Shown: piece after piece, positions 1 through 64,000 of the stretch
Numbering within the stretch: the stretch's first letter is position 1
How the letters are laid out: every line of letters begins with the position of its first letter
Origin: Gautieria morchelliformis
Taxonomy: Eukaryota > Basidiomycota > Agaricomycetes > Gomphales > Gomphaceae
Length of the DNA stretch: 64,000 bases
Assembly (NCBI GenBank): GCA_015179125.1
Contig: WHVA01000018.1
Location: forward strand, 310,001-374,000
Direction of reading: 5' to 3'
Notes under the pieces: generated by a model
The model's database searches: none
Told to the model about the DNA's origin: nothing
What the model saw: only the letters and a program-made list of their open reading frames with translations
Position numbers and translations under genes: made by a program

Positions 1-1058
1 TTTATTTGGTAAAAATATGTTTATTTACGAAGGTGTCGTCGTCGGCGTCGGCGTCGACGACAAGCACGGATGCTTTGGAGGTGACGCCGAGATCGAGTGG
101 CTGTGATCGAGGCCGGATGACGCCCGCACAGGAGGTGACATGGACCCATGGCTGACAAGCGTCCACACATGACGATGACAGGAGACCACAAGTCCCTGAG
201 CAGAGTGGAAAGCGGTGGAATAATCCACGGCATAGGTCAACCACCACGAAAATGTCAATTTAGGCCCCGACCACACATGTGTGGTCGGAGCCTAGCTGGA
301 GTTCAAATCTGTGCTATACAGGTGTGGTCGAGTGTGAACACCCAGCTGACTCAGCAGCTGACCAGTCCAGACCATCGGCTGCCCCAGTTATTCGGTGGAA
401 ATACAAAACTCCTCATCATTCCATTGAGCATCGCCTCGTCCTCCCTTGTCGGGTGCCAGTCTGGCACTACTTTAGATATAGCAATACAAACTCTTGAATT
501 ACAGTAAGTAATAGATTCCTTGGATCGACGTTGCTCAAGTCCGCTCATTCCTCTTGTCAAAGGAGGAACCTGAGTCCTATGGCCTCTAGTCCGATGTTCC
601 CTTTGCGGGATGGCAGAGGAGCCAGTAGGCCCGAGGTTGTATCTCATAGTATTCCCGCAAATTCCAGAAGGGGGCTCTGACGAGAGTTGCTCCTTACACA
701 ACTGTCTAGCAGTCCAGGACTCGAAATTATTGCGTTGAGTATGGCAAATAGGGCACCGGTAACATCCCTTTTCTTGATTCTGCGATGTGCTGGAGGCTCT
801 GGGATGGCTACCTAACTTTGGGTCAGGTCTTACACCATTTACGTCAGTTTTCGCGAATGGTTGGTTTGTATCTCTATACCCCCGAAGACTCTGAAGACTG
901 CTACTATACTACAGGGAGAGGTGAAAGCTCTGTTTGCCATCATCCGTGTATCTATGGGATGTTATTATAGACGCAACTATTTCATTTCAAGTTATCTATG
1001 TACAAAAGAAACTAATAAAAGAAAACAAAGAAAAAGATCAAAAGAGACAGAAACGACA
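1..1058. other. No recognisable gene
   Basis: I find no protein family, RNA gene or repeat here that I can name. The open frames (for example 351-701 minus) are unremarkable and lack recognisable motifs. The segment ends at the poly(A) side of LINE-A, so it is probably the flanking DNA into which that element inserted. Confidence 0.4.
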
Positions 1059-1283
1059 CTTTTTTTTATTTTTTTTTATATACAATTTTATGTCTTTTGG
1101 GGCAAGGCCCTATGTAAGACAAATTTTCTACAAAGCCCCGGTCTACAGGATTGCTCTTTCTGCCCTTTCTGCCTCTATCTCCGCTTGTGCTCTGCGGGCG
1201 AAGCCCTGAGCTTGTCCATGCCTTTGGTTGGCGAGGTTTTCTAATTCATCGCGCCCCTCCCTGCCTGCCCCCAGTTCTACCTT

Positions 1284-2296
1284 CTACCTCCTGCCCTCCT
1301 CCCGTTGCAGTGGCATCGTCAGCTCTCCATGCGTTTTAGCGAATCTCTTGGTGGCTTGAATGTACCTGAACAAGTGTTTCATCGCCTTCGGCCTTCCCAG
1401 TAGAGTTTCTGCCATCGTGGCTCCTCTCCGCAGCTGCTTCCGTAACTCCTGTCTGTGCTTGTCATACGCCGGACATCTGAAGAGGTAGTGGTATACTGTT
1501 TCCTCCACTTTCTCGCAGGCTGGGCACAGCGGTGAGTCTGCCTTCCCTATTTTATGTAGGTGCTCATTGAGCGCCGCGTGTCCGGTCCTGAGTTGCACTA
1601 GAATGCTAGCGTGTCTTCTTGGTAGTTCTTGGCTGAGTCTGGTGTATGCTGTGGAGGGGATGGATTGGTCAATCTTGTGCGCTATGCGTGCTCGCAGGGA
1701 CCTATCGAACATTGCTTTTGCCTCCTGCCGTATGCTTTTTTGGAAGCGCTGTAGCTCGGCCGCTTTGCTCCTGGGCAGGATCCCTCTGCATTCAATTGGC
1801 ACGAATCTCTCCTCACTTGACTCTCCTCTTGCCGCTCTCTTGGCCTCCTCATCCGCTCTCTCGTTTCCCTCTACCCCTTCGTGCCCCAGCACCCACCTCA
1901 CTAACACTTTCACCCCGGGCTGCTGCTCTGTGACGCCTTGGATCTGCCTGTGTAGCGCATTTATCAGGAACTGCGCCGATATCGCCTTCTCCCTTCTGGT
2001 GGTTTGAATGGCCGCTTGATTGTCTGCCGCTATAACATACCTCCTTGCCCTCTCGGTGTTCAGCAGTTTGGCTCCCATGGCTGCCCCAACTAGCTCTGCT
2101 TCGAATACCGTGTGTTCATGCTCCTCCCCTAAGTACAGTCTCACCACCTGTTTCTCCACCCCCCCCCCCCCCTGTATAGTACTGCTGCCGCCCCTACCCC
2201 TCCCTCTATGCACGACCCATCTGTGTAGACTACGACATCTGCGGGATCTGTCCAGAGCTCATCAATTGCTTGCTGCTTGTCTTTGGGTATACGTAT
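1284..2296 (-). pseudogene. LINE-A RNase H domain and C-terminal Cys/His motif
   Basis: This is the 3' end of LINE-A ORF2. Just upstream in frame is a YTDGSC motif (first RNase H Asp); then come FEAE (Glu), AADNQAA (Asp) and NERADEEAK (last Asp), so all four catalytic acids of an RNase HI fold are visible. It ends with a CPACEKVEETVYHYLFRC-type Cys/His motif that these LINEs share. A stop (TAG, 2297-2299) separates it from the RT. LINE-B has Gln at that position, so this looks like CAG to TAG. A G-run at about 2160-2172 shifts the frame inside the domain. It would remove RNA from the RNA-DNA hybrid during retrotransposition but is now broken. Confidence 0.8.
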
Positions 2297-4767
2297 CTAG
2301 AACGATGGCACCCATTTCGGCCCGTGCACAACGGTTTGGATCTTTTCCATTGCTTCTGGTCGTAGTTCGAATGCATGGAAGATCTCATGTAATGGCGACC
2401 TATGCCTCCGTACGTATCTCGCTGCTGCCTTGCGGGCCTTAGGCGCTAATGGGTGTGTTGACGGCAAGCAAGCTATCCTCGTCGTCGCTCGATGGATGAT
2501 CTTCGCGACTAGCAGTGGGAATGGGTGGAGATTGGCGTGGGCGTCGAGTATGTCGTTCACCGTTGTGGTCATTGCTCCTGTTATGGATATCGCTGCCTGT
2601 CTCTGCACCCTCGCAAGTTTGTTTATGTTTCCTTTTGTCCCTTTGCTGTGCTTTGTGCCTGGGATGAGGAAGACATCAGCGGCGTACAGCATCCTTGGGA
2701 TCGCTACAGCTAGGTAAAATCTTCTCATGTACTTAGCTGTCGTCCCCTTCGTTGGCTTTGCAAGTCTCTTGTACTGTGCAATGTACATGTCCCCCTTCTT
2801 CAACGCGAAGTTGGTGTGGTCCTTGAACCGCAGTTCCTGGTCAATTATCACACCTAGGAACTTATGGGCGGCTACGGGCTCTATGACCTGTCGACCTATC
2901 GTTATGGACAGTCTGGTTATCGGCCTGCTCTTGTTAGGCTTTCCCGGATCCCGCTCACGTCTCCTGGTGAGCCCCATGAGCCCGAACTTGTCCACCGCGA
3001 AAGTGCACTGGTGTCGCTCTGCCCAGTCGCTGGCTCCGTCCCTTCTGCACATGGTGCTGTTCAACATGTTGAACGCCTCCTGTAGGTCTCTTCCTTCTGC
3101 CATCAGCGTAGTGTCATCGACGAAATCTACACAATCTTCCCCATTCTTCCGGTTGATCGTTTCGATTAGATCTGCGTTATAGAACTGATACGCTATCGCG
3201 GAGACTGGACACCCTTGGTCCATTCCCCGGCTGACCACTCTGGCTGGGGCGTCGAAATCGTCGAAACTTACAGTGGTCACTCTGTTTTCCACCCTTCTCC
3301 GTATCCATTCGGTATACGCCTGTGGTATTCCCCTGCAACGCATGTTGTGAGTCAGTCGATCCAACATGATTCTGGGGAAAGCCCCCTTGATGTCCAGGAA
3401 TAACAGTCCTAACACTCTTCCCTTTCTCCAGGCATCCTTGGCTGTTGCCACTGACAGAATGATAAGTTTCGAATAGATTGAGGATGCGGCCTTTGACTCG
3501 AGGCCGAGTTCGATATAGATCGCAAGAGATGAATAAAGCTCGAAGTTCGACTAATAACTCATAGTCAAACAAAGTATCAAGAAAGGTTCGTGTTCTTCGA
3601 TTCTTCGGTCATACACTGCGTACTACTTATAGCTACTCGGATAGGGGTCTCGGTACATGGGGATGAGCGACGGGGATAGTGGAACTGTGCATATGGTAGG
3701 TGCGTACATACCGCTGCTACTGTACATCCGTGCTGCGGATCGCTTACTCGGTCTAGCCTAGATGTGAGGCGGGATAGAGTGTCCTAGTGTGGCGGCTCGA
3801 GGGATGAGGCGGGATGGTAGGGGTGACTGGATAGGAACAATGTGTACGGCTCGAATGTAATGGAGAATATACGTCGTGCGCCCTGATCGTGATGTGGAAT
3901 AGACTCGATCCACCCTGGTACTCGGCTCGTCAGTTACACTCGTGTCTCGGCTCGACTCGTGATACGGATCTTGGATATAGGCTCGGCTCGGACTCGCTAA
4001 TGGACTCGGTGACTCATGTAGGCGCATGCGTGCGTTCTGGTACTCGGAATGGACTTGGATGGGTGCGCATGTGCGCCTTGGCTCGGATAGGGCTTGGATA
4101 TGGACGGTGAGTAGAGAGAGATAAATTACAACAGCCACGGTGTAGTAGATAGTGTCGGTGGTGGTGCGTCCCGGTCTACATCCGAAGTGGTTCTTGGGCA
4201 GTAGGTGATACCTCTCTGTCATTTTGACTATGTCCTCCGCTACACAGGCTGATAGGACTTTGCCTATCGTGTCTAGTAGAGCTATGGGCCTGTACGACCC
4301 TGGCAGCGTGTAGTCGCTCTTCCCTGGCTTGCGGAGCACTCGAGTGGTGGAGTCTCTCCATTCCTCCGGGTAGGTGTCGAGTTCGAATGTAGTGCGGTAC
4401 AGTGGACCTATGTAGGGTAGGAGCGTGTGAATACACTGTTTTATCAATATGTTATGGATACCGTTCGTTCCGGGGGCCTTGAAAGGGTTGAGTCTGTCTA
4501 CCGCTCTCCTGATTTGTTCGTCTGTGATTGGAGCGTAGTCGAAGGCCGGTTGGGGGTATCGGTAGTCCTCCTGTACTGCCTCAGTGTCTGCTCTCTCCTC
4601 TGGGAAGAACGTGTTGAAAAGCATGTCCGCTTTCTGCTCGTTGGTTTCTGCTACCCACTTGGACCCGTCGTCCCTTTTTGCCGTTAGGGTTGGTATACGC
4701 GTCCGTGCTCCGTCAGTTGGGTCTGCTGAGGCGTACTTGTGGGCCGTCCAGACTGTCTTTTGGTCGA
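2297..4767 (-). pseudogene. LINE-A reverse transcriptase, second copy (interrupted by solo LTR)
   Basis: Reading from 4767 downwards, the protein starts at the DQKTVWTAHKYASADP block and runs through the RT fingers and palm: RPIALLDTIGKVLSAC, the RPGRTTTD block, LLFLDIKGAFPRI (motif A) and GCPVSAIAYQFYNADL. The catalytic FVDDTT is intact in this copy. The frame is cut at 3452-4133 by a solo LTR; ignoring it, YTVA continues into TAKDAW with no shift. The frame ends at TAG 2297-2299. The N-terminal part repeats sequence already present at about 5990-7150, so the RT core is duplicated within LINE-A. Confidence 0.8.
3452..4133. mobile_element. Solo LTR 1 (682 bp, TSD GCCAC)
   Basis: The insert begins TGACAGAATG and ends TTACAACA, the TG...CA ends expected of an LTR. 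It is flanked by exact 5-bp duplications GCCAC at 3447-3451 and 4134-4138. The other LINE-A copy (near 6520) has the uninterrupted sequence, and the RT frame is continuous across the site. Orientation cannot be fixed because no internal region remains. Family not recognised. Confidence 0.88.
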
Positions 4768-5985
4768 ATGTCCAAGGCTTCTCGGGAACGGGAAGTTGTT
4801 TGAGGAGACCATAGGGTTTGTGACGTTGCGGCTTGCTTCGCATACAAGTGGTGCACGTCTTGCAATACTCCTTGACAAAGCATCTAATCCCTGGCCAAGT
4901 GTAGTCTCGTCGGATCAGCTCCAAGGTCTTGTTGACCCCGAAGTGTCCCAAGAGAATGTGGTTGTGCTTGTATTGCAGAATGCAAAGTCGAAGGTCTTGG
5001 GCCGCTGGAACATAGGTTCGGTTGTCAAGCTTGAGAAAGCCCTCGGGGTCTGTGGTCCACCTCAGATCATTAACCAAGCGGAGGTGCGACTTGGCTATGG
5101 GGTCCGAGGGGAGGTTCGCTAGTATGTCAGCTCGGATCTGCTCGGTATCAAGCATTGAAGCGGCTTGGAGTACGATGGGAGCGAGGTTAGTAGCTCTAAG
5201 GGACGATGCCAGCTGGTGTTGGGTAAACACTGGCCGTAGGTTCTGTGGGTTTATGGTGGCATAGTCGCTATTCCCCTCTTTAAGGTAGACGTCCCATCGT
5301 CTAGTGAGGGAGTCAGGCTTCGTTCCGAGGCGACCAGGTCAGAAACGTATGGCGAGGTTGAATTGGGACAGGTATTCTGACCACCGAGCTTGTCGACGGG
5401 TCAGGAGCTTCGTTGTTGAAAAGTATTCAAGGTTCTTGTGATCGGTGATAATGTCGACAGGGTCGCCAGAGCCCTCGAGGTAGTGTCGCCAGCGTTGAAA
5501 AGCTTCAAAAATTGCTAGGAGCTCCTTGTCGTGAACATCGTAGTTGAGCTCGGTAGAGGTGAATGTGCGGGAGTGGAAAGCGACGGGATGAAGTTCGCCT
5601 TCCAAGGTTCGCAGTGATAAGATTGCCGCTAAGGCATAATCTGAAGCATCAGTCTCTACGATTAGCGGAAGGTCAGGAATCCAGTGGGTAAGGATAGGAG
5701 AGGTAGTGAACGCCCTCTTCAGCAGGTTGAAGGCCTGCCAACAATCCTCCGAAAAGTTCCAAGGGGTACCCTTGCGGGTGAGTCGGGTGAGAGGAATGGT
5801 GATGTCAGAGTAGTTGTGAATGAAACGTCGGTAGAAGTTGGCGAAGCCGAGGAAGGATTGGATGTCGCGAACTTTGCGAGGTTCAGGCCAGTCTTGAATG
5901 ACCTTTACCTTGTTGTTCACCATAGTGAGACCCTCGGGAGAGAGTATGTAGCCGAGGAATTCAACCGAGTCGCGATGAAATTCAC
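4768..5985 (-). pseudogene. Ty3/Gypsy pol fragment (RT thumb, RNase H, integrase zinc domain) spliced into LINE-A
   Basis: On the minus strand this reads as a classical Gypsy pol segment. Visible are EFHRDSVEFLGYILSPEG, the SFLGFANFYRRFI block of the RT thumb, the RNase H segment (VETDASDYA, ITDHKNLEYF, RRQARW), and an H2C2 integrase zinc-binding domain (NHILLGHFGVNKT ... CKTCTTCMRSK). The integrase core is absent. One in-frame TGA (5339-5341) lies where RFRPG would be expected, consistent with CGA to TGA. No LTR or TSD bounds this segment. Both ends join LINE sequence in the same reading frame, near 5981-5986 and 4762-4768, so it arrived by a non-LTR route such as template switching or recombination. 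Confidence 0.85.
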
Positions 5986-7770
5986 TTATCAGCCTGCTCT
6001 TGTTAGGCTTTCCCGGATCCCACTCACGTCTCCTGGTGAGTCCCATGAGCCCGAACTTGTCCACTGAGAAAGTGCACTGGTGTCGCTCTGCCCAGTCGCT
6101 GGCTCCGTCCCTTCTGCACATGGTGCTCTTCAACTTGTCGAATGCCTCCTGTAGGTCTCTTCCTTCTGCCATCAGTGTAGTGTCATTGACGAAACCTACA
6201 CAATCCTCCCCATTCTTCCGGTTGATCGTTTCGATTAGATCTGCATTATAGAACTGATACGCTATTGCGGAGACTGGACACCCTTGGTCCATTCCTCGGC
6301 CGACCACTCTGGCTGGGGCATCGAAATCATCGAAACTTACAGTGGTCACTCTGTTTTCCACCCTTCTCCGTATCCATTCGGTATACTCCTGTGGTATTCC
6401 CCTGCAATGCATGTTGTGAGTCAGTCGATCCAACACGATGCTGGGGAAAGCCCCCTTGATGTCCAAGAATAACAGTCCTAACACTGTTCCCTTTCTCCAG
6501 GCGTCCTTGGCTGCTGCCATGGTGTAGTGGATAGCGTCGGTGGTGGTGCGTCCCGGTCTACATCCGCAGTGGTTCTCGGGCAGTAGGTGATACCTCTCTG
6601 TCATTTTGACTATGTCCTCTGCTACACAGGCTGATAGGACTTTGCCTATCATGTCTAGTAGGGCTATGGGCCTGTATGACCCTGGCAGCGTGTAGTCGCT
6701 CTTCCCTGGATTGAGGAGCACTCGAGTGGTGGAGTCTCTCCATTCTGCCGGGTAGGTGTCGAGTTCGAATGTAGCGCGGTACAGTGGACCTATGTAGGGT
6801 AGGAGCGTGTCAATACACTGTTTTATCAATATGTTAGGGATACCGTTCGCTCCGGGGGCCTTGAAAGGGTTGAGTCTGTCTACCGCTCTCCTGATTTGTT
6901 CGTCTGTGATTGGAGCGTAGTCAAAGGCCGGTTGTGGGTATCGGTAGTCCTCCTGTACTGCCTCAGTGTCTGCTCTCGCCTCTGCGAAGAATGTGTTGAA
7001 AAGCATGTCCGCTTTCTGCTCATTGTTTTCTGCTACCCACTTGGACCCGTCGTCCCTTTTTGCCGTTAGGGTTGGTATACACGTCCGTGCTCCGTCAGTT
7101 GGGTCTGCTGAGGCGTACTTGTGGGCCGTCCAGACTGTCTTTTGGTCGACTTCTTCTAGGAACGCCTCCCAACGCTCCCGTTTTGCCTTCTCTATTTTGT
7201 TTGTGTAACCACTTCTCGCTCTTCTGTATTGCTCGTGCACCCCGTCTGTGAGATCGTGTCATCTGGCGTATGCTTTCCTACCCGTTCTCCTGGTTTCCGC
7301 CCTGGTTTTGGTCAGCTCCAGAGACCACCATCGCTTCATGTACGGAGAGGACTTAGTTTTGGGTACCAGTTCCTCCACTGTTTCCACAATGACTTCTGTG
7401 AGTATCTCGAGGTTCCTTTGGAAATGCGCCTTGTTCCCTGGTGTTGGGTCGCTAATCCTGCTTTTCAGGCTGGCTTCGAGTTCCTTGTTGAACTCCTTCC
7501 AGTCGGCTTGTCTGAAGTTGGATTTGGGGGCGTATTCGATCTTCCTAAGTGTCATATCTATCATCGTGTCAATGGGGAAATGGTCGCTCTTGGCTGGTTG
7601 GTCTTCTGGCACGGTTCTGCAGCTAAGGAGTTGTTCCATCATTTCTGTGGAGATAAAGACGTTGTCAGTTTGTGTGTAATTTCCAGTGGACATGGCTCTT
7701 AGCGTTGGTATCTCTTTTGGTAAAGCCATCTGCATGTCATGGTCCGCGATCGCGTTTAGCAGCAGTTGCG
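5986..7770 (-). pseudogene. LINE-A ORF2 first copy: endonuclease C-terminus and RT N-terminal two-thirds
   Basis: Reading down from 7770: NAIADHD...MALPKEIPTLRAMSTGN, then the SDHFPID motif that closes EEP/APE-type endonucleases. The linker and RT follow, through LLFLDIKGAFPSI and GCPVSAIAYQF. The catalytic box here is FVNDTT, so the first Asp of the FVDD motif has become Asn (a G-to-A change). A TGA at 7259-7261 interrupts the frame just before HDLTDGVHEQY. At KPNKSR the sequence leaves the LINE and enters the Gypsy fragment without changing frame. Compared with LINE-B ORF2, the N-terminal half of the endonuclease is missing. Confidence 0.82.
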
Positions 7771-7869
7771 TGTCACGACCGGTTTATTTCTCCTACCGCG
7801 CTACCTCTATGTTCCCCCTCGTCACTCCCTAGCATCTTCGCCAGAGTTCGCCGCACCTACCGACCACTG
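7771..7869 (+). mobile_element. LTR fragment, TGTCATGAC family (5' ~100 bp)
   Basis: It begins TGTCACGACCGGTTTATTTC and matches, with few changes, the outer end of the LTR on the minus strand at 33323-33223. It stops abruptly after CCGACCACT. LINE-A ends exactly where it starts, so an LTR element probably inserted into the LINE endonuclease region and was later truncated. Confidence 0.65.
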
Positions 7870-8710
7870 TAGGGGAACGGCTGTTCAACCAGCCAAGGAA
7901 GGCTGCTCAACCAGCCCTAGTCTTTTCCTTTTGTCTTGACAACATGTAAAAACACATTTGAAGAATTAACAGTATCTGTATGCTGTTAATATAACTGGGG
8001 AAAGGCTTTTCAAACATTCCTCTAGTTATCTTATATTTTTCCTTATTTTTCCAAAGTCTCCATGGCTCAAACTACCATTTTCCTGTCATTACAGAGTTGT
8101 GGATCCTCTAGCACCCACAACTCTGTCCTGGGCGCTCTATTTCAAACTCCGCCGGGCACCTCGGCGCCGCATTTTCGGACTTATGGTCACCAAAGCACCC
8201 ACAAGGCCGGCAGGATGGCTCCCTCAGTATTTCCAGCTGAGTCCCAAACAGTTGCTATATGCAGCCATAGCAACTGTGCAGCCTGTTTGGCTTCACCAAA
8301 CAATGGGGATCATGGTCAGTCATGACAACAAGGCTGTACCAGGCTATGCTCAGCTATGCTAAGCAGTGCTCTTAGTAATTATGGCTACAGAGCCCTAATT
8401 GGCTCAGAACTGCTTACTCAGCTTCTGAGTGCCAAATACATGGTTATCTGGAGATACAGCCTCAATGACTCAACCAATCCAGGCACAACTTGGTGAGTCA
8501 GGAGTACATGACTCAGCCAAGCTGTGCTATGGCACATGACCCTTTTCAGTGAGTCATTCCTGACAAATCAAGCTCTGATTGGTAGGAAGCATGGTAGAGT
8601 CCCCTGGAAACAGCCAGTTTCTTCCAACCCTTTCTTCCATCTTCCACAAGCTTCTTCCCCCATTCCATTAATAGATAGAAGGTTCTACCTGCTTACTAAG
8701 CTCTTGTACA
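7870..8710. other. Non-coding stretch, possibly LTR-like promoter sequence
   Basis: No gene is recognisable. Four TGASTCA motifs (8466-8472, 8494-8500, 8509-8515, 8550-8556) cluster within 91 bp. The last 150 bp, rich in CTTCCAACC/CTTCCACAAG blocks, is similar in style to the promoter part of the candidate LTR at 34402-35881. It ends with an A at 8710, directly before the TC start of the first Helitron, as expected for A^T insertion. Confidence 0.35.
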
Positions 8711-8929
8711 TCTAAGAGTTAAACGAGCACGGTGGGTGGTTGTGGGCGCCGCTGACAAATAATGTTACGTAAAAATTAGGTCAGCGGAGTGAGCGGCGCA
8801 GCCGCGAGCCCTAGGCCCCTGGCCCAGGCCAGACCATTGACGCTGCGCAGCAGCGTCCCAGGTCACGTGACCGGTTCGCGTTCGTCGCGACCATACGCGA
8901 GGGTGGTCCATGCACGACCCTTCGCTTGG

Positions 8930-8937
8930 TATAAAGA
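8930..8937 (+). promoter_or_regulatory. TATA-box-like motif in non-autonomous Helitrons
   Basis: GGTATAAAGAGAGCGATGC occurs at the same relative place in units 1, 2 (about 11650) and 4 (about 19914), after the shared ACGACCCTTCGCTT block. Conservation in three copies reflects common descent, so promoter activity is only suggested. Confidence 0.4.
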
Positions 8938-9089
8938 GAGCGATGCTGCAGAACCGCACTCCCCACTGGTGTCTTCCTGTGTTCTGGCTGTACTGGTGGG
9001 CTTACTATTGCTTTGGCTGGGCTCTGGGTGTCTTTGTGTGTGTCTCTGGGTGTCTCTGGGCTTCTCTGGCTGTGAATTGACACCAGCTT

Positions 9090-9585
9090 CTGCTTCAATG
9101 TCCTGTATATTTTTTTGATATTTTTTCGCAAATACATATCAATAAACCTAACTTGCTAACCTTAACAATAGCCAACTTACATATCCTGTACATTTTTCGA
9201 TATTTTTTCCCAAATAGACATCAATAAATCTAACTGGCTAACCTCAGCCACCTTAACTATCCTGTAAATTTTTTTGACATTTTTTCGCAAATGGATATCA
9301 ATAACTTATACTGACTTTGCTCAAGTTGATAACAACTTCTGTTTTAATGTAGTGTGTTTTTTTTTATCTTTTTTTGAAAAATAAATATATATATCAATGA
9401 ATTATCCTGACTTTGCTAAAATTAATACCAGCTTCAGGGTAAATGTACTGTACATTTTTTGACATTTTTTCAAAAGGTAGATATCAATAAATTATCCAGG
9501 CTTTGCTAAAATTAATGACAACAGCTGCTTAAATGTGGTTTCTTTTGCTATTTTATTTATGTCTATATAAATAGATACTGATACA
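9090..9585 (+). repeat. Degenerate AT-rich ~90-bp tandem repeats in Helitron unit 1
   Basis: The pattern 'ATCCTGTACATTTTT-GATATTTTTTCGCAAATAGA-ATCAATAA-CTAACTTGCTAACC' recurs five to six times with drift. Equivalent arrays lie at about 11840-12230 (unit 2) and 20085-20660 (unit 4). They separate the GC-rich head of the unit from the minisatellite. Confidence 0.7.
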
Positions 9586-9590
9586 TGTCC

Positions 9591-11000
9591 CTGATATGTG
9601 TGAGGACATGTTACGTGTGAGGACACGCTACCTGTGGGGACACATTACATGTGAGGACATGTTTGAGGACACGCTACCTGTGGGGACACGTTACGTGCAA
9701 GGACACGCTACCTGTGAGGACACGTTACGTGTGGGGACACGCTACCTGTGGGGACACGCTACCTGTGAGGACACGTTACCTGTGAGGACACGCTACCTGT
9801 GGGGACATGCTACCTGTGAGGACACGTTACGTGTGAGGACACGCTACCTGTGAGGACACGTTACGTGCGGGGACACACTACCTGTGAGGACACGTTACGT
9901 GCGGGGACACACTACCTGTGAGGACACGTTACGTGTGGGGACACGCTACCTGTGGGGACACGTTACGTGCGGGGACACACTACCTGTGAGGACACGTTAC
10001 GTGCGGGGACACACTACCTGTGAGGACACGTTACGTGCGGGGACACACTACCTGTGAGGACACGTTACGTGCGGGGACACACTACCTGTGAGGACACGTT
10101 ACGTGTGGGGACACGCTACCTGTGGGGACACGCTACCTGTGAGGACACGTTACCTGTGAGGACACGCTACCTGTGGGGACATGCTACCTGTGAGGACACG
10201 TTACGTGTGAGGACACGCTACCTTTGAGGACACGTTACGTGCGGGGACACACTACCTGTGAGGACACGTTACGTGCGGGGACACACTACCTGTGAGGACA
10301 CGTTACGTGTGGGGAGTGGGGACACGTTATGTGTGGGGACATGCTACCTGTGAGGACACGTTACGTGTGGGGACACGCTACCTGTGAGGACACGTTACGT
10401 GTGGGGAGTGGGGACACGTTATGTGTGGGGACATGCTACCTGTGAGGACACGTTACGTGTGGGGACACGCTACCTGTGAGGACACGTTACGTGTGGGGAC
10501 ACGCTGCCTGTGAGGACACGCTACCTGTGAGGACACGCTACCTGTGCGGACACGCTACCTGTGAGGACACGTTACGTGTGAGGACACGCTACCTGTGAGG
10601 ACACGTTACGTGTGGGGACACGCTACCTGTGAGGACACGTTACCTGTGGGGACACGCTGCCTGTGAGGACACGCTACCTGTGAGGACACGCTACCTGTGC
10701 GGACACGCTACCTGTGAGGACACGTTACGTGTGAGGACACGCTACCTGTGAGGACACGTTACGTGTGGGGACACACTACCTGTGAGGACACGTTACATGT
10801 GGGGACACGCTGCCTGTGAGGACACGCTACCTGTGAGGACACGCTACCTGTGCGGACACGCTACCTGTGAGGACACGTTACGTGTGAGGACATGCTACCT
10901 GTGAGGACACGTTACGTGTGGGGACACACTACCTGTGAGGACACGTTACATGTGGGGACACGCTACCTGTGAGGACACGTTACGTGTGAGGACATGCTAT
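9591..11000 (+). repeat. 17-bp minisatellite, Helitron unit 1 (~80 copies)
   Basis: The monomer is GTGRGGACACGYTACST (17 bp), repeated without spacers for about 1.4 kb, with GTGAGG/GTGGGG and GCTACCT/GTTACGT variants that alternate and form longer duplicated blocks. 17 is not a multiple of 3 and stops occur in the frames, so the ORFs over it are not genes. The array ends at ATGCTATCCAACTGCAC, a boundary shared with units 2 and 4. Confidence 0.92.
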
Positions 11001-11132
11001 CCAACTGCACTTTGGGTCTTCCCCCATTTCTGATTTTGGTATTGTTTCTGGTTCTGTGAGAGTGTCACCGGAGGATCAGCTGGCATATCGATATAACCAC
11101 TTTGTCAAAATTCTGGATCCCCAAGATCACTA

Positions 11133-11333
11133 TTGGATCTATTTCACAATGCACAAACTTTGAAACCTTTGGATTATGACAATAGGCGCAATCTTATAAT
11201 CTCTGATGATTCAGTCAAGACTATTACCACTTTCATGTCTAGAGTCGCTGGGAGGCCCATCCCAGAGGTCGAGAGAGAGCTCTGCATGTTCAGCTGTTCC
11301 ATGGGTGCATACACGATTCATGATACTATATGA
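11133..11333 (+). other. Conserved 66-codon open frame before the 3' end of non-autonomous Helitrons
   Basis: A frame ending MSRVAGRPIPEVERELCMF...MIHDTI is present at the same place in units 1, 2 (13333-13533) and 4 (21534-21734). It has no ATG near its start (TTG in all three). The few differences are mostly amino-acid changing, so I see no sign of selection on the protein. It may be a captured host-gene fragment; I do not recognise it. Confidence 0.3.
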
Positions 11334-11450
11334 TCAGGGATATATTTTGCATGATCCTATTTACCCCAATGCACTTGACCTTGCTGATGCATTTGACCTT
11401 ACCAAGGCGCTTGACCTACACCCCCGCGTGAAGCGCGGGTACCCACCTAG

Positions 11451-13650
11451 TCTAAGAGTTAAACGCGCTCAGTGGGTTGTGGGCGCTGCTGACCAATGCT
11501 TGGTCATCAGTTTGTCAGCGAGCGGCGCAGCCGCGAGCCCCCGGTCCCTTTAGGTCAGCCGCGAGCTACAAACGCTGCGCAGCAGTGTTCCAGGTCACGT
11601 GACCTGTTCGCGACCATACGCGAGTGGTCCGTGCACGACCCTTCGCTTGGTATAAAGAGAGCGATGCTGCAGAACCGCACTCCCCACTGGTGTCCTCCTG
11701 TGTTCTGGCTGTACTGGTGGGCTTACTATTGCTTTGGCTGGGGTCTTGGTGCCTTTCTGTGTGTCTCTGGGTGTCTTTCTGTGTGTCTCTAGGTGTCTCT
11801 GGGCTTCTTTGGCTGTGAATTGGCACCAGCTTCTGTTTCAATGTCCTGTATATTTTTTGATATTTTTTCGCAAATTGCTATCAATACACCTAACTTGCTA
11901 ACCTTAATAATAGCCAACTTAAATGTCCTGTACATTTTTTTGATATTTTTTCGCAAATAGAAATCAATAAATCTAACTTCCTAACCTTAATAACAGCCAA
12001 CTTAAATATCCTGTACATTTATTTGATATTTTTTTGCAAATAGATATCAATAACTTATTCTGACTTTGCTAAAGTTAATAACAACTTCTGTTTTAATGTA
12101 GTGTGTTTTTTTTTTAATCTTTTTTCAAAAAATAAATATAGATATCAATGAATTATCCTGACTTTGCTAAAATTAATGACAACAGCTGCTTAAATGTGGT
12201 TTCTTTTCCTATTTTATATATGTCACAAAATAGATACTGATACATGTCCCTGATATGTGTGAGGACATGCTACCTGTGGGGACATGCTATTACCTGTGGG
12301 GACACGTTATGTATCGGGACACGCTACCTGTGAGGACACCTTACGTGTAAGGACACACTACCTGTGGGGACACATAACCTGTGAGGACACGTTACGTGTG
12401 AGGACACGCTACCTGTGGGGACACATAACCTGTGAGGACACGCTACCTGTGGGGACACGGTGTGGGACATGTTATGTGTGGGGACACGCTACCTGTGAGG
12501 ACACGTTACGTGTGGGGACACATTACATGTGAGGACACGTTACATGTGGGGACACTTACATGTGAGGACATGCTACCTGTGGGGACATGCTACCTGTGAG
12601 GACATGTTACGTATGGGGACACGCTACCTGTGAGGACACGTTACATGTGAGGACATGCTACCTGTGGGGACATGTTACCTGTGAGGACACGTTACGTGTG
12701 AGGGCGCGGAACATGCTGCCTGTGGGGGCATGTTACCTGTGAGGACACATTACGTGTGAGGACACGCTACCTGTGGGGACATGCTACCTGTGAGGACACG
12801 TTACGTGTGGGGACACCTTTCGTGCAAGGACACGCTATCTGTGGATGTGAGGACACGTTATGTGTGGGACATGTTATGTGTGGGGTCACGCTACCTGTGA
12901 GGACACATTACATGTGAGGACATGCTACCTGTGGGGACACGCTACCTCCGGGGACACGCTACCTGTGAGGACACCTTACGTATGGGGACACACTACCTGT
13001 GAGGACACCTTACGTGTGAGGACACGCTACCTGTGAGGACACGTTACGTTTGGGGACACACTACCTGTGAGGACACGCTGCCTGTGAGGGCACGCTACCT
13101 GTGAGGACACGCTACCTGCGCAGACACGCTACCTGTGAGGACATGTTACGTTTGGGGACACGCTACCTGTGAGGACACGTTACGTGTGAGGACATGCTAT
13201 CCAACTGCACTTTGTGTCTTCCCCCATTTCTGATTTTGGTATTGTTTCTGGTTCTGTGAGAGTGTCACCGGAGGATCAGCTGGCATATCGATATAACCAC
13301 TTTGTCAAAATTCTGGATCCCCAAGATCACTATTGGATCTATTTCACAATGCACAAGCTTTGAAACCTGTGGATTATGACAATAGGCACAATCTTATAAT
13401 CTCTGATGATTCAGTCAAGACTATTACCACTTTCATGTCTAGAGTCGCTGGGAGGCCCATCCCAGAGGTTGAGAGAGAGCTCTGCATGTTCGGCTGTTCC
13501 ATGGGTGCATACATGATTCATGATACTATATGATCAGGGATATATTTTGCATGATCCTATTTACCCCAATGCACTTGACCTTACTGATGAATTTGACCTT
13601 ACCAAGGCGCTTGACCTACACCCCCGCGCGAAGCGCGGGTACCCACCTAG
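11451..13650 (+). mobile_element. Helitron unit 2 (non-autonomous, 2200 bp)
   Basis: It starts TCTAAGAGTTAAACG immediately after the CTAG of unit 1 and ends with hairpin CCCGCGCGAAGCGCGGG plus TACCCACCTAG at 13650. Internal order is as in unit 1: TATA-like motif, AT-rich repeats, 17-bp minisatellite (about 12256-13195), conserved segment and 18-bp subterminal repeats. The minisatellite is shorter and more diverged than in unit 1. Confidence 0.85.
12256..13195 (+). repeat. 17-bp minisatellite, Helitron unit 2
   Basis: Same monomer as in unit 1, with more variants (for example GGACACATAACCTGTGAGG) and several small breaks. It ends at the shared ATGCTATCCAACTGCAC boundary. Confidence 0.9.
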
Positions 13651-16600
13651 TCTAAGAGTTAAACGGGGGCAGTGGGTTGTGGGCGCTGCTGACCAATTCT
13701 TGGTCAGCAGTTTGTCAGCGGCGCAGCCGCGAGCCTACCCGCGGTTTGCGCCGGTCTTCCGGCTCCAGCACTGCGCAGCGTTCTGGAGCGTGCGAGCGGC
13801 GCAGCCGCAAGCGGTTTACGCCGGTCTGCCGGCTCAGGCGCTCAAAGCAGCGCTGCGCTGGCAGATCGCTGCGCAGCCAGCCGCTTTGCGCACTCCACCA
13901 CCACCCTCCTCTCCTCTCTGCCCACTAGATAGAATAAAATTGCGTGAGAGTGAATTAATAGATAGCCTATATAGTGTAGACTACAAAAGATCTCTTCCCA
14001 GGGAGATCTCTGCAGTGAACTATTGGGGTTGACCTCTTCAGTGGGGCAGCTTTTTCTCTGCTAAGGAGCCAGGTAATCATCCCAGGCTGCCTTAGAGGGA
14101 GCCACAATTGCATTGCAGTTCTCTTAGTGTTGACTTGCACTACTGGTGGCTGAAGAAGACATCTCCCCAGGACCAGGACCAGGACCTTTTTACTGGAATT
14201 ATTCCAGTTGGATAGCCGAAGAAGACTTGGATATTTTCATCAAAAAAATTCCCCATCCCTTCCTTGGTACATATATTTCTCTGTGGTCTGGTGTGAGCCA
14301 TCTGACATTTTTTTAATTTTTTTAAATAGAAATTAATAAATTCCCTTGACTTTGCCTAACAAACAAACTCCCCGTCCCTTCCTTGGTATGTATGTATTTC
14401 TCTGTGGTCTGGTGTGAGCTGTCTGACATTGATTTAATTAGAAATTAATAAATTCCCCTGACTTTGCCCAAGAAAAATTAACAACAACAGCATCTGCTTG
14501 CAAATGTAAGTTGAAGTGGGGTAGCTTGATTGTTCCTCTAAGCTTATGGCTGCTTTTCTCAGGGATCCTTCTACTCCAGAGAGAAATCGTCAGCAGGAGC
14601 GTGAAAGGGCGAGGGAGGAGCAGGAGGGTCGTATGACGTCGCCTACTGATCGGAGAGCGCGTGCCCTTGCTGTGGCTGCTGCCAGAGCTCGGAACCAGCC
14701 ACCCCCTCCACCACCTCCTTTTGCCATCCCTCACCCTCCTACTAGAAGCAATGCTGCTGATCCTTTTCATCAACCTGCTGCAGGGCCATCACGTCCTCCC
14801 ATCCTTGCGGGGCCACCACATCCTCTTATGCCTGCAGGGCCGTCATGTCCTCCCAATCCCAGTCCTGGACAGCAGGTGGCAGCCCTTCATGCTCAGTTAG
14901 CAGCAATCCCAGCAGCACAGCCTGTGAGAAGATACAGGCAGGAGCCTATACAGCCACCTCCCAATCTTCCTGTGGTTGGTTCTGCAGGAATTGCACAGTT
15001 GCGTGCTCAGGCTGCTGAGCAGTCTGCTATATTGCAGCAATTGGGAAGAGGTAGACAGGCAGCTAATCCTCCTGTAGTAGGTTCTGCAGGAGTGGCAGCA
15101 TTGCGTGCTCAGGCCAATGCAATAAGACCAATGCCTCCGCTACTCCCTGCGCATCTGCGGCCTTTTCAGCGACTCACTGCACCTCCTCAGCCTCTTCAGC
15201 GACTCCCTGCACCTCCTCAGCCTCCTCAGCAGCTCCCTGCACCTCCACAGCCACTTCTGCCACTCCCTGCACCTCCACAGCCTCTTCTGCCACTCCCTGC
15301 ACCTCCTCAGCCTCCTCAGCCACACCCTGTACCTCGGCAGCGTCCTCAGCGACTTCCTCCTTTTATTCCACTCGGTCGCTCTAGAATAATCGAGGCAGAT
15401 GTGCTGCGTCATGATCTGGGTCCCATGGTTGTTCCCTGCCCTGACTGTGGAGCATTACACTGGATGGCAGAGCGCCTGCAGAGATCCTCAAATCGGCGGC
15501 CCAGATTTGGTGATTGCTGTTTAGAAGGAAAGGTGCAGCTTCCAGAGCTGCCAGTGCTCCCTCAGCCATTGAGACGGCTCTTAGATGGCCAGGACCCTGA
15601 GGCCAAACAGTTTCGCAAGAACATCAGGCAGTACAATGCTGCATTTGCATTCACTTCCTTGGGAGCCGAGTTTGATCTAGATTTGCTTCGGGAGGGTCGT
15701 GGTCCATATGTCCTCAAGCTGCAGGGCGAACTGTATCATGTTCATGGCTCTCTCATCCCTAACCCTGGGAGGTGGATACAGTATGCCCAACTTTATATAT
15801 ATGATCCAGCATTGGCTTTGGCACAGAGGAACACGCGTAACCCAGGTCTGTCTCCAACTATCATGGGAGACTTGCAGGAAATGCTCCTCTTATGCAATCC
15901 TCATGTTCCCATATATAGACAAGCGGCTGAGAGGCTCAGAGCTCAGGGACAGAATGGTGAGATCCGGGCTAGGCTCACATACAGGGAACACAGGGATCCT
16001 AGGAGGTATAATATCCCTACTGTGGATGAGATTGCGGTGGTTCTTCCAGGAGATGGCATCAACCCTGAACCTAGGGATGTTATTGTCCAGCTCAAAGGTG
16101 GACGCTTTCGAAGGGTATCCTATATGAATCCAAACTATGCCTCTCTTCACTATGTCTTGCTCTTTCCCAGGGGAGAGTTGGGGTGGCAACCTGGTATTCA
16201 CTATCGCCAATTACCAGACGGGCGTGAGCGAAGTGGGTGTGTCACCCAAATTCAGTTCCATTCCTATCGTCTCTTCCAGAGAACAGAAGAACCTACAACA
16301 CTCCTGCGCGCTGGCAAATTATTCCAGCAGTACATTGTAGACTCTTGGGCTGCTGCAGAGCAAAGCAGGCTGTGGTGGATCAGGACAAATCAACACACTC
16401 TCCGTGCTGAGATGTATAACCAGATGATGGATGCCTTTCATCGCAATGACAATGACAGAGATCCAAACAACTTGGGGGCAAGATCCATTCTGCCTGCCAC
16501 ATTTCAGGGGGACACGGGACATGCAGGAAAACCTGCAGAACTCTCTGGCCATTTCAAGGAAGCATGGTGTGGCAGATCTCTTTATTACCATGACTGCCAA

Positions 16601-19600
16601 TCCCAACTGGCAGGAGGTATTGGATGCATTGTTGCCCGGACAAACTCCTCAGGACAGGCCTGACCTGGTGTCGTGGGTGTTCCAGCTCAAAAAGAAATAC
16701 CTCATTGACTTGATCGTCAAGGAAAAGATTTTTGGGGAAACCGTCGCTCGCGTCCACACCATTGAATTCCAGAAAAGGGGACTCCCACACATGCATAATC
16801 TTATCTGGTTTGAAAGAGATTCCAAGATCAGACATCCACATGAGGTGGATTCAATGATTTCAGCAGAGTTCCCTGATCCAGAGACTCATCCTGTCCTCTA
16901 CCGGTTGGTCTGTGAGCTGATGACACATGGTCCCTGTGGACAAATGAAACCAAATGCACCCTGCATGGAAAATGGCAAGTGCAAGAAAGGCTTCCCAAAG
17001 CCATTCTGTGAGGAAACCAGTCTGAATGAGGATGGATATCCAAAATATCGTTGTCGCAATGATGGAAGGCTGCACAATGTCAGAGGTGACATGCTGGACA
17101 ACAGATGGGTTGTGCCATACTCTGCCCTGCTCTTGCTCAAATTCTGGTGTCACATCAACCCTGAACTCACCATCAATGTGAGGTGTATCAAGTATATCCA
17201 CAAGTATCTCTACAAGGGCCATGATAGGACCACCATGGAGTTTGGTCGCACCCAGGATGAAATTAAGCAGTACCTGGACGCTCGCTATGTCAGTGCTCAT
17301 GAGGCCTGTTGGAGGTTGCTGGAGCGGGAAATCCACACCCAGGTGCCTGCAGTCATGGCACTGCCAGTCCATGAAAAGGACCACCACACAATCATATTTG
17401 ATCCCGACAAGGATGTGGACAACATCCTGGAAAGGGCTGAGGCGAAAACGACACCGCTCATGGCTTACTTTGAGGCCAATGATATCTACCCTGAAGCACG
17501 TGATCTGCTCTATGTGGAGTTTCCTGAGCATTTTACCTGGCACTCACAGGACAAGGTATGGACACCACGCCAAGGAGGTTATAGCATCGGTCGCCTTCAC
17601 TTTGCAAACCCTAGATCAGGAGAGAGATTTTTTGTGCGCACTCTCCTCACAGTGGTCAAGGGGGCTAGATCCTTTGAGGAGCTTAGGTCGGTGGATGGCA
17701 TACAATATGCTACTTATAAGGAGGCCTGTCGTGCAAGGGGACTTCTGGATGATGATCAGGAGTTGAGGTTGTGTCTCCAGGGAGCCAGTGGCATGAAAAC
17801 GGGTGCTCAGCTCAGACAACTCTTTGCCACCATCCTTGGCCATTGCAATCCATCGGGTCCTGGCAGACTATGGGATGGCTTCAGAGAGCACATATGTGAT
17901 GATCTCAGACATCAGCTCCAAATCAGACATGGTATGCAGGATCCACAGGACGATCAGGTTTATGATTTTGGCCTCTTTCTCTTGGAAAAAATCCTCCAGC
18001 AGGGTGGAATGTCCTTGAGCAGCTTTGATGATATGCCTCGGGTGGCAGGCGAGTGGGAGGCCCTCATTGGAAACAGGTTCATAGCTGAGCAGAGGGACTA
18101 TGACCCTGTTCAAGAGAGGCAGATGGCTGATGAGGAGGTTCCCAAGCTGAATGAGGGGCAAAGGTCTGCGCATGACCAGATATTACGGTCAGCACTGACC
18201 AGAGATGCTCATGGGAAACCTGATGGACAAATGTTTTTTGTCACTGGCTCAGGTGGCGCCGGGAAATCATTCACATGGAACACTCTAATCCACTCCTGTA
18301 GAGCAGAGAGCCTCATTGTGATTGCAGTAGTCTCATCTGCAATGGCTGCACTTATCCTCACTAAGGGTACAACCTCTCATAGCATGCTTGGAATTCCCAT
18401 TCCTGTCCATGAGCGCTCTTTCTCCTCCATCAAAAAGAACTCTGACAAGGCTGACATACTGAGACAGGCCAGTCTCCTCATCTGGGATGAGGCTGCAATG
18501 CAGCATCGCCATGCCATAGAGGCCATTGACAGGACACTGAGGGATTTCCTTGACCAGCCTGACAGACCCTTTGGTGGCATCACAGTCGCCTTTGGAGGTG
18601 ACTTTCAGCAGACTCTGCCAATTGTCCCTAAAGGCTCCAAGGAGGATATCGTGGGAGCTACCCTTCAGAAGTCATATCTGTGGCCAAAGATCAATGTCCT
18701 CCATCTGACAGAGAACATGCGGGTGAGAAATGACCCTGACAGAGCCAGGTTTGCAGAATGGCTGCAGAATGTGGGCCAGGGAAAGGATCTCCCACTAGAT
18801 CATACGTTCTCACTCCCTCCTCACATGGTTTGTGGCCCTGGAATTGAAGATCTGATCCAGGAAATATACCCTGGCATTGGCAATCATGTCCCTGCCCAGG
18901 ACAATTACTTTTTGGAGCGTGCCATCCTCTGTGCCAGAAACACTGAGGTCAATGAGATCAATTCCATGGTGTTTAGGGAGTTTCCAGGTGATGCTCAGGT
19001 CTTGCACTGCGCAAATTCCATTGAAGAATCCGACGATGCAGATCGGTATCCTGTGGAGTATCTGAATTCCATAGAGATGGGCTGTCTTCCTCCTGCTCGC
19101 TTGGAAGTCAAGCCTGGAGTGCCTCTGATGCTGTTGCGCAATTTGGATCAGAAGCAAGGACTATGCAATGGGACAAGGTTGCGGTTGGTGAGGATAAGCA
19201 TTAGAGTGTTGGAGGTCAGGATCATCTCAGGTCCATGTGCAGGCAATATTGCTTTCATCCCCAGGATCATCATTAAGCCATCAGAGGGAGAGTTGCCATT
19301 TGTGCTGCAAAGGAGGCAGTTTCCAGTGCGTTTGGCATTTGCAATGACTATCAACAAGTCTCAAGGACAGTCTTTGGGTACGGTTGGGCTGGACCTGAGA
19401 TATCCAGTGTTTGGACATGGTCAGTTGTATGTTGGTGTATCAAGAGGGACCAACTGGAACAGAGTGAAGGTCTTGCTTGAGGAGGGTTTGGACACAACCA
19501 ACATTGTATATAAAGATGTATTACTTAGAGCTCCTTGATTTTATTATATCCACTTCTCTTGATATGGTTTATGTGTGTTACTAGATTTTACTTGATGCAA

Positions 19601-19687
19601 ATTGGTTACTTTTATTTTCCCCAATGCACTTGACCTTACCGATGCGTTTGACCTACACCCCCGCGCGAAGCGCGGGTACCCACCTAG
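13651..19687 (+). mobile_element. Helitron unit 3 (RepHel-encoding, 6037 bp)
   Basis: 5' end TCTAAGAGTTAAACGGGGGC directly follows unit 2; 3' hairpin and CTAG end at 19687. The ends match those of the non-autonomous units, so its RepHel could have mobilised them. Between the 5' end and the gene are GC-rich inverted motifs, a palindrome AGATCTC...GAGATCT near 13990-14011, and two copies of a CCTTGGTAYRTATRTATTTCTCTG block. One large gene (14546-19538) occupies the rest. Confidence 0.88.
14546..19538 (+). pseudogene. RepHel transposase (HUH Rep + PIF1-like helicase), frameshifted
   Basis: Two overlapping frames form one Helitron transposase. The first (14546-16663) has a long proline-rich N-terminus and the Helitron N-domain (YASLHYVLLFPRGELGW). 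Unit 5 shows that two bases are missing near 16507-16512, which moves the frame into the second ORF (16431-19538). In that ORF (residues counted from its first Met) are the HUH motif GLPHMH (117-122), the two-tyrosine motif KYIHKYLYKGHD (Tyr 255 and 259), Walker A GSGGAGKS (606-613), Walker B LLIWDEAAM (682-690), FGGDFQQTLPI (721-731) and a final NKSQGQSLG/YVGVSRG helicase motif. Apart from the frameshift it is complete. A possible intron in the leader has GTAAGT near 14508 and TTTCTCAG near 14563, so the true start is uncertain. It would nick, unwind and transfer single-stranded DNA in the nucleus. Confidence 0.9.
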
Positions 19688-20673
19688 TCTAAGAGTTAAA
19701 CGAGGGCAGTGGGTTGTGGGCGTCGTGCTTATGTCAGGTTTTAGGTCAGCATTAGTCAGCTGGCCAATCGGACGCGAGCGGCGCAGCCGCAAGCCCCGGG
19801 CTGTTTAGGTCAGCGCCGAGTAGCGCAGCCACAAACGCTGCGCAGCAGCGTTCCACGTCACGTGACCGGTTCGTGACCATACGCGAGTGGTCCGTGCACG
19901 ACCCTTCGCTTGGTATAAAGAGAGCGATGCTGCAGAACCGCACTCCCCACTGGTGTCCTCCTGTGTTCTGGCTGGGGTGGGCTTACTACTGCTTTGACTG
20001 GGGTCTTGGTGTCTTTCTGTGTGTCTCTGGGTGTCTCTGGGCTTCTTTGGCTGTGAATTGACACCAGCTTCTGCTTCAATGTTCTGTATATTTTTTGATA
20101 TTTTTTCGCAAATTGCTATCAATACACCTAACTTGCTAACCTTAATAATAGCCAACTTAAATATCCTGTACATTTTTTTGATATTTTTTCGCAAATAGCT
20201 ATCAATAAACCTAACTTGCTAACCTTAACAATAGCCAATTTACATATCCTGTACATTTTTTGATATTTTTTCGCAAATAGACATCAATAAATCAAACTTG
20301 CTAACCTCAATAACAGCCACCTTAACTATCCTGTAATTTTTTTGACATTTTTTCGCAAATGGATATCAATAACTTATACTCACTTTGCTCAAGTTGATAA
20401 CAACTTCTGTTTTATGTAGTGTGTTTTTTTTATCTTTTTTTGAAAAATAAATATAGATATCATTGAATTATCCTGACTTTGCTAAAATTAATAAGAACAG
20501 CTGCTTAAATGTGGTTTCTTTTCATATTTTATATATGTCACAAAATAGATACTGATAATATCAATGAATTATCCTGACTTTGCTAATATTAATAAGAACA
20601 GCTGCTTAAATGTGGTTTCTTTTCCTATTTTATATATGTCACAAAATAGATACTGCTACATGTCCCTGATATG

Positions 20674-21398
20674 TGTGAGGACATGCTACCTGTTGGGACA
20701 CGTTACCTGTGAGGACACGCTACGTTTGGGGACATGCTACCTGTGAGGACACGCTACGTTTGGGGACACGCTACCTGTGAGGACATGCTACCTGTGAGGA
20801 CACGTTACGTGTGAGGACATGTTACGTGTGAGGACACGTTACGTTTGGGACATGTTATGTGTGGGGACACGTTACGTGTGAGGACACGCTACCAGTGGGG
20901 ACACGTTACGTGTGAGGACATGCTACCAGTGGGGACACGTTACGTGTGAGGACACGCTACCAGTGGGGACACGTTACGTGTGAGGACATGCTACCAGTGG
21001 GGACACGTTACGTGTGAGGACACGCTACCTGTGGGGACACGTTACCTGTGAGGACACGCTACGTTTGGGGACATGCTACCTGTGAGGACACGTTACGTGT
21101 GGGGACATGCTACCTGTGAGGACACACTACGTTTGGGGACATGCTACCTGTGGGGACATGCTACCTGTGGGGACACATTATGTGTGGGGACATGCTACCT
21201 GTGAGGACACGCTACCTGTGGGGACACGCTACCTGTGGGGACATGCTACCTGTGAGGACACGTTACGTGTGGGGACACGCTGCCTGTGAGGACACGCTAC
21301 CTGTGAGGACACGCTACCTGCGCAGACACGCTACCTGTGAGGACATGTTACGTTTGGGGACACGCTACCTGTGAGGACACGTTACGTGTGAGGACATG
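20674..21398 (+). repeat. 17-bp minisatellite, Helitron unit 4
   Basis: Same family as in units 1 and 2, here with CTACCAGTGGGGACACG variants in an alternating block at about 20890-21010. It ends at the shared ATGCTATCCAACTGCAC boundary. Confidence 0.9.
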
Positions 21399-21769
21399 CT
21401 ATCCAACTGCACTTTGGGTCTTCCCCCATTTCTGATTTTGGTATTGTTTCTGGTTCTGTGAGAGTGTCACTGGAGGATCAGCTGGCATATCGAATAACCA
21501 CATTGTCAAAATTCAGGATCCCCAAGATCACTATTGGATCTATTTCACAATGCACAAGCTTTGAAACCTGTGGATTATGACAATGGGCGCAATCTTATAA
21601 TCTCTGATGATTCAGTCAAGACTATTACCACTTTCATGTCTAGAGTCGCTGGGAGGCCCATCCCAGAGGTCGAGAGAGAGCTCTGCATGTTCGGCTGTTC
21701 CATGGGTGCATACATGATTCATGATACTATATGATCAGGGATATATTTTGCATGATCCTATTTACCCCA

Positions 21770-21869
21770 ATGCACTTGACCTTACTGATTCACTTGACCT
21801 TACTGATGCATTTGACCTTACCAAGGCGCTTGACCTACACCCCCGCGCGAAGCGCGGGTACCCACCTAG
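21770..21869 (+). repeat. 18-bp subterminal repeats and 3' hairpin of the Helitrons
   Basis: In unit 4 CACTTGACCTTACTGATK is repeated about four times, directly followed by hairpin CCCGCGCGAAGCGCGGG, TACCCAC and CTAG. The same arrangement with about two to five repeats precedes the other four 3' ends (11450, 13650, 19687, 28668). Confidence 0.75.
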
Positions 21870-22849
21870 TTACACTATATGAAAACAGCTCGGTGGGTTG
21901 TGGGCGTCGAGCTTATGTCAGGTTTTATGTCAGCCTTAGTCAGCTGGCCAATCGGACGCGAGCGGCGCAGCCGTGAGCCAAGGACGCGAGTGGCGCAGCT
22001 GGCCCAAACCGGATCATGCCGGGCTGCCGGTTTGCGCCAGTCTTCTGGCTCCAGCGCTCAATGCGGCTGCGCAGCGTTCTGGAGCGCGCTCGCGGCTGCG
22101 GTTTATGCCTGTCTGCCGGCTCAGGCGCTCAAAGCAGCGCTGCGCTGGCAGAACGCTGCGCAGCCGCATCTGCGCACTCCACCACCCTCCTCTCCTCTCT
22201 GCCTACTAGATAGAATAAAATTGTGTGAGAGTGAAACAATAGATAGCCTATATAGTGTAGACTACAAAAGATCTCTTCCCAGGGAGATCTCTGCTCTGAA
22301 CTATTGGGGTTGACCTCTTCAGTGGGGCAGCTTTTTCTCTGCTAAGGAGCCAGGTAGTCATCCCAGGCTGCCTTAGAGGGAGCTACAATTGCATTGCAGT
22401 TCTCTTAGTGTTGACTTGCACTACTGGTGGCTGAAGAAGACATCTCCCAGGACCAGGACCAGGACCAGGACCTTTTACTGGAATTATTCCAGTTGGATAG
22501 CCGAAGAAGACTTGGATATTTTCATCAATCAATTTCCCTGTCCCTTCCTTGGTATGTATATATTTCTCTGTGGTCTGGTGTGAGCCATCTGACATTTATT
22601 TATTTTATTTTAAATAGAAATTAATAAATTCCCTTGACTTTGCTTAACAAACAATTACCTGTCCCTTCCTGGGTATGTATGTATTTCTCGGTGGTCTGGT
22701 GTGAGCTGTCTGACATTTATTTAATTAGAAATTAATAAATTCCCCTGACTTTGCCCAAGATAAATTAACAGCAACAGCATCTGCTTGCAAATGTAAGTTG
22801 AATTCTGGTAGCTTGATTGTTCCTCTAAGCTTATACCTGCATTTCTCAG

Positions 22850-25800
22850 GTATCCATCTACTCCAGAGAGAAATCGTCAGCAGGAGCGTGAAAGGGCAAG
22901 GGAGGAGCAGGAGGGTCATATGACATTGCCCACTGATCGGAGAGCACGTGCGCTTGCTGCTGCTGCTGTCAGAGCTCAGGACCAGCCACCCCCTCCCCCA
23001 CAGCCTTTTGCCATCCCTCACCCTCCTCCTAGAAGCAATGTCGCTGATCCTTTTCAACAACCTGTGGCCGGGCCATCACGTCCTCCTATGCTTGCACCCT
23101 CTTCACGTCTGCCCATGCTGGCACCCTCATCACGTCCTCCTAATCTCAGTCCTGGAGAGCAGGTGGCAGCCCTTCATGCTCAGTTAGCAGTTATCCCACC
23201 ATTACAGCCCCTGAGAAGAAATAGGCCAGACCCTGTACAGCCAGCTCCTATAGTAGGTTCAGCAGCCATTGCAGACTTGCGTGCTCAGGCAGCTGCATTG
23301 CGGCCTTTGGGAAGGCACAGGCCTGCATCTGTACAACCAGCGCCTCCTCCTGTAGTAGGTTCTGCAGGAGTGGCAGCATTGCGTGCTCAGGCCAATGCAA
23401 TAAGACCAATGCCTCCGCTACTCCCTGCGCTTTTGCGGCCTCTTCAGCGACTCCCTGCACCTCCTCAGCCTCCTCAGCCACTCCCTGCACCTCCTCAGCC
23501 TCCCCAGATGTTCCCTGCACCTCCTCAGCCTCTCCCTGCACCTCCACAGCCTCCTCAGCCACTCCCTGCACCTCCTCAGCCTCCTCAGCCACTCCCTATG
23601 CCTCGGCAGCGTCCTCAGCGACCTCCTCCTTTTATTCCACTCGGTCGCTCTAGAATAATCGAGGCAGATGTGCTGCGTCATGATCTGGGTCCCATGGTTG
23701 TTCCCTGCCCTGACTGTGGAGCATTACACTGGATGGCAGAACGCCTGCAGAAATCCTCAAATGTGCGACCCAGATTTGGTGATTGCTGTATGGAAGGAAA
23801 GGTGCAGCTGGAAGACCTGCCAGAGCCCCCTCAGCCATTGAAACAGCTCTTAGAAGGCCAGGACCCTGAGGCAAAAGGATTTCGCCAGAATATCAGGCAG
23901 TATAATGCTGCGTTTGCATTCACTTCTGTGGGGGCCAACTTTGACCAAGATTTGCTTCGGGAGGGTCGTGGTCCATATGTGCTCAAGCTACAGGGTGAAC
24001 TGTATCATCTCCATGGCTCTCTCCTCCCTGACAATGAAGACGATCCAAAGTATGCCCAGCTTTACATATATGATCCTGCACTGGCTTTGGCAAAGAGAAA
24101 AAATCGTAACGAGCGTCTGTCTCCAACTATCATGGGAGACTTGCAGGAAATGCTCCTGCTATGAAAGCCTCATGTGCGCACATATAAACAAGCAGCTGAG
24201 AGGCTCAGAGCTCAAGAACAGAATGGTGACATCCAGGCAAGGCTCACATATAGGGCACACAGGGATCCTAGGAGATATAATGTCCCAACTGCAGATGAGA
24301 TTGCAGTCGTTCTTCCTGGAGATGGCATCGACCCTGGACCTAGGGATATTATTGTCCAGCTCTGTTACGTATCGAGATTTCCACTAAGTCGGAACTGGAA
24401 AGGACAGCGGCTTCAACTTATAGGTTGCGCCCCCAATGAACTATCGTCCTAGGTATTTCGGAAATGAGCCGGAAGTCGGAAAGTACTGGACCAGAGGTTT
24501 GGTCGGAACTTGAGTCGGAAAGCGGAAGACCGAGAGACTGAGATCTTGCTAGACTCGCTGTGCTAAGAACAGGAGATGGAGCGAAGGAAATCAAGTATCG
24601 AAGGTGATTATCTGATTGCAGAATAACAGACATACATGAGGGGGTTTTATACAAAGCGCAGAGCAACAAGTAATGGTGTTGTACTAAGCAAATTCCGGAG
24701 GAAGCGGAAGTCGAGTACAATGTGTGGGAACTAACTAATTGGGAACAATGGGACTACAAGGGGGGTTCAGGGTAAGGTAGAACAATGGCAAAGAACAAGG
24801 GGTCGGAAGAACATATCTGACAACGAACTACAAGGGTGACCGGATATATGGTTTTGATGGATGGCGAGGTGGGTCCGGTGGGTCCGAGTAATAGAGTCGA
24901 AAGAACAAGGGAAATGTACAAGGGGCGAAATGTCGGAAATGTCGGAGGGGCGGAACGTTGTGGCGGAACTATTGGAGAGGCGGAATGTATGGCGGAACTG
25001 AGGGTCGGAAGTCGGAAATGAACGGTTGTAACAAGCTCAGAGGTGGGCGTTTCAGAAGGGTATTGGATACCAATGCAAACTATGCCTCTCTGCACTATGT
25101 CTTGCTCTTTCCCAAGGGAGAGTTGGGATGGGAACCAGATATTCCTTATCATGAGCCAGAGCGTGCTCGGCAGGCCAATCCCAATCCAAACAGACGGACA
25201 CAGGTCACCCAAATACAGTACCATGCGTATCGTCTGTTCCAGAGAGCAAGAGAACCTACAACACTCCTGCGTGGTGGCAAATTGTTCCAGCAGTACATTG
25301 TAGACTCCTGGGCTGCTGCAGAGCAAAGCAGACTGAGGTGGATCAGGGCCAATCAACACACTCTGCGTGCTGAGCAGTATAACCAGATGGTAGATTCATA
25401 TGGAGGCTTGGACAATGACATTGGAGATGCAAACAGCTTGGGCATAAAAGTCATTCTGCCTGCGACATTTCAAGGGAGTACACGGGACATGAATCAAAAC
25501 TGCCAGAACTCCCTGGCCATTGCAACAAAGAAGGGTCCCCCTGATTTATTTATTACCATGACTGCCAATCCAAAGTGGGATGAGATAGTGGCCGAGTTGC
25601 TCCCTGGACAAACTGCTCAGGACAGACCTGACCTGGTGTCGCGGGTGTTTCACCTCAAAAAGAAATACCTCATTGACTTGATCGTCAAGGACAAGATCTT
25701 TGGAGAAACCGTCGCTCGCGTTCACACTATTGAATTCCAGAAGAGGGGGCTCCCACACATGCACCTGCTTACCTGGTTCGATAGGGAGTCCAAGGTCAAA

Positions 25801-28506
25801 CATCCACATGAGGTGGATTCTATGATTTCAGCAGAGTTCCCTGATCCAGAGACACATCCTGTCCTCTACCAGTTGGTCTGTGAGCTGATGACACATGGTC
25901 CCTGTGGACAAATGAATCCAGATGCACCCTGCATGGAAAATGGCAAGTGCAAGAAAGGCTTCCCAAAGCCATTCTGTGAGGAGACCGTTGTGAATGTAGA
26001 TGGATATCAAAAATATCGTCGTCGCAATGATGGAAGGCTGCACAATGTCAGAGGTCACATGCTGGACAACAGATGGGTTGTGCCATACTCTGCTCTGCTC
26101 TTGCTCAAACTCCGGTGTCACATCAACCTTGAATTCACCTTCAGTGTGAGGTGCGTCAAGTATATCCACAAGTATCTATACAAGGGCCACGATCGGACCA
26201 CGATGGAGTTCGGTGTCAACCATGATGAGATAAAGAAGTACCTGGACGCTCGCTATGTCAGTGCTCATGAGGCCTGTTGGAGGTTGCTGGAGCGGGAAAT
26301 CCACACCCAGGTGCCTGCAGTCATGGCACTGCCAGTCCATGAAAAAGACCAGCAATCAGTCGTTTTCAATCCTGATGCTGATCCGCTCACCATCATGAAC
26401 AGGGTTGAGGGGTCAAAGACAGCGCTCATGGCTTACTTTGAGGCCAATGCTGCCTACCCTCATGCACGCGATGTGCTCTATGTGGATTTTCCTGAGCATT
26501 TTACCTGGAAAAAAGAGGGAAGGGTATGGACACCACGTCAAAGGGGATATAGCATTGGACGCCTTCACTTTGCAAGCCCAAAATCAGGAGAGAGATTTTA
26601 TTTGCGCACTCTCCTCACGGTGGTCAAGGGGGCCAGATCCTTTGAGGAGCTTAGGACGGTGGATGGCATACAATGTGCTACTTACAAGGAGGCCTGTCTT
26701 GCCAGGGGACTTCTGGAGGATGATCAGGAGTGGAGGTTGTGTCTCCAGGAAGCCAGTGGCATGAAAACAGGTGCTCAGCTCAGACATCTCTTTGCCACCA
26801 TCCTTGGTCATTGCATTCCCTCACAGCCTGACAGACTATGGGACGCCTTCAAGGAGCACATATGTGATGATCTCAGACATCGGCTCCAAGTCAGACACAA
26901 TATCCAGGAGCCACGGGATGATCAGGTCTATGATTTTGGCCTCTTTCTCTTGGATAAACTCCTTCAGCGTAATGGAATGTCCTTGAGCAGCTTTAAAGAT
27001 ATGCCTCGGGTGGTAGGCGAGTGGGAGGTCCTGATTGGAAACAGGTTCATAGCTGAGCAGAGGGACTATGACCCTGTTCAAGAGAGGCAGATGGCTGATG
27101 AGGAGGTTCCCAAGCTGAATGAGGGGCAAAGGTCTGCGCATGATCAGATATTACGGTCGGCACTGGACATAGATGCTCAGGGGAAACCTAATGGACAAAT
27201 GTTTTTCGTCACTGGATCAGGGGGCGCTGGGAAATCATTCACATGGAACACCCTAATCCACTCCTGTAGAGCGGAGAGTCTCATTGTGCTTGCTGTAGCC
27301 TCATCTGCAATGGCTGCACTTATCCTCACTAATGGGACAACCTCTCACAGCATGCTTGGAATTCCAATTCCTGTCCATGAGGGCTCTCTCTCCTCCATCA
27401 AAAAGAACTCTGACCAGGCTGATATGCTGAGACTGGCCAGGCTCATCATTTGGGATGAGGCTGCAATGCAGCATCGCCATGCTGTAGAGGCCATTGACAG
27501 GACACTGAAGGATTTCCTTGACCAGCCTGACAGACCCTTTGGTGGCATCACGGTCGCCTTTGGAGGTGACTTTCAGCAGACTCTCCCAATTGTCCCTAAA
27601 GGCTCCAAGGAGGATATCGTGGGAGCTACCCTTCAGAAGTCATATCTGTGGCCAAGGATCAAGGTCCTCCATCTGACAGAGAACATGCGGGTGAGAAATG
27701 ACCCTGACAGAGCCAGGTTTGCAGAATGGCTGCAGAATGTGGGTCAGGGAAAGGATCTCCCACTAGATCATACCTTCTCACTCCCTCCTCACATGGTTTG
27801 TGGCCCTGGAATTGCAGAGCTGATCCAGGAAATATACCCTGGCATTGGCAATGCAATCCCTGCCCAGGACAATTATTTTTTAGAGCGGGCCATCCTCTGT
27901 CCCAGAAATATTGAGGTCAATGAGATCAATTCCATGGTGTTGAGGCAGTTTCCAGGTGATGCTCAGGTCTTCCACTGTGCAGATTCTGTCAAGGAAACCG
28001 ACTTTGCAGAGCAGTATCCTGTGGAGTATCTGAATTCCATAGAGATGGGCAGTCTTCCTCCTGCTCACTTGGAAGTCAAGCCTGGAGTGCCTCTGATGAT
28101 GTTGCGCAATTTGGATAAGAAGCAAGGACTATGCAATGGGACAAGGTTGCGGTTGGTGAGGATGAGGAATAGAGTGTTGGAGGTCAGGATCATCTCAGGT
28201 CCACGTGCAGGAAATACTGCTTTCATCCCCAGGATCACCATTTCACCATCAGAGGGGGAATTACCATTTGTGCTGCAGAGGAGACAGTTTCCAGTGCGTG
28301 TGGCATTTGCAATGACCATCAACAAGTCTCAGGGACAGTCTTTGGGTACGGTTGGGCTGGACCTGAGATATCCAGTGTTTGGACATGGTCAGTTGTATGT
28401 TGGTGTTTCAAGGGGAACAAGCTGGAACAAAGTGAAGGTCTTGCTTGAGGAGGGTTTGAACACAACCAACATTGTATATAAAGATGTATTACTTAGAGCT
28501 CCTTGA
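22850..28506 (+). pseudogene. RepHel transposase of Helitron unit 5, nonsense codon and LTR insertion
   Basis: The reading order is the same as in unit 3. The proline-rich N-terminus is open through the TPERNRQQERER block; the ATG used in unit 3 is ATA here, so the first in-frame ATG is 22920. A TGA at 24162-24164 falls where unit 3 has TGC (Cys), a C-to-A transversion. The same frame continues after it to 24362, where the LTR interrupts. From 25034 it resumes without a shift (VQL / RGGRFRR) and stays open to the stop at 28506. HUH (GLPHMH), two-tyrosine (KYIHKYLYKGHD), Walker A (GSGGAGKS) and Walker B (IIWDEAAM) motifs are all intact, and the region around the unit 3 frameshift is normal here (QGSTRDM). 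Confidence 0.9.
24363..25033. mobile_element. Solo LTR 2 (671 bp, TSD AGCTC)
   Basis: Ends are TGTTAC...GTAACA, a perfect 6-bp terminal inverted repeat. It is flanked by AGCTC at 24358-24362 and 25034-25038. Unit 3 gives the empty-site sequence, and the RepHel frame is continuous across it. A CGGAA-rich composition (TCGGAAGTCGGAAA and variants) distinguishes it from the other LTRs in the window. Confidence 0.92.
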
Positions 28507-28668
28507 TTTCTGATACCTACTTGATGCAAATTGATTGCTTTGATTTTCCCCAATGCACTTGACCTTACTGATATGTTAGACTTACCGATGTGTTAGACTT
28601 ACTGATGCATTTGACCTTACCGAGGCGTTTGACTTGCACCCCCGCGCGAAGCGCGGGTACCCACCTAG

Positions 28669-29005
28669 TCTAAGAGTTAAACGGGGGCAGTGGGTTGTGG
28701 GCGTCGTGCTTATGTCAGGTTTTAGGTCAGCATTGGTCAGCTGGCCAATCGGACGCGAGCGGCGCAGCCGCGAGCCAAGGATGCAAGTGGCGCAGCTGGC
28801 CCAAACCGGTTCCTGCCGGTTGACGCCAGTCTTCCGGCTCCAGCACTCAATGTGGCTGCGCAGCTATCTGGAGCACGTGAGCGGCGCAGCCGCAAGCCCC
28901 TTATCAGCGGCTGGCGCCGGTCTGCCAGCTCAGGCGCTCAAAGCAGCGCTGCGCTGGCAGAATGCTGCGCAGCCGCATCTGCGCACTCCACCACCACCCA
29001 CTAGA
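28669..29005 (+). mobile_element. Helitron unit 6 (5' fragment)
   Basis: It starts TCTAAGAGTTAAACGGGGGC directly after unit 5 and follows the GC-rich head of unit 5 (GACGCGAGCGGCGCAGCCG and following) for about 330 bp. It departs at CCCACTAGAT, where the full units continue with AGAATAAAATTG. No 3' end is present. Confidence 0.7.
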
Positions 29006-29455
29006 TGCCTACCCATGAGACAAACCTATGCTTATGCCTACTCCAAATCATCACACAACACACCTCCACAACCCCACTCAGCTCATGCAGCGGCGTGATT
29101 CGACTCGGCATACCAAGACCATGAAGACCCCCGGCTCTTTATTTTCTTTGACTGCAGCGCTCCTTCTTGTCGTGCTAGCCTGCTTATGCGGCCGAGCACT
29201 TACGAAGTCAGACCACCGTCATCAGCAAACAACCAAGAGCATAGGAGGAGTACTTGTCTCACAAGAGGGGGGCAGTAAACAGCTCAAGGAGCCGGGCCGG
29301 TGGGGGGAGTAGGACCCGTCATCAGTGCAACTGCTCACTCGAGAACGCAGTGGGTTAGGGAGTCCCAGGGAGCGAGGGGAAAGGCCGACCCATTTTTAAG
29401 TACAGCATGTGTAGCGACCACCATAGGCCAAGCCTGAGGTCAACTAAAACGACTA
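29006..29455. other. Unassigned stretch between Helitron and microsatellite
   Basis: Apart from the small ORF at 29121-29312 nothing here is recognisable. The 29320-29440 part has no long open frame. Confidence 0.35.
29121..29312 (+). CDS. Small ORF with signal-peptide-like N-terminus
   Basis: This is a 63-residue frame starting at an ATG in good context (ACCATGA). After MKTPGS it has a hydrophobic run, LTAALLLVVLACLCG, that could be a signal peptide, followed by a short hydrophilic tail rich in Lys, Gln and Gly. I do not recognise it and see no relative in the window. It could be a small secreted protein, the first exon of something longer, or chance. An upstream in-frame ATG at 29028 would bury the hydrophobic run internally. 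Confidence 0.25.
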   Translation: MKTPGSLFSLTAALLLVVLACLCGRALTKSDHRHQQTTKSIGGVLVSQEGGSKQLKEPGRWGE

Positions 29456-29598
29456 TAAAAATAAATAAATAAATAATAATATAAATAATAAATAATAAAT
29501 AATAATATAAATAATAATAATAAATAATAAATAATAAATAATAAATAATAAATAATAAATAATAAATAATAAATAATAAATAATAAATAAATAAAAAA
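29456..29598. repeat. (TAATAAA)n-type microsatellite
   Basis: About 140 bp of AAATAATAAATAATA-type repeats, almost pure A and T. It directly abuts the start of LINE-C homology, so it may mark the insertion or truncation point of that LINE. Confidence 0.9.
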
Positions 29599-30448
29599 GG
29601 TGAAGTGCATGACAGTCTGCTTCGACAATCATAGCACCCCGATGATGGAAATGGGATGAGGAATGGACCAAGGTTGCCTGCTGTCTGCCATTGCCTATCA
29701 GTTCTACAATGCAGACCTGCTAGAAGTCGTCAAGAGCAAAAACAAAGAGGATTGCATGGGGTTTGTAGACAACATGACAGTCATCGCCGAGGGAGCTGAT
29801 CTACAGGAGGCCTTCAACAAGTTGGCTGACATTATGGCACGGTGCAGTGCGGTGGGGCAATGGACTGGGCTAACAAACATGAGTGTCATTTTGCTATAGA
29901 CAAGTTTGGACTAATGGGTCTAACTAGACAGCGGGAAAAAGACCCAACAGGAGTCAAGAAGACCAGGCCAGTCACCAGGCCATCTATCACTGTAGGACAG
30001 CAAGCGATTCACCGGACAGCCAAGCACATGTTTCTGGGAGTGGTACTAGATCAAGAGCTATGCTTCAAAGAACGTGTCAATTACACACTTGCGAAAGGGG
30101 ACAAGTTCATTAACCAGCATAGGAGACTGGCGAGGCCATCTAAGGGTGTTGCAGCTAAGCACATGAGGAAATACTACTTAGCGGTTGCGATAGCAAAACT
30201 CCTGTATGCCGCTGATGGCTTCCTTGTACCAGGTACGGAACAGAGCAAAGGTACAAAAGGACACATAAATAACTTAGCATGTGTACAATGACAGGTGGCA
30301 TTATTTACCACCGGCACCATGAGATCCACAGCAAACAACACCTTGGATGCCCATGCCAACCTCCTTGTAGTCGCCAAAATCACACACAGGGCAGCAGCCC
30401 AAATGGCATGCCTTCTGGACATACACACTCGCCCCCTCTCTGCTGCTT
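29599..30448 (+). pseudogene. LINE-C reverse transcriptase fragment
   Basis: The frame opens with the segment before motif B. TGA at 29657-29659 replaces the Arg expected before GMDQGC (CGA to TGA). The catalytic box reads FVDNMT, so the second Asp is Asn. A frameshift near 29840 moves the thumb into the frame 29842-30291 (KFGLMGLTRQREKD, HMFLGVVLDQEL), which ends at a TGA after NNLACVQ. It resembles LINE-B ORF2 throughout and is clearly inactive. Confidence 0.8.
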
Positions 30449-30727
30449 GGCGATCCCATCCATTTGCCTATGTAGCACGCTGACTAGGTGCTGGCCTGAC
30501 ATCTGTGTCTCATTCCTGGTTGTCAGGATCGCAGCCTGACTGTCAGATGCTATTAGGTATCCCCACCCCCTTTCCATATTGAGCAGCTTAGCAGAGTGTT
30601 CCCACTTGGGCCCCATCAGTACTGGGTACATCTTTTCCATCTGGTCTGGTTGAATGCCAGACATGTGTGCATGATGTCATGGAATGGGGCCCTGTGCCTT
30701 TTCACGTATCTGTTTGTTGCCCTCCTG
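30449..30727 (-). pseudogene. Inverted segment of LINE-C (RT C-terminus / RNase H start)
   Basis: Here the LINE protein reads on the opposite strand: RYVKRHRAPFHDIMHT and then, after an internal deletion, AKLLNMERGWGYLIASDSQAAILTT. LINE-B carries these blocks in one orientation with its neighbours. The flanks at 30448 (HTRPLSA) and 30728 (PDPGVEVILRW) are in plus orientation, so about 280 bp have been flipped. Roughly 60 residues, including the first RNase H Asp and Glu, are missing at the internal deletion. Confidence 0.78.
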
Positions 30728-31376
30728 ACCCTGGGGTGGAAGTGATTTTGAGGTGGGTGCCCAGGCACGAGGGAGTACTAGGGAATGAACGCCCCGATGA
30801 GGAAGTGAAGAAGGCAGTGAGAGGGTTGTCCAGCAAAGAGCAGTTCATACCGATTGAGTGCAGGGGAGACATTCTGAGGAGCAAATCAGCTGAGTTACAA
30901 TGGTGTTTCAAAAGGAACTTAAGTGGGAAGCAAAGAGATCATTCGCTAAGTCCCCACGAGCAGGCATAGCACATAGAATTGACCCGTCGATGCCTTCCAC
31001 AGCCTTCGCAAAACTTGCACCTGATATGCCTCACTGGCATGCAACATTGCTCATGCAGCTTTGGACCGGACACACCCCACTGAACAGACATCTGGCAAAA
31101 ATAGGCAAGGAGGCATCACCCTTGTGCCCAGTATGTAAAGCAGTGGAGGAGACAGTCCACCACTACCTTTTCAGGTGTCCAATGTACAGGAAGCAGAGGG
31201 AAGAGCTTGAGAATGAGTTGCCCAGAGGAGCAAGGTCAGCGAGGACCCTCCTGTCAAGACCAAAAGTGATGCCACCTCTGTCCAGGTACATACAGGACAC
31301 GGGAAGGCTTGAAGGGATATATGGGGACTTAAGGCTGCTGAGAGAGTGTGAGCACGAGTGGATGCAGAGAGGGTGA
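30728..31376 (+). pseudogene. LINE-C RNase H C-terminal part and Cys/His motif
   Basis: Starts at VEVILRWVPRHEGVLGNERPDEEVKK, so the last RNase H block is visible. It continues in a shifted frame (30900-31376) with CPVCKAVEETVHHYLFRC. It ends at a TGA after EHEWMQRG. Clear relative of the LINE-A and LINE-B C-termini. Confidence 0.78.
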
Positions 31377-31397
31377 AAGAGAAGATGAGACAAGCTA

Positions 31398-31935
31398 TGT
31401 AGAGGACAGGAATTATAGGCAGTAGGTTCAGACTTGGTGCTCAAAAGAAGACTAGAAATTAATTCACTCTCTCAGTGAATTTAGTTGTCACTGTTAATAT
31501 TATACACTACCTAGAAATTAATTCACTACAGGATTTCTAGGTCAACAAATCGAAAGGAAACAAGACTAATTTACTTGCCTCTCTCAGTGAATTTAGTTGT
31601 CACTGAGAGAGGGGGGAAATGTGTCTCATGCGCATGTACTACTAGCCGGCACTTTAGCGCCCGTGATGCCACAGTGTGCCATGCTAAGCGCCCGTAGAAC
31701 GTAGCACGGTAGTGAACAGCCGCAGCTCAAAAAGGAAACTTGTCCACAACCACCCACAAAGGGTCGGTTGGACAGAACATGAAAAGAAGTAGAAATACAG
31801 CTTCGAAAAATCAAAGAAAAATTTGACAAATCATAGAATGAATGTCAGCATGGTTTCAAGTCAAAATCAAAAGAAATATGAATGGTGGAGTCTATTTGGC
31901 TTGATTTTGGTGCAGGAGCATAAATGCACCCAACA
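31398..31935. mobile_element. Solo LTR 3 (538 bp, TSD AGCTA)
   Basis: Begins TGTAGAGGACAGG and ends GCACCCAACA, flanked by AGCTA at 31393-31397 and 31936-31940. It lies in the 3' UTR of LINE-C. It contains a strong hairpin CCTCTCTCAGTGA...TCACTGAGAGAGG (about 31584-31618) plus a second partial copy of that stem, and a short inverted pair GGTGCA/TGCACC near its end. Same family as 62512-62999. Confidence 0.85.
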
Positions 31936-32127
31936 AGCTACCCCTCACCCACATAGGCACAGATATGCCCGGGGCTTCACCCATGGTGCACAAGTGGAGA
32001 CTGATAAATAAAGGGCGGACAGATGAACCATGTTGTGCAACACTTTGTATGAATGGTCTTACATGGGGATTTGCCCCAAAAGACAATAAATTGGATATAA
32101 AATAAGATAAAACAAAATACAATAAAC

Positions 32128-32322
32128 AAGTATATGTGGAGAAAATACTGGGCTCAAGCCCAGGTGTTTTGGAACCCTTCAAGACTTTGGTGTTATTGCT
32201 AACACTTCAATCTATCAGAATGTGTTGTTTACGAGAATCAAATAATATTAAACAATGCTGCAGCACAACTCCGGAAATAATTTAATATTTGTACCTTGGT
32301 TGCAATCCATGTAAGAACTAGT
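32128..32322. other. Unassigned AT-rich stretch
   Basis: About 200 bp between the LINE-C tail and the LTR. No feature is recognisable. If the LTR at 32323-33323 is a 3' LTR on the minus strand, this is its downstream flank. Confidence 0.35.
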
Positions 32323-33323
32323 TGTCAAGATTGGTTTTTAGGCATTAATATCGTGTATTAGTGAACACAGCGAATGCCCGAATAACTTGTGCGAATAAGT
32401 ATGCCGTTCGGCGAATAGATGAACCAATGAATGTTCACAAGGTAAGAGGGTTGCCCGAACGGGGCTCACCCTATCTACAGTTGTGGCGAAATAGCCCATG
32501 GCACTTGACGGTATAACGTGCAAGGTGTCATGGAAGGGCTGTCTAAGTAGCGACAATCCCTTCGCCGACAGCGCAGAAAATAGTTCGAAGGCTAAGGTAA
32601 CGAAGATGAAGTATGAGAACTCACCAGTGATGCCTAAGTCCTCTTCTGGTTGAAGATAGGAATCTCCAGGAGAAGGCTCAAGACGATGATCACAGCGAGG
32701 TCAAGTTTGCACAAGATGGACGGCATATGATAATTGAACTGAGGAATGTACATGCGAATGCAAACTACTTATATCGAATGCTCGTAAGGTATCAGCGAAT
32801 AGGAAAGCGGCCGTCGTGAGTCAGGGTTGGATAGGGGTGCGCAGTCATGATACTAAGTAGATAGAATAAACATACAATAGAGTGAGGGAAGAGTGCGAAC
32901 ATGAAACGACGGAGAGTAAAGGTGGCGAAGGCACTTATGTATGAAACCATGTCTTGGGACCCGCATACATGCTACCCTGCACGGACTCTTCGTCTACTGG
33001 GTTGATCCCACACGACCTACGGAAGGGACGTCCCGTGAACACACTTTGGCCATATGAACACCCAAAAGGGTTGGATTAAGAAGATGATGGGGTTAGTGAT
33101 GAACCATCATGCCGGGTAAATTGTATCGATCACATTTGATGGCGTGCCTGCTGGCAAAATGTGTGAGCAGCGAATAGCGGTTCGGAGAATGGGGCGAACA
33201 GCGGGTAGAGTGGACGTGGAGGGGGAGTGGTCGGTGGGTGCAGCGAACTCTGGCGAAGATGCTAGGGAGTGACGAGGGGGAACATAGAGGTAGTGCGGTA
33301 GGAGAAATAGACCGGTCATGACA
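32323..33323 (-). mobile_element. LTR of the TGTCATGAC family (1001 bp), probably a 3' LTR
   Basis: Read on the minus strand it starts TGTCATGACCGGTCTATTTC and ends CCAATCTTGACA, the same ends as the solo LTR at 60072-61310, with clear similarity at both ends and a ~240-bp length difference. Directly upstream on the minus strand is a purine-rich GGAGTGGGG run, which fits a polypurine tract. The flanking 5-mers (CTAGT and GCACC) do not match, as expected if this is one LTR of a once-larger element and not a solo LTR. Confidence 0.7.
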
Positions 33324-34401
33324 GCACCCCACTCCTAGCTTCGGAGTCCAACCACGCTGCATCCTATGGTGGGGCGGAACCGTTAAAGACGTAATGGGTC
33401 CCCCGATGGGATCTCTGAAGCCTGGGCCCTGCGTAGCTGCGTGGTCCGTGCACGACTTCTTTTTTTGTTTTAAAAACACGGCGCGGAACGGGGTTATGGG
33501 GCCCAACTAAGCACCCCAGCCAAGCGTACTGCCCCTATGACGACACCTGGGTACTCAGCTCTCCTTGATCGATCGCAGGTCGTGTCGAGGGTTAGGCCGG
33601 AGCTTTGGGGAGAGTCACGAGGGGATGTGGAGCAGTGGTTGGTCGATGCGGCAGGAGTCCAAGTGAGTACCGGCCTGTTTCTTTATTAGCTTTTGTTCGC
33701 TTAATGATGAGGTCTAGGAGGAGCTTCGGAAAATGCTGCAGGCCGAGGAGGTGGTCGACCAAACGTTCGAAAGACCATCCAAAGTAGACGAGCTGGCGGA
33801 GGAGATTCAGAAAATGAGGGTGTGGTTGGAGAGTTCGGCATCAACATTGGAATCGGTACCCGCAGAAGTGGATATTGATTCGACTCCGGCTCCGATCTTT
33901 ACGCTGATGTCGAAGGGGTGCTAAGGAAGGGAGGTGACTAGGGAGGACCCGGAAGGTATGGTTTTCTCCTGTATTCTCATGATGACGATGCTAACTCTGT
34001 GATGCATTCGGCGAAGTCCCCTACTCTGATTCGCAGTCGGCCGGGGGTATGCCTGGGTCGGCGAAAGCTGCAGAGCCTGTCACAGTGAGGCGACTGCGCA
34101 TCTGCTTCGCTCCTGATGGGGAAGGTAAGAGGGCACGGATAGCAAGGGGTATGGTCAGGACGATGGCCAAGTATGATGCACAACCCTCGAGTACCCTTAC
34201 TAGCCATCGAGGGGGGGGGGTGAAGAGGTTGATGGGGAGCTCGGAGCGTCTGAAGAGGCGTCGGTTGCAGGCGTAGAATGAGTCGAAGGGAGTTGGGTGA
34301 GGATTGAGAGGAGATTAATTAAGGGAGTTGAATCTATAGGTAGAATGTGAACAGAGTATCGTTTTCTTGGGGTTTGGTAAACATCTAAGCCTTGGGGTTC
34401 T
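33324..34401. other. Possible remnant of LTR-element interior; no firm gene
   Basis: Minus-strand reading near 33350 gives HHRMQRGWTPKLGVGC, plausible for the tail of an LTR-element polyprotein but not diagnostic. Plus-strand short frames at 33733-33924 (VDELAEEIQKMRVWLESS) and 34049-34276 are unrecognised and may be exon-like or chance. Confidence 0.3.
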
Positions 34402-35881
34402 TGTTAGGGATCGTCCACAAAGTAGCTACCTATTTATGAACATTTACTAGGTAGTTAATTAGTTTCAAATGTCCTCAAGAAAGGTTGTATTAATATTTCT
34501 ATGCTACACTCACATTGGGTCCACAAGATACAACAATCTCTTGATAGTTTAGCTAAGAATCCCCCACGGTCACATGACTATCACATGACCTCAAAAACAG
34601 CTCAAAGTCACCTGATCATCCACAGTCACCTGACAATCACCTGACCTCAAAGTCACCTGATTATCTACAGTCACCTGACAATCACCTGACCTCAAAGTCA
34701 CTTGATTATCTACGGTCACCTGACAATCACATGACACAGTCACATGACCTCAATCCAGCTTGAAGTCACATGACTTTCCTTCGTCACATGATAATCACAT
34801 GAACGTGGGAGTTTCTTACATACTCTTAGCTTTACTGTCACAGAGCTGTGACTTTAACCCAATATAGCAATAGAACCTTCCACAGCCTTCCAATAGTTTC
34901 CAAACCTTTCCTGAAGCTTCTCTAAGCTTCCACAAGGTTCTTCACAGTAGTAGAAGCCTCTACAAGGTTCCTGGCAGTAGTTACATAAGCTAGATAGATG
35001 CAGTATAAATAGCCTGCAGTTTTAGCAGTGAAGCAATCAATCATCTTTAACCAAACCACTCATACCTTGAGTAACTGAAGTGTTACTTCAACACAGCCTT
35101 GTACCGAAGTACTGGCTCACTGACTTGGCTACAGTCTAAGATTGCAGCAACTCTGATTGGCTCTGAGAAGTACAAGAGTGCTCTATTTTAATTCCAGCAG
35201 GCTCTGAATAATCGCGCTGCGAACAGTAACATTACTAAGAGTAACTGATTAGTAATCCTGTACCATTAGACGCCACTCTGAGCAGTGATCTAATAGACTT
35301 GGTTATTAGTTATTCAATTCACACAATAGTTTATTAACTTAACTCTGAGTTAAGTGGGTTAATAGCCTTTTGAGTAATTGATCTTTCTTGATCAATCAAC
35401 GCACTGCAGATATTAACCTAACTCAGGGTAAGTGAGTTAATATCCTACGTTTGTTGAGTTGGAAAACCAGAAAAGCCACAAGAATAGTGACATACTTGAA
35501 CTGAGGAAGAGTTCAAGCGCAGAACTATCTTTTCACGTCTTGGGGATTATTGTTGTCTTTAATTCACTCGACCTGTGGTCCTAAGACTCTAGGTAGCTTT
35601 CCCCCTTAAAGTATCTGGACCCTTGGACGCCTAATAACATTCTTTGACCTCACAAAGTATTGCACAATCTAAGAACTACACGTGTTCAGTTAAATCTCTA
35701 TTGCTACACTTCCTGTACCAATACTGATTCTGATTGTTCACCGGAGTATAATTTCTTAATTGGGTTCTCCGTTAAAATAGTTTTGAAGCTTGCGTGTGCT
35801 TGTAAAGTCAAATCTCTGATTGAACTTTAGAATTGTGTTTAACACCACAGTTTTACGTTTAGTTCAACGGGTTCCAAAACA
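34402..35881 (+). mobile_element. Candidate 5' LTR (1480 bp) with promoter-like repeats and TATA box
   Basis: Candidate ends are TGTTAGGGATCG and CCAAAACA (TG...CA). It contains a block of TCACCTGAC/TCACATGAC repeats (about 34565-34805), CTTCCACARGGTTC blocks and TATAAATAG at 35004-35012, an LTR-like order of enhancer, promoter and transcribed region. An open gag-like frame follows after 67 bp. The right boundary is uncertain, because TTTAACA at about 35837 is an alternative, and no second LTR is present. Confidence 0.45.
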
Positions 35882-35948
35882 GTGGTGGACGTTCTGGGAA
35901 TCACTTAGCAGTTGCTTAGCTGATTGCACTAGATAGGTCAAGGTCACT

Positions 35949-36527
35949 GTGGCTAAATCGATTACCAAATCCGTGCTCAATTTGGTTTCGGGTTCGCTTG
36001 CCAAGTCATCAGAAAGCATTTCAGAAGAAGGTTACTTACCAAGATCTGAAGCGCTTTCTAATCCATCTTCTCCTCCTCCTTATCTTAAACCTACCTCTAC
36101 TCCTACTCGTACAAACCCTCGATTCGAAGTTTACCTTCCAAGAGACATACAAACCGGTAAACCAAGACTACAGATGTCTGCTTACAGCACCCCAACGCAA
36201 ACACCTGTTAAACCCCCCTCACCAATGCCTTCCTCAATGGTTCGTGAGAGGTCAACAAGCCCTACTACTCGTATGGTAGAACATCCAGCGCTTCTACGCC
36301 AAACTGGTAGGCAAGCAAGCTATCGCTCAGAATCACCTGAAGTCCAACCTGCCAACACGGTTGACTGGGATTTCAATGGTCCTTTACTTCCTGGTCCTCT
36401 TCCGCCCATGTATCTACTTGATGTGTCATCTCATCCAGTGTTTAAAACCGCTGGTGGCAGAAAGCTAGTCAGAGAAGATGATAAGCTATGGGAAAGAAGG
36501 GATGAACTTCTCAGCATTGCGCTGAGT
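35949..36527 (+). pseudogene. Gag-like N-terminal fragment of an LTR retroelement
   Basis: About 193 codons: low-complexity Ser/Pro/Thr-rich N-terminus, then a more ordered stretch (VDWDFNGPLLPGPLPPMYL, HPVFKTAGGRKLVREDD). The initiation codon is GTG where ATG would be expected, with an in-frame TAG just upstream. At about 36528 the similarity stops and LINE-D sequence begins. Position behind a candidate LTR suggests gag; there is no zinc knuckle, so the assignment is tentative. Confidence 0.4.
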
Positions 36528-37007
36528 GAGAGCTGGCGGGGGCAGGGGGTATGGTCGGGTCGGCTTCCTCTGCTTGCTGGTCGACGAGTTGTTGACCATC
36601 CCCGGGAGCTGTGTGGTGGTAGTCGCGGCCTCGGTTGGTTCCAATGTTCGGATCGGTATGGGTCCGCCTCCGGGCGGTATGTGTCCATTTGCATCACTGC
36701 TCGATGTCGTGGCCGGACCGTTGGTGCTGGGGGTGGTGGCCCGGGGTCCAGTGCGGCGCTGGCTGCCTCCCACGATTGTGGGTCTCTGCTGGAGGGGAAA
36801 TATCGGAGGTTATTTTCTGGGTTCCTTTGTTATCCTGCTGCTGCGTTCCTTGAAGGCTGGGTAGCTTCGGTCCTACATTGCGTGGCCCATTGTATCACAG
36901 TTGATGCATCTGTATTTGATGGGGTCAGTCATGGTGCACGCTGCTGACCTGTGTCCCTCAACGCCGCAGGTGCCACAGATGTCAGCGAGGCTTGGGCACT
37001 GCGCGGC

Positions 37008-37539
37008 TATAAGGGCAACCTAGGCAGACGCTCTACACTCAAGCGGCGAACTGGCGAAGGGGGATCCAAAGTGAGATAGAGAACTATATACAGGACATAG
37101 ACATACCTGGCGAAGGGGGATCCAAAGAGAAAACTCTAAGGAACCCCTTCGCCGCCTAACTACGACTATAAGCAAACGCCGGCATGCTAGCCCAATCACC
37201 GAATGCCCGAGTTACATAAGCAATCAGGCCAGCGATAACAGGGCTGGACAGATAAGGAAGGAATGATGTCGGAAGGGGCCGGAACAGAAAGGGAAATAAA
37301 TGGAACACAAGACAAAAGGATGCTAAAGGCTAGGAGAAGCTCAGGGGCCACCAACAACACGCTGCGATGATGCAGTGTGCGATAACGCACAGTGCGGTGC
37401 GACCATGCACAGTGCAATCATACACGGTGTGATCATACACGGTGTGATCATGCACAGTGCGATCATACACGGTGTGATCATGCACGGTGCGATCATACAC
37501 AGTGCAATCATGCACAGTGCGATCGGTGTTCCCCTGACA
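37008..37539. mobile_element. Solo LTR 4 (532 bp, TSD GCGGC)
   Basis: Flanked by GCGGC at 37003-37007 and 37540-37544. On the minus strand it starts TGTCAGGGG and ends CCTTATA; a single C-to-T change would explain TA in place of the usual CA. Ignoring it, a CCHC zinc knuckle of LINE-D ORF1 is continuous. It carries the 15-bp repeat array at 37375-37525. Confidence 0.75.
37375..37525. repeat. ~15-bp tandem repeat inside solo LTR 4
   Basis: GTGYGATCATRCACR repeats about ten times. The ORFs across it (repeated CMIAL/HGVI peptides) are repeat artefacts. Confidence 0.85.
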
Positions 37540-38432
37540 GCGGCCCTGTGCGCTGCCCCTAGCTTCTGGCATTTGAGGCACCTCTGAGCCTCCTGTATCA
37601 ACTTCCTGGCAGTTGTTCTGGTGCTCGCGATGAGGATACCCAGTCGGATCAACGTGTTGGCTGCGGTGCGGTTGCGGAGTTGTATGATGAGGTGGGCCGT
37701 TGACTGTTTTTCCGATCTTCGTTCCAGCGGCTTAATCCATCTCATCGCCAGTATGTCTTCCTTTTCGACTGCGTTGGCTACTTCGACCTCTTCTATGTCT
37801 TCGCGTGAGTCGGGGTTGAATCGGGTTGGGACGAATTCGGCTATAACGGAGTAGGGGTTGGGCTTGATCGCTAAGGTGTCGTCAAAGTGTGCCAGGAAGT
37901 CTTGGGCACGCTGCCGGCTCTGGAGTAGCTCCGCTGAGTCTTCGTCTGAGAGTTCTAGGAAGAAGCCGCCGCTGGGTAGTCTTTGCTACGATATCGCTCT
38001 GATACCCTCTTCCGTGGTCTTGGGGATGGACGACTGCGCCTCCGCTAGGTGCAGGAGTGCTGTCGCCAGAGTGTGGCACGATATCACCTGACGCTCTGGG
38101 AGGAGCCGCTTGGCCAGGAGGTACTGGTGCGCGACCTCTGGGGTGAGTGGGAGTTTCCTTGGCGTACTCTCGAGTTCGCTTCCAGAGCTGTTGGCGTTTT
38201 GTGTTCCGGAGCGGAGACTACGGCCGTCTTGGTGCGTCGAGGACGCGTGCAGGGGCAGGGCCCTCTTGCTGGGGACTCCTGCCATCGGGACTGGGTTTTT
38301 CGCGTGCCGCTCGTGGATGCTGGTGTCTGGGTGCTGTGGATTGAGTTTGGGGACAGGTCGACTGGGAGTTTTGGAGGTTTTCCGATTTTTGAGGCTTTGA
38401 GGGGCGTGGGAAAATTCTTGGTGGGTTGACTT

Positions 38433-38706
38433 CTTAGGTAAGTCCCCTCTCATCGTTTACTCGTCGTGAAACTTGGTTAAGCACGGCCCACAGTCCAACC
38501 AATTCTTTAATGATCCTTTCACGATTTCTGGATGCGTTCTTCACGCCAGATCCATAATAATAACAGGCGCCGATGTTCACTCCCGTGAGCTGAATAACGG
38601 CAACGACATTTGCTGATTGGTATTGGGTTTGGTTAGCATGCTAAGTACACGAGGTACGGAGTGCCAACGACTTGCCTACCATCCCCAGATTTGCCAGGGC
38701 AGCCAT
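38433..38706 (-). pseudogene. 5' fragment of a NACHT/STAND receptor gene (left-arm copy)
   Basis: ATG at 38706-38704 opens MAALANLGM, then an intron (38613-38675) with a GC donor (GCAAGT) and AG acceptor. The next exon begins VANVVAVIQLTGVNIGACYYY and goes on to NASRNRERIIKELVGL. The match to the gene at 55586 ends near 38433, where LINE-D starts. It is part of the left arm of the inverted repeat and cannot make a receptor. Confidence 0.8.
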
Positions 38707-39735
38707 GGCGTCGTGTTGGTGAGAGTAGTCGAGAGCAGAGCGTGTGCACTGCTGGCTATCATGTTCCCACGACGTGCCAGGCACAGAACCTCACAACTTA
38801 CGGTTTGGCAGTGCCGCGCCAAAGCTGAATGCCATGCCACGATGCGCACACAGCACACATTCAATATTCATTGGCCACCGTATGAACAGGCAAGAAGGTT
38901 GCATTGCAATGCGGCAATGACGAGCGAGGGATCTGCAAGCAGCATTGAAGGCACCATCGCCCTGGGTCTCAACATAGCCAACGCAGTATGCAGACGACTG
39001 ACACGGTTTCTGGCAGTTATCTGGCTACTTTTGACGGATAACAGGACTACCGTGAATCCTGTGAGAAGAACATGGTCAGAATGTGTTGCTTGTTATACAC
39101 CGAATTTACAAGGCTCCCTGCAGTGCCGGCACCAGCGATAGCCCCCATCCACGTAGTTATGAGCCGGTTGGTTTACACTGGACGGGAGTACTCACCCACT
39201 GCCCGTCTAGCGCGAGAACCTTGCGAAACCCTTGCAGACAAGCATTGATGTCGGTTGCGGTGATAGCTGGCGTGAGGCCGGACACATGGATTCTCTCATG
39301 GTGGAGTAAAGCGGCCGCCATGTTCACCATTTCTCTACCATGGCGACTCACAGGCAGATGTCCCATTTTAGGTCTGCCATGAATATTAGTCTTCCCCTCA
39401 CCTGTCGGCCCCTTCACACACGTCATTACTTGCTCCCCGTCCCACCGTCAACGTCTCTAGCTCTCGTCGAATATCTCCCCATACCAGATGATTAATAACT
39501 CGTATTGATTCATGTGAGGTTTGGCGTTTAACGGCGTTTCATTAATGTGTTAGCACCGGCGTACTCGTGTCCCTGCTTGACATAATACCCTCTCCCCCGC
39601 GAACGATGCTCTGGACCTCCCCATGTCCTACATCTCAATGATCATTCACCTGTCTACTAACTGTAAATTTACACGAGTATCGACGACAGAGGTGCAGTCC
39701 ACTAACCTACGTTCGCAACAGGCCTTAGCCCAGCT

Positions 39736-39776
39736 GTGAGTCGGGTGTGGCCGGCCACAGCCGAGTCCCGACTCAC
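39736..39776. repeat. Imperfect palindrome in the left arm
   Basis: GTGAGTCGG...GGCCGGCC...CCGACTCAC can form a hairpin. The right-arm counterpart (52151-52184) is a cleaner one: GTGAGTCGG, TGTGGC, then GCCACA, CCGACTCAC. Related half-sites recur at 39890-39930. Confidence 0.6.
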
Positions 39777-40091
39777 TGTGTCATTGCGGTAGGACGACAT
39801 CTAGCCTGACACGTCGCAGCGACAGCCCGCTAGCTCCTCTAGCCGTCTAGCCTCACTGTCTCCAATCGAGTCGGGTCCCGTGTGGGTGGCCATGTCCGAC
39901 TCGCCACCGCAGCAGTGAGTCGGATCTAGCCAGCCACCCCGACCTGCTACGGCAACGTTCGCGACAGTGAGCCGGACGGATGTTTCGAGCCACGCCCGAC
40001 TCGCTGGCGCGACAATCGCGACGTAGCTGACGTGACGAGTGCTCCGTGGCTCCCATGGTATGGCCGTTTCAACGCACTGACGAGAAACCCA

Positions 40092-40279
40092 TAGTTAGCA
40101 AGTCTCCCGGTACCTTGGCATTGCTCAGCAAGAGCTCGGACATTCTGCCCTGTTCATCCTCCCCCACCTCGTCAGCCACACCGTCCATGTCCTCCGAGGA
40201 CAATTCCTCGACCGTCATGGTGCTCACCATGCCACCCCCTTGTATCCCCAACATCGTCGTCGAGTCCGAGCACCTTCAT
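40092..40279 (+). repeat. ~187-bp direct repeat flanking LINE-B (left copy)
   Basis: AGTTAGCA...CACCTTCAT matches 45205-45391 at roughly 89% by eye. LINE-B lies exactly between the two copies, with its A-tail touching the left copy, so this may be a very long target-site duplication. Confidence 0.75.
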
Positions 40280-40507
40280 TTTTTTTTTTTTTTTTTTTTT
40301 TTTATATCCAATTTTTCGTCTTTTGGGGCGCGGCCCTATGTAAGACGCGACTGTCTATGCACACTTGATTTGGCCTCTATCTAACCTCTCTTTCTCAGTC
40401 TCCGCTATTGCTCCGTGGGCGAAGCCCTGGGCGTTTCCATGCCTCCGGCGGCGAGGTGTGGTCGCGTTTTCGCGCGGTCTGTTTCTGTCTCCATGCCTCT
40501 CCCTTCT

Positions 40508-43500
40508 TTATCGCCCGCCTCTTTCCCTTGTCTCCAGATTCCCGTGTGTTTGTTCAAATCTCCTTGTGCCGCTTATGTACTTGAATAGCGGTTTCATCGC
40601 TTTCGGCCTGGCTAGCAGCGTGCTGAGCTCCTTCGCGCTCCTCCTCAGTGAGTGCTCGAGTTGTTTTCTCTGCTCCCTGTATGCTGGACATCGAAACAGA
40701 AAGTGGTGTACCGTTTCGTCTGTTCGTTTGCATGCTGTGCACGTGGGCGACTCTGCTTTCCCTATCTTGTATAGGTGCTTGTTGAGTGATATGTGGCCTG
40801 TTCTTAACTGTATTAGGATCGCCGCCTGTCTGCGCGCCATGCCCGCTGTCAATCTTGCAAATGCTGGGGACGGCATGGTCTTATCGATTCGATGTGCGTA
40901 TTCCGACCTCGGGGACCTGGCGAATGTGTCTCTGACCTTTCCCTTGAGCTCGACCTTGAATCTCTGTAGCTCGGCTGCTTTGCTCAGTGGCAGCTCTCCT
41001 CTGCACTCGATGGGGATGAAAATCTCTTCGCTGCTCTCCCCCCTCGCCGCTCTCTTCGCCTCTGCGTCTGCTCTCTCGTTCCCCTTGATTCCCTTATGCC
41101 CTGGCGTCCATCTCATCTCTATCGTGGTATTCGGCTGCCTATTCTTGATTCCTTCTATTTGTCTGTGCAGCGCCTCCGCCAAGTACTGTGCCGACATTTG
41201 TTTCTCTTTCCTCGTTGTCAGTATGGCTGCCTGACTGTCTGTGCCAATGACGTATCTCGTGCTGCGTTCGCTGTATAACAGCTTCGCTCCCATCGCCGCT
41301 CCTATCAACTCGGCCTCGAACACTGTGTGTTCTTGGTCAGTGCCTAGGGGTAGAGTCTTACCGCCTTCTCCTCCTTGCCATCTCTGAATAAGACTGCTGC
41401 CGCTCCCACTCCGCCATCTACGCAGGATCCATCTGAGAATACTTGCACCCGCGCTGTATCCGCTTCCATCTCTGCTATCGCCTTCTTTTCATCTGGCGGT
41501 ATCCTGATCTGGAAGGCTGGGGCCCATTTCGGCCCCTTGCATACCGTTTGTATTTTCTCCATTCTACCCGGTTGCAATCCATATGTGTGCATGACTTCGT
41601 GCATCGGTGTTCTGTGTCTCCTCACGTACCTCGAGGCGGCTCTCTGTATCTTCGCAGACAGGGGGTGTTTGTCTGGGAGACATGCTAGTCGCGTGGCGGC
41701 CCTGTGTATTACTTTGTCAACCAGTAGGTGGAAGGGTAGTAGGTTTGCGTGCGCGTCAAGCAGGTCACTCGCCGCGGTTCTCATAGCTCCAGTTATGGCT
41801 ATCGCTGCCTGCCTTTGAACTCTAGCTAGCTTGTTTATATAGCCTTTTGTTCCTTTTTTCCGCGCTGTGCCTGGTATTAAGAACACGTCAGCTGCGTAGA
41901 GTAGCCTTGGGACCGCTACCGCGAGATAGTATTGGCGCATATGCTTAGCTGGTATCCCTTTTGACGGCCTTGCCAGCCTGCCATACTGTTCTAGAAATTT
42001 GCTGCCTTTCTGGAGCGCGTAGTTCACGTGCTCTTTGAAGCGCAGCTCTTGGTCGATTATGACTCCGAGGAACTTATGCGATGACACCGGTTGGATGACG
42101 TGGTGGCCGATCTTTATCGACGGTCTGGTCACCGGCTTGGTTTTCCTTGGTCTGGCAGGATCGGGTTCACGCCGTCTGGTTAGCCCCATGAGCGCAAACT
42201 TTTCAACCGCGAAAGTGCAGTCATGTGATTTCGCCCAGTCGAGTGCTCCCCCTGGCCTTGTCATGATGTGCACCAACTTGTCGAACGCTTCTCTTAGGTC
42301 GGTTCCTTCCGCCATTATCGTGGTGTCATCGACAAAGCTGATGCAATCCTCGCCCTTCCTCCCATGCGTAGTTTCGGCCAGGCTGGCGCTGTAGAACTGG
42401 TACGCTATCGCGGATAGGGGGCATCCCTGGTCCATGCCTCGCCCTATCTCGCGCATTGGTGTGCCATAGTCATCTAGCTGCATCGATGTGAGTCTCCCAT
42501 CTACCTTCCTTTGTATCCACTCCGCATATTCTTGGGGCACCCCTCTCGTACGCATGTCATGTATGAGCCGCCTGAGCATGATGCTCAGGAAGGCGCCCTT
42601 TATGTCTAGGAACAGTATCCCCAATACCTTTCCCCTGCGCCACGCATCCTTAGCTGCTCCCACCATATAATGTATGGCGTCTGTTGTTGTTCGCCCCGGG
42701 CGGCACCCGAACTGGTTGTTTGGAAGTAGAAGGTACCTTTCTGCCATCTTGACCATGTCTTCCGCTACGCATGCTGATAGTACTTTGCCTATCGTGTCGA
42801 GTAGAGCGATTGGTCTATAAGCGCCAGGGATCAAGTAGTCTTTTTTCCCCGGCTTTCTCAATACTTTTGTGATTGAGTCTTTCCATTCGGCCGGGTACAC
42901 TTCCAGCTCGAAGGTGGCACGGAACAGGGGTCCTATGTAGGGCAACAGTACGTCAATACATTGCTTTATTACTGCGTTGGGGATACCGTTGGCGCCAGGT
43001 GCTTTGAACGAGTTTAACTTCTCCGCCGCTCGCCGTATCTGTTCATCCGGTATGCCGGTGTACTCAAAAGCTTCTGGCGGGTATTGCTGTTCGTCCGAGT
43101 ACGTTGCGGGTTCATTGGTTGGTTCTGGGAAGAATGTGTGGAATAGCATCTCAGCCTTCTGCTCGTTCGTGTCAGCAGCCCATGTGGTGCCATTGCTGCA
43201 CTTGGTTGATAGCGTCGGAATTCTTGCTCGTCCCCCGTCCGAGGGGTCGGCGGATGCGTATTTGTGTGCTGTCCATACCGTTGACTGGTTGGTTCTCTCC
43301 AGGAAATCCTCCCAATGTTCTCGCTTGGACTTCTCTATCGTTTCCGCGTACTTGTTCCTAGCCTTCTTGTATTTTTGGTGCGCCTCGTGCGTCGGATCGC
43401 CTCTGAGTTGATAGGCTCTCCTGCCTGATCGTCTGGCTTCCTTCCTTAGCTGAGCTAGTTCCTTAGACCACCAGCATTTCATGAATGGGGATGGCTTCAT

Positions 43501-44553
43501 TACCGGGACTAGTTCTTCTGTCGTCTGTGTGATCGCGTTAGTCATCACTTCTAGGATTTGTGAAAAATGCTGCTTGTCTATCGGTTTTGGTTCAGTTATG
43601 GCTTGTTTTAGTCTTCCTTCGAGTGCTTCATTATACTGTCTCCAGTCTACCTGTCGGTAGTTCCGCCGTTGCACTGTGTTCGCAGCCTCCACCTTGACTT
43701 CGATCGTTGTGTCGATTGGGTAGTGGTCGCTTTTCGTAGGTTGGTCTTCCGGTACTGTGTGGCATTGTGTTAGTCTTTCTATTAAATCAGGTGTGAGGAA
43801 AACGTTGTCTGTGCGTGTATTGTTGCCTGTCGACATGGCTCTTAGCGTTGGGATGCCTTTGGGCAGCGCCATATGCAGTCCCCACTCCACCGTCGTATCT
43901 ATTCACAGCTGGGCGTCGTCCAGGTTGCTTCTTGTGAATAGGTGGTTATTCCGTTCTTCGTCCCATTGCGGGTGATGGCGGTTGAAGTCGCCCAGCCATA
44001 TCATCCCCGCGTCGGTCTGTCTGTCGACTCCCGACATAACCTGTGCTCGCATGAATGTCCTCATTGCTTGTATGCTGTCGGAGTTGTTGCAGTCGCAATA
44101 AATGTTCGCTATTGTGATGTCGCCTACGCCTGTTTTCATTCTGATTGCTGTGATGTCCGGCGTGCCGACATCTATTGCCGCCCATGTGTTGGTTGCGATC
44201 CTTTTGTTGACTAGGATGGTGGCTCTAGTCCTCTTCTGTCTGTCTATGTAGTGTGTCTTTGGGTAGACCGTGTACCAGTTCGGTGTTGCTCGAGCGTTTC
44301 CTAGGAAGTCTATGTACGGTTCTTGTATTGCAATTATGTCGTATTTGTCCGCCGTGCTTGTCAATAGTATGTCGGATGTGGCCGTCAGTGACTTGTTGGC
44401 GTTCTGTTGTCTGATCCGCAATTGTGTTATTCCGTTGTCCACCTCCGTCATTAGGGTTGTGTGGCGTGGTTGTCTCCGTCGGTTATGTTTGGTCGGTCCG
44501 CCCCTTGCTCGTACTCGTCCAGAGTCCTCTGCCTCGTTCCGCCGCTTGTCCAC
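40508..44553 (-). pseudogene. LINE-B ORF2: endonuclease, reverse transcriptase, RNase H
   Basis: From 44553: an EEP endonuclease with RIRQQNANKS, IIAIQEPYIDF and MIWLGDFNRHHPQWDEERN, closing with SDHYPID. The RT follows with LGILFLDIKGAFLSI, GCPLSAIAYQFYSA and an intact FVDDTT. RNase H has FSDGSC, FEAE, TDSQAA and NERADAEAK, all catalytic acids present, and then a CTACKRTDETVHHFLFRC motif. TGA at 43903-43905 interrupts between endonuclease parts. A missing C near 41349 puts the last ~270 residues in another frame. Start overlaps ORF1 by about 100 bases, a usual LINE arrangement. Product would nick target DNA and copy LINE RNA. Confidence 0.9.
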
Positions 44554-45191
44554 CCCTGATCTCTGTGCCCCAGTGTTGGGTTTGTATTGGGCCTACTCCT
44601 GCTTCTGCTTCCCACTTCTCTTCCTTCTCTGTGGCTCCATCTGCGGCTCTCTTGTGGTCGTTGCTCAGCACTGCTCCTGACGTATGCGGTGTTGACTCGT
44701 TGGGTGGTCTCATCTGTGTCTGTGGTTGGGCCTGTCTGATTGTGTTGCTCCCAGGTCCACGGTTGCTCGTTGGGGAAGTATTTGTATGTTCCCTCCGGAT
44801 CTGCGCTCTCTATCGTCTGACACGCCGCTACAAACTTGGGGCATGTTCGGTCCCACGATGCGTGGCCTTCCTTGTCGCAGTTCACACACTTGTAGCGGGC
44901 CGGGTCGATTTCTTCGCACTCCGCCGTTCTGTGGCCTTTGGCGCATGTTCCGCACGTATCCTCTCCCTTGCAGTCCGCTGCCATGTGTCTTGCGTTTTGT
45001 TTCTGACATTTTAGACAGCACCTTGGTTCTCTCTTCATCCGCCTGGCCCACGCGCGTTTTCCTGAAATGATTAGCCCATCCCTTATGCTTAGGTTGGCCG
45101 ATTCTATAGATGAAAACTTAGCTATTAGGTGCGCCGACCTTTGCCCTTGCATTCTTCTGCTCTCTGGTTGAGAGCACCTCCATATTGGCAT
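44451..45191 (-). CDS. LINE-B ORF1 (gag-like RNA-binding protein), 5'-truncated
   Basis: 246 codons. Three CCHC-type zinc knuckles are visible: CLKCQKQNARHMAADC, CGTCAKGHRTAEC and CVNCDKEGHASWDRTC. Before them is the RSAHLIAKFSSIESANLSI block shared with LINE-D ORF1, and after them a Ser/Arg-rich tail. LINE-D shows that a long N-terminal region should precede this, so the ATG at 45191 is probably not the original start and the element is 5'-truncated. No internal stop. Role: binds LINE RNA to form the ribonucleoprotein; inactive alone. Confidence 0.8.
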   Translation of the reverse strand: MPIWRCSQPESRRMQGQRSAHLIAKFSSIESANLSIRDGLIISGKRAWARRMKREPRCCLKCQKQNARHMAADCKGEDTCGTCAKGHRTAECEEIDPARYKCVNCDKEGHASWDRTCPKFVAACQTIESADPEGTYKYFPNEQPWTWEQHNQTGPTTDTDETTQRVNTAYVRSSAEQRPQESRRWSHREGREVGSRSRSRPNTNPTLGHRDQGWTSGGTRQRTLDEYEQGADRPNITDGDNHATQP

Positions 45192-45204
45192 GATCCCCCA
45201 TCTC

Positions 45205-45391
45205 AGTTAGCATGGCTCCCGGTAGCTCGGCATTGATCAGCAAGAGCTTGGACTTTCCGCCCTGTTCCTCCACCCCCACCTCGTCAGCCACACCGTCCAT
45301 GTTCCCCAAGGACAATTCCTCCACCATTAGGGTGCTCACCATGCCGCCCCCTTGTATCCCTACCATCGTCGTCCAGTCCGAGCACCTTCAT
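45205..45391 (+). repeat. ~187-bp direct repeat flanking LINE-B (right copy)
   Basis: Pairs with 40092-40279. Here the sequence continues uninterrupted into ATACGATCCCC, as in the right-arm copy, so this side marks the native continuation of the target. Confidence 0.75.
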
Positions 45392-45664
45392 ACGATCCCC
45401 TCCATCTCAGATTATGATGCTGAGAAACGTGGTCGCGTGTTTCTTAAGAAAACAGCAAAGGTGCGTCAGCCTTCTAGATCAGATGCTAACACGATGGTTC
45501 GAGAGGATCCCAAGACGCTGGTATTTTTGGCGGCCCCTGGCGCATTCCCTGCTTTAAAGAGGAAGAAGAGAGCTACTCCCAGGCAGACCTGTACTTCACG
45601 AACGGACACGATACCCTCTTTGGATCTTGTTCCAGTTTCAACTGTATCTTGTCCTGTTCAATAG
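45212..45664 (+). CDS. Hypothetical ORF in the left arm (150 codons)
   Basis: Ser/Thr/Pro-rich first half (SSALISKSLDFPPCSSTP...), then ISDYDAEKRGRVFLKKT and a basic C-terminus. The reading frame is partly kept in the right-arm copy (51244-51618 minus: ISDYDAEKASHLFLKKK), which has a frameshift. In that copy the frame extends further upstream to an ATG at 51806, so this ORF is probably the 3' part of a gene cut by LINE-B. Family unknown. Confidence 0.35.
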   Translation: MAPGSSALISKSLDFPPCSSTPTSSATPSMFPKDNSSTIRVLTMPPPCIPTIVVQSEHLHTIPSISDYDAEKRGRVFLKKTAKVRQPSRSDANTMVREDPKTLVFLAAPGAFPALKRKKRATPRQTCTSRTDTIPSLDLVPVSTVSCPVQ

Positions 45665-46193
45665 TCAATCTTATTGAATAGATAGATTACTGTAATTCCA
45701 TAATGCAATCAGTAAGTCATCACACAATAAATGCAGCCCAGGACAAAATCTCATTGTCAGGAGAAGTTGTCAAATACTAGCGTGACCATCTTCTGTAGTT
45801 GTCTGTCAGTGTTGTCTCCTCACTATCGTGGTTGTCCGTCCCAATATATAGTACATGAGAAGCGGCGCTGTCGAATGTATTCCGCTCCACCTGCTTGTAT
45901 ACCAGACTCTCACCCCAATTATGTAGCTATACTCTTGACCTGCGTACTGTTGGTTGTTTCCCTGTAAGCCATTGATACTCCAAAACCTTCCGAGCCACGT
46001 TTGCGGTGGGGACAGGGCCACAAGCAGTAGCATCACTGCATCAGGAAGGATGGGCCCGGGCTGCTTCTATTGCCCACGATATTGCTGTATTGAATTAGCA
46101 CAGCTTCCCACCGGAAGCATAATATAATCGCCACTGTTAAATTGCTAACTATTTTCTAATGGCCCTGATCTCCCGATCGACTGATGATCGATG

Positions 46194-46721
46194 ACGCGTG
46201 ACGGGTCGATCACCGGTCAGGGTGCACGTATATTAGACGAGTGATGACTTCGAAATTCTGGTCCCCTCAAAGGTTACCGGTTATGCCTTATGCATTACTG
46301 GTCTTTATTTTTTATATGTTATTTGATGCATTACGCGGATGGTGGCCTTTGCAAGCTTAGCTGATTGTGTTTATCTACTGGTACTCTCCCTGAGACTGGA
46401 TTGAGAAGGTGATTCTCGATTTGCTCGAGCGAGGAAGCGGTATTGACGCGGCCATGATATATCCCCTGCACACTCAGTCGTGAACTCGAAGCGTCGACTC
46501 TACCTGACGCTTCCGGGCATTGCTGTTTTTTCACTCATGTATACTGTAGGAAGAGGGATCACGAAATTGAAGAAATAACTCTAATAATCATTCCCGAAAG
46601 CTTCTAATAAATGTACTGTAATACATGTTACAGCTACCATGCATGCTCGCATTAGATAAAATAGTGTCTACAATAGCGCATGCGTCTACGAGCACTCCAA
46701 TAGATACTCGGTGATACCCAA
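46194..46721. other. 3' flank of the synthetase gene
   Basis: No gene or repeat recognised. It contains the inner edge of the left inverted-repeat arm and, presumably, the 3' UTR of the minus-strand synthetase gene. Confidence 0.4.
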
Positions 46722-49647
46722 TTAGATCCTCTTCCGGCCCTCGTCTGCTCGCCTCAACGCCCCTCGTAGATGCTTGGAAAAGCTGTCCACATGTTCAGCC
46801 GAAAGCATCGTGTAGTGCTCGCCATCGACGTCGATCATCTCAAACCTTTCCCCGCTGAACTCCTCCCAAACAGACAGTCGGTTTGCCTTGAACTCTTCCC
46901 GGGTGCCCATCGATGGCAATGGGATGGCACAGAAAATCGAGGTCAAAGCACCCTCGATACAGCCTTGAGGCACGAAGGTGCGGCCAGTCCGGTTGAGCCC
47001 ATATGCCACCTTGACCCAACGGATGAAAGCGCCTAGCTCGAGGTCGAGCTCGGCGAGACGGACCTTGTCGGAACGAGCGAACAGCCATTGAACTGGGTCT
47101 TGTGGGTTAGGGGGTTCGACGTCCATGGCTGAAACGACTGGGAACTCTGCCTTGATCTCGTCCCGCACGCGGTTCAAGTCAGAGGGAGTGACTAAGGACA
47201 GGAACAACGCGAGGTTCATCAGAACCTCGAACCACGTGAGCTCCTTCATACGCCACTGGATGTGCGGGGGCAGGTTGAAGACGCCAAACCACGGCACCTC
47301 CCTTCCTTTCGCTTCGAGCTTCTTCCCGATCTCGAAGGCGACGGCACCGCCGAAGCTGTAGCCTGCGACGTAGTAGGGTCCGCTGGGGTACTTTTTCTCG
47401 ATGGCCTCCACGTATGTGTCAGACATCTCGTCGAAGCTCGCACACGTCGGGTCGTTGTGGTCGAATCCGCGTGCGCGCAGCGCGTACACTGGCCTGTCGT
47501 CCGCAAGGGCCCTGGCGAGGGCGATGAACACAAGCACCTCTCCGACACCCGGGTGCACAAGGAACAATGGAGGCTTCGACCCAGTGTCGTTGAAGCAGAT
47601 CACCGGCTGGTACGATGTGTCCTTCTCACCTCGTCCGTTTTCCTGAACCAATTCATAGAGATAGTCGCATAGCTCGCCGACTTCGGGGCGTCTAAGCAAG
47701 TCGATGGTCGGGATGTCGGTGAGGCCGAGGCGGGTCTGGATCAGGTGCTTCAGGCGCAGCAAGTGCATGGACGAAGCACCGAGATCGAAGATGTTGCTGG
47801 AGCGACGGAGGGCGGATTCCTCGATGGTGACGATAGAGGCGACGGCTTCAGCCACGACCTGCTCGATGGGGTTCAAGAGATCGGTGGGCGACCCATCTCC
47901 AGACAGATGGCCGTTCTGGACCTCCAAAGCCGCCTGGAGTGCGCCGTAGTTGCCCTGCAGGTAAGACTTGGTGAGCTGTGAACGAGAGACTTTTCCCAGA
48001 GACGTCTTGATGAATGCAGCACGCGGGAGGGGGAGGATGACGTGAGGAGCCTGTGAGCAGAATATGGTACACGCCCTCCTAATCGCGCGGTTAGCGGCAT
48101 CGATGGCGTGCTTCTGCTCGTCAGTTACACCTGCCTCGACCACGACTTCATGTTGGTAGAAGACGCCGTACGTCTCGGTGTCTGCATCAGCAAGGCGCAT
48201 CGGGCAAACATACACAAATCCGTGCATAACACCATCGATCTTTGCATCCTCGGCGTAGTGTTCGACGTCTTGAGTAGGATGCTTGACACCGTTGATGTTG
48301 ACCGAGTCCTTGTCTCGGCCGACGAGGAATAAGTTACCGTCGGCATCGATCTCTGCCGAGTCGCCGGTGATAAACCAGCCGTCATCGGCGAATGACTCCA
48401 TCGTGGCTTGTTCATTCCCGTAGTAGCGGCTGAAGACCGTGGTACCCTTGATTTGCAATTGACCCGGCTCTCCAGGTGAGCAAATGCGGCCGGTTTCTGG
48501 GTTCGCCACGCGCATGACGATGCCGGGAGCGCAAGTGCCCAGTGACAGATACTTGGGAGCGCCGCGCTGGCCCTTGAAAGGAATCGGGCGTCTGTCGTAT
48601 ATGGAGCCAGCGCCTGTCTCGCTCATACCGAATCCGGCCCTCAGGGCATCTCGTGGGCTCCCGAAACTGCTTATCAAATCGGCGAACGCGATGGCAGTGC
48701 TCATGGGCACTGCTTCCCCTCCAGAAATGAGGGCTCGTAAGCAGGACAGGTCGAGCGGGGACGCAAAAGGGGTGTTGGTGACGTCGCGCAGGATGTGGGC
48801 GAGCAGGAAATTAGGGCTGAAGGTGTATGTGATGCGGTAGGTGCTTGACCACTCGAGGAGGTTCAGGGAATTATTTATGATAGCGGATGGAGCGACAAGC
48901 CATTGGCTGTAGGAACACTAAGTCATTTGTAACAGCGCTGGCATAGGGGAAAGCTTACCTGGCGTTAGCCTCTAGTGCGTGAATATGAATTTCGGAGACA
49001 CATGCAACATGGTCGAAGGCGATCCAACTCAAGAAACGCGAGGAAGATGAGGTACCGTGGTGGTGGATCTTGCCTCGTACACCGGACAACAAGTTGGCGT
49101 GTGTCAGTTGCACCGCCTTGGAGTTGCCCGTGGAGCCGGAAGTTAACATGAAGCAGACGACGTCATTGGGTGATGCCGAGCGTGCGGAGAAGATCTTGGA
49201 CGTGGCCCCCGTCGCTTCAGGAAGGGATTCTGAAGGAAGAACTTTAAAGCCGGGAACAAGCTTGAGGACACCTTCTGTCACGGCCTTTGGTGCGATCAAC
49301 GTCGGTCCGTGGAACAATACCTGGAGGTGCTTGAAAAGCATGGCCTGACGAGTCGGGTCTGGGTGCAGCGGGGGAAGGGGGCATACACGGATTCCGGCGA
49401 GGCAGCAAGCCCAAAAGAGGAGAATGTGCGACTCATGATCATGGAAGCTGGCCACGACGATGTCACTTTGTGTGAGGCCGGCAGCAAGAAGGCGCCTGGC
49501 GTGGACTGTGGCGTCGCGGAGGAGGTCTGCGTAAGAGAGGTGTTTGTACACAGAGCCATGGTCATCGAGGTACGACAGGCCCTTGGTGCTGTCGCCATCG
49601 GCGGCACGGACGTGCAAGAGTTGGGAGAGGGTCTGAGGAGAAATCAT
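46722..49647 (-). CDS. A-T-TE NRPS-like synthetase (atromentin/polyporic acid synthetase type)
   Basis: Two exons, 49647-48959 and 48906-46722, with a 52-bp GTAAGC...CAG intron, give 957 residues with no stop. Adenylation domain: A3 core LTSGSTGNSKAV (about 168-179), FGMSETG (322-328), WFITGD with VGRDKDSVNINGVKHP, and the A10 Lys in TSLGKVSR (535). Thiolation domain: FDLGASSMHLLRL, phosphopantetheine Ser about 609. Thioesterase: HPGVGEVLVF, then GYSFGG with nucleophile Ser about 747 and His about 927 in DGEHYTML. This order and length match basidiomycete enzymes that adenylate aromatic 2-oxo acids (4-hydroxyphenylpyruvate or phenylpyruvate) and release a dimeric terphenylquinone or related product; the substrate cannot be decided here. 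Cytosolic, needs a phosphopantetheinyl transferase. The usual aminotransferase and dehydrogenase neighbours are absent. It lies between two inverted-repeat arms. Confidence 0.93.
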
Positions 49648-50679
49648 GGCTTTAGGGAGATGGAGGGAGTCGGATGAGAGGGGGGGATTAATAAATGTAC
49701 TTACGAAGGATCAGCGTTTATCCAGGTGCCAGACAAGGGGGATGCGGGACTGCGCGGCAGCCAGTGGGCCACGACCTTCCTAACCGAGATGAACAACTGC
49801 GAATCGCGGTGGAGCAGGTTATTTTGGTAAACCTCGTCGCTGAGTAGGGTCTCAGATTCGGTACCAGGCTTGAATTCAGGGAATGCTTAGGGGAACTTTT
49901 GGATACGCCTGTTGAAGATCGAAGTGATAACCCGGCGACCGGGGCATTTCGCAAGACCACTCACACCGTCTCGCCCCACGTTTCATCATTTTGACCACTC
50001 CCCAAACCACTTGACTCAGTAGACAGAATGGCTCAAACGGAATTCGTCCACGACGGCTATGACAGAGTGTCCAAGTTGGGTTTTTGATGTTGTTGCTGCC
50101 TGGTCGCTAGTGTTCTGCGGGCTCGGGCTGGGCTCACAAGCCCGGGCTTGGGCTCGACCTGGAGGGGCTCGGGCTCATCGACTTCGAAGCCCGGCGCTGG
50201 AAGAAGGGCCGGGCCAGGCTCGTCCGGGGAGATCGCGACGGAGGTCGTGCCTGCCCCGTCTTGCGCCTGCGGGGCGGCAGCGGACACACGGAAACGGAAG
50301 CAAAACAGAGAATCAGCGCCCCGCCACCCAAAGGCAGAGACAGCCACTCACATCTGCCGGCTCCATAATCGACGGCGCCCCATGCCCCCGGTCTCCATAT
50401 CCTGTATACGCTCCGTCTGTGTGCACGCGTCAGCGTCAGCATTAGAGAGCAATTATAGTGCTCGAAGCGTTTAGCGCTTATAGTGCACTTCTACTGCAGA
50501 ATACATTGGCTTCCCTAAGATAGCCGAGAGTTCCTAAAAGGGGCAATGAATATGAAGGAAGCTTTGCGAGCTTCGGGGGAGCGCCGGGCGAGTGACATTC
50601 TGCCGCCACACGAGTGCCGGGAGCTAGCCGGTGACAGGGAAGCACATTACATAACGCTCCGCCCGATTCTTGGCTTCAT
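49648..50679. other. Upstream region of the synthetase gene
   Basis: Should contain its promoter. 50105-50260 is rich in GGGCTCGGGCT/CCCGGGC motifs and gives overlapping shadow ORFs on both strands; none is convincing. GTAAGTACAT near 49700 (minus) could be a 5' UTR intron donor, but I cannot pair it. Confidence 0.35.
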
Positions 50680-51243
50680 CGATCATCGATCATTATCCAT
50701 CGGGAGCTCAGAGCCGTTAGCAAATAGCAAGCAATTTAGAAGTGGGATTATATTGTGCTTCCTGTGGGAAGCTGTGCTAATTCAATACAGTAATATTGTG
50801 CGCTGTCCGGACCGCAGACGTGGCTCAGAAGGTTTGGAGGCTCAATGGCTTACAGGAAAACAACGAACAGGATCAGGAGCATAACTATGCATAATTAGGG
50901 TGCGACGCTAATATACAAGCAGGTGGGGCGGCATACAGTATTAGGATTCGACAGCGCCGCTTCTTATGTACTGGGACGGACCGCCACGATAGTGAGGATG
51001 CAACACTGACAGACAACTGTAGAAGATGCTCATGCTAGGATTTGGCAACTTCTCCTCAAAATGTGATTTGTCCTTGGCTGCGTTTATTGTGTGATGACTT
51101 ACCGACATACTGCGAGAATGCATGATGGAATTACAGTAACCTGTCTATTCAATAAAATTGACTACGAAACAGGACGAGATACAGTTGAAACTGTAACAAG
51201 ATCCAAAGAGGGTATCGTGACCATTCGTAAAGTACAGGTCTTC

Positions 51244-51806
51244 CTAGGAGTATCTCTCTTCTTCCTCATCGAAACAGGGAAAGCGCCAGACGGTGCTGAA
51301 AATACCAGTGTCTTGGGATCCTCGTGTTAGCATCTGATCTAGAAAGGTGACGCACCTTTGCTGTTTTTTTTTAAGAAACAAGTGACTAGCTTTCTCAGCA
51401 TCATAATCTGATATGGGGGGGATCACGCCAGTATGAAGGTTCTCGGACTGGACGACGATGTTGGGGATATAAGGGCGTGGCGGCATGGCGAGCACCCTAA
51501 CGGTGGAGGAATTGTCCTCGGAGAACATGGACGATGTGGCTGACGAGGTGGGGAGGAGGAACAGGGCAGAAGGTCCAAGCTCTTGCTGATCAATGCCGAG
51601 CCACCGGGAGCCCTGCAAACTACGGGCTTCTCGTCAGTGCGCTGAAGCCATACAATGGGATCAAGCGCGAGCCACGGAGCACTCGTCACGTCCTTCTTGA
51701 GCTCGACGTGTCCCTCGACGCTGGGAAGCTTCATGTCACTGTGCCTCGCGACGCCACGAATGACCGCTTGCTTCACGACGAGAAGGATTCGGGAGAGTCG
51801 GAGCAT
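51244..51806 (-). pseudogene. Hypothetical gene in the right arm, frameshifted
   Basis: ATG at 51806 opens MLRLSRILLVVKQAVIRGVA, then DMKLPSVEGHVELKKDVTSA, VWLQRTDEKPVV and GSALISKSLDLLPCSSS. A one-base loss in the PTSSAT region (about 51545) shifts it into the frame that continues to ISDYDAEKASHLF and ends at 51244. The left arm holds a copy split by LINE-B. No recognised domain. Confidence 0.4.
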
Positions 51807-53357
51807 TTTATGTAAATGGCTAAAAATATGTGAACGTGGAAGATATACAAGAAAGAAGTGCTTCGGAAAGCGCTTGGGGGCTTGATAGAGGAAATATTTA
51901 TACCATCCTTTCCAGCAGCGCTGACGCTGTGCTGTCTGGCGAACGCGTAGATCGTCCGAGAGCTCGGACCTGCTACCGCACGCCAAACACGCCAGCTGTG
52001 TCGGGATTGTCTCGGAAGCGGGTCGGGCGTGGCTGGAAACATCTGTCCGGCTCACTGTGTCGCGCATGTTGCCGTAGCAAGTCGGGGTGGCTGCTAGCGG
52101 ACGGTCGCTGCGACGTGTCAGGCTAGATGCCATCGTACTGCAATGACACAGTGAGTCGGATGTGGCCAGCCACACCCGACTCACAGCTGGTCTAAGGCGT
52201 GTTGCGCACGTAGGTTAGTGGACTGCACCTCTGGCGTCGATACTCGGGTAAATTCACAGTTAGCAGACAGTTGAATGATCATTGAGACGTAGGACACGGG
52301 GAGGTCCAGACCATCGTTCGCGGGGAGAGGGGATTATGTCAAGCAGGGACACGAGTACGCCGGTGCTAACACATTAATGGAAGGCCGTTAAACGCTAAAC
52401 CTCACATGAAATAATACGAGTTATTACTGATTTGGTATGGGGAGATATTCGACGAGAGCTGGAGACGTTGACGGTGGGACGGGGAGCAAGTAATGACGTG
52501 TGAAAGGGTGCCGACCGGTGAGGGGAAGACTAATATTCATGGCAGACTTAAAATTCCATCTGCCTGTGAGTAGCCCTGGTAGAGAAATGGTGAACATGCG
52601 CGACCGCGAAGTGTGAGCCACCTGCTGACTAATGCCCATGAGCGGCTAAGGCCGAGCTTTAACCACCGTCAAAAAACGACTCCACGTGTCCGGTCTCACG
52701 CCAGCTATCACCGTAACCGACAACAATGCTCGAATACTCGTCTGCTAGGGTTAGGCAAGGTTCTCGCGCTAGACGGGCCGTGGGTGAGGGGTGAGTACTC
52801 CCGCCAATGTAAACCAACCACCTCATAAGTACGTGGATGGGGGCGGGCTATCGCTGGTGCCGGCACTGAAAAATAACCCCGAAAATTCCCGTACGTGACA
52901 TTGGAGGACACAGAGCCCAATCTGGCACGCTGTCCGTCGCACATGTTCTGTTGTGCTGTTGAAAATAAAAATAAATTTTTTTGTGAAGGTCTGAGCGTGC
53001 TGAGTGGGACAACGTGGAAGGGCGCGAAGCTGTGGATAGGAGAGGCGCCAAGCTGGACTATGCACGGCGGTGAGCCGGCCGCGTGCTCTGCCCTTATCCC
53101 GCGGCCTTCTGAGTGTCGTTTTTCAAGCCTGGCGAATGAGCGAAAGAGCGCGGCGGAAGGTGCGGACGAGCCGTGGTCGACGCGGAGACGCCACCCCCCG
53201 GCGTGCACGGCGTCCACGCAGGGGACATATCCGTCGTCACCCCCCCAAAAACCACACTCTGCACGCGGTACGTGCAAACACGTCTCCACCTGCTGCTGCT
53301 ACATACACCCTCCAGCAGCCGTGGCACAAAACCTCCCTCCTACACCTCATCCGGCCG

Positions 53358-54422
53358 ATGAAAAGGCGCCCCGCACACCCGCTGCCCGCGCCCACGCCTG
53401 CGAGTCGGCAGAGCCTGCACGCCAGAAGCAGGGCGCGCAAGAAGCCGCGTGCGCCCACCGTCCCGACGCACGCGCGCGTGCGCGTGATTGACCCGCGTAT
53501 GTACGGTGCTGTGCACCTGCGCGAAGACATGCTCGTGGCGATCGTCGCGTCGCAGCGGGCGCAGGGGCCGGCGCACGCGCGCGCTGCGTCTCCGGTGCGG
53601 TGTGTAGACTCTGCCCGAGGACGACGGTCCGCAGGGGTCGACGACGCCATGGGCTGCCACGGGAGAGGAGAGCGGCTTCCCGACTTGGAAGAGGAGAAGG
53701 CGCGCGGGCTGGAGCTCCCAATGACAATGTTCGGAGACGACGCACGCCCCTAGGGCGGCGCGGAATCGGCAGCAAACGACGTCCCCGACGGGCCAGACGA
53801 CACATACACATCCGCTGCCACGGCGGTGCCGCCAGCGCATGCAGCTGCCGCCCCCGCGCCGCCGCCAAAATCCAAGCCGCTGAAAGACCTGTTCCAGCCC
53901 CGCGAAGAGGAAGGTGTGTCCGCCGTGTTGTCTGTCGTGCAGTAGGCAGGCATTTAGTGACACGCGGCCCGTCGCGCAGCTCGGTTTTCGCTCATGGCCC
54001 ACCTCGGCGACCTCGACCTCGACCTCGACCGCGCCTTCGCCCTCGATGCGCCCGCGCCCGGTGCACCGTCCCCGTGCTCCCAGCCCCGGCGCGCTTGCAA
54101 GCCGGATCAGGAGGCTCCCCACTCGACCCGAGCTTCCCGCTGTTCTTGCCCTCAGCCAGCCAACCCGCGAGCCCCCGACATATTCTCGTCCGCCCACACG
54201 GAGGGGTGGGCTTTCGGAAGAACAGGCGACGCGTGAGTCGCATGCCCTCCCTCGCCCCGCCGTCGCCAATTTCTCCATACATATATTCATTGCAGGGACA
54301 GCATCCGCGCGCGGTGGGACGCGACGAAGGGCGCGCTGACGCGTGCATGGAAGAAGCGTGCGCTGGAGGCAGTGAAGGCGCGGGAAAGGCGGTACGGCAC
54401 GGCAGAGGGTGAAGACGCATAA
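53358..54422 (+). pseudogene. GC-rich host-type gene of unknown function, one in-frame stop
   Basis: Three exons predicted: 53358-53913, 53980-54232 and 54296-54422, with introns of 66 bp (GTGTGT...GCGCAG) and 63 bp (GTGAGT...TTGCAG) that keep phase, giving 311 residues. The N-terminus is very basic (MKRRPAHPLPAPTP, RSRARKKPRAPTV), with VIDPRMYGAVHLREDML after it, an Ala/Pro-rich middle, and KSKPLKDLFQPREEE. The C-terminus is ordered and charged: HTEGWAFGRTGDADSIRARW followed by KGALTRAWKKRALEAVKAR. An in-frame TAG at 53751-53753 (CAG to TAG would restore Gln) is the only break. GC content is visibly higher than the surroundings. I do not know the family; the C-terminal pattern suggests a nuclear, nucleic-acid-associated protein, a weak inference. 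Overlapping ORFs on the other strand are shadows. Confidence 0.5.
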
Positions 54423-55194
54423 GACACGTGCGGGTGGCTGAGATGGGATGCAGAATGTCATTTTCGGAGTGATTCCTGCTGTCGTCGTCTCATACACCAT
54501 CTCGTATCGGCCCGAGTAGCGCGACATGTCGGTGGATGTCCCACCAACATCGAGGCTATGATCACGTCCATGAAAGTAGGTGGCGGGTAGTTATTACTCT
54601 CCCGATGACTGGCTGCCGCCGTTCCTCGTCCCAACTTGTATGTGTATATCCCACCACGCCACCAGCCTGACCTTTCAATATGCTCTTGAGTCTCGGGAAG
54701 TTGTCAAGGTCTAAGAGTCCATCATCGGATCCCAGGAACTCCACTCGCGGGTCATGCAATCCCTCATCTCCTTACTTCGTCCCCGCTTCTCGCTTCATCC
54801 GGCCCCTCTGCATCGTGCTTCTCATCCCAACCTGGCCCTCTTAATCCTCTCACCACCTTGCCATCCTCGGTGAAACCACCACATGCTCTGCTGCCTGGGC
54901 TGGGGGTCCTAGGTGTAAACAGCGAGTGTCACTCGTTCGTCTACGACAACTTTCGCTGGAGAGCAGGAAGGGACGTCGAAGCTTAGTACTAGATCCTGGT
55001 GGTACACCGCTGCGAAGCGTTATCTGCAAGGATCGTGACGATAGATTTCGTAGGGAGAAAAGACCCACGACACTCAAGCTTCAAGATCAGGCATCCAAGC
55101 TTTCGGCGCGGTGGGATGTAAATCATGTCAAGTTTGCAGTAACAAGTACGAGATTTCATGAGTAAGTACATGAGAGGCAACCGGCTCCTCATAT
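54423..55194. other. No recognisable gene
   Basis: Only short unremarkable frames. Ends where right-arm homology resumes. Confidence 0.35.
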
Positions 55195-55616
55195 TGTATA
55201 ACAAACAACACATTCTGGCCATTTTCCTTCTCACAGGATTCACGGTAGCCCTGTTAATCCGTCAAAAGTAGCCAAATAAATCCCAGAAACGGTGTCGGCA
55301 GTCTGCATATTGCGTGTGCCTATGTTGAGCTATGGTGCCTTGCCGCTGGCCGCAGATCCATCGTTGTCACTGCCACATTGCAATGCAACCTTCTTGCCTG
55401 CTCATACGGTGGACGATGAATATTGAATGTGTGCTGTGTGCGCATCGTGGCATGGCGTTCAGCTTTGGCGCGGTACTGCCAAAGGGATAAGCTGTGAGGT
55501 TTTGTGAGCGCCTGCCACGTCGTGGGCACACGATAGCCAGCAGTGCACACGCTCTGCTCTCGACTACTCTAACCAACACGACGCCATGGCTGCCCTGGCA
55601 AATCTGGGGATTGTAG

Positions 55617-55678
55617 GCAAGTCGTTGGCACTCCGTACCTCGAGTACTTAGCATGCTAACAAAACCCAATACCACCAG
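55617..55678 (+). other. GC-AG intron of the NACHT gene
   Basis: The donor is GCAAGT after GTAG, the branch-like CTAAC is at 55656-55660, and the acceptor is ACCACCAG. Only this non-canonical donor joins MAALANLGIV to ANVIAVIQ in phase. The left-arm copy keeps the same GCAAGT donor. Confidence 0.65.
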
Positions 55679-58600
55679 CGAATGTCATTGCCGTTATTCA
55701 GCTCACCGGAGTGAACATCGGCGCGTGTTATTATTATGGATCTGGCGTGAAGAACGCATCTAGAAATCGTGAAAGGATCATTAAAGAGTTGGTTGGACTG
55801 TGGGCCGTGCTTAAACAAGTTTCACGACTAGTAAACGATGAGAGAGGAGAGACTTCCCGATTGGAGACATCTTCTCGTTTGTTAGCTTTAAATGATATTC
55901 TTGATCATTGTGGTGGTGAGATGAGGAGTCTCCGGGCCGCGTTGGGTGGCGAGACGGAGAGTCACGAGATGGGAACTATCGAGGTGGCATCAGAGGGGAA
56001 CGTGGAGAGCATCGAGATGGGGCGTCTCGAGGCGGCAACGGATGACAACATGGAGAGTATCCAGGCGGCGCTGCGTGGCGATATGAAGAGTTTCCTGGCC
56101 GTGCTGGAAAAGCATCTTGGGCACAAAGGTGGCATGGAAGCATTGATGTGGCCACTAAACGAGGCCGAGTTTAATAAGACTGTCGACGGTATAGGCAAGC
56201 TCCAAGGCTTGTTGATGAATGCCATGCGCATAGATCAGACGTGCGTTGCACCTGCTATACGTTGACCTGATCCTAATTGTTTTGACAGACACTTGATCCT
56301 GGAGATTGATACTGGTGTCAAAGCCTTGGATGAAAAGACTGCTAAGATGATCCAGTCAGTTGATGAGGCGAAATTGCACCTGCATAGTGCGCAGCTGGAG
56401 ATGCTTGGTGGTTTGGAAGCCTTGAAGGGACAGAGTGTTGGGATCAAAGAGTCAATTGAACGGGCCGACCGGCGCATTGGGGAGGTCGCCGGAACGATAA
56501 TGGAAATACAGGACGGATTGAAAGCCGTGAAGGAACAGAGTACTGAGATCAACCACTTAGTGAAGCAGCACAAATTGCGTACGTTGAATTTCACTTGTGT
56601 TTGTTATAACGCAGTCGGCCCACGGCGGTTCTGACAAAATATTTTTGTAGAAGAACATCGTCGGGAGATCTATAAATGGTTGGGGGCTCCTGATCATGAA
56701 TCAAAGCACAGGAATGCCCGTAGCATGAGACATGACAGCACTGGAGAGTGGTTTGTGGAAGGAGAATGCTTCCAAGCATGGCGAGAGGCCCCTCGTTCTT
56801 TCCTTTGGCTCCACGGTATACGTGCGTCAGCTTCGCCCCATGATTGTCCTCTTCGCTGATAGACTGCAACAGCGGGCGCTGGGAAAACTATCCTATGGTG
56901 GGCATATCAATTCGTATGACCTCCACACTATCCTGCTAACGAATGAATGCGAACAGCTCGACCATCATCGATCAACTTTCACTTTACTGCAGCTCCAACC
57001 CTTCCCTCGGAGTGGCATATTTTTACTTTGATTTTAGCAACAAGGGCACCCAGCCAGATGCCATGCTTCGATCTCTGATCAGGCAATTGTCTGAACAATG
57101 CGCGAGTGCTTTCCCTGCCTTGGAGTCACTTTTTTCTCAGAGCGGGCAGGGTGGTGCGCACCGAGACCCAGGTCAAGAGGATCTGATGTCAACCTTGAAA
57201 ACTATCATCAGGAGCTTCCAGGCTGTGTATATTGTGTTTGATGCGCTTGATGAATGCCCCGAACGATCCAGGATTCTGATAGTGCTCAGGGAGGCCCATG
57301 GTTGGAAACTGGACACATTGCACCTGCTGGCAACGAGTCGAAAAGCGGGGGACATATCAAAGGCGCTGAGTGGCTTAGTTTCACATGAGGTTTCCATGGA
57401 CGAGAGTCTCGTCGACCATGATATCCAAGGCTATGTTTCCAGGAGAGTTGATATCGAATTTAGCATGTGCCCGGCAGAAGAGAAGGAAATGGTTAAGAGT
57501 ACCTTAATGAAGGATGCGCATGGAATGTAAGTGGTGATTTTACCTTCTTTGAAATAGTTGCTGATGGAAAGGGAAGGTTTCGATTGGTTAAATGTCAACT
57601 GGATGTGCTTGCAAATTGCCAATCTGCCTCTGCACTCGAGGAAGCACTCACGCATCTACCAAAGACGCTATATGAGACGTATGATCGAATTCTTGAGGCC
57701 ATCAATGAGGTCAATAGGCAGGATGCTCTGCGCTTGCTCAAATGGCTGGCTTTCTCTGTTGACACATTGTCAACCGAGGAAGCTCTGGATGTGATCGCTA
57801 CTGATCCTGATGCCAAAAAGGGACCTCTATTTGACAGTCGGCGGCGACCTTGGGGGGGTCCACAAGGCATTCTTTACATATGTTCAAGTCTAGTCACCAT
57901 TACATCCCGAGAGGATAGCAGCAATGAGGCCAGTACTGGTCACCATGATGACATGGTTCTCATCCCGAAAAACCGGAATGATCAGACTGGCACACTTTTC
58001 CGTGCGAGAATATCTGATCTCGGAACACCTTCGGACAAGCACAACCGCGCTTTTCATGTTACTATTTTGATGAGAAGGTTGCACATGTATTCATTGCGAA
58101 GGCATGTCTGGCATACCTGCTGCAATTTGACCAGGAAAATTGTATAAACTCAAATATGGCCCAGTCCTATCCACTATCTCACTATGCCTCAGTGAACTGG
58201 ATGTATCATGCCAGGTCAGATCCGGCTGGGGACCAGGATGATCTACATGGATTGATCATGATGCTCTTGGAGCCCATGAGTGCTGTTTATGTGAACTGGA
58301 TGTTGCTTTACTATGAGAGTGATCCATGGACAAGGTTTGGGACGGATCCTCTTTACATTGTGGCAGAAACTGGGTTGAAATGAGCATGCCAAGATCTGTT
58401 GAAGACAGGATCAGATGTGAATGCACCAAGAGGATTATATGGCACATCACTGCAGGTGGCTGCATCACAGGGTCATGATACGATTGTCCGGCTACTCCTA
58501 GAGAAGGGCGCAGATGTGAATGTGCAGGGAGGATGCTATGGGAATGCGCTGGGGGAAGGAGCATCAGGGGGTCATGATATCACTGTCCAGTTACTCCTAG

Positions 58601-58989
58601 AGAATGGCGCAGATGTGAATGTGCAGGGAGAACACTATGGGAGTGTCCTGGGGGTGGCGGCGTCATGGGGTCAGGATACAACTGTCAGGTTGCTGATAGA
58701 TAAGGGCATGGATGTGAATGCACAGGGTGGATTTTATGGCAATGTGCTACAGGTGGCAGAATCAGGGGGTCGTGATATGACTGTCCAGTTGCTCATAGAG
58801 AAGTGTGCAGATGTGAATGTGCAGGGGGGACACTATGGGAGTGAACTGGAGGCAGCAGGATGTCATGATACAACTGTCCAGTTACTCCTAGAGAATGGCG
58901 CGGATGTGAATCTGCAGGGAGGACACTATGGGACTGTGCTGGGGGTGGTGGTGTTACAGGGTCACGATACAACTGTCCAGTTCCTCATA

Positions 58990-59555
58990 GGAGGATGTTC
59001 ACATTGACAACAATGTATATTCTTCTAGGATATATTAGATATCTTTTAAAATATCAACCCTAACCAAATTCATAATCCATCATTTTGAGCAACTTGTATA
59101 TTGTGGACATCCTACATTTTTTTGAATGTTCAGATATTTTAAAAATATGGTTGTATGTGCTAAAGCATGGTGTGTATTGATATAACAGAGCAATTTCAGA
59201 GAGGATGTGGATGACTATATATTAAAAGTATACATGAAACATGTTAGATGTACAATCACAGAATATAGAAGCAAGTATGGACAATACCTGTACTATATTA
59301 TTATATATGGTTGAGAGATCTGATTAGAAGGTATGTTTAAAATAATATGCATGCATAGTACAAAGATATGTAACTATTGATGTTTAGACAATGGGTTATA
59401 CACCCTTTCCTGGGGGAGCAGCAGACTGTGAGCTTTGGGGCTAGGATTAAGCATGCCTTACAGGTGCTGGCAACTGCCTCAATTTTGAAATATTTTATGA
59501 AATATAGATGAGCTAAGCTATATATACATATATATGACATTTATAAACATCCTCC
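58990..59555. mobile_element. MITE (566 bp) in the ankyrin region
   Basis: Terminal inverted repeats GGAGGATGTT / AACATCCTCC and a 3-bp duplication ATA (58987-58989, 59556-59558). AT-rich, no ORF. Ignoring it, LLIEQQGADVNV reads through in frame. A 3-bp duplication fits PIF/Harbinger-type MITEs, but ATA is not their usual TWA, so the class is tentative. Confidence 0.8.
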
Positions 59556-60071
59556 ATAGAGCAGCAGGGTGCAGATGTGAATGTGCAGGGTGGATATTAT
59601 GGCAATGTACTACAGCTGGCGGCATCAGAGGGTCATGATACAACTGTCCAGTTGCTCATAGAGAAGGGTGCAGATGTGAATGTGCAGGGAGGACACTATG
59701 GGAGTGCACTGGAGGCAGCGGCATCAGGTGGTCATGATATGACTGTCTAGTTGCTTCTGGAGAATGGTGCAGATGTGAATGTGCAGGGAGGATACTATGG
59801 GAGTGCACTGGGGTGGCCGCATCAGGGGGTCATGATTTGACTGTCCAGTTACTCCTGGAGTATGGCGCAGATGTTAATGTGCAGGGAGGATACTATGGGA
59901 ATGCACTGGAGGCAGCAGCGATAGAGGGTCACGATACTACTGTTTGGCTGCTCAGAGAGAAGGGTGCCGTTGTCGATGCTCAAGGAGGAAAGTATGGTGG
60001 TGTACTGCAGGGGGCAGTTGTGCATGGTCTCGATGAGATTGTCTCATTGCTGCTGGAGATGGCTGCAGTGG

Positions 60072-61310
60072 TGTCATGACGCGTTTATTCCTCATACTCA
60101 GGTGCTCTGTCCTACCATTTCTCACCCCATTTCCATGTTCGTTCCGATCGCCATTGTCATGTTCGGCAACCGATGCTCGCTGTTCACGCCAATTACCATC
60201 GCCACACCGTCAAACGCACGATCGACGTCTTTGGACTGACTTGGCAATCATCACTGGGTCTACCACCTCTGCTCGACCCTCTTCCGATGGTGTTCTGATC
60301 ATTGGATTGTCATGACCTGTGTATTTCCTGCACCTTGGTATCCCCAGTTTCCCTTTCGCTACTCCTCCTCAGTGTTCGCTCGGCTTCGCCCTCCACCTCG
60401 ACCCCTCTTCCTCTATGTCACCTCTGTTCGCCCTTCCTTGCATTTCACCGAACGGCCATTCGCTGCTCGCATCATTCGCCAGCAGGCACACCATCAAATA
60501 CGATCGATACCATTCACCCGGCATGATGGTTCATCATTAACCCCATCATCTTCTTAATCCAACCCCATTGGGCATTCGTATGGTCAAAGTGTGTTCGCAG
60601 GACACCCCTTCCATAGGTCGTGCGGGATCAACCCAGTAGACCAAGAGTCCGTGCAGGGTAGCATGTATGTGGGTCCCAAGACATGGCATTGTCCATAAGT
60701 GCCTTCGCCACCTTTACTCTCCGTCGTTTCATGTTCTCCCTCGTCTCACATTTTATTGTATGTTTATTTCATCTATGTTGTATCATGACTGCGCACCCCT
60801 ATTCAACCCTGACTTGTGACGGCCTCTTTCCTATTCGCTGATACCTTACGAGCATTCGATATAAGTAGTTTACCTTCGCATGTATATTCCCCAGTTCAAT
60901 TATCATATGTCGTTCACCTTGTGCAAATTTGACCTCGCTGTGGCCATCATCTTAAGCCTTCTCTTGGAGATCTCCACCTTCGACTAGCAGAAGACTTAGG
61001 CACCACTGGTGAGTTCTCATACTTATTCTTCGCTACCTTAGCCTTCGAACTATTTTCTGCGCTGTTGGCGAAGAGATTGTTGAGACTTAGACAGCCCTTC
61101 CGTGAGACCTTGCACGTTACATCGTCAAGAGCCACGGGCTATTTCGCTACAACTGTAGATAGGGCGAGCCCCGTTTAGGCAAACCCTCTTACCTTGTGAA
61201 CATTCATTGGTTCACCTATTCGCTGAACGGCATACTTATTCGCACAAGTTATTCGGGCATTCGCTGTGTTCACTAGTACATGATATTAATGCCTAAAACC
61301 AATCTTGACA
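60072..61310 (+). mobile_element. Solo LTR 5 (1239 bp, TSD AGTGG; TGTCATGAC family)
   Basis: TGTCATGACGCG...CCAATCTTGACA flanked by AGTGG at 60067-60071 and 61311-61315. The orientation is opposite to the LTR at 32323-33323; plus is chosen because the TGTCATGAC end abuts a polypurine-like run in that copy. It sits between the ankyrin repeats and the TUP1-like part, and the frame is continuous when it is ignored. Confidence 0.92.
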
Positions 61311-61315
61311 AGTGG

Positions 61316-63728
61316 TCCCTAATGTGAAGCCAAATATGATATTGCCAGAGTTGAAGTTGGTGTATTGTCAGCCCTGTAATAGACATCTTTCCATCACCCC
61401 ATGTACTCATTTCCCTCTTTGGTAACAGGGAGCCGGATGGGTAGCCACTCTCAGCAAGCATGACCCGCAGTGTCGAGTAGACATTGATTTGATGCATACA
61501 TTGGAGCATGATCATGACAGGCGGTCAGTCACCATTGCCAAGTTGTTTGTGCCCTTTGTTTTGTTTTGTTGAGATTTATGGCTGGGTCAAGCTTCATGCC
61601 CCTCATTTCTTGTTCATCTAGCAATTCTATACTAACCTGGCACCTTCCAGGCATGTATTCTCCAACTGCTTCTCAGCCGATGGCCACTACTTTGTGACTG
61701 AGTGTGAACAGTCTGTGCAGATATACGACATGACCACTGGGGCAAGGACATGGTGAGTGGTAGCCCATTCCCCTATTTCACGTCATCTCCTCTTCCTTCT
61801 GCCCTCATCTTGCCTGCACATTGACCACACTCACACCAGTGTGCTCATTCATGATACCGCTTTTGGCCACCCCTTCATCGACAGTGTGTGTTTCAGCCCT
61901 GATGGGACACTCCTCGTGACAGGTGCTTATGATAGCAAGATTAGAGTGCGTGTTTCCTCACATCATTGGCTGACACATCATTTACCCCATCGCCTACTCC
62001 TTGACTCCTGCAATACACTCATTCATGGACTATGTGTTTCCTTTCACCTGCATATTTATCCCTTGCAATCCTGGTATCCTGTCACTTCATGTCACTGTCA
62101 GATATGGGACATTGCCAACAAGCGCATCCTCTCCACCTTTGAGGGTCATAATGATTGTGTTACTTACCTCACCTTCTCATGTGACGGCTGCCTCCTTGTT
62201 TCCAGATCCTGGGACAACACTGTGTGCATCTTGAACATGAGGACCAAGCAGCACAAGACACTGTCAGCCACAGTACCAATGCATGTGTGTATTATTGTCT
62301 ATCATCATGTGTGGTGTGCTGATGCACCTTGTCATGCTGTTGTGCTTATGCTGGGTGTTCATGCCTGGGTATGATGTCTTTGTGTCGGTTTTGGCTTGCA
62401 ATATGTAGCTCGGCAACATATTCTCTGTTGCCATCTCTTCCGACAGGGGCCTAGTCGCCGCAGGCTACCCTGACACTGTCGTGCGCCTCTGGGATGTCCA
62501 GACCAGGCAACTGTTAGCAACTAGGGGCTATGGCAGGGAAGGTTCGGTAGAGTTCTTAGAAAGCTAGAATCAAATACACTCTCTCAGTGAATTTATTGTC
62601 ACTGATATATTAATACAGTACCTAGAATCAAATACACTACATGATTTTCAGTCAACATGCTATGTAAATATGAAAGATATTACTCGCCTCTCTCAGTGAA
62701 TTTATTGTCACTGAGAGAGGAGTACAATCCTGTCTCAGAAGGCATATACGTGCACCCGGCCCTTTAGCGCTCAAGAGCTCGCGCGTCGAAGTCATTTCAA
62801 ACTCCGCTGGGTGCAGCCGCCTGTGAAAATAGAAATAACAATGTGGAATGGAGAGATAGGGAGTGACTGGAAAATTTCGAAAATAAGCAGAGAAGTGGAT
62901 GCATGGTACAAGAACAGTATGAGAAAAGATTGAAACACCACACAATAAATTGAACATATTATGCTTGATTTTGGTGCAGGAGCATAAATGCACCCAACAG
63001 CAACTTGTCAATTGTCTCGTTGGTCACACTCACTGCGTGTCTAGCGTGGCGTTCATGCCTGACGGAATGGGTCTTGTAAGTGGGAGCTGGGACCAGACAG
63101 TGAAGCACTGGGACTTGGGGCCATTGCTAAGGAGTGCGTAGAGGGGGTATGGAGTGGGTGTGGATGATGTGGGCTCGGCCACAAAGGAGAGTGGGGAGAA
63201 TGAAGGTGTGTGCATGTGTACAGTTGAGTTTTTGGGACATATGGTGCGTGGCAGGCCACCCTACCTGCACTTCCTTTTACTCTCCCTTGCGCACTGTTGG
63301 CGCTTGTAAATCTTCACTCTTCATGGTGATACTCATTACTGTGAATATAGGGTGCAGTGTTCTCCATCGCTGTATCCCACGACAACCAGTGGGTTGTCTC
63401 AGGTTCGGATGACCGGAGCATGCGGTTCTGGGACCTGCGCACAGGGGAAGTGCAGCTCATACTGCATGGACACAAGGATTCCGGTACGTCCCACCTAGCG
63501 CATTTGTATCATGAGTGTGTGGGACTCATTTCTAATTTCTCAATGCATGTGTGTATGCACCCACCTGTAGTTTGGTCTGTCGGCCTGAGCCAGACGGGGG
63601 CCATGCTCGCTACCAGCAGCCTGGATGGGCACGTGAAATTATGTGCGTGCCTGTCACTCATTAATGCACACAGGAAACTCATCGACGCTGACGGTTGACT
63701 CGCAGGGAGCTATACAGCGCATCAGTGA
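61316..63728 (+). pseudogene. TUP1-like WD40 module, seven blades, LTR-interrupted
   Basis: Exons: 61316 to about 61357; 61429-61523; 61651-61752; 61840-61945; 62102-62284; 62409-62511 rejoining 63005 to about 63112 when the LTR is ignored; about 63353-63490; about 63571-63640; 63706-63728. It opens VPNVKPNMILPELK and GAGWVATLSKHDPQCRVDID, then LMHTLEHDHD. This PELK...GW...HTLEHD linker is the segment that precedes the propeller in TUP1 co-repressors. Blades include CFSADGHYFVT, SVCFSPDGTLLVTGAYDSKI with IRIWDIANKR, NIFSVAISSDRGLVAAGYPD with VRLWDV, HCVSSVAFMPDGMGLVSGSW and [17 protein letters not shown], ending VKLWSYTAHQ. The Ssn6-binding N-terminal helix of TUP1 is absent; the frame comes directly from the ankyrin region. 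Family role: transcriptional co-repression; role here unknown. Confidence 0.82.
62512..62999. mobile_element. Solo LTR 6 (488 bp, TSD GCAAC)
   Basis: TGTTAGCAACTAGGGG...GCACCCAACA flanked by GCAAC at 62507-62511 and 63000-63004. Same family as solo LTR 3: both have the CCTCTCTCAGTGA...TCACTGAGAGAGG hairpin and the same 3' end. Ignoring it, VQTRQLVNCLVGH reads in frame through a WD40 blade boundary. Confidence 0.88.
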
Positions 63729-63808
63729 CGGCGTTGGAAAATATATTGCATTCAATTGAACAATGACAGCGGATATCTCTCTCCTCCATCATTCCCATTC
63801 GGGCTTGG
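63729..63808. other. 3' flank of the WD40 module
   Basis: 80 bp with no recognisable element, ending at the start of an LTR. Confidence 0.35.
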
Positions 63809-64000
63809 TGTCATGACTCGTTTATTTCTCATACTCAGATGCTCTGTTCTACCATTTGCCACTCCACCTCCATGTTCGTTCTGATCGCCATTGCCTTGTT
63901 CGGCAACCGATTCTCGCTGTTTGCGCCAATTATTATAGCCATGCCGGCAACGCACGATCGACGTCTTTGGGCTGACTTGGCACCCATCGCTGGGCCTACT
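63809..64000 (+). mobile_element. LTR of the TGTCATGAC family, cut by the window end
   Basis: Starts TGTCATGACTCGTTTATTTC and follows 60072-60262 closely. The rest lies outside the window, so it cannot be called solo or paired. Note that it has the same orientation as solo LTR 5, 3.7 kb away. Confidence 0.8.

Follow-up and report, generated by a model that had tools for sequence, protein, structure and literature searches.

Plant receptors of the NLR-ID type capture a whole domain from another gene of the host, and such integrated domains are usually taken as baits. In the HET-D and HET-E proteins of fungi, the WD repeats are alike one another and vary through repeat exchange. The variation of these HNWD proteins in Podospora is focused on the top face of the propeller behind the NACHT domain, according to the extracts of PMC1805685 drawn on here. 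More generally, fungal NLR or STAND proteins possess a NACHT P-loop and a Walker-B-like motif, carry C-terminal superstructure-forming repeats, and belong to large paralogue families with damaged copies, in a pattern of birth and death (extracts of PMC4986451); the same extracts describe Pucciniomycotina as being without NLRs. Likewise, extracts of PMC12258605 describe Sordariales NLRs with an extra C-terminal domain that is sometimes accompanied by ankyrins (SPRY) or resembles a resident gene (kinase), 92% of such domains being found in one to three NLRs.

The gene family described here, one member of which lies decayed in a 64,000-nucleotide stretch of DNA from Gautieria morchelliformis (the whole stretch analysed, hereafter the window), is comparable to all of these systems. 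It shares the NACHT motifs, C-terminal repeats, paralogy and damage of the fungal NLRs, the focus of variation seen in HET-D/HET-E, the extra C-terminal domain of the Sordariales receptors, and the capture of a domain from another host gene that marks plant NLR-IDs. Unlike other fungal NLRs, it joins ankyrin repeats and a complete, non-repetitive propeller of the co-repressor Tup1 in one chain, and this propeller derives from a named housekeeping gene. Whereas the Sordariales receptors carry other domains, each in few proteins, about 30 copies seem alike here; in contrast to HET-D/HET-E, each of the seven Tup1 blades has stayed distinct and highly similar internal WD repeats are absent; and the mimic-of-donor reading familiar from plant NLR-IDs is not supported for the fused Tup1 propeller. 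The Tup1/Tup11 co-repressor itself (1ERJ) is matched in its linker, its seven blades and, for the Tup1 of this fungus, eight intron positions, but the fused copies lack Tup_N and have lost the partner contact positions. Searches of the open PMC library turned up no account of a NACHT protein with a Tup1 propeller, and in extracts from part of the literature that names both, Tup1 serves only as a structural reference.

The decayed gene in the window

The gene in the window consists, in order, of an N-domain, a NACHT domain, ankyrin repeats, a Tup1-type linker and a seven-bladed propeller, laid out as follows:

55586-63728, plus strand: decayed gene, whole span, with ATG at 55586 and TGA at 63726-63728, read from the sequence
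55586-56578, plus strand: exons 1-3, N-terminal domain (MAALANLGIV...IAVIQLTG...) and a coiled-coil-like part, 87.5% and 89% identical to the related locus L043; exon limits about 55586-55634, 55679-56240 and 56289-56578, set by eye from the L043 splice pattern
56651-57526, plus strand: NACHT (Pfam NPHP3_N, 9.7e-23), 91-98% identical to L043; exons about 56651-56821, 56873-56897 (P-loop) and 56957-57526 (VYIVFDALDECPE, LLATSR)
57577-58383, plus strand: post-NACHT part, the start of the large exon, with frame breaks near 57970 and 58050
58384-60071, plus strand: ankyrin array (Pfam Ank_2, 9e-31)
60072-61310, plus strand: solo LTR of 1239 bp with ends TGTCATGAC...TCTTGACA, exactly at the ankyrin-Tup1 junction
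61311-61523, plus strand: Tup1-type linker, VVPNVKPNMILPELKL, phase-0 intron 61360-61428 (the same intron as in the own Tup1), GAGWVATLSKHDPQCRVDIDLMHTLEHD; the donor of the first exon is at 61360 and the second exon (GAGW...HTLEHD) spans 61429-61523
61651-62545, plus strand: propeller blades 1-4, exons 61651-61752, 61840-61945, 62102-62284 and 62409 to about 62545
about 62546-62988 (ends approximate), plus strand: insert that parts blade 4 from blade 5; a relative lies at 31446-31935, both measuring about 0.45-0.5 kb
62989-63728, plus strand: propeller blades 5-7 and end, exons about 62989-63243, 63351-63483, 63571-63642 and 63706-63728, closing with LWSYTAHQ before the TGA

The solo LTR is flanked by AGTGG target duplications (60067-60071 and 61311-61315) and matches window positions 32322-33323 at 85% over 1007 bp. 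The ankyrins form two blocks, 58387-58995 and 59556 to the LTR, which are separated by an A/T-rich insert at about 58997-59555; their repeats match one another at 73-83% in a self-comparison of the window, and an in-frame stop lies at about 59747. The insert between blades 4 and 5, at 62558-62999 in the self-comparison, matches its related copy at 77% over 219 bp and at 95% over the last 43 bp, and a further stop, at 63139, falls inside the region of blades 5-7. With the LTR, two further inserts, frame breaks and stops, the window copy is dead. The first-pass annotation had placed both the gene and the solo LTR correctly, as re-reading confirmed; it had not listed the two further inserts, the two frame breaks of the post-NACHT part or the stop at 63139. 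No Pfam family scored above cut-off in the window's N-domain pieces.

One gene, present in many copies

Relatives were sought in the window's own assembly (122 Mb, 1113 contigs), using the Tup1-like part as the query. Four close relatives emerged from this search, all with a NACHT gene upstream and the order kept. Eight loci share the window's order of parts and strand (L043, L045, L047/48, L049, L056-L058 and L059); L056-L058 and L059 were selected since linker and N-domain matches adjoined each other there, and the N-domain of L047/48, which lies outside the stretch first compared, was found in a separate search. L043 is located on the window's contig, approximately 38 kb away, and its uninterrupted junction reads ...SLLMEMAAVVPNVNPNMTLPELKL in a single frame. 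Because such a junction exists, the frame bridge in the window is not a chance reading, and the earlier observation that ankyrins and linker join in frame, once the LTR and one copy of the target duplication are ignored, is borne out.

The same junction recurs in the other copies. In g43, g56 and g57, a single open exon extends from the post-NACHT part through the ankyrins into a PELKL-type end; in g45 and g58 the open exon begins inside the post-NACHT part before continuing in the same way, and exon 1711-3262 of g59 is likewise open through the ankyrins into such an end. Ankyrin motifs number 6 to 18 in these six fusion exons, and a GT donor comes after the PELKL-type end. The spliced model of C352 yields a 1432-residue chain with no stop and no frame break, and Pfam recognizes NPHP3_N (1.6e-41), Ank_2 (4.3e-60) and WD40 (4.4e-56) in this one predicted protein; its NACHT domain possesses the P-loop HGIPGAGKT and the acidic Walker-B-like motif VYIVFDALDECPE, and its N-domain has no Pfam match among the best 25 of 58 families. 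C444 provides a second open spliced model, with a small first exon left unplaced. These open copies need unusual donors (GTTCCC in both, and GTCATG additionally in C444), and C204/L043 is open solely with a shorter donor in the loop between blades 5 and 6. Among the remaining loci, C708 has one stop, C338 one frame break, C134 one frame event (four in another model, with the query partly out of frame), L049 a junction that is out of frame, and L047/48 a stop in the NACHT part. Nine loci were read in total: two are open throughout as modelled (C352 and C444), one perhaps, and six have breaks.

At least 42 Tup1-type clusters, picked by hand, are present in the genome, and in at least 31 of them a NACHT match lies upstream, no more than 13 kb away and on the same strand; of the 45 best NACHT matches, 28 are paired with a Tup1-type cluster. 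Approximately 30 fused genes, multiplied by repeated duplication, seem to be present. Intron-rich genes together with numerous NACHT genes would suit an agaricomycete. The clusters were drawn from queries of linker plus blades 1-2 of two members, and the counts are lower bounds, as the candidates scored numbered 150 of 824 and 150 of 574 for the Tup1-type queries and 150 of 175 for NACHT. Generic-WD40-like matches (long open frames, about 30-40% identity) were excluded by eye, a few weak Tup1-type rows (30-37%) were retained, and all 124 NACHT rows were used.

The LTR-interrupted window copy alone cannot show that the ankyrin and Tup1 parts are anything other than two adjacent genes. At the sequence level, this reading is contradicted by the uninterrupted exon across the junction in the other copies, and the order of parts is constant in at least 31 of the 42 clusters. 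Furthermore, g45 offers a separate propeller gene no start codon near the junction (no in-frame Met in the 33 codons before the junction or in the stretch after it); the other fusion exons have at least one in-frame Met just before the junction. Two unfused neighbors are scarcely credible, and the parts, as judged from these sequences, belong to one gene and the fusion is real. The original suggestion of one ancestral gene with N-domain, NACHT, ankyrins and Tup1 propeller is upheld by the same make-up in eight loci, and the search of the fungus's own genome for intact relatives turned up C352 and C444, both open as modelled, so the parts are not always separate genes.

Eleven clusters are without NACHT upstream. 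Three are the Tup1-type genes at C419, two of which were read, and the other eight, linker or blade matches at C201:36.6 kb, C202:182.8 kb, C278:115.3 kb, C394:69.4 kb, C484:84.9 kb, C636:1.9 kb (a contig end), C713:54.7 kb and C770:150.2 kb, may be fragments, single Tup1 paralogues or other fusions.

Descent of the propeller from Tup1

C419 contains a Tup1 gene with Tup_N and, at about 40-42 kb, a tandem Tup1-like copy without a Tup_N match. Both, as read by eye, give ...SELKKE (PSELKKE in the own Tup1), a phase-0 intron and GSDW..., and the fused genes read ...PELKL, a phase-0 intron and GSGW..., with the intron placed as in Tup1. Eight intron positions and phases (two by eye) are common to the fused genes and the own Tup1 in a comparison of L043, six loci, both Tup1 genes and the window, not every intron being modelled in every copy; one additional Tup1 intron is absent from the modelled fused copies. 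Most modelled fused copies end in LWSYT, as does Tup1. Tup_N (PF08581) was not found in the fused genes, and the search of the own genome matched C419 and C1048 only.

In a tree of the propellers, eight fused copies group with two Tup1 genes at 100/100, to the exclusion of 11 generic WD40 rows from the same genome. These 11 were kept from 14 loci tried, three (L023, L026 and L031) having been dropped for possessing fewer than seven motifs. A clade of the fused copies to the exclusion of Tup1 is weak (48/34, full tree). Such a clade is better supported in a short tree that includes yeast Tup1, where the fused rows are placed next to three Tup1 rows (93/90); the first outgroup set, belonging to this short tree, was discarded because it contained frames unlike WD40. 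In PDB searches, 1ERJ ranked approximately 52nd, 8th and 6th, and 8th, 3rd and 5th with linker-to-blade pieces, which matched it in one stretch extending into the linker; 5afu chain 3 was matched likewise. Since repetitive WD40 proteins profit from their repeats, this ranking does not settle ancestry.

Judging by tree, introns and linker, all of which agree, the fused propeller is Tup1 by descent. The first-pass annotation had assigned the linker to TUP1 rather than to generic WD40 repeats and had proposed setting the propeller against genuine Tup1, and the propeller indeed falls inside the Tup1 group. A generic WD40 origin was rejected on the same three grounds, and a retrocopy of Tup1 was rejected as the introns are kept. 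Because the linker intron is shared by the fused genes and Tup1, the fusion breakpoint lies inside the Tup1 exon before it, and because Tup1 introns are shared, the donor was genomic DNA, with Tup_N and the middle region left behind. It is mainly the shared breakpoint and intron that point to a single fusion.

Three Tup1-type clusters lie in tandem at C419:36-48 kb (L051 and L054), the third from weak matches; Tup_N was matched beside only one of them, so Tup1 itself seems to be tandemly duplicated. Additionally, L052 (C1048:115000-124999) has a Tup_N-like domain at about 5180-5450 with no Tup1 propeller match within 20 kb, and is perhaps a broken Tup1 copy.

An altered and variable top face

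Extracts of PMC3419727 give three contact positions per WD40 blade (R1-2, R1 and D-1) and list seven Tup11 residues that are required for Fep1 binding. The contact positions were mapped on a MAFFT alignment, where 20 of the 21 were used, blade 1 being without the Asp. The two own Tup1 copies agree at 19 of these 20 positions. Between fused copies and Tup1, identity is 23/316 (7%) at the top face versus 3008/4941 (61%) elsewhere; among eight fused copies it is 125/546 versus 5899/8974, and 145/712 versus 7552/11540 when a ninth is included. None of 100,000 random column sets was as extreme as the top face. Each of the seven Fep1 positions, as mapped here, is altered in at least eight of nine fused copies, and tryptophan occupies 22 of 158 top-face positions in the fused copies (13.9%) versus 2.4% elsewhere. 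Columns from the spliced aligner (17 sites, with gaps misplaced), which the MAFFT alignment replaced, gave identities of 0.298 versus 0.682, leaving the direction unchanged. The blades are distinct from one another in the alignment (by eye); internal repeat likeness is found in the ankyrins, where lag-33 identity is 0.49-0.74. For the predicted contact positions, both the variability of the top face and the loss of Tup1 contact residues are firm.

The propeller is under constraint at the protein level. Pairwise comparison of eight fused copies (28 pairs) gives a dN/dS of 0.19-0.32 for the NACHT part, with 0.60 for the young pair of window and L043, and of 0.28-0.55 for the propeller; by the latter range, the propeller has been maintained as a protein since the fusion. 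A codon model fitted by maximum likelihood to nine copies gives an omega of 1.245 at top-face positions and 0.546 for the rest. In the open pair C352 and C444, 11 of 20 top-face residues differ, and dN of the top face (0.51) compares with a dS of 0.19-0.25 outside it. Measured against the dS of NACHT part and propeller combined, top-face dN is higher by a factor of 2.36 (17/48 sites; p of 0.005 in a one-sided binomial test), and omega is 1.10 when scaled to the 12 synonymous sites of the top positions themselves. Pooled NG86 counts over eight copies give 0.93 for the top sites, and the close trio of window, L043 and L047 shows no top-face excess, its omega being 0.62 for these sites and 0.57 for the others. 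The case for positive selection on the top face is suggestive only.

What the captured propeller might do

The propeller might be an integrated decoy, mimicking Tup1 so as to trap an intruder's effector aimed at the co-repressor. Its origin in a resident host protein, as told by introns and tree, would suit such a role; plant-pathogen effectors target TOPLESS co-repressors, according to the extracts of the literature drawn on here, and the extracts of PMC12258605 name putative integrated decoys in Sordariales NLRs, a kinase at the C-terminus among them. A mimic with 7% top-face identity to its model is nevertheless unlikely, given that every Fep1-binding position is altered in nearly all fused copies and that these copies differ from one another, although the side or bottom of the propeller might still act as bait. 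The first-pass annotation had offered the propeller as a bait or an effector, and in its simple form, as a Tup1 mimic, the bait is not supported, Tup1's contact face being lost and the most variable part. The effector, taken to mean a functional co-repressor, loses ground through the absence of Tup_N. Tup11 contacts Fep1 through the top face of its propeller (extracts of PMC3419727) and Tup-type propellers bind transcription factors by that face (extracts of PMC2882346), so that a fused propeller could recruit or block Tup1-Cyc8 partners and alter transcription directly upon activation. The same contact positions are lost, however, and Tup_N, which oligomerises and binds Ssn6 (extracts of PMC2882346), is absent from the fused genes, rendering such an output very unlikely.

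A passenger tail with no ligand, whose surface drifts and whose fold is retained for stability, would account for a top-face omega near 1 in the pooled counts and for the close trio without an excess, as a ligand-free surface would drift too. It would not readily account for the enrichment of tryptophan at the top face, for the top-face dN of the open pair, which exceeds the dS of its NACHT part and propeller, or for the constraint on the propeller in the eight copies compared, and a mere passenger is quite unlikely. The reading we prefer, at a probability of roughly 0.6, is that of a Tup1 scaffold within a NACHT-ankyrin receptor family, remodelled into a diversified sensor, the window copy being a dead member. 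It is favored because the fused genes have shed the Tup1 partner face and Tup_N and retain the fold, the linker and their connection to NACHT and ankyrins. More tentatively, and at somewhat less than even odds, a single fusion gave rise to the approximately 30 copies, in which the docking face, released from the partners of Tup1, was driven by selection to diversify as a variable recognition end.

A plausible sequence of events would begin with a duplicated piece of Tup1 that was joined, inside the exon just before the linker intron, to the last ankyrin repeat. Ankyrins and propeller together would form a composite sensor, the Tup1 fold serving as a scaffold in the way generic WD40 repeats do in HET-D/HET-E, rather than replicating the docking site of Tup1. 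The top face would bind varied ligands, either non-self or stress proteins or host proteins altered by them; NACHT would then oligomerise with ATP, and the N-domain would signal, probably to cell death or incompatibility. We infer ligand, signalling and outcome by analogy with fungal NLRs. If true, this would represent a third fate for a domain captured by an immune receptor: beside the mimic and the output module, a new sensor scaffold. The choice between mimic and new sensor is directly testable because the ancestor is known, work on other fungi has mapped its contacts, and some 30 copies seem to be present; moreover, a defined, predicted ligand-binding face would offer a handle for finding what fungal receptors of this kind recognise.

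Possible exchange between copies and a truncated second copy

The two halves of the gene differ greatly in dS in some pairs: NACHT part and propeller give 0.07 versus 0.27 for window and L043, and 0.71 versus 0.27 for L043 and L047, which suggests exchange between copies. Finally, the region upstream of the receptor and its first two exons recur in the window, truncated, at 38437-39099 on the minus strand; this second copy is 90% identical over 665 bp to 55195-55848 and then breaks off into other sequence.
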